Position numbers and translations under genes: made by a program. 40,895 nt of DNA. Origin: Bacillota bacterium. Its GTDB lineage: Bacteria; Bacillota; Clostridia; Christensenellales; UBA1242. Below are positions 1 through 40,895 of the stretch, piece after piece. Location of the stretch: positions 1 through 40,895 of the forward strand of contig WRCD01000007.1 in NCBI GenBank assembly GCA_009784185.1. The letters run 5' to 3'. Numbering within the stretch: position 1 is the first letter of the stretch; the number at the start of each line of letters is the position of its first letter. The notes under the pieces were generated by a model. It was not told the DNA's origin and searched no databases. It saw nothing but the letters and a program-made list of their open reading frames with translations.

Positions 1-3000
1 GCATACAACTACGACGTTGAATACGAACTGGAGCAAACCGGCAGCACTTGGTTCTTAATAGTGTCCGCCTGCCCGGAGTTTTTCCAAACCGCCCAGTTTC
101 CAGTGACAGTTGACCCGACGATAACTGTGAAACAAGAGCATATGAATGTGGGCAGCCATCATGATGTGGGTACAACCGTGCGTACGAATTTCTATGTACA
201 TTATCCACTTTGGGGAATCGGCGGAGGCTGGTATTTTGCTTATGTGGATTTAGGTACGGAAAGAATTGTGAGCAAGGTCAGCAGATTGGATATTACTTCG
301 GCAAGTCTGTCCATAAATTTTGCTAATTCCGGCGCCAACTTTCTGGCAAGGCTGATGAACACCAAAAACTACAGTCAATTATATAACAATGCAAATTTCA
401 TACATAATCTAAGTTCAACCACCGACAACAATTCAAATCCCAGAAGACTCACCGTCAATGTTACAGATTACGTTAACAACCGACTTGATGCAGCTACCAT
501 ATCTATAAGGTGTCAAAACAACAAAGGCAACGATTTTTCAAGTGCGGTTCTAACAATAACCTATAATGAATTTGATAACCCTGACTACAACCTTACTCAG
601 GATTTGGGTGAGAGCGGCGCGGGCGCGGTAAATCTGAACACCGGGGCTTTAAGTTACACATACAACGACATTATAACAACGGACTGCAATATGCCCATTT
701 CAATCAACCGCATTTACAACGAGGATTTTGCAGACACCTACAAAGTGGGCTACGGCTTTAAGTTGAATATCCAGCAAAAGGTAGCACATGACGGTTCTAA
801 TTACTATTATTTAAGCGCCACCGGCAAGCGATACTATTTTGCTTTTTATAATCAAGTGAACACGAACAAGGAATTAGGCTTACGCTTGTATTTTTCCGGC
901 TCTACCGCGCTTATAATAGACCTGCATGGTAACTCCATGTTGTTTGATATGAGCAACAACGGAAACCTAAAGGAAATACATCAATATCCCTCAAAACCGG
1001 GTGCTGCGTTGGACGCACTAAGCATAGTCTTGACGTACAGTGGTAATAATATTTCTGAGATAACCAACAATTTTACAACGCTGCATTTCTCATATACTGG
1101 CGGATATCTTACTAAAATTGAGGACGGTTCTTTCACAACACTAGCGCAATACTGGTACACCGGCAACAAACTTGACATAGCACAAAAGTTTTTCACTTCC
1201 GTTGCATACGACACGACCCTAACTTACAACGGAAATAAAATATCCGGCATAACAAGCGCAACCGGAGACAAAGTACAATACACATATTCTGCTAACAAAA
1301 TAAGTTCAGTTGCAACATCCAACACAAACAATCTTACCGGTAGCCCTGTTATAACGAATATACAGTATACAACTTTTACAAGGGTGTTTTTGGGGCTGCT
1401 TGCTACAATGGCAATGGATAAAACAACTGTTGTAACCCAGGGTGATTTGATAAGACATATTTCGTTTAAGGGCAGTAAAATGATATCGGACTACACTTAT
1501 AAAAACGATGGTGGCAGTTTTATCCCATACAGCGCTTATTCCAACGAAGTTAATTTCATGGCATTTAATGAAGCGTACGGAACTGCTCAAAGTATTTATT
1601 ATCACGAATTTAATTCATCCACCGTTTATAACGGTTCGTTAATTCATCCGGTAACTTTTAATACTATTTGGGGAACGCACAGTTACGCAATGGGTGTATG
1701 GGTAAAAAAGATTGGCAGCGCAAAAGAAGATTTGCTTGTATCCACAAATGCCAACCTGTTTGGACTATACGACCGGGATGCAATAAACTCCAACATATTA
1801 GACTGGCAGTTTTATGTTTACATAATTGAAAATCCAGGATACCTTGCTTCTTTTAATGCAGCAATAGACTGCAACGCCGGTTTTTACATACGCTCCATTC
1901 AGCTTATACAACTGCCGCGGTTTACAAAAAGCCAAAAGGAAGAGTGGGCGCCTATCCGTAATGCCAACGGGCAGACAATTGCTAGCTTTCATTACGCTGC
2001 AGATAACTCTATTACTTCGTATCAATACACGTACGGCAACGCAAATGGAAACTATCTCGGGCAGCTAACTAGCATAACCGAGCGCACCGGAAGCGCAACG
2101 CTTACGAGAGCGCAATATCAAAGCCAAGCCACACAAGTAAGCAAGGTGGTTTACAGTTATACGCCTTACACTGTCAGCGGTAAAACCTATTCGTTTTTAA
2201 CAAGCACCACCACATACGGCAGTTCGTCTGCTTCCGGTGCGCCATACTTTACAACGGTTTACGGTTACGACAATGCAGGCCGTGTAACCTCATACACAGA
2301 CAAAAACGATGTGGTTACCGAATACAATTATGACCCGCTTACCGGTGCGATTACCGCAACTGTTTTGGAGGATGTGCTGTTAGGGACTGGCACCAGCACA
2401 ACAAACCAGTATCAGCAAGGCACGGGCTCGCTGCTGAGTACAACAACAGGCGGCATAACCACCAACTTTGGCTACAATAGCTGGGGCGGACTGGAAACTA
2501 TAAGCCAAAATGGTTTTACCACCTGTTTTAATTACAACTCAGAGGGCGGACTGCAAAGCATTAGCGTGGCAGGTCAGCAGCTTGTAAACTATACTTATTC
2601 GGATACTCAAAATATTATTGAATATTCCAACTGGTCCAACCTGGACCCGTTTGCAATGCAGAGCGTAAAATATAATTATGACGCAAACGGATACTTGACC
2701 AGCATGGAAAACGAAATGAACAATATAGCCAATTTCAATTATAGCAACAACCAATTGTCGTCTGTTTCACATGCAAACGGTGTTAATTATAACTATGCGT
2801 TTAATAGCCAAAATGCAGCTTCATCATATGAAATGACCAACGCCGGTAATACCTTCAGGGCGGAATACAGCAATTCCGGCAAAACTCAGAGTTATTTCCT
2901 GGGAGACCCCATGGGCGGCTACTCTCTTATGGATTATTACGAGCACACCTATAACAGCCGCGGGCAGATAACCGGCACTTACCGAAATGCAAATATGAAT

Positions 3001-4644
3001 ACGCAATATAATTACGACCCCATGAGCAGGCCGGACAGCAAAACGCTTACGCTTGGCGCAAACAGTTACAAAAACAGCTATGAATACTACGGCAACAACA
3101 ACAGAGTTTTTAGAGAGCAATATACAATAAACACGACCAAGCAGAGCGATTACATCTATTCATACTATGACAATGGTCTTTTGCAAACTGTTTATGACGG
3201 AAAGTATTACCCAAACAATTGGGTGTATCTGAATCATTACGAATACGATGCCTTTGGCAGGCTTGCCATAGAATACAACTTTACTGCCGGCAAAATATAC
3301 CAGTACATTTATGATAACGGCGGAAATATACTGGCAAAGCACCAGTACGACATTAACGGCAATTGGGAGACTATGTGGTCATACACTTACAGCGGTATTT
3401 GGAAAGACCAACTGCTGGCGTATAACGGCCAAGCCATAACATACGACGAAGTTGGCAACCCAACGTTGTATAAGGGCAATAACCTAACTTGGCAGAATGG
3501 CAGACAGCTTGCTACGTACGGCAGCAACATTAGTTATGAATACGACTATGCTAGTATACGAACAAGCAAAACAGTTAACGGCGTAACAACCAATTACTAT
3601 CTTGAAGGCAGCCGCATCTGGATGGAAACCACAAACGGCCAGATGAAATGGTATTACTATGACGCAGACGGAATCCAGGGAATGTGGAGCAGCGTGTACG
3701 GTGAATACTACTTTGAGCGCAATATGTTTGGTGACGTGGTAGCACTATGGACTACTAGCGGCGCACTAGCCGGCAGATACGTGTACGACGCATGGGGAAA
3801 TCACACTATTTACGATGCTGCAGGTAGCGTGATTAATCCATACACTCCGCACGCAATGACAGCAAACCCGTGGCGGTACAGAGGCTATTTTTATGACAGC
3901 GAAACCGGATTTTTTTATCTTAACAGCCGCTATTACGACCCACAGATTTGCCGGTTTATAAATGCAGATGAACCTGTGATGCTGTTTTTAACCGCGGGAA
4001 TGCCGGGCGGAGCAAACCTGTATGCTTACGCATTAAATAATCCTATAAAATTTGTTGACAGGACTGGAACAATGCCAGTTCCTGCTATTGGACCGGCATG
4101 GAGTGGTAGTGGAAGCGGAACTGGTTATGACAGAATTGTTAGACCAAACTTGAGCAATGATTTAATAAATATTATTTTCCATGGTGACCCAGGAATGATA
4201 CTTCTTAAACAATATGGAGGTGCAGTCGGGTCAATGTTAACATCGCCTTTTGCAACCGGTATGTATGCTTTAGGTTATATGCTTCAATCATTTACTTCGG
4301 TGAAAATGTTCACCTATAATTACTCTTTTTTAGAAGCAAGCGTAACGGGGTTTACAATAGCTGATGCGAATTTTACGGGGGCTGCATTAAGTCTTTATAC
4401 TAGTAACAATCACAATAACAACATATATTTAAATGCCGTAAACTTTTCAGTTTTTGCCGGTTTTGCAATAGATGGAATTGGCCTTTCGGCGCAAGGAACT
4501 ATATTAGAACTTGGCTATAGTAGCAGTAATTTTGATATAGGGATTTTGCTTGGCTCAATGGGTTGGAATTTAAAGCTCACACAAAATAGTTTAACTATTG
4601 GTGGGTCATATCTGGTAGGTTTGATATTTACAATTAGGTGGTAA
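1..4644 (+). CDS. Rhs/YD-repeat polymorphic toxin, 5'-truncated by window
   Basis: The frame is open back to base 1, so the N-terminus lies outside; the GTG at 61 is internal. The first ~180 residues include FPVTVDPT and a beta-rich stretch like the DNRLRE module often found in secreted Rhs proteins. A long YD-repeat region follows (YNYD, YTYN, YEYD). The Rhs core (about 3660-4065) contains RYYDPQICRFINADE and ends at NNPIKFVDRTG, the usual junction to the variable tip. The tip (about 4066-4641, ~190 residues) is hydrophobic and glycine-rich; I do not recognise it. By family knowledge this is a large surface or secreted shell carrying a C-terminal toxin. The hydrophobic tip and the membrane protein that starts 2 bases after the stop suggest a membrane-acting toxin (inference). 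Confidence 0.9.
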   Translation, partial: AYNYDVEYELEQTGSTWFLIVSACPEFFQTAQFPVTVDPTITVKQEHMNVGSHHDVGTTVRTNFYVHYPLWGIGGGWYFAYVDLGTERIVSKVSRLDITSASLSINFANSGANFLARLMNTKNYSQLYNNANFIHNLSSTTDNNSNPRRLTVNVTDYVNNRLDAATISIRCQNNKGNDFSSAVLTITYNEFDNPDYNLTQDLGESGAGAVNLNTGALSYTYNDIITTDCNMPISINRIYNEDFADTYKVGYGFKLNIQQKVAHDGSNYYYLSATGKRYYFAFYNQVNTNKELGLRLYFSGSTALIIDLHGNSMLFDMSNNGNLKEIHQYPSKPGAALDALSIVLTYSGNNISEITNNFTTLHFSYTGGYLTKIEDGSFTTLAQYWYTGNKLDIAQKFFTSVAYDTTLTYNGNKISGITSATGDKVQYTYSANKISSVATSNTNNLTGSPVITNIQYTTFTRVFLGLLATMAMDKTTVVTQGDLIRHISFKGSKMISDYTYKNDGGSFIPYSAYSNEVNFMAFNEAYGTAQSIYYHEFNSSTVYNGSLIHPVTFNTIWGTHSYAMGVWVKKIGSAKEDLLVSTNANLFGLYDRDAINSNILDWQFYVYIIENPGYLASFNAAIDCNAGFYIRSIQLIQLPRFTKSQKEEWAPIRNANGQTIASFHYAADNSITSYQYTYGNANGNYLGQLTSITERTGSATLTRAQYQSQATQVSKVVYSYTPYTVSGKTYSFLTSTTTYGSSSASGAPYFTTVYGYDNAGRVTSYTDKNDVVTEYNYDPLTGAITATVLEDVLLGTGTSTTNQYQQGTGSLLSTTTGGITTNFGYNSWGGLETISQNGFTTCFNYNSEGGLQSISVAGQQLVNYTYSDTQNIIEYSNWSNLDPFAMQSVKYNYDANGYLTSMENEMNNIANFNYSNNQLSSVSHANGVNYNYAFNSQNAASSYEMTNAGNTFRAEYSNSGKTQSYFLGDPMGGYSLMDYYEHTYNSRGQITGTYRNANMNTQYNYDPMSRPDSKTLTLGANSYKNSYEYYGNNNRVFREQYTINTTKQSDYIYSYYDNGLLQTVYDGKYYPNNWVYLNHYEYDAFGRLAIEYNFTAGKIYQYIYDNGGNILAKHQYDINGNWETMWSYTYSGIWKDQLLAYNGQAITYDEVGNPTLYKGNNLTWQNGRQLATYGSNISYEYDYASIRTSKTVNGVTTNYYLEGSRIWMETTNGQMKWYYYDADGIQGMWSSVYGEYYFERNMFGDVVALWTTSGALAGRYVYDAWGNHTIYDAAGSVINPYTPHAMTANPWRYRGYFYDSETGFFYLNSRYYDPQICRFINADEPVMLFLTAGMPGGANLYAYALNNPIKFVDRTGTMPVPAIGPAWSGSGSGTGYDRIVRPNLSNDLINIIFHGDPGMILLKQYGGAVGSMLTSPFATGMYALGYMLQSFTSVKMFTYNYSFLEASVTGFTIADANFTGAALSLYTSNNHNNNIYLNAVNFSVFAGFAIDGIGLSAQGTILELGYSSSNFDIGILLGSMGWNLKLTQNSLTIGGSYLVGLIFTIRW
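3772..3884 (+). repeat. Rhs core recombination block, copy 1
   Basis: This 113-bp stretch of the main rhs gene recurs at 5035-5147 with only a few substitutions. The last ~59 bp (AGCGTGATTAATCC to TACAGAGG) look identical. Similarity falls off sharply afterwards although the protein stays related. This fits recent duplication or gene conversion at the boundary where Rhs tips are exchanged. Confidence 0.85.
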
Positions 4645-4646
4645 AT

Positions 4647-5012
4647 ATGAGAGAGGATTTTATTAATTTAAAAAAGCAAATGTTTTTGGGGTGCATACCA
4701 GTAGTTGGTAGTTTTATAGTTGGCATAATTATGTTTATAAATATTGCTAGAATGTCAAAACTTGGCGACAAAATATTACTTGTTTTTGTAGGAATGCCAC
4801 TGGTCGGAGCGGGCTTTTGCGGTTTAGGGTTTTTATTCTTTACTCTAGTGTCGGAAGAGAATTTTTTATTAAACTACTCTCTGGGTTTGATAATCTTCTA
4901 CTATTTAGCTTTTGCTTTTATTGGGTGTCAATTTTTAATTTTCAAACTAATAACAAAAAGAAAAGAGCCAATTAAAAAAATTAAGGACGAGGATGAATCA
5001 AAATTTATTTAA
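4647..5012 (+). CDS. small 3-TM protein, candidate Rhs immunity
   Basis: This is a 121-residue protein with three predicted membrane segments (about residues 11-35, 42-68 and 77-102) and a lysine/acid-rich tail. The ATG at 4647 is chosen because AGGTGG (4636-4641) sits 5 bases upstream, overlapping the rhs stop (4642-4644); a GTG at 4638 is also in frame. The tight coupling to the rhs tip argues for a cognate immunity protein. No family is recognised. It overlaps the next rhs fragment by 20 bases. Confidence 0.75.
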   Translation: MREDFINLKKQMFLGCIPVVGSFIVGIIMFINIARMSKLGDKILLVFVGMPLVGAGFCGLGFLFFTLVSEENFLLNYSLGLIIFYYLAFAFIGCQFLIFKLITKRKEPIKKIKDEDESKFI

Positions 5013-5874
5013 AAAAGAGAGCAGCGTACTTATTGGCAGATATGTGTATGACGCATGGGGCAACCACACTATTTACGATGCTGCAGGCAGCGTGATTAAT
5101 CCATACACTCCGCACGCAATGACAGCAAACCCGTGGCGGTACAGAGGGTACTACTGGGATCAAGAAACAAATTTTTATTTTTTGCAGAGCAGATACTATG
5201 ACCCACAAATCGGGCGGTTCCTTAATGCGGATGAACCTGTGATGTTGTTTTTGACCGCAACAATGCCCGGCGGAGCAAACCTTTTTGCGTATTGTATGAA
5301 CAATCCGATTATGCTGACAGATAGCACCGGTTGCAGTCCGTTCTGGGACTTTTTAAAAGAATACATTGGCTGGGCTACTATGGCGTTAGTGGCCGTAGAG
5401 TGTGGGCTTAGTATAGCTACAGGATTTGTTTTACGAACACTACCAATACCTGGTATAAATGAGATAGGTAAAACCCTTGTTGGTGCAGGGGTTGGTGGAT
5501 TGTTCAGTATGGGAGGAAGTGTTTTTGAACAGTTAACCGATAAAGGTTACGTTAACCCGTGGCAGCTTGCTTTTAACGGCAAAATAGGATACTGGACAGG
5601 GTTTGCAGTATCTGCACCAATGGGGCCGATTTCTACAGGAATAGCTGTAGGAGCATTATCTGTTTTGCAAAGCGTTGGAAATGATTTGTTTAACAATAAT
5701 TTTGACGGCAGTAAAATAAACTGGGAAAGGGCAGTGTACATGGGTGTTGCTTGCGGCATGACAGCAGGAATTTTTAAGGCGTTTGCAGGTCGCCTCCCGG
5801 GATATGAAATAGCCTTCAGCGCAGCCGGCGGATTATACCGTGTTGGATTTAGTTGGCTTTTTAAGTATGCTTAA
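4993..5874 (+). CDS. orphan Rhs core + C-terminal tip (module 2)
   Basis: This 293-residue protein starts directly in the end of an Rhs core (GRYVYDAWGNHTIY at residue ~15), runs through RYYDPQIGRFLNADE and NNPIMLTDSTG (~residue 110), and carries a tip of ~180 residues rich in Gly/Ala and hydrophobic runs. The shell and any secretion signal are missing, as in orphan rhs-CT cassettes that serve as donors for tip switching. ATG 4993 follows an AGGACGAGG sequence, so it could also be translated alone. The tip is unrelated to that of module 1. Confidence 0.8.
   Translation: MNQNLFKKESSVLIGRYVYDAWGNHTIYDAAGSVINPYTPHAMTANPWRYRGYYWDQETNFYFLQSRYYDPQIGRFLNADEPVMLFLTATMPGGANLFAYCMNNPIMLTDSTGCSPFWDFLKEYIGWATMALVAVECGLSIATGFVLRTLPIPGINEIGKTLVGAGVGGLFSMGGSVFEQLTDKGYVNPWQLAFNGKIGYWTGFAVSAPMGPISTGIAVGALSVLQSVGNDLFNNNFDGSKINWERAVYMGVACGMTAGIFKAFAGRLPGYEIAFSAAGGLYRVGFSWLFKYA
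5035..5147 (+). repeat. Rhs core recombination block, copy 2
   Basis: Near-identical partner of 3772-3884, in direct orientation and 1263 bp away. Recombination between them would delete tip 1 and its immunity gene and join the main rhs gene in frame to tip 2. Both blocks encode GRYVYDAWGNHTIYDAAGSV. Confidence 0.85.
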
Positions 5875-5893
5875 CAACAATTAAGGAGGAGTT

Positions 5894-6343
5894 ATGGCGT
5901 TTAGGAAATTCGATTTGACAAAGGCGGAGTGCAAAAAACTTTTTATTATCTTTATAGTGATACTTGGTGCTGGTATGCTTATAACGGTAATAGGCGGCAT
6001 GCTTATGGGGGTGGCAAGTTTATTTTCGGCGCGTGCGATTATAGAAACAATAGCAATAATATTATTGTTGACAGGATTAGGAGTAATGGGTGTGCCGACT
6101 GTTTTTCTCTCAATAAAATATCCGGGGTTTTTTAAACCATACAACTCTACAGTAGAACAAATAGAGCGTCTTGAAAAACTATATGAAAGCCAAGACATAA
6201 CCGAAGCAGAATACACAAAACTTCGCACTGAGGTTGAGAAAACCGCACAGATAGAAAAGTTATACTTAAATAGTGAAATAACCAAACAGGAGTATGATAA
6301 GCTGCAAAATCAAGCCAACAAACAAGGCAAGGAGAAGGAATGA
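5894..6343 (+). CDS. 2-TM protein with doubled SHOCT-like tail
   Basis: A 149-residue protein with strong ribosome site AAGGAGGA (5883-5890) before ATG 5894. Two membrane segments (about residues 16-43 and 49-70) are followed by two SHOCT-like helices in tandem: IERLEKLYESQDITEAEY and IEKLYLNSEITKQEY. SHOCT modules are short oligomerisation or binding helices at protein ends. Its position just after an rhs tip makes it a candidate immunity or accessory protein (inference). It shares the membrane+SHOCT plan with genes at 12902 and 27589. Its stop overlaps the next start. Confidence 0.75.
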   Translation: MAFRKFDLTKAECKKLFIIFIVILGAGMLITVIGGMLMGVASLFSARAIIETIAIILLLTGLGVMGVPTVFLSIKYPGFFKPYNSTVEQIERLEKLYESQDITEAEYTKLRTEVEKTAQIEKLYLNSEITKQEYDKLQNQANKQGKEKE

Positions 6344-6891
6344 AAACCATATTTTACAGACATGGAATAGATAATGCGTATGTTTTTGCAATGATTCCAA
6401 TAATAATTGGCGTTATGTCAGCCGTCTTTTTCCGCAAGTTTATTTTGATTGAGTTTGTTGCAGTATTAATCATTCCCTTGACCATGTCGTTTTTACTCTT
6501 TGTAGTAGCCATGAAAAGGTCGTTATCCAAGATTTACATATCAGAACAAGGCTTAGAGCATAGGTTTTTTAAAAAACAACTGAAATTCATTGGTTGGGAT
6601 GAGATACAGCTTATTGGAAAGCACTCACAATACATAAGCATATTTGACAAGCGCAACCTAAAACTGATTTTAAAAAATAAAAACACCGGCAATTTAGAAA
6701 TGTTTTATTTTAACTGTAGCAATAAAATCAGAAAAACCTTAATTGAGCTATGTCCCGTGGAGGAGATTAAAACACAACTGGAGCAAATAGAGTTTAGGTT
6801 TTTAACAGACATATTTTACAAAAACAGAAAGAATGGTCAAAGGGACGGAGGTCATGGTCAGGGGGACGGGAGTAATGACACAAAAGCTTAA
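6340..6891 (+). CDS. 2-TM protein with PH-like soluble domain
   Basis: A 183-residue protein whose start overlaps the previous stop (ATGA), with AAGGAGAAGGA upstream, so the pair is translationally coupled. Two membrane helices (about residues 13-33 and 37-59) precede a beta-strand-rich domain (SKIYISEQGLEHRFFKKQ, WDEIQLI) of the type seen in bacterial PH-like membrane proteins. The C-terminal ~20 residues are Gly/Asp-rich (GQRDGGHGQGDG) and come from a degenerate 21-bp tandem repeat that overlaps the next gene. Second candidate immunity gene for tip 2 (inference). Confidence 0.7.
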   Translation: MKTIFYRHGIDNAYVFAMIPIIIGVMSAVFFRKFILIEFVAVLIIPLTMSFLLFVVAMKRSLSKIYISEQGLEHRFFKKQLKFIGWDEIQLIGKHSQYISIFDKRNLKLILKNKNTGNLEMFYFNCSNKIRKTLIELCPVEEIKTQLEQIEFRFLTDIFYKNRKNGQRDGGHGQGDGSNDTKA

Positions 6892-7837
6892 AACCAACAT
6901 TTTAATACCGTTTCTGGCCGTATTTTTGGCGCTCATCTGCCTGTTTGTTTTCAATGCGCAAGACTGGCAGCGGGTGTCTGCCGAGCAATACGAACGGACG
7001 GTTTCGGCAGAAAGCCAGGTTGATGAAAATGAAGATTATTTTGTGCTTATTTTCATGCTTGCAATATTCGTGAAATACGACGAATCCGGCATATCGGGTT
7101 TTAACATGGGTGGATGGGACTATATTTTCCAGAAAAATATTCTGGGAGACATCGTGTCTATCTGGCGCGCTGACGGAGCGTTTGGCGGCAGTTACCAATA
7201 CGATGCTTGGGGAAACACAACTATTCTGGCCGACCCGCTTGGGGTAGCCAACTGGAATCCGTTTAGATATAGAGGTTATTACCAAGACCAAGAGTCCGGG
7301 TTCTACTATCTAAATAGCAGGTATTATGACCCTGAAATTGGACGATTTATCAATGCGGACGACCCTGTAGTGCTTTTCCTGACCGCCGGTATGTGCGGGG
7401 GCGCGAATTTATATGCGTATTGCGGAAACAATCCGGTGATGAGAGTTGATTATAGTGGTTATAGTTGGCTATCTAATCTATTTAGCGGCATTTCTAGCCT
7501 CCTATCCAATGCGGCAGTAGCGCTAGAAAGTGTTATGGAAATGCTAGCCCCACATGTTTATGAAATAGAGTTTTCAGGAACAAGGGGCTGGCTTAGAGTG
7601 TTACACCACACTGTAGGGGTAGCATTAAGTGTGACAGTTATTGCCCGAGGCATAGTCTTAATGTTGGCGCCTGAACCGACTAGTTTAACGATAGGAGTAG
7701 GGTTTACGATGACTATGGGCGGTTTAGCAACCTTTGTTCTTAGTTTTGTCAACACAATTAACTCGCTCTACGGAATGGTAACGCGAGGTTCGTTTAAGGA
7801 GTTGTCTATATTTTATATTTTTGGTCTACCTAGATAA
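6875..7837 (+). CDS. mini-Rhs: signal peptide joined to Rhs core and tip (module 3)
   Basis: About 320 residues. It begins with a secretion signal (NILIPFLAVFLALICLFVF after basic residues), then ~45 residues, then enters the Rhs core at YDESGISG, with RYYDPEIGRFINADD and NNPVMRVDYSG. The tip is ~125 hydrophobic residues. The body of YD repeats is absent, so this is either an internal deletion of a full rhs gene or a compact secreted version. In-frame ATGs exist at 6833, 6854 and 6875, spaced by a 21-bp repeat; 6875 starts directly at the signal peptide and has AGGGGG nine bases upstream. It overlaps the previous gene by 17 bases. Confidence 0.75.
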   Translation: MTQKLKTNILIPFLAVFLALICLFVFNAQDWQRVSAEQYERTVSAESQVDENEDYFVLIFMLAIFVKYDESGISGFNMGGWDYIFQKNILGDIVSIWRADGAFGGSYQYDAWGNTTILADPLGVANWNPFRYRGYYQDQESGFYYLNSRYYDPEIGRFINADDPVVLFLTAGMCGGANLYAYCGNNPVMRVDYSGYSWLSNLFSGISSLLSNAAVALESVMEMLAPHVYEIEFSGTRGWLRVLHHTVGVALSVTVIARGIVLMLAPEPTSLTIGVGFTMTMGGLATFVLSFVNTINSLYGMVTRGSFKELSIFYIFGLPR

Positions 7838-7855
7838 TAGAAACAAGGAGAAACA

Positions 7856-8389
7856 ATGATGTTTGCTTTTTGGTTGGTATTAATAATAGTTTCGTTTTGC
7901 GCCATACTGTTTTTCGTATTTGAACTTCCTGGTGTAGTTTTTCAACGGAGAGTTCATTTTAAAAGAATAAAAGATATTGTCATTATTGTAGGTATTACTA
8001 TATCGATTGTTGTTTTCTACATGGCTTTAGCGTTTGCTTTTTCTTATGTAGAAGACACATTGCTGCGTTACCCGATTTGCGGTAGTATTTTGGCTTTTGG
8101 TGTAATCTACATATCAGGAACCATTTTGCCGCTTCAAAAAACAGATTATTCCAAAGTCAACATTGTTCGTCATATTTTAAAAGAACTTCTCCCGTACATG
8201 ATAATTTATGTGGCCGCCTTTTATATTTTACTGGAATTCGTTTTTATAAGTTTGATGATTCTCATAGTTGGCAGTATATTAATAACCATAAGAATATATT
8301 TTGTAACCAAAAGCTATCGCATTGCACAAGCAAATCAAAAAGCCGAACAGGCGCAAGAAGAGAGAATCAACAACAATCCTAATGATTGA
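7856..8389 (+). CDS. 4-TM protein, candidate immunity for module 3
   Basis: A 177-residue integral membrane protein with about four or five hydrophobic segments and a polar C-terminal tail (QKAEQAQEERINN). AAGGAG precedes ATG 7856 (an ATG at 7859 is also possible). It follows the third rhs tip by 18 bases and is closed by a terminator at 8411. Family not recognised; the immunity role is inferred from position and from the matching pattern at the other two modules. Confidence 0.7.
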   Translation: MMFAFWLVLIIVSFCAILFFVFELPGVVFQRRVHFKRIKDIVIIVGITISIVVFYMALAFAFSYVEDTLLRYPICGSILAFGVIYISGTILPLQKTDYSKVNIVRHILKELLPYMIIYVAAFYILLEFVFISLMILIVGSILITIRIYFVTKSYRIAQANQKAEQAQEERINNNPND

Positions 8390-8410
8390 GAAAAGCGGGT
8401 TATAAGGACG

Positions 8411-8437
8411 AAAAAGACAGTTAATTACTGTCTTTTT
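8411..8437 (+). terminator. intrinsic terminator of the rhs array
   Basis: AAAAAGACAG, a 7-base loop, then CTGTCTTTTT. Confidence 0.8.
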
Positions 8438-8458
8438 ATTCTACAAAAGGAGTAAAAA

Positions 8459-8587
8459 ATGACAAACGCAAACCCAATCTTGCACGGGATTTCGATTATT
8501 TACTTTAACAAGCCGCATAAGAATATTACTCAAAATTACAACCCAAGAAAGAACAAGCAAAACGGCTGGTGGATAATACATTCATAA
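8459..8587 (+). CDS. 42-residue hypothetical peptide
   Basis: MTNANPILHGISIIYFNKPH... ends in WWIIHS. AAAAGGAG lies six bases before ATG 8459, and the ORF sits alone between two terminators. No promoter is evident, and read-through from the rhs array would be needed. It could be a small accessory of module 3, or the remnant end of a larger gene. The strong ribosome site is the main support. Confidence 0.4.
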   Translation: MTNANPILHGISIIYFNKPHKNITQNYNPRKNKQNGWWIIHS

Positions 8588-8591
8588 ACAC

Positions 8592-8622
8592 AAAAAGCCG
8601 TGCTGTTTAAGCACGGCTTTTT
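8592..8622. terminator. bidirectional terminator
   Basis: AAAAAGCCGTGC / GCACGGCTTTTT with an 8-base loop (12-bp stem). It can end the small ORF on the plus strand and the tRNA-Ser transcript on the minus strand. Confidence 0.85.
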
Positions 8623-8743
8623 ACTTACAAAAGTTTCCTAGCCCATCTCGTTTTTGCGTTAGATAGCGGGATTGCGTTTTTGGTTTTAATCCGGCGTAGT
8701 TTGCGACTATGCCCGGAACACCCTTGACGAAAACGTATAACAT
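8621..8743 (-). CDS. possible 40-residue peptide in tRNA-Ser trailer
   Basis: MLYVFVKGVPGIVANYAGLK... ends in GLGNFCK. GGAG lies four bases before the ATG. The equivalent frame in the second copy (from 40811) remains open to the window edge as MQYIFVRGVPGIVANYAGLK..., with three of seven substitutions synonymous plus V/I and K/R exchanges. That is suggestive of coding, but the sample is small and the same DNA folds well (see the repeat entry). Nothing is known of such a peptide to me. Confidence 0.3.
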   Translation of the reverse strand: MLYVFVKGVPGIVANYAGLKPKTQSRYLTQKRDGLGNFCK

Positions 8744-8774
8744 TTCGCTCCGGGTGTTCAAACTCTGTCGCCAT
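8659..8774 (-). repeat. tRNA-Ser-linked 116-bp module, copy 1
   Basis: It starts immediately after the CCA end of tRNA-Ser(CGA) and matches 40780-40895 without gaps, with 7 differences. Read on the minus strand it has three successive inverted repeats: GAACACCC/GGGTGTTC (with an inner CGAAATG/CATTTTCG-type stem), GGCATAGT/ACTACGCC (one mismatch) and GGATT/AATCC. In the inner stem a T-A pair in copy 2 becomes a T-G wobble in copy 1, so pairing is kept. Confidence 0.85.
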
Positions 8775-8862
8775 TGGCGGAAAGGGGCGGATTTGAACCG
8801 CCGGTTGCTTTCGCAACACCTGTTTTCGAGACAGGCACATTCGACCACTCTGACACCTTTCC
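8775..8862 (-). tRNA. tRNA-Ser(CGA)
   Basis: 88 nt with encoded CCA. The acceptor stem is GGAAAGG/CCTTTCC. The anticodon stem-loop CCTGT-CTCGAAA-ACAGG gives CGA. The long variable arm (GTTGCGAAAGCAAC) is typical of class II tRNA-Ser. Confidence 0.95.
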
Positions 8863-8875
8863 AAAGATAAATCCA

Positions 8876-8904
8876 ATTGTACATCAACTGCGGTAAAAAA
8901 GCAA
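8876..8904 (-). promoter_or_regulatory. promoter of tRNA-Ser(CGA)
   Basis: On the minus strand TTGCTT, a 17-bp spacer, TACAAT, ending 13 bases before the tRNA. Confidence 0.6.
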
Positions 8905-8913
8905 GCAAAAGAT

Positions 8914-8942
8914 TTGACACCTGCACGCGGGTTTGCTACACT
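8914..8942 (+). promoter_or_regulatory. promoter of degV gene
   Basis: TTGACA, 17 bp, TACACT. It sits back to back with the tRNA-Ser promoter. Confidence 0.75.
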
Positions 8943-8968
8943 GCTTACAAATTGTGACAGGGGGATTT

Positions 8969-9811
8969 ATGGCAATAAGAATTATTACAGACAGCGCAAG
9001 CGACCTGCCCATTTCATTGCAGAAAGAGCTTGGAATAACTATTATGCAGGTGCCTGTTTTTATTGAAGAAAAAGAATATGTTAATGACGGCAGCGCCGGT
9101 TATAAAGATTTTTATACCACAATAGCCAAGTTAAGCGCTCCGCCCAAAACCGCACAGATTAATCCTTACCGTATGGAGGAGGAGTTTAAGCATTGGCTGG
9201 GTAAAAGCAACGAGATAATAGGTATGTTTATGTCCAGCGAACTGTCTGGCACACATCAGTCCGCGCTAATGGCCCGCAATATGCTGGACGGCCAGCAAAT
9301 ATATATTGTGGACACAAAAAACATAACGGTGGGGCTTGGCCTCTTGGTGCTGGAGGCGGTAAGGCTGCGGGATGCCGGAATGACGGCAAGGGACATTTAC
9401 GAGAGGCTGTCCGAGCTGAAAAACCGCGTAAAATTATTTGCGGTTGTAGATACATTAAAGTATCTGAAAATGGGCGGGCGGATTTCGGGTACTGCGGCGC
9501 TTATAGGTACAATGCTTAATATCAAGCCGCTGGTGCAGGTGTTTGAGGGCAAGGTACTGCCGCTAGCTAAAGCCAAGGGCTACTCCAAAGCTGTGCAGGA
9601 AATTTTCGGGTTTATAGAAAAACACCCGATTGACACAGCTCTTGGCGCAGTAATTGCGCACTCGGACGCGCTGGACGGAGCGCAGGGGTTTGCCCGTCAG
9701 GTAAAGGCAAGGTACGATGTTGAAATTAAAGGGATACACGAACTTGGTCCGGCACTGGGCAGCCATGTAGGCCCCGGCGGAATAGGCATTGCATATTTTG
9801 AAAAGAAGTAA
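8969..9811 (+). CDS. DegV family fatty-acid-binding protein
   Basis: 280 residues, the normal length for DegV/FakB-like proteins, which hold a fatty acid in the cytoplasm and, in Gram-positives, present it to a FakA kinase. Visible hallmarks are TDSASDLP at the N-terminus, SSELSGTHQSA (~residue 90), DTLKYLKMGGRISG (~165) and GSHVGPGGIGIAYF at the end. ATG 8969 is preceded by AGGGGG; an upstream TTG-type extension is disfavoured because it overlaps the promoter. No fakA is in the window, so which FakB role applies is unknown. Confidence 0.9.
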   Translation: MAIRIITDSASDLPISLQKELGITIMQVPVFIEEKEYVNDGSAGYKDFYTTIAKLSAPPKTAQINPYRMEEEFKHWLGKSNEIIGMFMSSELSGTHQSALMARNMLDGQQIYIVDTKNITVGLGLLVLEAVRLRDAGMTARDIYERLSELKNRVKLFAVVDTLKYLKMGGRISGTAALIGTMLNIKPLVQVFEGKVLPLAKAKGYSKAVQEIFGFIEKHPIDTALGAVIAHSDALDGAQGFARQVKARYDVEIKGIHELGPALGSHVGPGGIGIAYFEKK

Positions 9812-9818
9812 ACTTTGT

Positions 9819-9848
9819 TTGACAAATACAACTGAAATACATTAAAAT
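9819..9848 (+). promoter_or_regulatory. promoter of DUF1295 gene
   Basis: TTGACA, 18 bp, TAAAAT, eight bases after the degV stop. Confidence 0.7.
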
Positions 9849-9876
9849 ATGCGTAAGGTATTTTTAGGGGGATTTT

Positions 9877-11061
9877 ATGGAGAAGGTTTGTAAATCCGAA
9901 AAGGAAAAATCGCTTTTGATTGTTGCTGCAATTTACGTTGTTGCGGCATTCATAGTTGTGCTTGGCGCACCGGTACTGTATACATATGTGTTTGACAGTC
10001 AGATACTGGGGCTTTACCTAAGCTTGCTTATTGCGGATATTGTAGCTACGTTATTTGTTTGGGGCATGGGCTTGGTGTTTAAAAACTCAAGCATGTACGA
10101 CCCGTACTGGAGCGTTATACCTCCGTTTGTAGTGCTTACCGCAATTATAATGAGCTTGTCGTTTGGGGCAGTGGAAATTATTTTGTTTGCACTGGTTCTT
10201 GCGTTTGGTATCAGGCTTACATATAACTGGGCTTCGGGCTGGAAAGGTCTGTCGCATGAGGACTGGCGCTATGCCGACTTGCGTAAGAGCCAGAAAACAT
10301 GGTTTGTATCAAACCTTTTGGGCGTACATTTAATGCCGACACTTTTAGTGTTTCTGGGACTGCTTCCTGCAATTACATTAGCCGCTAAAGGCGCCGACTT
10401 CAGTTGGTTTATAATGTTTGGTGCGGTTGTTTGTGCGGGCGCAATTGTGCTGGAGGGATGGGCCGACTGGCAGCTGCGTAAGTTTAACAGTGCCAACAAG
10501 GGAGACCCAAGCATTTGCAATAAAGGGCTGTGGAAGATGTGCAGACATCCCAACTATCTGGGGCAGATATTGTTCTGGTGGGGCATATACTTTATGCAGC
10601 TTGCTATATATCCCACGGCATGGTGGACGTTTGTAGGAGCGCTTGCAATAACCCTGCTGTTTGTGTTTATAAGCATACCGCTGGTTGAGCGCAAAATATG
10701 TGCCAGAAAAGGCTTTAACGAATATTACAAAACCGTGCCTATGCTGTTTCCGTTTGTTAAATTTGGGGCGCATGAGCTTAATCCGGCAAATTTTGAAACA
10801 AAACCAAAGCAGGACGACAGCCCTAAGGTTAAGCAGCAGGTGATGTCCGGAGCCAAGGTAATTGAACTTAAAGGCTTTGAACCGTCTAAGAAAAACTTAT
10901 ATAAAGAGGAGCCTGCGGCTACTAAACCGGCAGCGGCCAAAACCACTGCTCCGGCAGCAGCAAAAAAGCCTGCGGCAAAAACCACCGCAAAAAAGGCGCC
11001 CGCTAAACCTGCGGCAAAAAAAGCACCGGCCAAACCTGCGGCAAAAACAACTAAAAAATAA
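9877..11061 (+). CDS. DUF1295 membrane enzyme with histone-H1-like tail
   Basis: 394 residues. Residues ~1-290 form a polytopic domain of the DUF1295/steroid 5-alpha-reductase-like superfamily: about seven hydrophobic segments, KGLWKMCRHPNYLGQ near residue 215, then RKGFNEYYKTVPMLFPF. Members reduce or methylate lipid-like substrates; the substrate here is unknown. From ~residue 343 the protein becomes a Lys/Ala/Pro repeat tail (KPAAAK, KKAPAKPAAK), like bacterial histone-H1-like tails and not part of the family. ATG 9877 follows AGGGGG. Monocistronic between its own promoter and a terminator. Confidence 0.85.
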   Translation: MEKVCKSEKEKSLLIVAAIYVVAAFIVVLGAPVLYTYVFDSQILGLYLSLLIADIVATLFVWGMGLVFKNSSMYDPYWSVIPPFVVLTAIIMSLSFGAVEIILFALVLAFGIRLTYNWASGWKGLSHEDWRYADLRKSQKTWFVSNLLGVHLMPTLLVFLGLLPAITLAAKGADFSWFIMFGAVVCAGAIVLEGWADWQLRKFNSANKGDPSICNKGLWKMCRHPNYLGQILFWWGIYFMQLAIYPTAWWTFVGALAITLLFVFISIPLVERKICARKGFNEYYKTVPMLFPFVKFGAHELNPANFETKPKQDDSPKVKQQVMSGAKVIELKGFEPSKKNLYKEEPAATKPAAAKTTAPAAAKKPAAKTTAKKAPAKPAAKKAPAKPAAKTTKK

Positions 11062-11075
11062 ACAGGCGCACTAAT

Positions 11076-11120
11076 AATTCCCCTCTAAAAGAGGGGGGGG
11101 CACTTCGTGCCGGGGTGTGG
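11076..11120. repeat. AATTCCCC/GGGG palindromic repeat, with G8 tract
   Basis: Outer arms AATTCCCCTCT...AGAGGGG, an inner hairpin GGGGCACTTCGTGCC, and the GGGGTGTG end common to this family (also at 18195, 19895, 26714, 27357, 33018 and 33615). Here the G run is expanded to eight (11093-11100). Confidence 0.8.
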
Positions 11121-11122
11121 TA

Positions 11123-11148
11123 GAAAACAGGCGAACAAGCCTGTTTTC
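11123..11148 (+). terminator. terminator of DUF1295 gene
   Basis: GAAAACAGGC, 6-base loop, GCCTGTTTTC. It belongs to the AAACAGGC stem family seen repeatedly in the window. Confidence 0.8.
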
Positions 11149-11150
11149 AT

Positions 11151-11179
11151 TTGCAGTTTTTACAAACTATTGCTATACT
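11151..11179 (+). promoter_or_regulatory. promoter of ABC-like gene
   Basis: TTGCAG, 17 bp, TATACT; ATG is 27 bases downstream. Confidence 0.65.
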
Positions 11180-11206
11180 TAAACTGACTACTTCCAAAGG
11201 GGAAAA

Positions 11207-12874
11207 ATGGCCGAAAAGCTTTCAAGCATGGTTTCTAAATGGTATAGGTTGGCCCGTCCGCATAAGGGGCGGTTTTTTGGTCAGCTCAGCACCGCAGTAT
11301 TTTCGGAAGTGTTTCATATATTGGAGCCTATCTTTGCTGCTCAGGTTATAGTTGCGCTTACGGTGGGTGATTGGCGCTCCGCGTATATATGGCTTGCAAT
11401 TGCGTTTTTAGGGATTCTGCTCCGGAATATTTCGTGGGACATAAACTTCAGGTCATATACCAGGTTTGTAGGATACTCGTATACCAACATTCAGAAACAG
11501 GTTTTTAACAAGGTTGTAAACGCAAAAGAAAAAAACTTTAAAAACACCTCCCGCGAGAAGCTGATTAATATAGTAGGAGCAGATATTTTTACCGCATCTG
11601 CGCTGGGAGATATTTTTGCCACTAAAACGGCCAGACTGATTCGTATTTTTGTTACGATTATTATCGTGTTTATCAACAGTTATCTGGTTGGCCTGCTTAT
11701 TATTGCGGTTGCAATTATAAACTTTTTCATCCTTAACTGGATAAATACTAAAATTGCACGTGAAAACAAAAATCTTGCTGAAGCAAATGAGGGCATTTTT
11801 GAAAAGCTTACCGAGGTTGTTTCAGGCAGAAACTATATTAAAGATTATTACATGGACCCGAACCTTGAAGCCGAATATAAGGCGAGAGGCGACCGGCTAT
11901 TAAAAGCCAGGCACAGACATACGGTATGGACATCGGCAAGAGGCCAATGGCATTTTGTATTCTGGCAGTTTGTGTTAATGCTGGTGAGTATGTACCTGGT
12001 ATACCTTGTTGCGGGTGACGCAATTTCGCTTGCCATTTACCTGATTTTGGTGCCGTACTTTGTTACCAGCATTGACAGAACCAACGATTTCTTTAACTTA
12101 ACAATAGACATTAAACATGCCAATGTTGCGGTAGACAGGGTTAACACTATATTAAACTTTGAGGACAACAAAAGCCCGGAGTTTGGCGGACTTAACACGA
12201 TAGTTAATTCCGGCGAGCTGGCTTTTAGCAATGTAAGTTTAAAATCCACCAAGGAAGTTGACGGAACAAGCGGGAAACTGCATGATGTCAGCTTTAAAAT
12301 AAAAAAAGGCACGGTCGCATTGTTTTTGGGCAAAAGCGGCTGCGGCAAGCGTGCAATATTTTATCTGCTGCGTCGTGTTGTGCTGCCTACTAAGGGCAGG
12401 ATTACATTGGACAATATAGATATATACGACTTTGACAGAAGCATATATAAAAGCCGCGTTAACTATACAAGCAGTAAACCGTTTTTCTTTGAAGGTACTA
12501 TTTTGAAAAACTTTCAGAACATTGAAGGCGATGTACAGGAAATATTTAAAATGAACAAATTGCTTGGCATACACAACTTTATAACCAAACTGCCGCAAGG
12601 ATACAACACAAACCTAAACAAGAACCTGGAAAAGATTTCCGAAGCCAAGCGGTTTTTAATTGGGCTTTCAGTTGCGTTTTTGGCGGGCAGCGGCGCCGTT
12701 ATGATATACGAGTTTCCAGGCAGTTTGGATGCAAAAGATTATAACCATATCCGCAATGCGTTTGATAAAATCAGTAAAACGAGAAGCATAATAATATTCA
12801 GCGCAGAGCCGCAGTTAATTGAGTTGTGCAATGAGGTATACCATGTAGATGAGGGAAGAGTAAAAAAGGGATAA
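11207..12874 (+). CDS. ABC exporter-like protein with degenerate ATPase domain
   Basis: 555 residues, full length for a half-transporter. The membrane domain covers residues ~15-310 with about six helices; the nucleotide-binding domain covers ~335-553. Every catalytic motif departs from consensus. Walker A is GKSGCGKRA (Arg for Ser/Thr); the Q-loop position reads YTSSKPFFF; the LSGGQ signature is replaced by EKISEAKRFLIGLS; Walker B is VMIYEFPGSLD (Tyr for the Mg-binding Asp); and the switch His region is IIIFSAEP. The fold-bearing hydrophobic pattern is intact and there is no frameshift. It may work without hydrolysis or with an intact partner subunit, but none is adjacent. ATG 11207 has AAAGGGG upstream. 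Confidence 0.85.
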   Translation: MAEKLSSMVSKWYRLARPHKGRFFGQLSTAVFSEVFHILEPIFAAQVIVALTVGDWRSAYIWLAIAFLGILLRNISWDINFRSYTRFVGYSYTNIQKQVFNKVVNAKEKNFKNTSREKLINIVGADIFTASALGDIFATKTARLIRIFVTIIIVFINSYLVGLLIIAVAIINFFILNWINTKIARENKNLAEANEGIFEKLTEVVSGRNYIKDYYMDPNLEAEYKARGDRLLKARHRHTVWTSARGQWHFVFWQFVLMLVSMYLVYLVAGDAISLAIYLILVPYFVTSIDRTNDFFNLTIDIKHANVAVDRVNTILNFEDNKSPEFGGLNTIVNSGELAFSNVSLKSTKEVDGTSGKLHDVSFKIKKGTVALFLGKSGCGKRAIFYLLRRVVLPTKGRITLDNIDIYDFDRSIYKSRVNYTSSKPFFFEGTILKNFQNIEGDVQEIFKMNKLLGIHNFITKLPQGYNTNLNKNLEKISEAKRFLIGLSVAFLAGSGAVMIYEFPGSLDAKDYNHIRNAFDKISKTRSIIIFSAEPQLIELCNEVYHVDEGRVKKG

Positions 12875-12879
12875 AAATT

Positions 12880-12904
12880 AAAAACAGGCATCAGCCTGTT
12901 TTTA
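12880..12904. terminator. bidirectional terminator (AAACAGGC family)
   Basis: AAAAACAGGC, loop ATCA, GCCTGTTTTT, between the convergent ABC-like and SHOCT genes. It overlaps the stop of the latter. Confidence 0.85.
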
Positions 12905-13603
12905 TTTCTTTCCCTCTGCTTCGTTGCGCATTTTTATATACTCTTCTGCCGTAATGGTTTTGTTGTTGTAAAGCTCTTCAATCTTAGCAATCTGCTCTTC
13001 GCTGGCCTTTTGCTGGCGCTGAATCATTAGCGGCACAGGCGGCGGGGGCAATACAATTCTGCCTTTCTTAACTCTCTTGTTAAATATTATAATGTCGGCC
13101 AGGCAGCAGGCAAAAGACATAAGCGCAAGGCCCATTGTAATCCAGCCAAGCATGATTATAGTGCTATCGGCCGTTGTTTCAGCTGCAAGCATTGCAATTA
13201 AAATAAGTGCCAGCAGCAACGCAAGCAGTCCGTCTAATACCATTATTGCAATGTAAAAGCCGCGCTGACTTTTATACTTTTCATTTTTAGAAAAACAAAA
13301 TACAATCTGTAATATACCCATTATTATCAGCACCACACCAAGCAAGCCCAACAAGCCCGCCCCGCCAAGATAAAGCAATATTATAACCCATCCAAAGAAA
13401 AGTACGGCCAGGTCCGAAGTGTCACCAAGGACACCAATCCCCATTCCCATAACCATAACGGCAAGCACAAAGCATAGAATTGCCGCCGCCAGCCAAATAA
13501 GCCCTGAAAGCAATGACAGCGGACGGAAATGATGGTTGATAACCTTTACCTCTTTTACTTCGGTTGCCTCAGTTGCTGCCGGTTCAGACTTTTTCTTTGC
13601 CAT
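12902..13603 (-). CDS. 4-TM membrane protein with SHOCT tail
   Basis: 233 residues. A polar Lys/Glu-rich N-terminus (~25 residues) is followed by about four membrane helices (residues ~30-55, 65-100, 115-140, 147-172), a proline run (LPPPPVP, ~190) and a C-terminal SHOCT helix pair (EEQIAKIEELYNNKTITAEEYIKMRNEA). AGGAG precedes the ATG. No enzymatic motif. Its architecture parallels 5894 and 27589. Confidence 0.75.
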   Translation of the reverse strand: MAKKKSEPAATEATEVKEVKVINHHFRPLSLLSGLIWLAAAILCFVLAVMVMGMGIGVLGDTSDLAVLFFGWVIILLYLGGAGLLGLLGVVLIIMGILQIVFCFSKNEKYKSQRGFYIAIMVLDGLLALLLALILIAMLAAETTADSTIIMLGWITMGLALMSFACCLADIIIFNKRVKKGRIVLPPPPVPLMIQRQQKASEEQIAKIEELYNNKTITAEEYIKMRNEAEGKK

Positions 13604-13784
13604 ATTGAGTCTCCTAATCTAAATTTTTTATAATTATAGAGTTTATTGTGCGTAATGTCCAGTGAAATTACGCCTTAATTGATATTTGATAACTGACATT
13701 TGATATCTGTTTAAATAACTTGCTTTTCATGCCTGGATTATGATAAAGTGTAAGTAATAAAAACGTTAAAGGAATTAAACCGAC

Positions 13785-14549
13785 GTGGATAAAAAGAATT
13801 TTACAATAACCAAGCAAAATGCTGCCGGATACACAAAAAAGATTGCTAAGTTTATTAAAGATTATGTAACGGGGGCTAAAAAAGACGGTGTTGTTATGGG
13901 CCTGTCGGGCGGGCTCGATTCCTCTGTTGTAGCTCGGCTGGTTCAGGAGGCGGGCATTCCGCTGACCGTTGTTGTTATTCTGGATAAAGACGAACTGTTT
14001 GCAAGCGGCGGCTTGGAGCATGCCAGAGAACTTATTACAAAGTTTAAGTTAGACTTTAAGGTGCTCAGTATTAAAAATGCGTGTGAGCAGCTGGAGCTTG
14101 GCGCAGGCGAGGCACTGTGCGATGCTTCCAGGTATGGTTTGCGTCCGCGTATTCGCATGAGTTTGCTATACGCTCTGGCCACAAACAGTAACCGCCTTGT
14201 TGCGGGCACTACCAATTTTGACGAAACTGTTATCGGCTATTACACCAAGTGGGGAGACGGTGCAAGCGACTTTAATCCGCTTGGAATGCTGACCAAAGGT
14301 GAAATTAAGATATTGGCCGCTCAGCTTGGCGTGCCGCAAGCCATTATAGATAAGGCTCCGAGCGCAGACGAGTTTGTAGGGCAAACCGATGAAAAAGAGT
14401 TTGGATTCACCTATGACCAATTGGACAAATTCGTATTAAAGGGCACCAGCGGAGACAAAAAAGCAGATGCCGCAATAAAAGAACGTGCAAAACTAAGTTT
14501 GCATAAAAAGTCCGACATTCCGGTATTTAACGAGAAAAAACAGGCTTAA
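13785..14549 (+). CDS. nadE: NH3-dependent NAD+ synthase
   Basis: 254 residues. It amidates deamido-NAD with ammonia and ATP, the last step of NAD synthesis. The PP-loop MGLSGGLDSSV (~residue 37) binds ATP. AGTTNFDE, GYYTKWGDGASDFNPLG and KAPSADEFVGQTDEKEFG match NadE signatures in order. There is no nitrilase domain, so ammonia must be supplied. The start is GTG 13785; AAAGGA lies about 12 bases upstream, and the next ATG would remove the fold's first strand. The last four codons and the stop lie inside the terminator hairpin. Confidence 0.92.
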   Translation: MDKKNFTITKQNAAGYTKKIAKFIKDYVTGAKKDGVVMGLSGGLDSSVVARLVQEAGIPLTVVVILDKDELFASGGLEHARELITKFKLDFKVLSIKNACEQLELGAGEALCDASRYGLRPRIRMSLLYALATNSNRLVAGTTNFDETVIGYYTKWGDGASDFNPLGMLTKGEIKILAAQLGVPQAIIDKAPSADEFVGQTDEKEFGFTYDQLDKFVLKGTSGDKKADAAIKERAKLSLHKKSDIPVFNEKKQA

Positions 14550-14559
14550 GCCTGTTTTT
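14536..14559 (+). terminator. nadE terminator containing the stop codon
   Basis: AAAAACAGGCTTAAGCCTGTTTTT: a near-perfect palindrome whose centre holds the TAA of nadE. Confidence 0.85.
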
Positions 14560-14581
14560 CTTGTTTTTTATGACTAAGTAC

Positions 14582-14610
14582 TTGAAGTATTTTCTTTTTT
14601 GGGTTATACT
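14582..14610 (+). promoter_or_regulatory. promoter of GT-PlsC gene
   Basis: TTGAAG, 17 bp, TATACT; 35 bases to the ATG. Confidence 0.65.
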
Positions 14611-14645
14611 AGTTCTATCATAATATTACAAAAAGCGAGCGACAA

Positions 14646-16541
14646 ATGATTATTACAATTATATCCGATAACTACAACACAACAACAAACGGCAACGGCA
14701 CAGTGGCAACAACCGTCAGATTTGTGGAAAACCTAAGGGCAAGAGGGCATACTGTAAGAGTGGTGGCTATTGGTGTTGAGGGCAAAGATATGTTTGCCGT
14801 GCCTGCGCACTACATACCGATTGTGTCTCCAATATCGGCTAAATACGAAACATATTGGGGCAATCCCGATAAAAAGATATTAACCAAGGCTATACAGGGC
14901 GCAGATGTGGTGCACTTGTATCTGCCGTGGAAATTACAGCGCGGTGCGCGCAAGATAGCCAAAAAGCTGAACGTGCCGGTTTGCGCGGCTTTTCATTGCC
15001 AGCCGGAAAATATTACATGGAACATCGGCCTTGGTAAATTTGAATTTGTAAACAATTTTATTTATTGGCTTTTTAAAAAGAGATTTTATAGATTCATAGA
15101 CAACATCCATTGTCCGAGCCAGTTTGTGGCAAACGAGCTGAGAAATCACGGCTACAAAGCCAAAATGCACGTTATTTCAAACGGCATAGGCGAGCAGTTT
15201 AAGCTGCCGGAGGTAAGACCCGAAAACAAAGACGGATTGTTCAATATTATGGTGCTGGGCAGAAACGCCCCCGAAAAACGCAAAGACCTGGTTATTAAGG
15301 CGGTTAACTTAAGCAAGCACAGAGATAAAATTCAGCTGCATATAGCAGGAAAGGGACCGCTGGACGATAAACTGGCTAAACTTGGCGCAACTCTGCCAAA
15401 TCCGGCAAAAATGGGCTTTGTTCCAATGGCCGACCTGGTTTCCACCTTGCAGAGTATGGATTTATGTGTTCATGCTTCGGATATTGACCTGGAAGCAATT
15501 ACCGTAATTGAGCAGATGGCGTGCGGAGTTGTTCCGATTATATCCAACAGCCCGAAGTCGGCTTCGGGTCAGTTTGCGCTGGACGAGCGCAGCCTGTTTA
15601 ACTTTGGGGACGTAAAGGAGCTGGCTGCAAAAATTGACTATTGGATAGAAAATGCCGATGAACGCAAAAGAATGAACATTGAATACGCAAAGAACGCAGA
15701 CAACTACAGAATGGAACGCACAATGCAGCTGACGGAAGAGTTTTACAAGCAGACAATTGCAGACCACCAGACCGTAACCTCTCACCGTAAAACTACTGCC
15801 GGCAAAAGAATGAAAAAACGCACTGCAAGTAAGAACCCGCTGAAAAAAGCATATTCCGTTGTTGTGTATTACGGCATAATGCTGCCGGTGTTGTATATAG
15901 CCAACAGGCTTGCGCTGGGGTTGAAAATAAAGGGGAGAAAGAATCTTGAGCTGCTAAAGGGCGGAGCGGTTACTGTCAGCAATCATGTTCATGTGCTGGA
16001 TTCGTCTATGGCAGCCATAGCACTATGGCCCAAAAAGGCTCTGTTTACAACATTGCCTACCACCGGCAGAGTAACCAAGATGCTGGGCGGAGTACCTGTG
16101 CCTACCACACCGTCTGAGTCTTCGGTATTCTATTATGAGCTGAGCAAGCGTGTAGCAAGTAAAAAAGTTGTGCACTTTTACCCTGAAGGAAGTTTGTCCG
16201 AATACAGTTCTGATTTGCGCGAGTTTAAACGCGGAGCGTTCCACCTTGCAGTACTGTCCAACGCTCCCGTGCTGCCGCTGCTTATATGCTACAGAGAACC
16301 TAAGGGCATATTTAAACTATATAAAAAGAAGAGGCCATGTATAACAATTAAAATAGGCAAGCCGGTATATCCAAACACAAAACTGCTGCAGAAAGACAGC
16401 CTTGAGGACCTGCAGGTGCGTGTAACTAAAGCCATGACCGAAATGAGGCACGAAGAAAACAGAAAACCAAAAACTCCGGACAACTCCGAGCTTTTGGAAG
16501 ATACAGAAGAACAGAACGAGCAGCAATACGCATTACAATAA
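14646..16541 (+). CDS. GT4 glycosyltransferase fused to PlsC acyltransferase
   Basis: 631 residues. The N-terminal ~375 residues are a GT-B glycosyltransferase family 4 domain: NGNGTVATTVRFVENLRARGH, an IMVLGRNAPEKRKDLVIKA strand, and EAITVIEQMACGVVPI with the E-x-E pair. After a basic linker (KRMKKRTASK) and a membrane-like helix (~400-415), residues ~410-600 are a PlsC domain with NHVHVLDSS (HX4D) and FYPEGSLSEYS. Sugar transfer to a lipid and acylation of a glycerol or glycolipid are the known activities; coupling them in one chain suggests membrane glycolipid synthesis (inference). The Glu/Gln-rich C-terminal tail is extra. Confidence 0.85.
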   Translation: MIITIISDNYNTTTNGNGTVATTVRFVENLRARGHTVRVVAIGVEGKDMFAVPAHYIPIVSPISAKYETYWGNPDKKILTKAIQGADVVHLYLPWKLQRGARKIAKKLNVPVCAAFHCQPENITWNIGLGKFEFVNNFIYWLFKKRFYRFIDNIHCPSQFVANELRNHGYKAKMHVISNGIGEQFKLPEVRPENKDGLFNIMVLGRNAPEKRKDLVIKAVNLSKHRDKIQLHIAGKGPLDDKLAKLGATLPNPAKMGFVPMADLVSTLQSMDLCVHASDIDLEAITVIEQMACGVVPIISNSPKSASGQFALDERSLFNFGDVKELAAKIDYWIENADERKRMNIEYAKNADNYRMERTMQLTEEFYKQTIADHQTVTSHRKTTAGKRMKKRTASKNPLKKAYSVVVYYGIMLPVLYIANRLALGLKIKGRKNLELLKGGAVTVSNHVHVLDSSMAAIALWPKKALFTTLPTTGRVTKMLGGVPVPTTPSESSVFYYELSKRVASKKVVHFYPEGSLSEYSSDLREFKRGAFHLAVLSNAPVLPLLICYREPKGIFKLYKKKRPCITIKIGKPVYPNTKLLQKDSLEDLQVRVTKAMTEMRHEENRKPKTPDNSELLEDTEEQNEQQYALQ

Positions 16542-16565
16542 AAAAACAGGCATATGCCTGTTTTT
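16542..16565. terminator. bidirectional terminator (AAACAGGC family)
   Basis: AAAAACAGGCATATGCCTGTTTTT, a fully palindromic core between convergent genes. Confidence 0.85.
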
Positions 16566-16576
16566 ATTTATGCTGG

Positions 16577-17377
16577 TTATTTCTTTGCGGTTGGTTTTTT
16601 ATTGGCTTCTGCGGGGGCAGAATATGTTGTTACCGCAGGAGATTCTTTAGCATCGGCCGCTTCTTTTTTGCAGCACTTTCCGCAGCACACCGCACAGATA
16701 CCTGCTATTGCACCGCCCGCCATTGGTGCAACTAAAAACACCCAATATTGAGACAGCGCAAGTATGTCACCGTTTATCCACATAAACAGCGCCGGGCCAA
16801 AGCTTCTTGCCGGGTTAACGCTTGTGCCGGTAAACATAATTCCCACAATGTGAACCAGTACCAAAGCCAGAGCTATAACAAACGGTGCAATTTTTGCCTT
16901 GTCTTTGTCTTTAGTTACTGCAAGAATTGTTCCAACAAACACAGCGGTAAGAATGGTTTCAATAATCAGCGCGCCCCAAACATTAATGTCCAGCATGGAA
17001 GCCGCTCCGTAACCGTTTGCGCCGAGACTTAAAATTGCGCCCCAGTTGCCAAGCTGGAAAATTCCGTACAGCGCAGCCGCTCCGGCTATTGCACCTAAGA
17101 ACTGTGCCGCAACGTAAAACACAAAGTCGGTCACATTCATACGTTTTGCTAGCAGCATTCCCAAACTTACTGCCGGGTTAACATGACAGCCGGACGTACC
17201 TCCTATAATATAAATAAGACATAACAGCACAAGACCAAACGCCAGCGCAACCGGTGTAACGTACGCAACAGGAATTACCCCGCCAACCGCCAGTATTGCC
17301 GCCGCACCACAGGCCAGCAGTACCAGAAGCGCAGTCCCGATAAATTCAGCCCCGTATTTTTTTAAAGCAAATGCCAT
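16577..17377 (-). CDS. AqpZ-like aquaporin
   Basis: 266 residues with six membrane helices and both half-helix signatures, GCHVNPAV (~residue 65) and TSVNPARS (~190). The selectivity-filter positions read Phe (VALAFGL), His and Thr (LVHIVGIMFTGTSVNPAR) and Arg, the F/H/T/R set of water-selective AqpZ, not the glycerol-facilitator set. A 40-residue cytosolic tail has a CCGKCCKK cysteine cluster and ends in Lys/Pro-rich sequence. AAAGGAG precedes the ATG. An operator-like palindrome overlaps its -10 box. Confidence 0.92.
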   Translation of the reverse strand: MAFALKKYGAEFIGTALLVLLACGAAAILAVGGVIPVAYVTPVALAFGLVLLCLIYIIGGTSGCHVNPAVSLGMLLAKRMNVTDFVFYVAAQFLGAIAGAAALYGIFQLGNWGAILSLGANGYGAASMLDINVWGALIIETILTAVFVGTILAVTKDKDKAKIAPFVIALALVLVHIVGIMFTGTSVNPARSFGPALFMWINGDILALSQYWVFLVAPMAGGAIAGICAVCCGKCCKKEAADAKESPAVTTYSAPAEANKKPTAKK

Positions 17378-17398
17378 TCCAAAAATCTCCTTTGTTTA

Positions 17399-17437
17399 AT
17401 AATGTAAACATTATATGCTTAATTTTTTAATAAGTAA
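17399..17437 (-). promoter_or_regulatory. aquaporin promoter with palindromic operator
   Basis: On the minus strand TTACTT, 16 bp, TATAAT (complement 17410-17415). The palindrome ATAATGTAAACATTAT (17399-17414; 7-bp arms, AA centre) overlaps the -10 box, a good place for a repressor. The regulator is unknown. Confidence 0.5.
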
Positions 17438-17444
17438 AATGAAT

Positions 17445-18176
17445 TTAAATCAATTTTAAAGTTGCAATATAATAATGTCCTTCCTTTTTGGGAGCATTGC
17501 CCAGTATATGAATATCAAACTCCATGCCGGTATGCTGCAGCGCAAGTGCGGCGTGACAAAGAGTAATGCCCATATCCACCTGATTCATTTTGCCGAACAA
17601 GCGCTTTTTAACAAAGCCGTGCTCAACACAATACGCATGAACCGTTGTGTTGTTTTCCGCAACAAAAAACCACGGCTGGCCGTTGCACGCACTGGGCGCC
17701 AGACGCACCGGCTCAAACACCTCAAACATCTCGGGCGAATCAATGGTTTTATCAATAGGCTTGCGCTCAAACTCGGTAACCACGCGTTTCGGGCTGCCCT
17801 TAGCAATGCCGAATACCAGACATATGCTGTATTTAAGCGGCAGAAATTCTTCGCTGTTTTTGGGCTTCATGCTCATACCCAGCCATAGGCTGCCCAGGTC
17901 AAGCGTTTGCAAGTATAAATCCAGCTGCTGCAGGCAAAACCCAACATTTACATTGCCGAGCAAGGTGTCGTCGTAAAATGCATTTACCTTATATGTGCCG
18001 TCCTTTAAATTCTGTATGTCAAAACTGTACCGTACGGTGTTGTTTATTGGCACAACATTGGCTAAAAACTCACGAATCTTTTCCAAAGTTTTTTCAGACA
18101 CTTCGGCTCCTGAAAATGCGCGGGTGGACTTGCGCGTAAACATTGCGTCATACAGCTTAGGCTCTAATTTTTTCAT
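17445..18176 (-). CDS. putative nitroreductase (TM-nitroreductase type)
   Basis: 243 residues. RKSTRAFSGAEVSEKTLEKI at the N-terminus is the FMN-binding start of nitroreductase folds. Later parts include LQTLDLGSLWLGM (~92), LAPSACNGQPWFF (~157) and QVDMGITLCHAALA (~205). The two-lobed order fits the single-chain family typified by the Thermotoga nitroreductase. It should be a cytosolic FMN flavoprotein with unknown substrate. It lies 71 bases downstream of the 18248-18655 gene on the same strand, with a palindromic repeat in the gap. Confidence 0.75.
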   Translation of the reverse strand: MKKLEPKLYDAMFTRKSTRAFSGAEVSEKTLEKIREFLANVVPINNTVRYSFDIQNLKDGTYKVNAFYDDTLLGNVNVGFCLQQLDLYLQTLDLGSLWLGMSMKPKNSEEFLPLKYSICLVFGIAKGSPKRVVTEFERKPIDKTIDSPEMFEVFEPVRLAPSACNGQPWFFVAENNTTVHAYCVEHGFVKKRLFGKMNQVDMGITLCHAALALQHTGMEFDIHILGNAPKKEGHYYIATLKLI

Positions 18177-18194
18177 AACTACTCCTTCACATAT

Positions 18195-18243
18195 AATTCC
18201 CCCTTTAGCAAAGGGGGTGTCGCCGCAGGCGACGGGGGTTGTG
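18195..18243. repeat. AATTCCCC palindromic repeat
   Basis: AATTCCCCCTTTAGCAAAGGGGG, inner hairpin GTCGCCGCAGGCGAC, then GGGGGTTGTGACA. It lies in the gap between two same-strand genes, where it could fold in the mRNA. Confidence 0.75.
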
Positions 18244-18247
18244 ACAT

Positions 18248-18655
18248 CTATTTATCAAAATCCAGCTGATGAGCGGGTATGCCCAGTTTAATCCCGTATT
18301 TTTTAACTTCTTCATACAGCTTGGTGCTTCTTCTGTCTACGCAAAAAATTTTATTGCTGAAGATTATGTAATGCGCATCTTTGTTTTTAAAGTCGGCGTA
18401 CCAGGCGTGACCGTGTTCCGTATCGAGAGCTTTTGCCAGCATACTGGCCGCAAGCAAGGCGTTGTCAACCGGCACTTCAACCGTATGCATAGTCCACTCT
18501 TTAACCCATGGTGTTTTATGTTCCGCAGTTACAACACAGGCCTTTGTGCCTAAGATATTAACCAGATTAAGCACGGCTGTGCTCTTAAGGCTTTCCTCAA
18601 TAATTACCCCCGAATACGCTTCGGTCAGGTCGGTGTTAAATCGTATTATACTCAT
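18248..18655 (-). CDS. hypothetical protein, likely leaderless
   Basis: 135 residues, cytosolic, no signal. Landmarks are TAEHKTPWVKEWTMHTVEVP (~43-62), HAWYADFKNKDAHYIIFSNKIF (~82) and YGIKLGIPAHQLDFDK at the end. I think similar conserved hypotheticals occur in Firmicutes, but no function is known to me. There is no ribosome site: the -10 box lies six bases before the ATG. Probably co-transcribed with the nitroreductase. Confidence 0.7.
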   Translation of the reverse strand: MSIIRFNTDLTEAYSGVIIEESLKSTAVLNLVNILGTKACVVTAEHKTPWVKEWTMHTVEVPVDNALLAASMLAKALDTEHGHAWYADFKNKDAHYIIFSNKIFCVDRRSTKLYEEVKKYGIKLGIPAHQLDFDK

Positions 18656-18661
18656 GCGTTT

Positions 18662-18704
18662 ATTATATCAAGTCTATTGACAATTGTCTATTATATGATA
18701 GAAT
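18662..18704. promoter_or_regulatory. overlapping divergent promoters, both leaderless
   Basis: Plus: TTGACA 18677-18682, 16 bp, TAGAAT 18699-18704, directly abutting ATG 18705 (a second in-frame ATG at 18711 fits a transcript starting on ATG). Minus: TAGACA (complement 18685-18690), 17 bp, TATAAT (complement 18662-18667), six bases before the ATG at 18655. The two -35 boxes lie two bases apart around the palindrome GACAATTGTC. The promoters are interleaved, so polymerase can hardly use both at once. Confidence 0.7.
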
Positions 18705-19277
18705 ATGGACATGATATTAATAGAAGACCTGCATAAACATATCCCAAAAGCCATGACGCTAAACAATTTAGATTTCAGGCCGATGACAGAGGCGGACTTG
18801 GAGGAAGTTGTTTCGTGGGGTGACGGCAATGGCTTTTTTTCGGAAGCTTATTCAAAGGCGTGCTTTTCGGGCAGCAACAGCTATGGATTTAACTATGGTG
18901 TTTTTGATATGGAGCGGCTTGCGGCGCAGTTTTATTGTGAGGGCGGATGCAATTATGTACGGCTTGCAATAAAGGTAAATCCGCAGTTTGCCGGCAAGAA
19001 ATACGCAAGCAGAATAACAGACGGGTTTATAAAAATGCTGCAGCAGGACGAGGCATTTGAAGGCTTTTGTGTCAGAGCATCGGCAAACCAAAACAACGAG
19101 TATAGCCGCCGGGCGCTTTTGAGCCTTGGATTTGAAATGACAAACATTATGGATTTATTGGGAAACAATGCAATTGACACTTTTGAAATCCCGCTAAAGG
19201 ATTATAGGACTCCGCCGGCACTTGCCAGGCACAACGAGGGGATAATAGCCCAGAACAGGACTGTGCCGTCCAAGTAG
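18705..19277 (+). CDS. GNAT-like acetyltransferase, copy 1
   Basis: 190 residues. Start of fold: LNNLDFRPMTEADLEEVVSW. The acetyl-CoA strand/loop region is VRLAIKVNPQFAGKKYASRITDGF (~residue 85), and the last motif is NNEYSRRALLSLGFEM. The RxxGxG loop is weak (FAGKKYA), so activity is uncertain. It is paralogous to the next gene, sharing order, length and the tail KDYRTPPALARHN. ATG 18705 or 18711; no ribosome site. Confidence 0.7.
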   Translation: MDMILIEDLHKHIPKAMTLNNLDFRPMTEADLEEVVSWGDGNGFFSEAYSKACFSGSNSYGFNYGVFDMERLAAQFYCEGGCNYVRLAIKVNPQFAGKKYASRITDGFIKMLQQDEAFEGFCVRASANQNNEYSRRALLSLGFEMTNIMDLLGNNAIDTFEIPLKDYRTPPALARHNEGIIAQNRTVPSK

Positions 19278-19297
19278 ACTCAAGGAGCAAAACCAGA

Positions 19298-19894
19298 ATG
19301 GATAAATATTTTAAAAGAATACCCAGACAAATAACGCTGAACGATTTGGATTTTAAACCAATGACGAAAGAGGACTTTGCAATAATAGAAACTTGGCAAG
19401 GTCAGAACCACAGGTTTTTTGACAAGGAATTAGCAGCGTTTTATTTTTGCGTCCGTGATTCTACTGATTTTAATTACAGTGTTTTTGATGACGACAAGCT
19501 TGTGGCACAATTCTTTTTTGAAGCTCTGGGTTGCCCTGACGGAAATTTTGCCCTAATAGCAATTCAGGTAAGTCCAGCTTATCAAAAAGTCAGATATGCG
19601 GCCAGAATTATTGACGGCTACCTAAAAATGCTGCAGGGGCTTGAAGGCACAGACGACTTGGTTGTTGAAGCAACAGTTGATAAAAACAACGAGCATAGCA
19701 AAAAACTATGTTCAGCGCTTGGGTTTACAGAGCCGGGTCATGGCGATAAGACCTATGTTATTAATGCTAAAGATTATCGCACTCCGCCAAAACTGGCCGA
19801 CCACAATGCTGCAATAAAAGCGCAAAAAACCATGAGCAGGTTTGAGGTTAAAGATACGGCTGCTGCAAATGATTTTAGCGCAAATCCTAAATAA
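19298..19894 (+). CDS. GNAT-like acetyltransferase, copy 2
   Basis: 198 residues, tandem paralogue of the preceding gene: LNDLDFKPMTKEDFAIIETW, VSPAYQKVRYAARIIDGYLKML, NNEHSKKLCSALGFTEPG, KDYRTPPKLADHN. The CoA loop (YQKVRYA) lacks the usual glycines. Unlike copy 1 it has AAGGAG upstream of its ATG. An extra ~18-residue tail follows. The substrate is unknown; the pair is probably co-transcribed from the leaderless promoter. Confidence 0.7.
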   Translation: MDKYFKRIPRQITLNDLDFKPMTKEDFAIIETWQGQNHRFFDKELAAFYFCVRDSTDFNYSVFDDDKLVAQFFFEALGCPDGNFALIAIQVSPAYQKVRYAARIIDGYLKMLQGLEGTDDLVVEATVDKNNEHSKKLCSALGFTEPGHGDKTYVINAKDYRTPPKLADHNAAIKAQKTMSRFEVKDTAAANDFSANPK

Positions 19895-20013
19895 CACACC
19901 CCGCCCCTGACGGCTGCCCCCGGCTGCGCGCACCGCGCTTGCCCGCTTTGGCTACAAACAGCGCCCCACGCTGTTTGCTTTACGCGTCGCGCCCCTCTTG
20001 TAGAGGGGAATTT
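19895..20013. repeat. long AATTCCCC-family repeat
   Basis: Starts with CACACCCCGCCCC one base after the GNAT stop and ends CCCCTCTTGTAGAGGGGAATT. The reverse complement shares the block GGGGCGCTGTTTGTAGCC..AAGCGGGC with the copy at 27357. The interior is GC-rich, the flanks AT-rich. With the following AT-rich 75 bases it fills the whole gap to the next gene. Confidence 0.8.
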
Positions 20014-20050
20014 TTGTTTTATATTTTATATTTTATAATTTATATTTGTT

Positions 20051-20078
20051 TTGTGTTTCCGCCAAATTACGATATAAT
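20051..20078 (+). promoter_or_regulatory. promoter of GMPK-Nudix gene, likely leaderless
   Basis: Perfect TATAAT (20073-20078) nine bases before ATG 20088, with a weak -35 (TTGTGT, 16 bp upstream). No Shine-Dalgarno lies between. Confidence 0.5.
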
Positions 20079-20087
20079 ACAGTCATT

Positions 20088-21227
20088 ATGGAAAACAAGT
20101 TGATAGTAATAGTAGGGCCCACCTGCACGTTTAAAAGTACGGTAATAACTAAGCTTCAGGCGGCTAACCCCAAATTTAAGCGTGTAGTTACCGCAACCAC
20201 CCGCACCCCCAGAGAAGGCGAACAGAACGGAGTGGATTATTTTTTTATGTCTCCGCAGGAGTTTGAAAAAGAGAAAGCCGCAGGCGGGTTTTTAGAAACC
20301 GAAGTGGTTCACGCTAAAGCCGGGCATAGCTACGGTACATTAGCACGCGAAGTGGAGAAAACGCTTAAGGCTCATTACGGGGTATTAGACCTGGGCACAA
20401 CCGGCGCTCTGACCTTAAAGGGGCTTATGCCCGAGCAGGTGATAACCATATTTTTACTTCCGCCGGACAGAGACGAGCTTATCAGGAGGCTGAAAAGCCG
20501 TGGTCCAATGTCTGACCAGGAAATTGAAGCGCGTCTTGCATCTGTTCCTAAAGAAGTGGAGTTTGCTCCGCTTTGTGATTACCGGATTGATAGCATAACC
20601 AGCGACTACATAACCGGGGAGATATTAAAGTTACTGGGGCTTATGGGAAACAGTAAGTTTAACCTTCATGAGGCATTAAAAAACTATGTGCCTTTTGACA
20701 AAAAAGAAGCTAAACATTTGGAAAGCGTCCTAACTTTTATCGAGCATGGTGAAAACTTGTATGACAGGTCAAACGCAGGTGGGCACATTACGGGCTCTGG
20801 TTTTTTAATGAGTGCTGACTTATCGAAAACACTATTGACGCACCATAGTAAGCTGAACAAGTGGATTCAATTTGGAGGCCATTGTGATGGCGATGAGAAT
20901 ACTATGAATGTTGCCGCAAGAGAAACCTGGGAAGAATCCGGTATACAAACATTTGAGCCTGTAAAAAACGGAATTGCAGATATTGATGTTCACATAATCC
21001 CGGAGAACAAAAAAAAAGGTGAGAGTGAGCATTATCATTATGATATTCGTTTCATTTTTTCAACCAATGAAGAAGAATTTCAAATCTCTGATGAAAGCAA
21101 CGAACTGCGCTGGTTTACTGTAGAAGAATTCAGCCAACTGGACCAAAGTGAAGACAACCAACGCTTTTTGAAAAAATGGAAGGCTATGCAAAGCGAACTG
21201 AAGAGAAAAAACACTGACACAAAATAG
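20088..21227 (+). CDS. guanylate-kinase-like domain fused to Nudix hydrolase
   Basis: 379 residues. Residues ~3-185 follow guanylate kinase: a P-loop GPTCTFKST (two glycines of GxxGxGKST lost, Lys-Ser-Thr kept), TTRTPREGEQNGVDYFFMSP, HSYGT and a weak lid. Residues ~190-375 are a Nudix hydrolase with a canonical box starting GGHCDGDE and REXXEE as RETWEESGI. The fusion, the odd P-loop and a separate house-keeping need for GMP kinase suggest this is not the essential Gmk. Base use turns AT-richer from the Nudix half onward and into the next gene, hinting at a joined-on acquired segment. Confidence 0.8.
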   Translation: MENKLIVIVGPTCTFKSTVITKLQAANPKFKRVVTATTRTPREGEQNGVDYFFMSPQEFEKEKAAGGFLETEVVHAKAGHSYGTLAREVEKTLKAHYGVLDLGTTGALTLKGLMPEQVITIFLLPPDRDELIRRLKSRGPMSDQEIEARLASVPKEVEFAPLCDYRIDSITSDYITGEILKLLGLMGNSKFNLHEALKNYVPFDKKEAKHLESVLTFIEHGENLYDRSNAGGHITGSGFLMSADLSKTLLTHHSKLNKWIQFGGHCDGDENTMNVAARETWEESGIQTFEPVKNGIADIDVHIIPENKKKGESEHYHYDIRFIFSTNEEEFQISDESNELRWFTVEEFSQLDQSEDNQRFLKKWKAMQSELKRKNTDTK

Positions 21228-21244
21228 TCTGAGTGAGGGAGTTA

Positions 21245-22423
21245 ATGATTGTTTCCAAGACATTAATAAAACAAAATAGAGACCTATTCAAAAACACCAG
21301 ATTCATTATAGTTCAGCACTTGCTCCCCGATACTCTGGATTTTTGCAATAGCTTGTTAGACAATGGTATTGAGATAAGTACTGTTTTTTCAAAACCGTAT
21401 TCTCATAGAGCGGCGAGCGAAAACGAATTAAGGAAAAGAAGCGTTGATATACGCTTGTTAAAACAAGATGAGAAACTTGATTATGAACGCTGTAAGAATG
21501 TATTAGATGCCGCCGAAGAAAAAAGCAAAGCAGACGGAAAGCAAATTTTAATTATGGATTTAGGCGGTCAGTATTCAAAAATAATAGCCGATGAAAAGTT
21601 TGAGCATTTAGCAGGAGTTGTTGAGGACACTGCTTTTGGACATAGGAGATATAAAGACAATCCGTCAAACAACCATGTTGTGTTTTCGGTAGCAGAAGGA
21701 GAAATGAAAGAAATGGAAGCAAATTATGTAGGCGCTTCCATTGTAGACTCTGCTGAACTTTTACTGAACAGAAACAATTCTACATTATATGACAAACAGA
21801 TTTTCCTTGTTGGGTACGGGATGATAGGGAAAAATGTTGCAAAACGATTAAAGATTAATACAGAAAGCTTTGTTGTTTATGACAATGATAAAGCCAAACT
21901 GTTGGCCGCAGAGTCTGATGGATTTAAAACTGCTGCACTGCAAGATATTTCTGATGCTGACGTGGTTATTGGTGTTACAGGAAATGCTTCCGTTTCAGCA
22001 AATTCTTTGCAGTACAAATTAAAAGACGGAGCGATGCTGATAAGCGGAAGTTCGAACAAGGTTGAATTTGATGTTGGCGGCTACGATACGCAAAAGGATT
22101 TTGGGAACATAAAGAAACTATCTAAAGATGGCAGAACAATCTTGCTTTTTAACGACGGCCAGCCGGTAAACTTTTTAACCAACAGTGTTCCCGATGAGAT
22201 TATTGATTTGGTGTTTGCCGAAATGTTTCAGGCAACAAAAGCTATGCTTTTGGAAAAAGAGCTTGAAACAGGCAATGTATTGAAGGTTGCAGACAACTAC
22301 ATTCATGAAATAAAAACAATGTTCTGCAATGAATTAATAAATCCAAACTATTCAGGTTTAGCAAAAAGATTAACTGACAAGGAGCTACCTAAAGATTTGT
22401 GTCTTAAGGGTCCCAGTCTCTAG
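21245..22423 (+). CDS. S-adenosylhomocysteine hydrolase-like Rossmann protein
   Basis: ~392 residues from ATG 21245 (AGGGAG three bases upstream; GTG 21233 also in frame). The centre has [17 protein letters not shown], the NAD-binding loop of the SAHH family, then [11 protein letters not shown] and [11 protein letters not shown]. The C-terminal half has [20 protein letters not shown], matching the SAHH 'LLAxGRxVN' strand. The N-terminal catalytic half is divergent, so it may act on another nucleoside or sugar derivative. It follows the Nudix fusion closely and probably forms an operon with it. Its stop overlaps the convergent gene's stop (CTAG). Confidence 0.65.
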
Positions 22424-23007
22424 TGCTGCCTGTATCTGTCTTCTTTATTTGTTTGCCGCTCTCTTGCAATGGCCAGGGCATAATCAGGTACGTCTTCGGT
22501 AACCGTGCTGCCGGCTGCCACAACCGCACTTTTGCCGATAGTTATTGGCGCAACCAGGTTTACGTTGCTGCCCACAAAAGCTCCGTTGCCAATTACGGTT
22601 TTGTGCTTTTGTTTACCGTCATAGTTAACGGTTACGGTTCCGCAGCCAAGATTAACGTTTTCTCCAATCTCGGAATCTCCCACATAAGTTAAATGCGCAA
22701 TTTTGGAGCCCGCTCCAATTACGCTTTTTTTAATTTCCACAAAGTTGCCTATGCGGCAGTTATCAGAAATAATGCTGCCCGGGCGCAAATGTGCGTAAGG
22801 CCCAATCCGGCAGCCGCTGCCAATTTCGGAGTCGGCTATATTATTGCCGGCTAATAAATGCACGTCCTGCCCGATTACAGTGCTGCCTTTAATAATATTA
22901 AACGGCTCAATTACAGTGCCATTGCCGATTTTAACGCTGTCATCTATAAAAACAACCTCGGGGTGCGGAATTATTACGCCCGCATCAATTAAGTGCCGAT
23001 ATTTCAT
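22420..23007 (-). CDS. stand-alone GlmU C-terminal acetyltransferase domain
   Basis: 195 residues, only the left-handed beta-helix half of GlmU, which acetylates glucosamine-1-phosphate. It starts just where the linker after the pyrophosphorylase domain would be ([12 protein letters not shown]). Residues equal to the E. coli Arg333 (LRPGS), Lys351 (VEIKK), His363 and Tyr366 (AHLTYVGD), Asn377 (GENVN) and Lys392 (NYDGKQK) are kept, so the domain should be active. The missing uridylyltransferase must come from another gene. I chose ATG 23007 since the longer frame crosses a terminator and repeat. Confidence 0.85.
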
Positions 23008-23031
23008 AGAGTAATATATGATAGCACAAAC

Positions 23032-23056
23032 AAAAAAGCCCTGACGGGCTTTTTTT
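23032..23056. terminator. hairpin terminator between divergent genes
   Basis: AAAAAAGCCC-TGAC-GGGCTTTTTTT. It lies upstream of both divergent genes, so it would act as an insulator, or as an attenuator for the glmU-like transcript. Confidence 0.65.
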
Positions 23057-23070
23057 GTCAACACAATCGT

Positions 23071-23099
23071 TTGACTTATATCTATTATAGGAATACAAT
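23071..23099 (+). promoter_or_regulatory. promoter of MFS gene
   Basis: TTGACT, 17 bp, TACAAT; ~92-base leader carrying a CATTGCGAG-family repeat. Confidence 0.7.
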
Positions 23100-23117
23100 T
23101 AGAGCATACAAGTTCTA

Positions 23118-23172
23118 TCCGGGGGATTGCTTCGCTTGAAGAGTCTCGGGCTGTCTCGCAACGACAGCACAG
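23118..23172 (-). repeat. CATTGCGAG-family dispersed repeat, copy 1
   Basis: The reverse complement reads TGTCGTTGCGAGACAGCC...CAAGCGAAGCAATCCCC. The same ends occur at 32933-32992 (TGTCATTGCGAG...GCGAAGCAATCCCC). This copy lies in the 5' leader of the MFS gene. Confidence 0.75.
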
Positions 23173-23191
23173 TAATACGAAAGGGGAAGAG

Positions 23192-24556
23192 ATGGAAAAG
23201 TTAAAGTTAAACATTAGCCGAACCATGTATATTGGATTTGCGTTTTTTACAATCCTGATGTTGTGGCAGGTATACAACACTTATTGTCCGCTTATTTTAA
23301 ACGAGTTGTTTATATCTAATTTCGGCGGCACGGCAACCGACCATGCCTACTTAATTGGCGTAATTATGGCGGCCGACAATATTACGGCCTTGTTTATGAT
23401 TCCGCTGTTCGGTTTTTTAAGCGACAGAACCAGAGGCAGGCTTGGTAAAAGAATGCCGTATATTATTTTTGGTGCTGCCGGTGCGGTAATTATGCTGCCG
23501 TTTATTGCGCTTATGTTTATGATTAATTCGCTGCTTGGTGTTATTCTGGCCATGGCTGCGGTATTGCTTATTATGAATGTGTTCAGAAACCCTGCGGTTT
23601 CGCTTATGCCGGACTTTACTCCAAAACCGCTGCGCAGCAAGGCAAATGCAATTATCAACTTTATGGGATACCTGGGGCCGATTCTTATAGGTGCACTTAT
23701 AATGGTGTTTCCGTTTAAAACCGCGGGCGATGTTGTTAACCCCAACATCTGGGTGCCGTTTGCAATTACAAGCGCAATTATGATAGTGGCCATTGCATTG
23801 CTTGCGCTTAAGATACGTGAAAACAAACTGGCAAAACTAACCGAGGCCGAAATGAAGATTGGCGAAGAACAGGCCGAAGTAGTCCAGCGGATTGAGGAAG
23901 ACAAACCGCTCGGCAAGGTGGAGGAGTTTAACTTATGGGTATTGCTGGCTTCGGTGTTTCTGTGGTTCTTTGCCTTTAACGCAATTGAAACGTTTGGAAG
24001 TTTGTTTAGTGAAAACATTATAGGCGAAAGCGGATTCTGGGGAATGGCAGTAATCTTTACCGCGGTGTCCGGCCTTGCCAGCTTCCTTCCCGGCGCATGG
24101 GTCAGCGGAAAAATTGGCAGAAAAAACACCATTCTTGTGGGCCTTGGCATGACCATACTTGGAACCGCAACAATGTCTGTTGCCGTGTTTATGGGTGCAA
24201 ACCCCGAACTGTTAAAGATTCTTGTAATAGGCTGTATATTTATAGCCGGCTGGGGCTGGGGCTGGATTAACATCAACTCATACCCGATGGTTGTTGAAAT
24301 GAGCAGCAAAAAGAGCATAGGCAAGTTTACCGGAATGTATTATTTCTTTAGCATGCTGGCTCAAAGCCTGACGCCGATTGCGGTTGGATTCCTGTTTACC
24401 GCGCTTGGCAGTTATGCGCACGTATTTACGTATGCGCTCATATTTATGGTTATTGCGGCAATCGTGTTCAGCTTTTACAAGCTGCCCAAAAAGCTTAAAC
24501 AGATGCCTAACTTGCGGTACTGGAAGTCGAAAGCAGGAGATGAAGAGCAACAATAA
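23192..24556 (+). CDS. MFS transporter, GPH/SLC45-like
   Basis: 454 residues, 12 predicted membrane helices split by a charged loop (~residues 210-250). [18 protein letters not shown] after helix 2 is the signature loop of sugar-cation symporters of the GPH/SLC45 type. [13 protein letters not shown] (~residue 365) and the late helices agree. The likely role is uptake of a sugar or glycoside with a cation; the substrate cannot be told. AAAGGGGAAGAG precedes ATG 23192. Single gene, closed by a terminator. Confidence 0.85.
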
Positions 24557-24581
24557 AAAACTCCCCAAGCGGGGAGTTTTT
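24556..24581. terminator. bidirectional terminator
   Basis: AAAAACTCCCC-AAGC-GGGGAGTTTTT between convergent MFS and DUF6774 genes. Confidence 0.85.
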
Positions 24582-24774
24582 ACTTCTTTGTTTTGCACTT
24601 GTTATTCGGGTCTTCAAAATAAAGCTTTCTGTCGGCAATTGCAATAAGGTTGGCGGCAACCATGCCAAAAAAATCGGCCATTGCCAGAATTTCTTCTCCC
24701 TCCTCGTTTTTGCTTATAGCTGCCGCCAGTCCGGCTGCCAGCAGCATTAACTTTTCGCCGGGTATGCATTTCAT
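24580..24774 (-). CDS. DUF6774-like small protein
   Basis: 64 residues: MKCIPGEKLMLLAAGLAAAISKN, then EEILAMADFFGMVAANLIAIADRK. This helical layout matches small Firmicutes proteins I recall as DUF6774, function unknown. The longer frame upstream runs over the tRNA-Thr promoter, so the ATG at 24774 is chosen; no clear ribosome site is seen. Confidence 0.65.
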   Translation of the reverse strand: MKCIPGEKLMLLAAGLAAAISKNEEGEEILAMADFFGMVAANLIAIADRKLYFEDPNNKCKTKK

Positions 24775-24817
24775 GTAAGTTTTGTATGAGCCAAACTTGC
24801 AAAATGTTAACTCCGGC

Positions 24818-24846
24818 TTGACAAACCGGCAAGCAAAAGGTATAAT
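24818..24846 (+). promoter_or_regulatory. promoter of tRNA-Thr
   Basis: Fully consensus TTGACA, 17 bp, TATAAT, 15 bases before the tRNA. Confidence 0.85.
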
Positions 24847-24861
24847 GGTTTTCACTTTCAC

Positions 24862-24937
24862 GCTGATGTGGCTCAGTTGGTAGAGCACCGCCTTGGTAAG
24901 GCGGAGGTCACGGGTTCGATTCCCGTCATCAGCTCCA
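24862..24937 (+). tRNA. tRNA-Thr(GGT)
   Basis: 76 nt with encoded CCA. Acceptor GCTGATG/CATCAGC; anticodon arm CCGCC-TTGGTAA-GGCGG; T arm CGGGTTCGATTCCCG. Confidence 0.96.
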
Positions 24938-24982
24938 TTTTCGTAATTTTTCCGGGCACAGTTACTTGCACAGGGGGTGAAG

Positions 24983-25942
24983 GTGAATCAAAATACCGGT
25001 TATCATATCACAAGAAGGAAATATTTATACAAAATCTCCAAAGAAGGACTTGTTCCTAAAAAAGGGGCAAGAACGCCTTCGGTTAATAGTGAAGCTGTTT
25101 ATTACATCGAAAAGCTTGAAGAGATAACCCACTGGAAACACGAGCTATACGGAAAGCTTCCATACAGCGATTTGGTAGTGCTAACCTTTGACACAAGCGG
25201 TTTTTCTGTGTCCAAAACAAACCTAACGCAAACCAGCCATATCTCCCAGCATATTGCTGCAGACAAATTACGGCTTTTGCAAGCAAAGGACGCCGCAACC
25301 GGAGGAGTTATTGCATTTGAGGATTTAGAAAAACTATACGGCCGAGATTTTTTAAGCAAAGATACAATAAGAGATGGCGGCTTTATTCTGACAGAAACAA
25401 AGCTGTTGGACTTAAACTTGAAGCCGGAATCCATAACAGAGGCTAGGAGGCTTGAGGCTGAAGAAAGAATTGAGGCGTTTTTAAAGATAAAATGGGACAA
25501 ATGGAGCAAGAGTGTTTCGATGTCTCCGCGTCGCAACTATGACGGCAGCTATGTTGTGAGCGACTTTCAAAATGATTTTCAAAGCACCGCAAACGCTAGC
25601 GACACAGGCGGCAATGTCTTGGCAATTTATACCTTTTTATCCGATTCCGGACTGGTGCAGGATTTTACCGCAGAAGAGTTGGCAAACCTTCACCTGAAAC
25701 TTGAAAAAAACGATGCGAACAGATTGAAAGAATGGGCAGAGCCGGCAAAAGATTTTGTGATATCTGCTTTGGATAGGGGAATTTGGAAAGAAGAAATTGA
25801 CAAAATGTTTGGCGTTGATATAAAAGAAGAGGAAAGTTATTTCAAACGGGAAGCCAGAAAAATTGTAGGAATTGTTGAAAAATGCTTATTGAGTCCTGCA
25901 GATAATGTTTTTGATGGCCGGCAAGCCCATATCCCCACTTAA
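24983..25942 (+). CDS. orphan protein with ADP-ribosyltransferase-like N-terminus
   Basis: ~319 residues. The N-terminus GYHITRRKYLYKISKEGLVPKKG followed by VYYIE and VVLTFDTS resembles the first strands of ART-fold proteins (the H-x-T strand, then 'I..EGL.P'), as in DarT- or KptA-like families. No complete catalytic triad can be assigned. The rest is charged and helical, without membrane segments. It begins 45 bases after tRNA-Thr with no promoter of its own visible, so it may ride on the tRNA transcript. AGGGGG supports GTG 24983 (GTG 24977 is the alternative). Its base use is AT-rich compared with neighbours; a cargo gene placed at a tRNA is possible. Confidence 0.55.
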   Translation: MNQNTGYHITRRKYLYKISKEGLVPKKGARTPSVNSEAVYYIEKLEEITHWKHELYGKLPYSDLVVLTFDTSGFSVSKTNLTQTSHISQHIAADKLRLLQAKDAATGGVIAFEDLEKLYGRDFLSKDTIRDGGFILTETKLLDLNLKPESITEARRLEAEERIEAFLKIKWDKWSKSVSMSPRRNYDGSYVVSDFQNDFQSTANASDTGGNVLAIYTFLSDSGLVQDFTAEELANLHLKLEKNDANRLKEWAEPAKDFVISALDRGIWKEEIDKMFGVDIKEEESYFKREARKIVGIVEKCLLSPADNVFDGRQAHIPT

Positions 25943-25958
25943 ACAAAGGAGAAAATAA

Positions 25959-26675
25959 ATGGAACTTTATGATTTGCAACACATCTTGTACATTGTAATA
26001 TCGGTTGTGTTAACCGTTGCGGTGCTTGTGCTTATAAAAAAGTTTTGCAAAACCGATAAGTCGGTAAAGATTGCAATCCTTGCGGTTGCCGGCGTTTTGC
26101 TTGCGGTGTTTGTTTGGAACCGGATTAGCTTAGCGGTAATTGAAGGCGATGCCTTAAAGCTGATGCCATACTCGTTTTGCAGTATGACTACGCTGCTGCT
26201 GGCATTGTGCACATTGTTTGTTAAAAACAAAAACCATCCGGTTTTTCATTGCATAGTGTATATGGCAATAATCGGGCCGGTTCTTACATTAATCTTTCCG
26301 TCGTTTATAATCGGTCTTGACCCGATACGGACTTATTCTGGGATGCTGCACCATTCGGTTGCGCTGCTGCTGGCAATTCTGCTTATAATGTACCGTCAGT
26401 TCCGTCCCGACTGGAAAAAATGGTGGGCGCTTGCACTCGGGCTATGTGCGTACGTAACCTTTGGCCTGTTTCAGATACGTGCGCTGGGGTTTAGTGACTC
26501 AATGGAAATAAACCGTGCGTTTGTAGACGGCACATTCTTATGGTGGTACGTGGTGGGGCCGATGGTGGTGGTTGGAGTAACCGCAATAGTGTTTACATAT
26601 CAGCTGATAGAAAAAAAGATAATTGCCAAGAAAGCAAAGTTAAAAACCGAAGAAATACAAGACAAAAAGCCGTAA
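25959..26675 (+). CDS. YwaF/TMEM164-type integral membrane protein
   Basis: 238 residues, six or seven membrane helices. LMPYSFCSMTTLLLALC (~residue 67), IGPVLTLIFPSF (~105) and GMLHHSVALLLAILL (~125) match the YwaF family (conserved P..C, G..P and H positions). Bacterial function is not established. AAAGGAG precedes ATG 25959, 16 bases after the ART-like gene, so the two are probably co-translated. The stop sits in the loop of its terminator. Confidence 0.75.
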   Translation: MELYDLQHILYIVISVVLTVAVLVLIKKFCKTDKSVKIAILAVAGVLLAVFVWNRISLAVIEGDALKLMPYSFCSMTTLLLALCTLFVKNKNHPVFHCIVYMAIIGPVLTLIFPSFIIGLDPIRTYSGMLHHSVALLLAILLIMYRQFRPDWKKWWALALGLCAYVTFGLFQIRALGFSDSMEINRAFVDGTFLWWYVVGPMVVVGVTAIVFTYQLIEKKIIAKKAKLKTEEIQDKKP

Positions 26676-26685
26676 CGGCTTTTTT
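26664..26685 (+). terminator. terminator containing the stop codon
   Basis: AAAAAGCCG-TAA-CGGCTTTTT; the loop TAA is the stop of the YwaF-like gene. Confidence 0.8.
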
Positions 26686-26713
26686 GTTTTCGGGTCGTAG
26701 CTCAACTACAAAA

Positions 26714-26757
26714 AATTCCCCTCTACAAGAGGGGTGCCCCGTTAGGGGCGGGGTGTA
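26714..26757. repeat. AATTCCCC palindromic repeat
   Basis: AATTCCCCTCTACAAGAGGGG, inner hairpin GCCCCGTTAGGGGC, GGGGTGTA. It encodes the last ~11 residues and the stop of the VanY-type gene. Confidence 0.8.
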
Positions 26758-27310
26758 TGTAATGTTCTTCCATAGTCTGGTTTGTTTCATATAAATGTGC
26801 GGCTAATGTTTGGCCAACGTACCTGATATGCCATGGCTCATATTTGTATTCGGTAATATGCTCTTTGCCTAATGGGTAGCGCAATATAAACCCGAATTCG
26901 GCTAGGTGCGGGTGGACTTGCCTGTATATGTCATCCGCGGTATATAATACGTCCGCATTGCCGTCTATCCACTTGCCGTCGCGCCGTACTACAAAGTCCA
27001 GCGCAAGGCCGGTGTGGTGCTCGCTTGCTCCAACCGGAGCCAGTGCGCTGGCCACATACTCTTCACTAAACTGCGCAAGCAGGCCGTCAATCAATTCCTG
27101 CTGCCGCTCTAAGCTCCTGAATCCTGAGGACAAGCCAATCATTATGCCATTCTCCAGCATAGCGGTTTTTAATAGACGAAAGGCTTTTAAGGTTTCAACT
27201 TCCAGCCGCACAGGGTTACCGTACACGTCTACGGTATGAGCTAAGTTAACCTTAGCAATCTCTTCAGCGGAGACGGGGCTATTTTTGTTTACCAGCATTT
27301 CATAATTCAT
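26723..27310 (-). CDS. D-Ala-D-Ala carboxypeptidase, VanY/LAS family
   Basis: 195 residues. Zinc metallopeptidase motifs are in order: SGFRSLERQQEL (~60), SEHHTGLALDF (HX6D-type zinc ligands, ~97) and EPWHIRYVG (third ligand and base, ~157). The family trims D-alanine from cell-wall peptides. No signal peptide or membrane anchor is seen, unlike most VanY proteins, so export or a cytosolic role is unclear. The final HPAPNGAPLL is encoded by a dispersed repeat. No ribosome site is obvious before ATG 27310. Confidence 0.88.
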   Translation of the reverse strand: MNYEMLVNKNSPVSAEEIAKVNLAHTVDVYGNPVRLEVETLKAFRLLKTAMLENGIMIGLSSGFRSLERQQELIDGLLAQFSEEYVASALAPVGASEHHTGLALDFVVRRDGKWIDGNADVLYTADDIYRQVHPHLAEFGFILRYPLGKEHITEYKYEPWHIRYVGQTLAAHLYETNQTMEEHYIHPAPNGAPLL

Positions 27311-27356
27311 GGTATATGATTATTGTTGTGTAAAACAAAAAATTCCCAAACAATAA

Positions 27357-27449
27357 AATTCCCCTCTATAAGAGGGGCGCTGTTTGTAGCCCAAGCGGGC
27401 TAGGGCTATGCCCGACGCCGGGGGCACTTGCGTAGCTGACGGGGTGTAT
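27357..27449. repeat. long AATTCCCC-family repeat
   Basis: AATTCCCCTCTATAAGAGGGG, then CGCTGTTTGTAGCCCAAGCGGGC shared with 19895-20013, ending GACGGGGTGTATG. A truncated extra AATTCCC lies at 27341. With the promoter at 27533 it accounts for the 278-base gap 27311-27588. Confidence 0.8.
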
Positions 27450-27532
27450 GTTGTTAACACTACACTAATCCGCTATGGGCAAAGCTTGCTGCGGCTTTTA
27501 TTAATATAACACAAATTATTCGGGCAAAACTA

Positions 27533-27560
27533 TTGACACGGGGGGGGGCGATGCTATTAT
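27533..27560 (+). promoter_or_regulatory. promoter with G9 tract in its spacer
   Basis: TTGACA (27533-27538), 16 bp, TATTAT (27555-27560). The spacer holds nine consecutive G (27540-27548). One extra G would give the optimal 17-bp spacing, so slippage would tune expression. Confidence 0.65.
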
Positions 27561-27588
27561 TAGAGCATTAATTTAATAAGGAGAAAAA

Positions 27589-28539
27589 ATGGAACTAAAT
27601 AAAATCTTTGGTTTATCGGCAGCAATAACTTCTGTTGTATTAGGCGCGTTTGTGCTTTTTGTTCTGGTTGGTGATGTTGTCACCCGCCCGGGGGGCTATG
27701 CGCTGAGCGACCTTCTTTCGTTTGGGGCGATTTCAGCTATAGTGTTATCACCTGCACTCATGATTTGCGGACTTTTTTACTGTTTTGTAAAGAAAAAGCA
27801 GTCGGTTGCAATTGTCTTATTATCGGCAGCTTCATTGTTTGTTGCAACCCAAGCCATACATATGATTACACAAAGTGTTTTTGGTATTCAACTCGCGATT
27901 CTTCCCGTTTGTGCAGTAATAATTGTTTTGCTGGGGCTTTCTTTTGGTCGGTTCAAAACAAAAGAAGAGAGAGCAAGAGTAAGAGATGCAAGAGCAAAAG
28001 ATAAAACGGCAGGTGTGCGTTTTGGCAACCCGGTCAAAAACAACGTTTTGCTTACAGGTGCAATACTGGTTATGGCTTTTGGCGGGCTTGTGGTTCTGGA
28101 TGTAATATTGTCATTTATTGCGCTTGGGCGGGTTAGTGACGTTTTTGGAGCCTTTGGCATCAGCCTTACATTTGCGTATGTGTTAGTGTCCATTATGCTT
28201 GCGTTAGCTCTTGTCAACGCTCTGTTTGGCAGTTTGCTATGTGTGCGCCGCACTTCAAAGCCGTTTGTGATTACACTTATATGTATAAACGGGCTGTTGG
28301 TTGTTCTGGAAATATTTATGCTGCCTAGCATATGGGCAGTAGTCGGGTTAATTGTGGCAGCTGCTATTCTGGCTCTGCTTATAGTCGGACTATGCTTAAG
28401 CCATGAAACCAAGGTAGCGGTTACGGTTTCAGCCGATACAAAAGAAAAGAATCTGGCGCTCCTTAAACAGCTGAAAGAAAACGGAGAAATTACCGAACAG
28501 GAATACAAGGTGTTAGTTATAAAAGAACTTGAAAAATAA
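27589..28539 (+). CDS. polytopic membrane protein with SHOCT tail
   Basis: 316 residues with about eight hydrophobic segments in two blocks (residues ~8-125 and ~155-275), separated by a charged Arg/Lys/Ala loop (EERARVRDARAKDK), and a C-terminal SHOCT module (LALLKQLKENGEITEQEYKVL). AAGGAG precedes ATG 27589. No transport or enzyme motif. It is the third SHOCT-tailed membrane protein in the window and is driven by the G-tract promoter. Confidence 0.75.
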   Translation: MELNKIFGLSAAITSVVLGAFVLFVLVGDVVTRPGGYALSDLLSFGAISAIVLSPALMICGLFYCFVKKKQSVAIVLLSAASLFVATQAIHMITQSVFGIQLAILPVCAVIIVLLGLSFGRFKTKEERARVRDARAKDKTAGVRFGNPVKNNVLLTGAILVMAFGGLVVLDVILSFIALGRVSDVFGAFGISLTFAYVLVSIMLALALVNALFGSLLCVRRTSKPFVITLICINGLLVVLEIFMLPSIWAVVGLIVAAAILALLIVGLCLSHETKVAVTVSADTKEKNLALLKQLKENGEITEQEYKVLVIKELEK

Positions 28540-28553
28540 ATTGTAGTAAAAAC

Positions 28554-28578
28554 AAAAACCACTATTGCAGTGGTTTTT
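28554..28578. terminator. bidirectional terminator
   Basis: AAAAACCACT-ATTGC-AGTGGTTTTT between convergent genes. Confidence 0.85.
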
Positions 28579-28588
28579 GTTTTTCTGT

Positions 28589-29500
28589 TTACCATAATCC
28601 GTTTTCGAAGCTCAGCGTGTCGTCAACCTTGTAGGTCTTGCCTTGTTTCATTGCCGCATAGGCTTTTTCAATATCGCTTGCCGCGAGTTCGTTTGCAGCA
28701 TCAAAAAGTTCTGCAATACTTTCGTTGTGTTTTTCCTTGGTCATAATATTATGCCAGTCTTCTTTAAGGGTTACATCCAACTTGTTGCTGCGTTTAAAAT
28801 GTGTTGTAAACGCATCATTCATTTTTAGTATCTTGCTTACAGGGTGGAGTATCCAATACAGGCGCTTGTAAAACAAATTGTTTATGCTAATTATGCTGCC
28901 TATTGCTTCCTGAATTGTTTCAAGCGTAAAATCTTCATTAAACAGTTCTTTTAGCAGAGCAATATACATCTCGGCAATCGGTTTGTATAGGGCGGGCCGG
29001 TCTTTCTTTTTGCCGTACACCAGGTTGTTTTTGTAACCACATATGCTTTTCCCTGTGTAAGCTTTGTGCATGGCTACATCAATATCCGATTCCCACTTGG
29101 TATGGTAATGGCTGTTGCTGCCCTTGCCGCCCTTGCCGCCCGCATCCAGTTTAAGCTGAACCTGATATCCAACATATGGGTGGATGAGTATATCGGTGCT
29201 GTAATGCGATATAAAGCCTAAAATATAGCTAGTCAGCATATTCTTAACATTATCCTGTTGCTTTAAGGCGTATTCCTGCATAAACAGCAACATTTTGTTG
29301 GCCTTGGTCTTATGCATAAGGTAACCTTTTTTGGATAGAGAACTCCCGCCGCCAAGCGCCTTATGATAAAACAAGATGTCGGGGCCCTGCAGCCCCAGGT
29401 TGTACGCAAACCTGTTTTCGTTTATCAGAACTTGTGGTTCTGCCGACAGCAATTTCAGCACCTGCTGACCCGCAAGCACGTGTGATGTATAATCTGCCAT
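28589..29500 (-). CDS. zinc-dependent phospholipase C-like protein
   Basis: 303 residues. MADYTSHVLAGQQVL, NLGLQGPDILFYH (~45-57), YILGFISHYSTDILIHPYVGY (~100) and the later HTKWESDID give the His/Asp set of the bacterial zinc-dependent phospholipase C family. Many clostridial members lack a signal peptide, as here, and their substrate is unproven. AAAGGAG precedes ATG 29500. It starts 13 bases after the stop of the COG5610 gene, so the two form an operon. Confidence 0.8.
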   Translation of the reverse strand: MADYTSHVLAGQQVLKLLSAEPQVLINENRFAYNLGLQGPDILFYHKALGGGSSLSKKGYLMHKTKANKMLLFMQEYALKQQDNVKNMLTSYILGFISHYSTDILIHPYVGYQVQLKLDAGGKGGKGSNSHYHTKWESDIDVAMHKAYTGKSICGYKNNLVYGKKKDRPALYKPIAEMYIALLKELFNEDFTLETIQEAIGSIISINNLFYKRLYWILHPVSKILKMNDAFTTHFKRSNKLDVTLKEDWHNIMTKEKHNESIAELFDAANELAASDIEKAYAAMKQGKTYKVDDTLSFENGLW

Positions 29501-29513
29501 TAACTTTCTCCTT

Positions 29514-31514
29514 TCAGGCGTGGTGGCAGCGCGGTTTTCGCTTCTCTTGTTTTTTGACCTTTGCTTTTTGTGCGGCTTCACATTTGCCGCAGCTGTTTAA
29601 TATAAGCCGCAAATAAGCAGAGCGCACTCTTCTTTTTGCAAACGCAAACTGAACGGTATAACGCCAATACAAAAGTCTGTAGCCAAGCTTTATATAAGAG
29701 CGGTTAATACCTTTTACTAAGTAGCCAACCATAACAAAGTTGTCGTGGTAAGATTCCAGTGCGTCCGCTATAAAATTTAAGTCGTGGCGGGAGGCTTTTT
29801 TTATCATATTGTAAAACATTTCAATAGCCATCGGCTCCATAAGGGAAAGATGCTTTGTGTCATACGCGCACAGTTTGTTAAACTTTTCTTCAATCTGCTT
29901 TTGAATGGGCGCAAAATACTTTTTGTGCAATTCACCTTCATCAACGGTATTGTTGGCAAAAATCACCACGGGCTTGCCGTCTTTAATTTCGTATGCTTCC
30001 GTACGGTTGTGGTCGGCTCTGCAAACCTGCTCATAGTCATGCAATATTAACGGTTCAAACAGCTTGTTTCCAAATTGCTCTTTGTTTCCCACATGATGCA
30101 GCAGGCCTTGCTTAGATTTACCTGCCTGAAAGCAGGCTTTGTTGCTTTTAATAAATGAACCGAAAAACGTTTTTAAGCAAACATAATAACCATTAACCGC
30201 TATGCTGCTGTCTAAGCAGTTTTTTAGCAGATTTTGCATTGTTCCCCGCCAGCCTATGTCAACAATATGCATACCCTCTTTTTTGAAATCAACGCCAAAA
30301 CTATCCAGATATGCGCTTAGTGCTTCAGCCTGTCCTTTTCGTTTCTGTTCGTATATGTCTTTAAAAGCCTTACTTGCAATCAATTTTTTATATATGTCCG
30401 AATTACCAAACTTGCGGTGCTTTTTCTTTACATCTGTATTCATTTGGCTGTTCACAGTTTCAATTTCCGCTGCCGTAAAGTCTAAAGTAGACAAAAACGC
30501 ATAAATGCTCATGCCCCATGCGGCTTTTAAGATAAACTCAAAATCTTCCTCGGCAAGCGGCCTCAGGCGGGCTCTGTACAATGAGTTTCGGCTGGCATAC
30601 AGATAATGCGATTTTATATCCTGTCCTCTGTGTGTCAGCGCGCAGTAATTATCAAACAGCTTTTTTAAAAACTGTCCTTCTCTGGACAGGAAGAACACAT
30701 TTTTAACCTCTCTTTGCTCCAGTTGGGCAAGCAGCCGCCGTGTAAACAAAAAGAAAGGAAATGCGTGGTTGGAGAAGTTGTAGTTCCCGCTGCGCTCGTT
30801 AAAAACATCGGTTATCTCTTTGTGATACCGTCCGTACTTAATCTGTTGCTTAAAGGTTTTGGTCGGCTTAACGGCCCTTGCGTGCGTTCTTTTGGTTTTA
30901 ATACCAAACAGGCGTGCGGCTATAATGTCGGAAAGAATATTATCGCCAAACATAATGGTTTCTTTCTTTTTCAGGCCAAGCTCTTTTGTTAGTTTTTTGT
31001 ATAGCCTTCCGGACCTTTTGGTAAGCATATAATCCGAAGAAGAAAACACGTCATCAAAAATATGCAGAATCCCCAGCTTGTCCAGCCATTGCTTCAATAC
31101 GTCTTTACCAAGGTAAAACTCCGACACCACATATATCTTTGCGCCGCCCGACTTAAACTGCTCAAGTTTATCCACAAACTCCCGGTTTACAAACTGGCTT
31201 TCGGCTTCTGTCTCAATGTATATGTTCAGCGCATCTTTTTTAAACTCTTCTACGTCCAAATCTGTAATGTGCTGTTTTAGTGCCGAACATGACCTTGCCA
31301 TTACTTCGGCATACTCGGTTTCAATCTCTCCGGTTTTGAAGAGGTTTTTTATGGCAATTTTTATCATGTTTTTATAAAACAATTTATATAAAACATTTGC
31401 GTCTACAGAATACTTTCCGCCAAGCTTTATGCACCAATTAAAAACGACTTCTTCTGCCGAAGTCTTTCTTAAAATTATTGTATTAAAACAGTCCGTCAGT
31501 ATTGTCTTTATCAT
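29514..31514 (-). CDS. COG5610-type HAD hydrolase, large two-domain protein
   Basis: 666 residues. The N-terminal HAD domain has ILTDCFNTIILR (nucleophile Asp motif in the 'DxFDT' form, with Asn for the second Asp), VVSEFYLG (motif II region, ~140) and IMFGDNILSDIIAARLFGIKT (motif IV, ~200). Then comes the family-specific half with FFLSREGQFLKKL, YASRNSLYRARL and MHIVDIGWRGTMQNLL. Such proteins occur in surface polysaccharide loci, with no proven reaction. The end is very basic (RRVRSAYLR, KKQEKRKPR). ATG 31514 matches the family start; an ATG at 31553 is the alternative. No glycan cluster surrounds it here. Confidence 0.75.
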   Translation of the reverse strand: MIKTILTDCFNTIILRKTSAEEVVFNWCIKLGGKYSVDANVLYKLFYKNMIKIAIKNLFKTGEIETEYAEVMARSCSALKQHITDLDVEEFKKDALNIYIETEAESQFVNREFVDKLEQFKSGGAKIYVVSEFYLGKDVLKQWLDKLGILHIFDDVFSSSDYMLTKRSGRLYKKLTKELGLKKKETIMFGDNILSDIIAARLFGIKTKRTHARAVKPTKTFKQQIKYGRYHKEITDVFNERSGNYNFSNHAFPFFLFTRRLLAQLEQREVKNVFFLSREGQFLKKLFDNYCALTHRGQDIKSHYLYASRNSLYRARLRPLAEEDFEFILKAAWGMSIYAFLSTLDFTAAEIETVNSQMNTDVKKKHRKFGNSDIYKKLIASKAFKDIYEQKRKGQAEALSAYLDSFGVDFKKEGMHIVDIGWRGTMQNLLKNCLDSSIAVNGYYVCLKTFFGSFIKSNKACFQAGKSKQGLLHHVGNKEQFGNKLFEPLILHDYEQVCRADHNRTEAYEIKDGKPVVIFANNTVDEGELHKKYFAPIQKQIEEKFNKLCAYDTKHLSLMEPMAIEMFYNMIKKASRHDLNFIADALESYHDNFVMVGYLVKGINRSYIKLGYRLLYWRYTVQFAFAKRRVRSAYLRLILNSCGKCEAAQKAKVKKQEKRKPRCHHA

Positions 31515-31567
31515 GAAGTTTTGTGTCTCCCTCAACTCAAGTGCTTTTCGCATATGATATGTCAAAT

Positions 31568-31596
31568 ATTGTATAGTATAAGTTCGGTAAAAACAA
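31568..31596 (-). promoter_or_regulatory. promoter of COG5610 gene
   Basis: Minus strand TTGTTT, 17 bp, TACAAT; about 45 bases of leader with GAGGGAG. Confidence 0.55.
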
Positions 31597-31626
31597 GTAA
31601 TTTTATGTAAGATTATGCAGATAAAC

Positions 31627-31655
31627 AAAAACCCCCTCTGCCGTAGGGAGTTTTT
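31627..31655 (-). terminator. terminator of DUF1700-DUF4097 operon
   Basis: Minus strand AAAAACTCCC, 9-base loop, then GGGGGTTTTT-type arm with one wobble. Confidence 0.7.
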
Positions 31656-31663
31656 GTTTTGCT

Positions 31664-33283
31664 TTACGCAAAGAATAGTCTTATACTTCCGCTTGTAACT
31701 TTGGCGGATATGGTTTTGGCGGTGCTGCCGGTTTGCGGAGCAGTGTTGCTGTAGCCGCTGGTCACGGTTCTTGTAATGGTGTATTCCGGTTTTGCGCCGG
31801 CAAAGCTTGCGTTTATGTTCCCGCTTGTTAGCTCAAATACGGTGGCATTAATGTCAATGCCGTTGCCCCGTATATCACCGCTTGTCAGCTTAAAATTGCC
31901 GGTAGCTGCTGTTGTGTTTATAATGTGTATATCACCGCTTGTGCCTTTAATGTCAATCCCGTTAAACTCACAGCCTTGCACCTTAGCCGAGCCGCTTGTA
32001 AAGTTTATTTCCGCTACCGGTGCCGTAATGTTTTCCAGGTGAATGCTTCCGCTTGTTGCGCCCAATGTAAGCTTGCTGTTAAAGCATATATCTGTTATTT
32101 TAATTGCGCCGGATGTTACTTTTACAGTGGAAACCTCGCTTACAACAACGGGCAGGTAAATAATCATCTTCTGCTTGCTGTAGTTAAACGCTTCAAACAG
32201 ATTATTGTGCCAGAACTTGTATTTATTGTCTTCACGGATTTTAAGCGTGTTGTCAATATATGTTATTGTTAGGGTGCTGTCTGTAATTTCATGGTAGTCT
32301 ATCTTGTATTCGCCAACCGACTGCTTTATTTCAATATTTCTGGATACAACCTGAATGTCAAGCTTGTTTACCGCACTGTCCAGCTCTGTAAATTGTGCTG
32401 CCGTATAGGTTTTATTGTCTAAGGCCGCCATGTTCCAGCTGACGCCTGCCGCAACACCCGTAAAGGTTACGCCCGACACTACTATTAATAAGGCAGCAAC
32501 GCAAGCGGTTACAATAATGTGAAGCTTGTGTTTTTTCTTTACGGTTTCGGCTGGGCGTTTTTTAGAAAACAGTTTAATAAGCAGTCGCGTAACAAAGTCA
32601 AACAATAATCCAAAAGCAAAGCCTATTCCTATTGCTGCAATTCCAACCGCTGCCTGAGCAAGACCCGGCATGGGGCTTGTAAATAACATTACAACGCCCG
32701 CAGCCAGGTAATACAACCCACCGACTATGCAGCCAAGTACGGCAGCCGCAAGGCCGATATAAATGCCCAGCACTCCGGCAAGCAACCCTGCTGCCAATCC
32801 AAGCAGGCCAGCAGTAAGAGGGAAGGTTATTACAAAGCCTGCTAAGTAGATAGCCCAGAAGGTTTTGTTTTTAAATAAGTTGCCGGTTTTTTCTTTGGCG
32901 GCTTTTATGCCCTTTTCAAGCGGGGTAGAGTTACTGTCATTGCGAGTCGCACCTGATACTCCTTCAGGCGAAGCAATCCCCTCGCTAGAAGTGGATGGCT
33001 GGGGGGTGTTCTCGCTAAAATTCCCCTTTTTTGAAGGGGTGGCGGCGTCAGCCGACGGGGTAGCCGCTTGCGAAGCAAGCGTAGGTTCGCCGCTCTCCGC
33101 CAACACTCTCTCTGCAACCGCCTCCGCCGAGCCCCACTCATCCAGAATCTGCTGCACGGTCATTCCGCCCTCAATCTTATCCAGATACATTTCATTATAA
33201 TAGTTTATAATCTCGCTGCGCTCTTGCTCCGGCAAGCGCTCAAGCCGCTCGGTCAGTTCTTTTATAAACACGTCTTTTTTCAC
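31664..33283 (-). CDS. DUF1700 (HAAS) - membrane - DUF4097 sensor-like protein
   Basis: 539 residues. Residues 1-65 are a HAAS/DUF1700 helical domain (FIKELTERLERLPEQERSEIINYY...DEWGSAEAVAERVL). Residues ~74-117 are an inserted low-complexity linker that coincides with two dispersed DNA repeats. Membrane helices lie at ~145-235 and ~255-280, then a DUF4097 beta-helix domain with repeated 'TSGxI' turns (KVTSGAIKIT, GTSGDIHI, LTSGDIRG). The GTG start overlaps nothing but uses AGGAGG inside the padR end, so it is coupled to padR. Such PadR-HAAS pairs are envelope-stress-like modules; the exact role is unknown. Confidence 0.85.
   Translation of the reverse strand: MKKDVFIKELTERLERLPEQERSEIINYYNEMYLDKIEGGMTVQQILDEWGSAEAVAERVLAESGEPTLASQAATPSADAATPSKKGNFSENTPQPSTSSEGIASPEGVSGATRNDSNSTPLEKGIKAAKEKTGNLFKNKTFWAIYLAGFVITFPLTAGLLGLAAGLLAGVLGIYIGLAAAVLGCIVGGLYYLAAGVVMLFTSPMPGLAQAAVGIAAIGIGFAFGLLFDFVTRLLIKLFSKKRPAETVKKKHKLHIIVTACVAALLIVVSGVTFTGVAAGVSWNMAALDNKTYTAAQFTELDSAVNKLDIQVVSRNIEIKQSVGEYKIDYHEITDSTLTITYIDNTLKIREDNKYKFWHNNLFEAFNYSKQKMIIYLPVVVSEVSTVKVTSGAIKITDICFNSKLTLGATSGSIHLENITAPVAEINFTSGSAKVQGCEFNGIDIKGTSGDIHIINTTAATGNFKLTSGDIRGNGIDINATVFELTSGNINASFAGAKPEYTITRTVTSGYSNTAPQTGSTAKTISAKVTSGSIRLFFA
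32933..33064 (-). repeat. two dispersed repeats translated inside DUF1700-DUF4097 gene
   Basis: The plus strand carries CATTGCGAG...GCGAAGCAATCCCC (32933-32992), then AATTCCCC...GACGGGG (33018-33064). Read in the gene's frame they give residues ~74-117, including TPSADAATPSKKGNFSENTP. No stop is created and the frame is kept. Confidence 0.8.
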
Positions 33284-33595
33284 CTATTTTACCTCCTCAA
33301 ACAGTTTCTCATATATAATCTTCATGCTATTCATCATTGCCTTGTATTCCTGCAGCCGCACCTTGCCGCTGGTGGTTATTGCGTAATACTTCCGCAGCCG
33401 GCCGTCATATTCCTTGGTGTGTGTCCTTAGGTATCCGCCCGCTTCCAGCCGCCTGAGTATCGGATACAATGTAGACTCGGATATTTCAATAATGGTTTTA
33501 GTATCTTCAATCAGCTTGTAACCATATGAGTCGCCTTTATTAATGGCGGCCAATATGCAGGCATCCAAAAGCCCCTTTTTTAACTGCGCGTCCAT
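33284..33595 (-). CDS. PadR-family transcriptional regulator
   Basis: 103 residues: LKKGLLDACILAAINKGDSYGYKLIE (helix-turn-helix start), STLYPILRRLEAGGYL (recognition helix and turn) and KYYAITTSGKVRLQEY (wing). A short C-terminal dimer helix follows. It is the usual repressor partner of a HAAS-domain gene. GAGGAG precedes ATG 33595. It probably regulates its own operon through the palindromes at 33701-33729. Confidence 0.92.
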   Translation of the reverse strand: MDAQLKKGLLDACILAAINKGDSYGYKLIEDTKTIIEISESTLYPILRRLEAGGYLRTHTKEYDGRLRKYYAITTSGKVRLQEYKAMMNSMKIIYEKLFEEVK

Positions 33596-33614
33596 AATAC
33601 ACTCCTCTTGTAAA

Positions 33615-33680
33615 AATTCCCCTTTTCCGAAGGGGTGGCAGCCGTCAGGCTGACGGGGTAGCCGACACCGTAGGTGGCGC
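33615..33680. repeat. AATTCCCC palindromic repeat in padR leader
   Basis: AATTCCCCTTTTCCGAAGGGG, inner hairpin GCAGCCGTCAGGCTGAC, GGGGTAGCC, followed by GACACCGTAGGTGGCGC. It lies between the padR promoter and its start codon, so the leader RNA would carry it. Confidence 0.75.
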
Positions 33681-33700
33681 AAAAACTACACAACACCCTT

Positions 33701-33741
33701 CTATGCATAGTACTATACAATACATAGTATGCGGCTGTCAA
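33701..33741 (-). promoter_or_regulatory. padR promoter with paired palindromes
   Basis: Minus strand TTGACA (complement 33736-33741), 18 bp, TATAGT (complement 33712-33717). CTATGCATAG (33701-33710) and TACTAT-N7-ATAGTA (33711-33729) are adjoining palindromes over the -10 region and start site, fitting PadR autorepression. Confidence 0.65.
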
Positions 33742-33809
33742 GGGTTTTTTGCAAAAGTTTTTGGATTTTTATGTTTTTAATTTTTTTGACAATATGTTAT
33801 AATACGGGA

Positions 33810-34390
33810 ATGGGGAAAAACGTTTTTGTATTACATAGCCTGAACGGAGACACGCTGGAATATTGGGGATTGGACGTTAAGCAGAAAATGGCGGACAAAG
33901 GTATTGAATTCTTCATGCCTGAGTTTCCGGTAAGGGCAGAGTCAAGTTTTGAAAAGTTTGATTTTATCTTAAGCAAATTTCTAGGGGGGGGCAACAGCTT
34001 AACAAGAATTCAATAGTTATAGCACACAGTGTTTCCAACCCGTATTTTGTAAGATTTTGCAACAAACACAAGTTTGTACCCAAAGCATATGTTTCGGTTG
34101 CTGGATACGCCAGAATGCCGGCCCTTGACCGCAATGATTACCTGGCAAAAGCGTTGGAGCAGTCAATTCCGATGCAAGCCGATTTAGATTTTGTAAAGAA
34201 CAACATAAAAACCAAATACTCGTTTTACAGTGATGATGGACTGATACAAAAAGATATTTTGCAGGATTATATTAGGCAGATTGATTCGGTTAGCAAATAC
34301 TTGACCGGTTACCGGCACTTTGGCGGATGTGACGGCGTGCATAAAATCCCGGAGCTTATTAAACTTTTAGAAGAGTTAACAGGAGTTTAA
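33810..34390 (+). pseudogene. RBBP9/YdeN-like serine hydrolase, frameshifted at a G8 tract
   Basis: The first frame gives MGKNVFVLHSLNGDT...YWGLDVKQKM...MPEFPV and stops at 34016. The following frame continues with NSIVIAHSVSNPYFVRF (nucleophile-Ser strand) and ends FGGCDGVHKIPELIKLLEEL (catalytic His region). The break coincides with eight G at 33984-33991; nine G would restore one ~194-residue reading frame. The -10 TATAAT (33798-33803) ends six bases before ATG with no ribosome site. It could be a switched-off gene, a decayed gene or a homopolymer error. Confidence 0.8.
33984..33991 (+). repeat. G8 tract at the frameshift
   Basis: Eight G in the hydrolase ORF; the frame closes to a full-length product at nine or six G. 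It lies between the first half and the nucleophile strand, in a probable loop. Confidence 0.85.
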
Positions 34391-34395
34391 ACAAG

Positions 34396-34926
34396 ATGGA
34401 ACTTTTAGACGTTTTCGATAAAAACGGCAAATTTGTTGGCACTATGACTCGCGAAGAAGCGCATAAAGAAAACGCAGGCGTTTATCATAAGCCGGTGCAT
34501 ATCTGGTTTGTAAATTCTGAGGGGGGGGGCAGCATGCTTGTTCAGAAGCGGGCTTCTACTAAAAAGCAGTACCCCAGCAAGTGGGATATTCCAAGTGCAG
34601 GACACGTTGATGCCGGCGAGGATTTACTAACCGCTTGCCAAAGAGAGACGCGGGAAGAGCTGGGTATTAATCTGCCGAAAGAAAGGTTTGTATTTCAATG
34701 TGAAACGCTAAACCAAAAAGGCTGGGAGTTTGCCCAACATTATTTGGTAACGGATGATACTAAAGTTGAAGATATGGCTTTAGACCCAAACGAAGTTGAA
34801 GCAGTAAAATGGCTGTCGCTATGTGATTTTGAAAAACTACTTTACTCAGACGAGTTTGTTCCGCATATGGAGCAATACAAAAGTACAGTGCTGCACTTTA
34901 TTAAGAAAGCACTAAAGGAGAGGTAA
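34396..34926 (+). CDS. Nudix hydrolase, IDI-like
   Basis: 176 residues: MELLDVFDKNGKFVGTMTREEAH, HIWFVNSEGG, LVQKRAS, and a canonical Nudix box from GHVDAGED to RETREELGI. This class includes isopentenyl-diphosphate isomerase-like and generic nucleotide-diphosphate hydrolases; the substrate is unknown. A G9 tract (34521-34529) encodes three glycines in a loop where relatives have a shorter turn; it is in frame now, but a one-base slip would truncate the protein. AGGAG precedes ATG 34396, five bases after the hydrolase stop. Confidence 0.85.
   Translation: MELLDVFDKNGKFVGTMTREEAHKENAGVYHKPVHIWFVNSEGGGSMLVQKRASTKKQYPSKWDIPSAGHVDAGEDLLTACQRETREELGINLPKERFVFQCETLNQKGWEFAQHYLVTDDTKVEDMALDPNEVEAVKWLSLCDFEKLLYSDEFVPHMEQYKSTVLHFIKKALKER
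34521..34529 (+). repeat. G9 tract inside Nudix gene
   Basis: Nine consecutive G read as GAG-GGG-GGG-GGC. Located 530 bases after the G8 tract of the upstream hydrolase gene. Confidence 0.85.
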
Positions 34927-35651
34927 TGGGAAGAAGTGTAATTGTAGAAAATCCGAAGCAGGTGGTTAAGAGGCTGAAAGAAAAGCCTGTCTTAACCGCG
35001 GAAGAAAAGCAGCAACGGCGTAATATCCGCTTGCAGGACAGAGAGAATTTAAAAGTGGACTATGACCCTACGTCGTCAATCGGAGAAGACGGAAAGGAAA
35101 TAATTGTTGTTAAACTGGCCGACCATACCGCAGCATACCAGCAATACAGCAATAGGTTTAACCTTAGGCTTAATCCTGATTTGTACGATTACATAAAATC
35201 TGAAAATGACAACACCGACAGACAGGTGCACATTAAGGTATATAATGATGTGCTTATTAAAGATACAGAGCGGCGTGAACTGTTTAAGGAAACATTAAAA
35301 TCCACGTGCACGTTTAAGCGCATGGAGTTGATGGATGAAAACCGGCACAATACCATACTGGGATTTTTGTTTCTGCTAATCAGCGTTTCGGTTATTGTAG
35401 GCGGTTATTTTATAGAAAAACACGCCGGAGGAAACTTTTTCTTAGATATCCTGCCGCAGGTTATGTTTATAGTTGCCTGGGTGTTTGGCTGGGGAGCTAC
35501 CGAAAAACTTATTATAGACAGGGTGCGCAACAGGCGCCAATACAGGTATCTGGTAAAGCTTGCGTGTGCGGATGTAAGTTTTTACAATATGCCGCCGTCA
35601 TACAGCAAAAACCCCAACAGCCCCGAGGACGACAAAAATTGTAAAATATAA
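34926..35651 (+). CDS. 2-TM conserved hypothetical protein
   Basis: 241 residues. A charged cytosolic N-terminal part (~140 residues, YSNRFNLRLNPDLYDYI at ~79) is followed by two membrane helices (~143-160 and ~172-190) and a short polar tail. ATG overlaps the Nudix stop (TAATG), with AAAGGAGAGG upstream, so translation is coupled. No known domain is recognised. Probably the third gene of the hydrolase-Nudix operon. Confidence 0.7.
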   Translation: MGRSVIVENPKQVVKRLKEKPVLTAEEKQQRRNIRLQDRENLKVDYDPTSSIGEDGKEIIVVKLADHTAAYQQYSNRFNLRLNPDLYDYIKSENDNTDRQVHIKVYNDVLIKDTERRELFKETLKSTCTFKRMELMDENRHNTILGFLFLLISVSVIVGGYFIEKHAGGNFFLDILPQVMFIVAWVFGWGATEKLIIDRVRNRRQYRYLVKLACADVSFYNMPPSYSKNPNSPEDDKNCKI

Positions 35652-35660
35652 GCTTAACAA

Positions 35661-35694
35661 AAAATTCCCCTCTATCTTAGAGGAGAATTTTTTA
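35661..35694. terminator. hairpin from an AATTCCCC-type repeat
   Basis: AAAATTCCCCTCTATCTTAGAGGAGAATTTTTT: outer arms of the dispersed repeat without its interior. It ends both convergent genes and encodes the last residues (NSPLR and stop) of the minus-strand gene. Confidence 0.75.
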
Positions 35695-36982
35695 GTTTAT
35701 GCAATTCCTCAACGGCAAAATAAATTTTTAAAATATGCTCACTTTTTGTAGGCGCCAGATAGAAGCTGTCATCAAGCATTGAAAAGGCAAAGCAATGTTT
35801 TCTTTTAAGGCGCAGGTAGTTATACTCAAGTTGAATTGTGTAATCATCGCTCGGCGTTCTGATAATTTTAAACTCTTTTTTATTGTACCGGCCCGAAACG
35901 CTGAAGCCGCTGCAATCGTGCTTCAGGCTTACCTTACCGATTTTTCTAAACTTTCTCGGGTGCGGCAAGGTAAAAAGTTCTGCATCTGTTGTAATGTTGT
36001 AGCTTCCGGCTTTAATTTCTTTTAGCACTTCGGCGCGTTCCCACTCGCACCAATCGGGGATGTTGTCAAACGGAGCTTGGCCGTTAAGCATTACAAGCTT
36101 CCCGGATGTGTCCCAATGCCATTCGTTTTTACAGGCAAAGCATTGAAGGTTAGCGTTGTAGCTTATCATGTTAAATTCCGACTTGCAGCAAGGGCATTTG
36201 TATAAAATATTCTGGAGGCCCACAGCCCTTCTTGGATATGTAAGGCGGATATTGTTGCTTTGCAAATATTGATAATCGTTGTATTTAAAAGCGGCCTGCA
36301 GCTTTTCATAGATTTCCGGAACAGATAATTCCTGAATTTTTTCGGGCGTGAACAGCAGGCTTTGAACAGCAAGCAGCGGCACTTCCATTCTGGGGATAAT
36401 ATCGCCCCACATGGGCTTGTTTAAGTGGTGGCCGCTAATCATTAATATACTGACAGGAACTTTAAGCATTTTAACCATTTTGGCAACACTTGCAGGAAAA
36501 GTGCAGGTTGTGCCGTACGGAGAGTATTGAGCTTCCGGGAAGACTACGCAGATGTTCTTATTTTTCTTCAGGCTGTGAATAATGCTTTTAACAATGCCCG
36601 GGTCGTTTATAAACCTGCGCTTTGGTATTCCGCCGCCAAGCTTTAAAAACGGCCACACCCAGTTAAACCCGAATCCGTCATAGCTGATTATGGAATTGAA
36701 TTTGTTTGGCAGAAGGGTTTTTGCGGTTATGTAAAAGTCCAGAAACTGAGCGTGGTTAACCAGCAGGAGGTACGGCGTCTTTTTCGCCTCAATCTCGTGC
36801 ATTCCCACTTTAACCAATGTGCGCTTATAAGGCATCAGGGCTATTGCGCAAATTATTCTTGATAAAAGAACAATCCAGCCCCTCATCTTCTTGGGGTTCC
36901 GGTAATGCTTTTCCCGCCTGATGCGGCACTTGTACGGGATTTTATTTATAAATATTTCATCATTTGTGTCTGATTTATGCAT
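35672..36982 (-). CDS. PlsC-like acyltransferase with zinc ribbon
   Basis: 436 residues. The acyltransferase domain (~40-245) has LLVNHAQFLDFY (HX4D) and VVFPEAQYSPYG (FPEG variant with Ala). A CPCC-X15-CFAC zinc ribbon follows (~265-290), then a C-terminal domain ending in AVEELHKLKN. It probably acylates lysophosphatidate or a related lipid; what the zinc ribbon binds is unknown. The ATG at 36982 has no ribosome site: TATAAT ends six bases upstream, as in a leaderless gene. The last residues are encoded by a repeat-derived terminator. Confidence 0.85.
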   Translation of the reverse strand: MHKSDTNDEIFINKIPYKCRIRREKHYRNPKKMRGWIVLLSRIICAIALMPYKRTLVKVGMHEIEAKKTPYLLLVNHAQFLDFYITAKTLLPNKFNSIISYDGFGFNWVWPFLKLGGGIPKRRFINDPGIVKSIIHSLKKNKNICVVFPEAQYSPYGTTCTFPASVAKMVKMLKVPVSILMISGHHLNKPMWGDIIPRMEVPLLAVQSLLFTPEKIQELSVPEIYEKLQAAFKYNDYQYLQSNNIRLTYPRRAVGLQNILYKCPCCKSEFNMISYNANLQCFACKNEWHWDTSGKLVMLNGQAPFDNIPDWCEWERAEVLKEIKAGSYNITTDAELFTLPHPRKFRKIGKVSLKHDCSGFSVSGRYNKKEFKIIRTPSDDYTIQLEYNYLRLKRKHCFAFSMLDDSFYLAPTKSEHILKIYFAVEELHKLKNSPLR

Positions 36983-36988
36983 ACAATA

Positions 36989-37017
36989 ATTATACCTGAT
37001 TATGCCTGTTTAGTCAA
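36989..37017 (-). promoter_or_regulatory. leaderless promoter of PlsC gene
   Basis: Minus strand TTGACT, 17 bp, TATAAT; six bases then ATG, so the predicted transcript start falls on or next to the start codon. Confidence 0.75.
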
Positions 37018-37043
37018 GCCTAAAGGGTTTAATACAATTATTG

Positions 37044-37070
37044 AAAAACCAGGCTTTGTGCCCGGTTTTT
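37044..37070 (-). terminator. terminator of lipoprotein gene
   Basis: Minus strand AAAAACCGGGC-ACAAA-GCCTGGTTTTT with one mismatch, three bases after the stop. Confidence 0.75.
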
Positions 37071-37072
37071 GT

Positions 37073-38374
37073 TTACCATGCTACCTTTCTGTATTCCAAG
37101 AAAATGGATAAATTACTGTTTGGCCAATAACTTTTTCCTATAGTAAAGTTTTCATATAGGCCGCTATAGATGTGCCTTGTGTTTCCTATAGTCAATTCAA
37201 CCTCTTTACTAATTAATAGCTTCCATGTGCAGTTTATTGTGTTGCCGCCGGTAGTTGTAACAATGCCCGTTAAATCCGCGTTTAACTGCATGGCGTACAT
37301 ATCAAGAAGGCCATATGGCGTGATTTTGGAAAAGAATTCAGACGGGGTCATATAAGAACCGTAAAATCCGAAGTGATAATGGTCATTATTTATAAATGCC
37401 TGTGCCTGATAAAACAGATACGTTCCTGTGGTTGCAGCATAGTCATCTTCATTCGGGAGATAATTTTCTATATCAAACCAGTCAGGCACATTAACTGTTT
37501 CCTGGTGGCGTTCTAGAATGGTTTCTCTAAAAGTTTTACAAAATGTCGGATAATAAGTTATATTGCTTCCAAGACCGTTCTGGTAATTTCTGTACTCCAG
37601 TTCCTGCTGCAATATGGTAACCCGGTCACATTTTCTTTTTGTGTTAAACTCTAATACGATATTAGCCTTGAGTTCGTATCCGATTTCCATAGCATGGGTT
37701 TTAACTGTTGTGACATATTCTGTGCTTTTTCCTTGAAGTTTAAAAAGTTTATCCATATCGACAGTTATGGTAATGGTGTAGGAATTGTCCGGCTTAAAAA
37801 CCTGTGTTATGGACTTTATAAATGCCGGATTGCTGGCTAAGCTGGCCGAGAATTCGGCCGTAATGGAGTCAAACTCAAAACCGTTTGCACCGTCGTTGAA
37901 TCTGGCATGATAAGTAGGGCTTGTATGGTTTGGCCGCAACTTAGCCATGTAGTAATATTCCATATTGTCGGTTTTGCTGTAGTAAAAATAGTCCTCGCTT
38001 GATATATCAGTTTTTTCGCCGCCGGGGTAAGTTTGGTTTGAAAATTGCTCCTGCACTACAATCTCGTTTTGTCCTTTTACATAAAGCGTGTTTATATACT
38101 CGTAATCGTACATAACAAACGGCTGGTTTAACACATTGTCTGCATCCTGGTATCGCAGGGTATGGCTCAGCTTTTTGTTAGTCCAATCAGAAAATAGTCC
38201 GTCAGCAAGCATATTGTTTACATTGTCCCACTTGTCTATTTTGGCAATGGAACGCAACTGGCCAAAGGTAAGGATTCGTTCGCGCGGCGAGAGATTCCAT
38301 TCGCAGCCGGCAATGCTAAACACAAACAACAGCGAAAAAGATAATGCAATTATTACGTTTCTAACCTTTTTCAT
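37073..38374 (-). CDS. putative lipoprotein, family unknown
   Basis: 433 residues. The lipoprotein signal is MKKVRNVIIALSFSLLFVF then SIAGC (lipobox; Cys at ~23). The mature part is beta-rich and aromatic-rich, with repeated Tyr/Asn (DYFYYSKTDNMEYYYMAKL, TYHARFNDGANGFEFD), and no catalytic motif is seen. It should sit on the outer face of the membrane. GGAGGG precedes ATG 38374; the frame upstream (to 38407) lacks support. Monocistronic and divergent from tRNA-Leu. Confidence 0.75.
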   Translation of the reverse strand: MKKVRNVIIALSFSLLFVFSIAGCEWNLSPRERILTFGQLRSIAKIDKWDNVNNMLADGLFSDWTNKKLSHTLRYQDADNVLNQPFVMYDYEYINTLYVKGQNEIVVQEQFSNQTYPGGEKTDISSEDYFYYSKTDNMEYYYMAKLRPNHTSPTYHARFNDGANGFEFDSITAEFSASLASNPAFIKSITQVFKPDNSYTITITVDMDKLFKLQGKSTEYVTTVKTHAMEIGYELKANIVLEFNTKRKCDRVTILQQELEYRNYQNGLGSNITYYPTFCKTFRETILERHQETVNVPDWFDIENYLPNEDDYAATTGTYLFYQAQAFINNDHYHFGFYGSYMTPSEFFSKITPYGLLDMYAMQLNADLTGIVTTTGGNTINCTWKLLISKEVELTIGNTRHIYSGLYENFTIGKSYWPNSNLSIFLEYRKVAW

Positions 38375-38463
38375 ATACCCTCCAACAATTTCAACATATT
38401 GTACCACAAGTCCTTGTTTTTTAAAAGCCTTTGTAAAAACTTTTAAGATAAACCAAAAGAGTC

Positions 38464-38492
38464 TTGACTGACGGAGGCGTCTCGTGTATAAT
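38464..38492 (+). promoter_or_regulatory. promoter of tRNA-Leu
   Basis: TTGACT, 17 bp, TATAAT, 14 bases before the tRNA. Confidence 0.8.
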
Positions 38493-38506
38493 TGCTTTAT
38501 GGTTTT

Positions 38507-38592
38507 GCGGTCGTGGCGGAATGGCAGACGCGCTAGGTTCAGGTCCTAGTGGGGGCAACCCCGTGGAGGTTCAACTCCTCTCGACCGCACCA
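38507..38592 (+). tRNA. tRNA-Leu(CAG)
   Basis: 86 nt with encoded CCA. Acceptor GCGGTCG/CGACCGC; anticodon arm CTAGG-TTCAGGT-CCTAG; variable arm TGGGGGCAACCCCGT. Confidence 0.95.
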
Positions 38593-38630
38593 AAATTAGA
38601 AGGCGAAGATTTTCTTTTAAGGGGAATATA

Positions 38631-39644
38631 ATGGAAGAAAAATTGCCGCAAGAAAAGAAAAGGGATTTTGCGCTGGATAATTTCCGCGGGCTGATAATAG
38701 TTTTTTTACTGTTATTTTTTTATTACGAAACAATCCCGTATACGCCGGCGTTTCTGCTGCACGCGGCTGACGGAGAGATAATGCGGTTTGCCGACTACAT
38801 AGCGTCCGGCTTTATGCTGGCGCTGGTGTTTGCTTTTGCAATCGGCCTAGAAAAATACGCTGCGGCCAATGATTACAAGGGGGCGGTTAAGCGTTATGCT
38901 TCACGCTACCTTGCATTAATCGGAGTTGGATTTTTATTGGTTGCTATTCCTGCAATTATGGAGTCCGGTACACTTTTTAGGTTTAATGTGTTTTCTGTGT
39001 TTGGTGTTGCGGGCTTGCTCAGTTTGTTTTTTATAAAACTCAACAGGTGGTGGCAGCTTGGCATAGGCTGCGGTTTAATTGTTTTGTATCAGCTGCTTTT
39101 GTTTGTGCCGGCAATTGTAAACTACGTAACGCTGCCGCAAAACGACTTTGGCGGATTGTTTGGCGCAATAGCGTGGTGCGGATTTATAATGGCTGCCATG
39201 TTTTTAGCTAAAACCTACCGCAACAGCTTTAAGCAATTTTCATGGGCGGTGCTTGGCTTTGTGCTGGCAGCAGTTGTTTTTGGTGCGGCAAGCCTGGCGG
39301 TTAAGCTTACCGGAGGCGGGCTGGAATTTTTTATGGCCAGCAAAACAAGGGTTTCAATGCCGTTTGTATTTGTTACACTTGGTGCCGGTGCGGCGGTATT
39401 CTGGCTGTTTGCCAAGTTCTCTGTGACCAGGCAGATTCCTGTATTAACCTGGTATGGGCGCAACAGCCTTGTAATGTTTATTTTTGCTACCGGCGCAGGC
39501 AGAGGGCTTGCGGTGCTTACCAATCTGTTTATTACTTCAGCTAGCGCCGCTTACGTGCTTCCGCTTGGTATGTTGGCAATCTTAGTTTTGTCTGCGCTGT
39601 TTGCATATGTTCTGTACAGATTTAAAATAACAATAACGGTTTAA
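38631..39644 (+). CDS. polytopic acyltransferase-like protein (DUF5009/YeiB-like)
   Basis: 337 residues, about ten membrane helices. DFALDNFRGLIIVFLLLF at the N-terminus is the 'SLDxFRG' start of DUF5009/heparan-glucosaminide acetyltransferase-like membrane proteins, and TWYGRNSLVMFIF (~residue 280) is the matching late motif. Members move acyl groups across membranes; the acceptor is unknown. AAGGGGA precedes ATG 38631, 38 bases after tRNA-Leu, with no separate promoter, so it may be read from the tRNA promoter. Confidence 0.7.
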   Translation: MEEKLPQEKKRDFALDNFRGLIIVFLLLFFYYETIPYTPAFLLHAADGEIMRFADYIASGFMLALVFAFAIGLEKYAAANDYKGAVKRYASRYLALIGVGFLLVAIPAIMESGTLFRFNVFSVFGVAGLLSLFFIKLNRWWQLGIGCGLIVLYQLLLFVPAIVNYVTLPQNDFGGLFGAIAWCGFIMAAMFLAKTYRNSFKQFSWAVLGFVLAAVVFGAASLAVKLTGGGLEFFMASKTRVSMPFVFVTLGAGAAVFWLFAKFSVTRQIPVLTWYGRNSLVMFIFATGAGRGLAVLTNLFITSASAAYVLPLGMLAILVLSALFAYVLYRFKITITV

Positions 39645-39654
39645 AAATCGCTTA

Positions 39655-39683
39655 TTGACAAAAAAGCTTTATGAGTATATAAT
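39655..39683 (+). promoter_or_regulatory. promoter of 39714 gene
   Basis: Consensus TTGACA, 17 bp, TATAAT, 30 bases before the ATG. Confidence 0.8.
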
Positions 39684-39713
39684 TGACATACAACAAGATA
39701 GCGGAGGGCTAAT

Positions 39714-40598
39714 ATGAGCCAAGAATTGATTAGTTCGTTAAACGATAAGATTAGTCGGCTGATGCAGACAATGCCTGAATTTTACGAATCCAGGAAAAAC
39801 AAAGATAGTTACAGCTGCAGAATAAAGTTTAAACCGGCTGAAGATACAACCTTAGACATATCAAGGTCGCATGACGGCTATTTTACTACGGTTGCCTTAT
39901 TCAAAGAGGAAACAATTAAAGATGAAAAGCGGAGCGAGGAATCGCATATAACAACCATTAAGCGGCTGGCTATTCATGGTTTGCCGTACAGGCAGAATAT
40001 TGATGTGGGCAAAATTGTTAAACAGATGGACCAGACAGGCTCATGGGGCTTAAAGATAGACAAGACATATGACGAAGGGCGCGAAGTGACCACAAATGAG
40101 GGCAAGACTATTGCGGGCGAGATTTTGGCAACAGTAGTAGGGCAGTTGTACGGCAAATACGAAGAGGTGTGGGCACTGGCGCCGGACGGAGTAAAGCAGG
40201 CAGTGCTAAACAAAAGCACAAACTACCTGGATTCGTTTTATGTTGTTCCCGCCGAGTTTACAACCGGCCCGGCATATGGCATTATTACGGCCAATTTTGC
40301 GCGGAACGGCGCTCAGGTAGAAAAAGGAGTGCACTATTTGCCGGCGGGGAGTGAGATTGTGGAACACGAAGAAACAACCACCACCGAGGCGTATCAGGCA
40401 ATACCCGGGTACGACCTGATTATTGACGGCAATGACGAGGCATACCATATTACTCCAATGGGCGGAAAACACAACGCAAAGGGGAAGGCGGGCCAGGATA
40501 CGTTTTTTGGGTATGAATTACACCAAAACGGGCAGGATACGCACTTTGAACCGCAAAACTTTAGCGGTGCAATATCCAAAACGGCAGCTCCAAAATAA
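39714..40598 (+). CDS. unknown soluble protein
   Basis: 294 residues, no signal peptide or membrane segment. Charged N-terminal half (SRSHDGYFTTVALFKEE), a middle with YGKYEEVWALAPDGVKQAVLN (~145), then YVVPAEFTTGPAYGIITANF (~180) and a Gly/His-rich end (PMGGKHNAKGKAG). I recognise no family. GGAGGG precedes ATG 39714. Its own consensus promoter and terminator mark it as a well-expressed single gene. Confidence 0.7.
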   Translation: MSQELISSLNDKISRLMQTMPEFYESRKNKDSYSCRIKFKPAEDTTLDISRSHDGYFTTVALFKEETIKDEKRSEESHITTIKRLAIHGLPYRQNIDVGKIVKQMDQTGSWGLKIDKTYDEGREVTTNEGKTIAGEILATVVGQLYGKYEEVWALAPDGVKQAVLNKSTNYLDSFYVVPAEFTTGPAYGIITANFARNGAQVEKGVHYLPAGSEIVEHEETTTTEAYQAIPGYDLIIDGNDEAYHITPMGGKHNAKGKAGQDTFFGYELHQNGQDTHFEPQNFSGAISKTAAPK

Positions 40599-40626
40599 AA
40601 ACAGGCGCACGCCTGTTTTCTTTTTT
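40597..40626 (+). terminator. terminator (AAACAGGC family)
   Basis: AAAAACAGGC-GCAC-GCCTGTTTTC then seven T; it begins inside the stop codon of the upstream gene. Confidence 0.85.
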
Positions 40627-40636
40627 TGGTTTTTTA

Positions 40637-40666
40637 TTGACAACCACCCATACCAGGTGGTATACT
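40637..40666 (+). promoter_or_regulatory. promoter of tRNA-Ser(GCT)
   Basis: TTGACA, 18 bp, TATACT. The spacer is almost filled by an inverted repeat ACCACC...GGTGGT, a possible operator. Confidence 0.7.
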
Positions 40667-40689
40667 GCATTTGTTTTAATCCGAACCTT

Positions 40690-40779
40690 GGAGAAGTACC
40701 CAAGCTGGTCGAAGGGGCGTCCCTGCTAAGGACGTAGTGCTGAAAGGCAGCGAGAGTTCGAATCTCTCCTTCTCCGCCA
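40690..40779 (+). tRNA. tRNA-Ser(GCT)
   Basis: 90 nt with encoded CCA. Acceptor GGAGAAG/CTTCTCC; anticodon arm CGTCC-CTGCTAA-GGACG; long variable arm. Confidence 0.95.
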
Positions 40780-40895
40780 ATGGCGACAGAGTTTGAACAC
40801 CCGGAGCGAAATGCAATACATTTTCGTTAGGGGTGTTCCGGGCATAGTCGCAAACTACGCCGGATTAAAACCAAAAACGCAATCCCGTTACCTAA
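40780..40895 (+). repeat. tRNA-Ser-linked 116-bp module, copy 2 (cut by window end)
   Basis: It begins at the base after the CCA of tRNA-Ser(GCT) and is 94% identical to the reverse complement of 8659-8774. All three inverted repeats are kept. In copy 1 the transcript continues ~40 more bases to a terminator; here that part lies beyond the window. Confidence 0.85.

Follow-up and report, generated by a model that had tools for sequence, protein, structure and literature searches.

The locus described here is an Rhs system by its core and layout. We regard it as probably a set of Rhs polymorphic toxins with exchangeable tip/immunity cassettes, in which putative membrane-acting tips would be answered by membrane immunity proteins. 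This reading leans on analogy with described toxins and on a pairing, across the bacterial family, of hydrophobic tip ends with transmembrane (TM) partners.

An array of three Rhs modules

The window, i.e., the whole stretch of DNA that was analysed, is an entire contig of 40,895 bp (G000:C7) from a gut Clostridia genome of 1.16 Mb that is 94% complete. Seven genes, all on the plus strand, lie within positions 1-8389 in the order rhs1 fragment, 3-TM protein, rhs2, 2-TM protein, second membrane protein, rhs3 and 5-TM protein (Table 1). The original prediction of one large rhs gene followed on the same strand by two shortened core-plus-tip modules was borne out, with the Rhs_assc_core model TIGR03696 above cut-off in rhs1, rhs2 and rhs3 (E = 7e-19, 1e-19 and 1e-21); rhs1 also matches DUF6531 (E = 8e-6) and RHS_repeat (E = 4e-5). 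A variable tip stands directly behind the conserved core in the modules (core alignment A1), and the partner gene follows at -6, +20 and +19 nt in modules 1, 2 and 3. As had been proposed, the membrane partners number one, two and one behind the successive tips (3 TM segments; 2 TM plus 1-2 TM; 5 TM).

The tips (191, 180 and 125 aa) have mean hydropathies of +0.37, +0.48 and +0.77. The claim that they are unrelated stands, their best mutual match being no better than E = 0.07, and all three are indeed hydrophobic by mean. They are not hydrophobic in the same sense, however, because tip 1 has no TM-like segment and its C-terminal 100 aa are beta-like. One boundary had to be moved: module 3 starts at the ATG at 6875 instead of 6833, and has a signal peptide of its own.

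Table 1. Features of the Rhs array and of the repeat next to tRNA-Ser genes (window positions unless another locus is named).
Feature	Position	Strand	Description
rhs1	1..4644	+	large Rhs/YD-repeat protein, open frame of 1547 aa; N-terminus lost at contig start
rhs1 core	about 3784-4068	+	TIGR03696, E = 7e-19
tip 1	4069..4641	+	191 aa, hydropathy +0.37, without TM helix, beta-like C-terminal half
partner 1	4648..5012	+	124 aa, 3 TM segments; ATG at 4648, listed ORF from GTG at 4638
rhs2	4993..5874	+	orphan-type core-plus-tip, without signal peptide; start overlaps end of partner 1
tip 2	5332..5871	+	180 aa, hydrophobic
partner 2a	5894..6343	+	149 aa, 2 TM helices, SHOCT-like tail; Shine-Dalgarno aaggagg
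partner 2b	6340..6891	+	183 aa, two-TM hairpin plus PH-like domain
rhs3	6875..7837	+	mini-Rhs: signal peptide, short linker, core and tip
rhs3 signal peptide region MTQKLKTNILIPFLAVFLALICLFVFNAQDWQRVSAEQ	6875..6988	+	recurs in the mini-Rhs of the C2 array
tip 3	7460..7834	+	125 aa, two TM-like segments
partner 3	7856..8389	+	177 aa, five TM segments; Shine-Dalgarno aaggaga
170-nt tRNA-Ser 3' repeat	8611-8781	-	
170-nt tRNA-Ser 3' repeat	40773-40895	+	to contig end
170-nt tRNA-Ser 3' repeat	L006 6642-6812		

Hydrophobic tip ends are paired with membrane partners

Our survey found the core in 49 of 309 genomes and 20 of 42 genera of the family. The fetched loci gave 88 core ORFs and 76 pairs, a pair being a tip of at least 100 aa and the next gene within 70 nt (median gap 10 nt, median partner 152 aa). 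A tip was called hydrophobic-ended at a mean hydropathy of at least 0.2 over its last 80 residues, and TM segments were called with a Kyte-Doolittle window of 19 at 1.6; the ORFs are mechanical, the partner is simply the next ORF and the genomes are MAGs. By reading of the sequences, three tip types can be told apart: type A, in which a soluble end comes after a hydrophobic, glycine-rich half and the partner, near 100 aa, is in most cases soluble; type B, hydrophobic throughout and near 200 aa, with a partner of 2-4 TM segments; and type C, beta-like, with a TM partner.

A partner with at least one TM segment follows 38 of the 41 hydrophobic-ended tips versus 9 of the 35 others (Fisher p = 1.7e-9), and a threshold-free rank test likewise gives 1.7e-9. 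The association holds at hydropathy thresholds of 0.3, 0.4 and 0.5 (p = 5e-8, 2e-5 and 1e-4), when at least two TM segments are required at the original threshold (p = 2e-6) and when the host's own genome is removed (35/37 vs 9/35, p = 8e-10). The tips inside a cluster are related, and kinship is corrected only in part by the two stricter tests: collapsing the tips to 39 sequence clusters (20/21 vs 6/18 with a TM partner, p = 7e-5) and permuting partners within genomes only (45 of 54 concordant vs 35.4 expected, p = 0.0012). The latter removes base composition and lineage effects. As a control, the second gene downstream showed no association with tip hydrophobicity (6/16 vs 3/14, p = 0.44). 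AT-rich base composition was considered as a possible cause, but both the permutation within genomes and the result for the second gene speak against it.

Tip and partner families co-segregate, which fits what toxin and immunity should do: tip cluster 0 goes with partner cluster 0 in 9/9 cases, tip cluster 3 with partner cluster 1 in 4/4, tip cluster 5 with partner cluster 3 in 3/3 and tip cluster 6 with partner cluster 0 in 3/3. The rule is not absolute. TM partners also stand behind the 9 of 35 soluble-ended tips already mentioned, and in the second array of the host genome a hydrophobic tip is followed by a soluble protein (C2:6105-6464). In a control of 69 pairs from 60 loci in other Clostridia, hydrophobic-ended tips made up 4/69, against 41/76 in the family (p = 7.5e-11).

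Two observations on partners and arrays may be added. Outside the family (L101-L160), 27 of the 69 partners have a single TM segment that invariably lies close to the N-terminus, which suggests exported or lipoprotein-like proteins; since such partners are common in the class, a TM partner taken alone is weak evidence. One genome with 13 core matches carries two long arrays (L052 and L063, i.e., G089:C2 and C1), one with mostly soluble-ended tips and soluble partners, the other with solely hydrophobic tips and TM partners.

What had been proposed from the parallel in the window, membrane-attacking tips with membrane-resident immunity, is thus strengthened as far as the parallel itself goes, by the 38/41 vs 9/35 contrast and by co-segregation. 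Tips 1 and 3 lack a glycine zipper, and the pairing rule reaches them by analogy because no homologue of either was found.

The partners of tip 2

Tip 2 is followed by two candidate immunity genes. In phmmer searches, partner 2b matches the L069 partner at E = 8e-14 and nine other partners of type B tips at values down to 1e-6, and iterated clustering places it in the largest partner family, of 20 members. The other 19 members each stand directly behind a tip, nearly all of them hydrophobic-ended; partner 2b itself stands second behind tip 2, after the 149-aa, 2-TM partner 2a, so either protein could be the immunity protein. By analogy with ExiC and ExiD, which protect only jointly (PMC12744356), the cognate immunity protein of tip 2 could be partner 2a, partner 2b or both.

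The hydropathy script counts one TM segment in partner 2b and the fold model has two helices in that place. Its AlphaFold2 model (mean pLDDT 72) consists of two long helices, six strands and two C-terminal helices, and the best Foldseek matches are PH/PTB folds with a probability of about 1.0 (E = 3e-3, TM 0.3 of the full query), modest values that are expected if the C-terminal half alone matches. A profile scan of genome contigs returned five close named relatives, from MAGs of uncultured Clostridia or 'Christensenella sp.'. Across ten members, the family has a weak profile likeness to the STM3941 family (NF041635) and DUF6585 (PF20226), with best E = 5e-6 and 4e-4; partner 2b (6340-6888) scores 17.2 bits with the STM3941 NCBIfam model against a cut-off of 40 bits and is not a member. 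A generic '2TM effector' matched partner 2a weakly (E = 5e-5); we place no reliance on this.

Core sharing and mini-Rhs genes

The cores of rhs1 and rhs2 are 82% identical in DNA over 257 bp, and core duplication or recombination is therefore visible in the DNA. Identity is highest where the match begins and then falls, which by its alignment pattern is the usual footprint of core recombination; rhs2 and rhs3 are 71% identical over 126 bp. The aspartyl protease motif at the core end, DPxG-X18-DPxG as given in PMC10684867, is degenerate: both Asp are invariant (D123 and D153 in alignment A1) and 30 residues apart, in contexts altered to NADEP and D[RSY][TS]G. It is consequently uncertain that tips are released by the usual aspartyl mechanism.

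A second Rhs array of the host genome (C2:1-6464) contains a second mini-Rhs (C2:4510-6084). The signal peptide region of rhs3 is 60% identical to C2:4615-4824 over 69 aa (E = 1.5e-20), its start region is 85% identical in DNA to that mini-Rhs over 133 bp, and two modules of L031, in genus g7, likewise start with signal-peptide-like segments. A purine-rich start region (ggtcagggggacgg..tgacacaaa) occurs at window 6833-6884, L006 4589-4721 and L006 6568-6597; it precedes mini-Rhs genes, and the fragment after the C2 array is perhaps a remnant of lost modules.

These data bear on an alternative that we consider unlikely, that the array is a decaying relic in which tips 2 and 3 and their partners have been displaced and only the immunity genes still matter, against neighbours. 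The lack of a signal peptide in rhs2, which does have an ATG, would suit it, and so would an observation on CDI loci, where the immunity genes of orphan toxin cassettes are expressed but most of the cassettes themselves have no signals for starting translation (PMC3150448). Against it, every frame is open, and rhs3 has a purine-rich stretch ahead of its start codon as well as a signal peptide, an arrangement that recurs in the C2 array and in genus g7 (L031).

Another contig of the genome, C16, carries the N-terminus of another Rhs of the full-length type, with a different signal peptide. It includes 121 bp that are 92% identical to the window start, so the contig break at rhs1 is probably due to rhs repeats. 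The C16 fragment (L170, G000:C16 1-2487) is itself cut by the contig end and has a gene for a tyrosine integrase in its neighbourhood (Phage_integrase, E = 1e-16).

Tip architecture and glycine zippers

The judgement that the tips cannot be assigned to a known toxin family was upheld: Pfam, NCBIfam and PADLOC profiles gave nothing above curated cut-offs beyond the core, the window partners had no match above curated cut-offs in the same collections, and PDB sequence searches with tips and profiles returned nothing useful. Among 84 family tips none is a homologue of tip 1 or tip 3, and a scan of genome contigs with the rhs1 end found no relative. Tip 2 shows a weak resemblance to glycine-rich tips in L081 (E = 7e-7) and L075 (9e-4), both from relatives. 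Homology of tips 2 and 3 to the largest tip family was considered and is not claimed, because hhalign gave a probability of only 13% and 0.3% against its profile. The last 100 aa of tip 1 alternate in a beta-strand-like way, with a moment ratio of 2.07; the beta-like tips L031:11575, L052:3628, L066:3797 and L085:3 have ratios of 1.8-2.7 and most other examined tips 0.7-1.4. By this composition argument tip 1 looks beta-rich.

Very few family tips are recognised by Pfam (Gly-zipper_Omp in four, GIY-YIG in one, Ntox24 in one). Glycine-zipper motifs of the (G/A/S)xxxGxxxG type are in excess in the family, with 6.6 per hydrophobic-ended tip vs 2.1 in shuffles and 6.1 per soluble-ended tip vs 1.7, compared with 1.1 vs 0.8 in the class control; the excess reaches p < 0.05 in 28 of 41 hydrophobic-ended tips. 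Tips 1, 2 and 3 of the window show no significant excess (1, 4 and 0 motifs; p = 0.73, 0.10 and 1.0). The AlphaFold2 model of one representative type B tip consists of helices only, several of them at least 20 residues long (mean pLDDT 70, pTM 0.62), and a fold search of the PDB with it returned no convincing match and no known pore-former.

A glycine zipper serves the entry of Tde1 (PMC10240207), and many family tips combine a glycine-rich hydrophobic first half with a soluble end and a soluble partner. It could be argued from this that the hydrophobic tips are entry (translocation) segments only, harmless remnants whose enzyme part is lost or degenerate. We find this improbable, as the hydrophobic-ended tips are full length (about 200 aa, as are the two-part tips), have long conserved C-terminal parts (A4) and bring membrane partner families of their own, while remnants should not keep matched partners. 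Still less credible is a role of the tips in anchoring surface Rhs proteins in the membrane, or as their structural ends, with the small membrane proteins as assembly or anchoring helpers. Most tips and partners do lack a match to any described family, but unrelated tips sit on neighbouring modules of one array where an anchor would be expected to be conserved and not exchanged, a GIY-YIG nuclease tip and an Ntox24-like tip occupy the same position, tip families go with matching partner families, and the usual companion of a soluble-ended tip is a soluble protein, so that structural Rhs ends, an outcome the original prediction had allowed for, fit poorly.

tRNA genes beside the arrays

At four loci (window 8389-8862; L006 6464-6893; L040 8709-9048; L031 6301-6377) the Rhs array ends beside a tRNA gene that has its 3' end towards the array, as if the arrays sat in tRNA integration sites; the gene is a tRNA-Ser in three cases and a tRNA-Asp in one. 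The right end of the window also stops just 3' of a tRNA-Ser. About 170 nt, 94% identical, lie directly 3' of three different tRNA-Ser genes (CGA, GGA and GCT; Table 1), and the first 32 nt are also found behind tRNA-Ser TGA on C1. The repeat encodes a 40-aa ORF (MQYIFVRGVPGIVANYAGLKPKTQSRYLTQKRDGLGNFCK) whose copies differ by conservative changes. In another genus (L173), a relative of this ORF with 37% identity lies some 32 nt 3' of a tRNA-Ser. Rfam gave no match to the repeat besides tRNA.

Comparison with known systems

The locus probably works like Tse5, EsxX/TelE and the CDI ionophores, an analogy of function for which no homology is claimed. Tse5/Tsi5 of P. aeruginosa combines an Rhs shell, a C-terminal membrane-inserting tip and a cognate immunity gene, as is proposed for this locus, and the Tse5 tip forms ion-selective pores in membranes (PMC10684867, PMC9637101). 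Tse5 differs in being a single, T6SS-delivered effector of a Gram-negative with a DPxG-X19-DPxG motif, whereas here there is an array; the tips were compared by description. Orphan Rhs-CT/RhsI and CdiA-CT/CdiI modules (PMC3150448; PMC3967940) share the layout of a main gene followed by core-plus-tip fragments with immunity genes, putative here, and the core DNA in common upstream of unrelated tips. Typical orphan modules lack translation start signals, whereas rhs3, one module in C2 and two in L031 have a start and a signal peptide.

EsxX/TelE with ExiA-D (PMC12744356) resembles the proposed system in a C-terminal toxin of about 196 aa, a glycine zipper as in many tips of the family, polytopic membrane immunity and more than one immunity gene per toxin. 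It differs in its LXG carrier and T7SS, where the genome studied here has no EssC above cut-off, and the zipper is not significant in the window tips; our PH-like partner family was set beside ExiA-D by description, not sequence. The CDI ionophores with CdiI (PMC11630599) resemble the locus as read here in their diverse hydrophobic helical tips and small two-helix, highly polymorphic, cognate-specific membrane immunity proteins. They use the CdiA carrier of Gram-negatives, and CdiI has 72-100 aa vs about 150 aa plus a PH-like domain in the main partner family. WapA of S. suis (PMC12704120) comes close as a Gram-positive, Sec-exported Rhs-type protein with a polymorphic C-terminal toxin; neither its abstract nor our literature searches describe a tip array dominated by membrane-acting tips.

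We do not read the locus as a known phage or plasmid locus, because the matches of the rhs2 module in phage and plasmid records are below 60% identity and fall mostly in the core. Literature searches found no Rhs repertoire dominated by membrane-acting tips and no two-TM plus PH-like immunity family, which is weak evidence that none exists, with many subscription journals outside their coverage.

A possible mode of action

We hypothesize that the full-length Rhs would be exported by Sec, as the signal peptides of the C16 Rhs and of rhs3 and a genome with no EssC above cut-off suggest. Delivery by a T7SS (LXG) was rejected, as no T7SSb EssC scores above cut-off in this 94% complete genome: the best score of the EssC model was 115 bits against a cut-off of 778, confined to positions 470-660, and the model likewise gives sub-threshold hits in control genomes, E. 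coli among them. The YD-repeat shell would carry the C-terminal tip, as in Tse5 (PMC10684867), and the released tip would insert into a competitor's cytoplasmic membrane, leading to depolarisation or leak. The small membrane protein behind each tip would sit in the producer's membrane and block the matching tip. Tips 2 and 3 would be helical membrane inserters and tip 1 a beta-rich one. rhs2 may serve as a reserve cassette, recombinable onto the full-length gene, and rhs3, by its own signal peptide, could be exported alone. In type A tips, the glycine-rich half may help the enzyme across the membrane, as for Tde1.

More tentatively, these parts can be joined in a wider reading for small-genome gut Clostridia, one that we would not yet bet on, in which Rhs proteins form a membrane arsenal, one zipper scaffold serves as enzyme carrier or as weapon, mini-Rhs proteins are exported as short effectors and immunity is membrane-based, its largest family being the two-TM hairpin with a PH-like domain. 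Conceivably, the scaffold would then have a soluble partner when it carries an enzyme and a membrane partner when it is itself the weapon.

Meaning for the family

The 2012 survey of polymorphic toxins listed one pore-forming domain, Tox-WTIP, among many enzymatic ones (PMC3482391). In the family considered here, about half of the tips are hydrophobic-ended with a matched membrane partner, compared with 6% hydrophobic-ended tips in other Clostridia, which suggests that its Rhs weapons are now largely directed against cell membranes and that a matching membrane protein acts as the antidote. For asking how a membrane-crossing segment becomes a membrane weapon, the family supplies candidate tip/immunity pairs as well as soluble-ended relatives that can serve as controls. 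Should mini-Rhs proteins be exported, they would reveal how small a part of the Rhs shell is enough. The finding bears on competition among uncultured gut Clostridia with reduced genomes and no evident T7SS.

Follow-up and report, generated by a model that had tools for sequence, protein, structure and literature searches.

A conserved module behind the tRNA-Ser genes of a Clostridia genome as the probable attachment site of integrative elements of a large serine recombinase clade

Introduction

The window analysed here comprises the entire contig C7 (40,895 nt) of a Bacillota bacterium genome (G000; 1.16 Mb, 94% complete, 19 contigs) and raises the question why two different tRNA-Ser genes, those for CGA and GCT, are followed by 116 bases that are 94% identical and begin at the very first base 3′ of the CCA. 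A preliminary description of the locus had proposed a structured trailer RNA, a peptide gene carried on tRNA transcripts or an attachment-type mobile sequence. The comparisons reported below bear out the last of these: very probably, the module represents the attL (left attachment site) of integrative elements that a single clade of large serine recombinases (LSR) mobilises and whose attP lies inside the LSR gene itself.

Results

Module copies in the genome

The tRNA-Ser(CGA) gene was located by ARAGORN at positions 8775..8862 of the minus strand and the tRNA-Ser(GCT) gene at positions 40690..40779 of the plus strand. By its geometry (L108 for CGA, L038 for GCT), the 3′ end of each gene would represent the attB-derived half of an attL, which in the CGA gene includes the core CCGCCA (8780-8775, minus strand) and the T-loop GTTCAAAT (8798-8791, minus strand), the octamer of which ends 11 nt before the core centre (L108). 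The putative P′ arm of the CGA copy, ATGGCGACAGAGTTTGAACACC (8753..8774, minus strand), is an inverted repeat of the right arm found on contig C15 and probably serves as an LSR half-site. The second attL, consisting of P′ arm and severed tail (..MQYIFVRGVPGIVANYAGLKPKTQSRYL), covers positions 40780..40895 of the plus strand and is cut off by the contig end. The module length of 116 bp given in the preliminary description is thus an artefact of the contig end at position 40895; between the CGA and GGA copies the match extends to about 183 bases past the CCA and takes in the terminator.

Both of the originally described tRNA-Ser genes were confirmed as carriers of the module, and the total was found to be four. 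A third copy follows tRNA-Ser(GGA) on contig C2 (L002) and a fourth, limited to the first 25 nt, follows tRNA-Ser(TGA) on contig C1 (L004). Among the 42 tRNA genes detected in G000 by an Rfam tRNA search, the module stands behind all four tRNA-Ser genes (CGA, GGA, GCT and TGA) and behind none of the others. In the best explanation the four copies are one attL family that occupies all four tRNA-Ser genes at differing stages of decay. The CGA copy retains arm, tail and terminator, while the TGA copy is a 54-bp scar with the left arm fused to the right arm, the latter still coding for VQTQLPPARQ, residues that in these LSRs typically precede the core.

Distribution of the module in relatives

A 25-mer pattern of the module gave no match in 308 genomes of the same family and, because the sequences of the relatives diverge, a covariance model built from 19 modules was needed. 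With this model the module was found in 34 of the 396 genomes of the order and in 21 of its 143 genera, scattered over the families. In 34 of the 50 distinct copies examined, the first base of the module directly adjoins the CCA of a tRNA or tmRNA gene, the targets being tmRNA and tRNA-Ala, -Leu, -Ser, -Ile, -Pro and -Tyr. Some copies are located at CACCA sites that do not belong to a tRNA, several of which are the ends of other elements; three of the non-tRNA copies are weak (E 0.02-0.08 per genome) and are probably due to chance. The module thus always follows tRNA-Ser in G000, and elsewhere also tmRNA, other tRNAs and some non-tRNA sites, while random genomic placement, named beforehand as the outcome that would speak against the module, is the opposite of what was seen.

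A scan of GTDB contigs for the exact 18-mer CGACAGAGTTTGAACACC yielded 15 matches in Borkfalkia, Coproplasma, Gallimonas and other Clostridia, 12 of them exactly four bases past the CCA of tmRNA, tRNA-Ala or tRNA-Leu. No match to module-like DNA was obtained in phages and plasmids, and viral contigs gave one chance match (L057) and one contig with the module and a CRESS Rep fragment (L058). The sole DNA match in a relative (L036) was rejected, as it lies without a tRNA and resembles part of a protein gene. At five loci (L065, L075, L076, L116 and L126) the module has upstream of it a promoter-like sequence and, after this, GTGTGCGTNTTT...CCACCA; the same stretch terminates a second element with Rep and small ORF and is probably the end of another element serving as landing site.

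Complete elements and their serine recombinase

Four complete elements of 4.7-12.3 kb were identified in relatives, all in the order attL, LSR, attR. The largest (12.25 kb), located on a 399-kb contig of G508, starts with the tRNA-Ala end CTCCACCA and the module, followed by a CRESS-type Rep, a TAGTATTAC origin hairpin, further genes, an LSR of 516 aa, the right end ...GTGTTCAAACTCTAACACCCATACTCCACCA and the chromosome. Its LSR matches the Resolvase (6e-26), Recombinase (6e-16) and zinc ribbon (3e-12) domains. The other three measure 6.8 kb (G501, at tRNA-Ser, with thiamine-synthesis-like genes), 5.4 kb (G670, at tRNA-Ala) and 4.7 kb (G352, at a site that is not a tRNA). A short direct repeat, CCGCCA, TCCACCA or CTCCACCA, is present at both ends of the complete elements.

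A right arm was found behind 13 of the 16 LSRs that share 52% identity or more with the G508 LSR (P0002), compared with 1 of 14 control LSRs below 40% identity. The LSR encoded on contig C15 of G000 is 54% identical to that of G508 and has a matching arm with core CGCCA; the 3′ end of its gene carries GGTGTTCAAACTCTATCCCCACTTGCCCGCCA, i.e. the right arm with a tRNA-Ser-type core. This attR may be paired with one particular tRNA-Ser attL, a pairing that is inferred since the two stand on different contigs. Additionally, G000 encodes a second, distantly related LSR (33% identical) on contig C11 (positions 21736-23136; L156), which ends directly at tRNA-Arg(TCG), so that another LSR element also sits at the 3′ end of a tRNA gene.

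Arms and geometry of the attachment sites

The arm at the LSR end is an inverted repeat of the first ~22 nt of the module. In G000, 23 of 30 positions of the two arms agree outward from the centre, with a best stretch of 15/16, and at six sites 15-23 of 30 positions agree in register as inverted repeats (shuffle p 0-0.007), the symmetry being weaker at some sites (10-11/16). The predicted attP consists of the inverted arms GGTGTTCAAACTCT ... AGAGTTTGAACACC flanking a short core shared with attB. With distances counted from the core centre (CYC|CRCCA), the left-arm motif GTTTGAAC begins 16 bp from the centre, the right-arm sequence GTTCAAAC ends 16 bp before it, and in 34/34 tRNA and tmRNA copies 11 bp separate the centre from the end of the T-loop octamer GTTCRANY upstream of it.

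In LSR sites the zinc-ribbon motif is placed 5 bp nearer to the centre in attB than in attP (Rutherford et al., PMC3783163), and the spacings of 11 (T-loop) and 16 (arm motif) agree with this shift. The 11-bp spacing taken alone is weak proof, because tRNA anatomy fixes the position of the T-loop; the motif match to GTTCRANY at the predicted place is, unlike the spacing, not dictated by tRNA anatomy. It is consistent with an LSR that reads the T-loop of the tRNA in attB.

The conserved ORF as severed recombinase tail

The short ORF with GGAG before its ATG that had been noted in the module runs uninterrupted through all three long copies and is kept in distant relatives. In the CGA copy it belongs to a coding tail at positions 8621..8773 of the minus strand (..WRQSLNTRSEMLYVFVKGVPGIVANYAGLKPKTQSRYLTQKRDGLGNFCK*), which from its coding signal and its in-frame join to the C15 LSR appears to be the severed C-terminus of an LSR gene. 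In 44 of 45 copies a frame reads YIFVNGVAGF(V/I)A and then a stop codon. In 40 distinct segments of 36 nt the tail frame is free of stops, while the two other frames contain 25 and 3; pN/pS is 0.33 in the tail frame, where the variation falls mostly on third positions, and 1.0 and 1.8 in the others. The codon-substitution test proposed for further copies thus points to purifying selection on the module frame. In the GGA and GCT copies, an alternative frame of 49 aa beginning at the first base is broken by its codon 17, a TAG.

In all 13 LSRs that carry an arm, the LSR frame crosses the core without a stop; it passes into the module in the frame of the tail in 5/5 paired cases, the phases of LSR and tail being 0/0 in G508 and 1/1 in G501, G352, G670 and G000; the LSR gene of G670 is itself frameshifted further upstream. 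Joined at the CCA to the CGA or the GGA tail, the C15 LSR of G000 reaches 563 aa either way. Due to the fact that the LSR frame runs into the tail frame across the core, attP is placed inside the LSR gene and the module ORF is read as the tail left behind by integration. No circular form with intact LSR and tail was found in two scans of viral contigs. In streptococcal rumA ICEs (PMC4701971) integration likewise alters the C-terminus of the serine integrase, the gene of which contains one of the direct repeats; in contrast to the elements described here, their target is the protein gene rumA and not a tRNA.

Terminator, remnants and cargo

Sequence and fold indicate a Rho-independent terminator (AAAAAGCCGTGC..GCACGGCTTTTT) supplied by the element at positions 8590..8624 of the minus strand. 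A degenerate small ORF (MTNANPILHGISIIYFNKPHKNI..) at 8459..8587 of the plus strand is a frameshifted remnant (tblastn 42% over 36 aa, E 1e-5, with continuation in a second frame) related to the small ORF located 3′ of CRESS-type Rep genes in the elements of relatives. This remnant is the only such trace, as no Viral_Rep gene was detected in the G000 genome.

RHS/YD-repeat genes and genes of small proteins (RHS_repeat and DUF6531 matches) occupy positions 61..8389 of the plus strand, from the contig start to the module, and the GGA copy on C2 is flanked by similar genes at the corresponding place. They may be cargo of the elements; both stretches reach contig ends, and no far end of the elements was seen. 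Several truncated RHS tails and small membrane proteins were seen in window positions 1-8389 and in 1-6464 of L086, possibly polymorphic-toxin cargo. As judged by eye from translations, the cargo downstream of the module at L048, L051, L053 and L054 as well as at L044 and L192 is varied (AbiH-like, partial in some, metallophosphoesterase-type, DUF262-like and methylase-like genes) and looks like defence cargo. In the complete LSR element of G501 (contig C4; L190) at tRNA-Ser(GCT), a thiamine-synthesis-like cluster 740-4215 from the module contains, by eye, ThiE-, ThiD-, thiamine pyrophosphokinase- and TenA-like members.

Bacterial CRESS-type Rep genes with the canonical TAGTATTAC hairpin origin directly behind tRNA genes were observed in several families of the order, including that of the window (G170, G171), either at a contig end (L055) or about 1.2 kb from the module (L140-L147). 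Moreover, contig C2 of G008, from the family of the window, carries two identical tandem prophage-like copies of 8562 bp with a CRESS-type Rep (L073), which end at GTTTCGAATCCC (tRNA T-arm) and adjoin a tRNA 3′ fragment. They represent another att strategy in this family and, given their different att site, were kept separate from the module elements.

Discussion

Proposed mechanism

In the proposed mechanism the circular element would carry an attP built from the two inverted arms around a short CYCCRCCA-like core, and the LSR would recombine this core with a tRNA or tmRNA gene at its 3′ end, which is almost identical in sequence. In attB the T-loop GTTCRANY would probably take the part of the zinc-ribbon motif, 5 bp nearer to the centre than in attP. 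As the junctions suggest, the element would come to lie directly behind the CCA and leave the tRNA intact. Because attP would be situated within the 3′ end of the LSR gene, integration would provide the LSR with a new C-terminus from the host flank and strand the original tail, together with the terminator of the element, at the tRNA, where it would form the conserved ORF of the module. An extended proposal, for and against which the chances seem evenly balanced, is that the universal T-loop with the CCA end, in tRNA and tmRNA genes alike, serves this clade as a generic attB and that the integrase is self-regulated by amputation: each integration would take a conserved tail of ~25-50 residues off the enzyme and park its coding sequence behind the tRNA, so that integration would be self-limiting until excision rejoins the gene.

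Alternative explanations

A structured tRNA-trailer RNA, with the hairpin kept for processing, stability or termination of the tRNA transcript, would account for the imperfect three-stem hairpin at positions 8703..8770 of the minus strand, which folds as DNA better than its shuffles (z = -3.6) and has the terminator 3′ of it. The pairing-preserving change noted in the inverted repeats is borne out in so far as some compensatory changes exist, in a modest excess: five pairs are changed on both sides versus 1.8 expected, and covariation is 0.127 versus 0.085. The hairpin is thus real and somewhat covarying, but no separate function is assigned to it, since the recombinase half-site as well as the coding tail share sequence with its arms. 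In addition, an Rfam covariance search of the module returned no family and only tRNA above the gathering score, the TGA copy has lost the hairpin, and the module is scattered over few genomes of the order, occurs also at non-tRNA sites and is carried by an element with its own integrase, so that a trailer RNA is not needed and appears quite unlikely. Reading the hairpin as Xer/dif-like or integron attC-like was weighed by eye and given up once the LSR arms had been found. Improbable, too, is a stand-alone peptide gene on the tRNA transcript, starting at GGAG-ATG, encoding MLYVFVKGVPGIVANY... and selected in the integrated state. The purifying selection on the frame and the GGAG shortly 5′ of the ATG in the G000 copies speak for it; however, most relatives have no ATG at that place, the frame continues that of the LSR across the core, and selection on the tail in the circular form accounts for the coding signal. 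What stands of the peptide proposal is therefore the selected frame, which belongs to a severed integrase tail rather than to a free gene of the tRNA transcript.

Insertion by an HUH endonuclease (CRESS-type Rep), with the hairpin as transposition end, was the initial reading, as a full Rep (Viral_Rep 9e-19) and TAGTATTAC origin hairpins adjoin modules in relatives. It was dropped because the complete elements have LSR ends and some are without Rep, and it is now considered very unlikely: the origin lies well inside the element and not at its end, the true far end is 12.25 kb away and bears the LSR arm, and elements with the same ends lack a Rep in G501, G352 and G670, as does the whole G000 genome. 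Gene conversion or duplication of tRNA-Ser genes together with their flanks, without any mobile element, would explain why four related tRNA genes of one genome have the trailer in common, but the tRNA bodies differ strongly while the trailer is near-identical from its first base, and the range of tmRNA and non-serine tRNA targets in relatives already contradicts it; hardly any weight is left to this explanation. Attachment by an LSR thus remains the preferred reading of the module.

Comparison with known systems

The LSRs described here share the Resolvase, Recombinase and zinc-ribbon domains of large serine integrases of the A118/LI integrase, Bxb1 and phiC31 type, as well as a short attP core between inverted-repeat arms, in which the motif stands 5 bp further from the centre than in attB (PMC3783163). 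They differ from these integrases in that many tRNA and tmRNA genes serve as targets through their generic 3′ end, in which just one attB half is recognisable. Serine integrases at tRNA genes have been stated to be unknown (PMC4383910) or rare, the examples given being phiRSM and mycobacterial AICEs (PMC3218068; PMC4471427). The filamentous phiRSM phages of Ralstonia likewise combine a resolvase-type serine recombinase with the 3′ end of tRNA-Ser and a small phage-like element (PMC4471427; PMC3218068), a likeness judged from published descriptions; one tRNA target is reported for them, whereas the clade described here apparently uses many tRNA species and tmRNA and has its attP inside the recombinase gene. 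The AICEs of Mycobacterium also pair a serine recombinase with a tRNA target, tRNA-Leu (PMC3218068), but use this single tRNA gene and are conjugative elements of Actinobacteria.

The integrative pCRESS plasmids resemble the module elements in their CRESS-type Rep and in site-specific integration with direct repeats (PMC6668415). A nuclease-helicase Rep with a TAGTATTAC origin, by which pCRESS are recognised, is present in elements of relatives and absent from the G000 genome; Rep is just one of several cargo types behind attL. For the P-loop protein beside Rep, considered as a possible inovirus pI/Zot, only generic AAA model matches were obtained, and its structure model was unusable (pLDDT 36). 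What is new, as far as the sequences indicate, is that a single LSR clade inserts at many different tRNA genes and at tmRNA and has its own gene split in the process, although an earlier description in subscription literature or supplements is possible.

Significance

For annotation, the 'trailer' and its ORF are to be read as probable integration debris and not as a tRNA-linked RNA or peptide gene. If one LSR clade accepts tRNA and tmRNA genes of many kinds, this would explain a class of genomic islands missed by searches based on tyrosine integrases; for genome engineering it would provide an integrase that finds landing sites in most bacteria. Moreover, a built-in switch through the C-terminal tail of the recombinase would become a directly testable idea.
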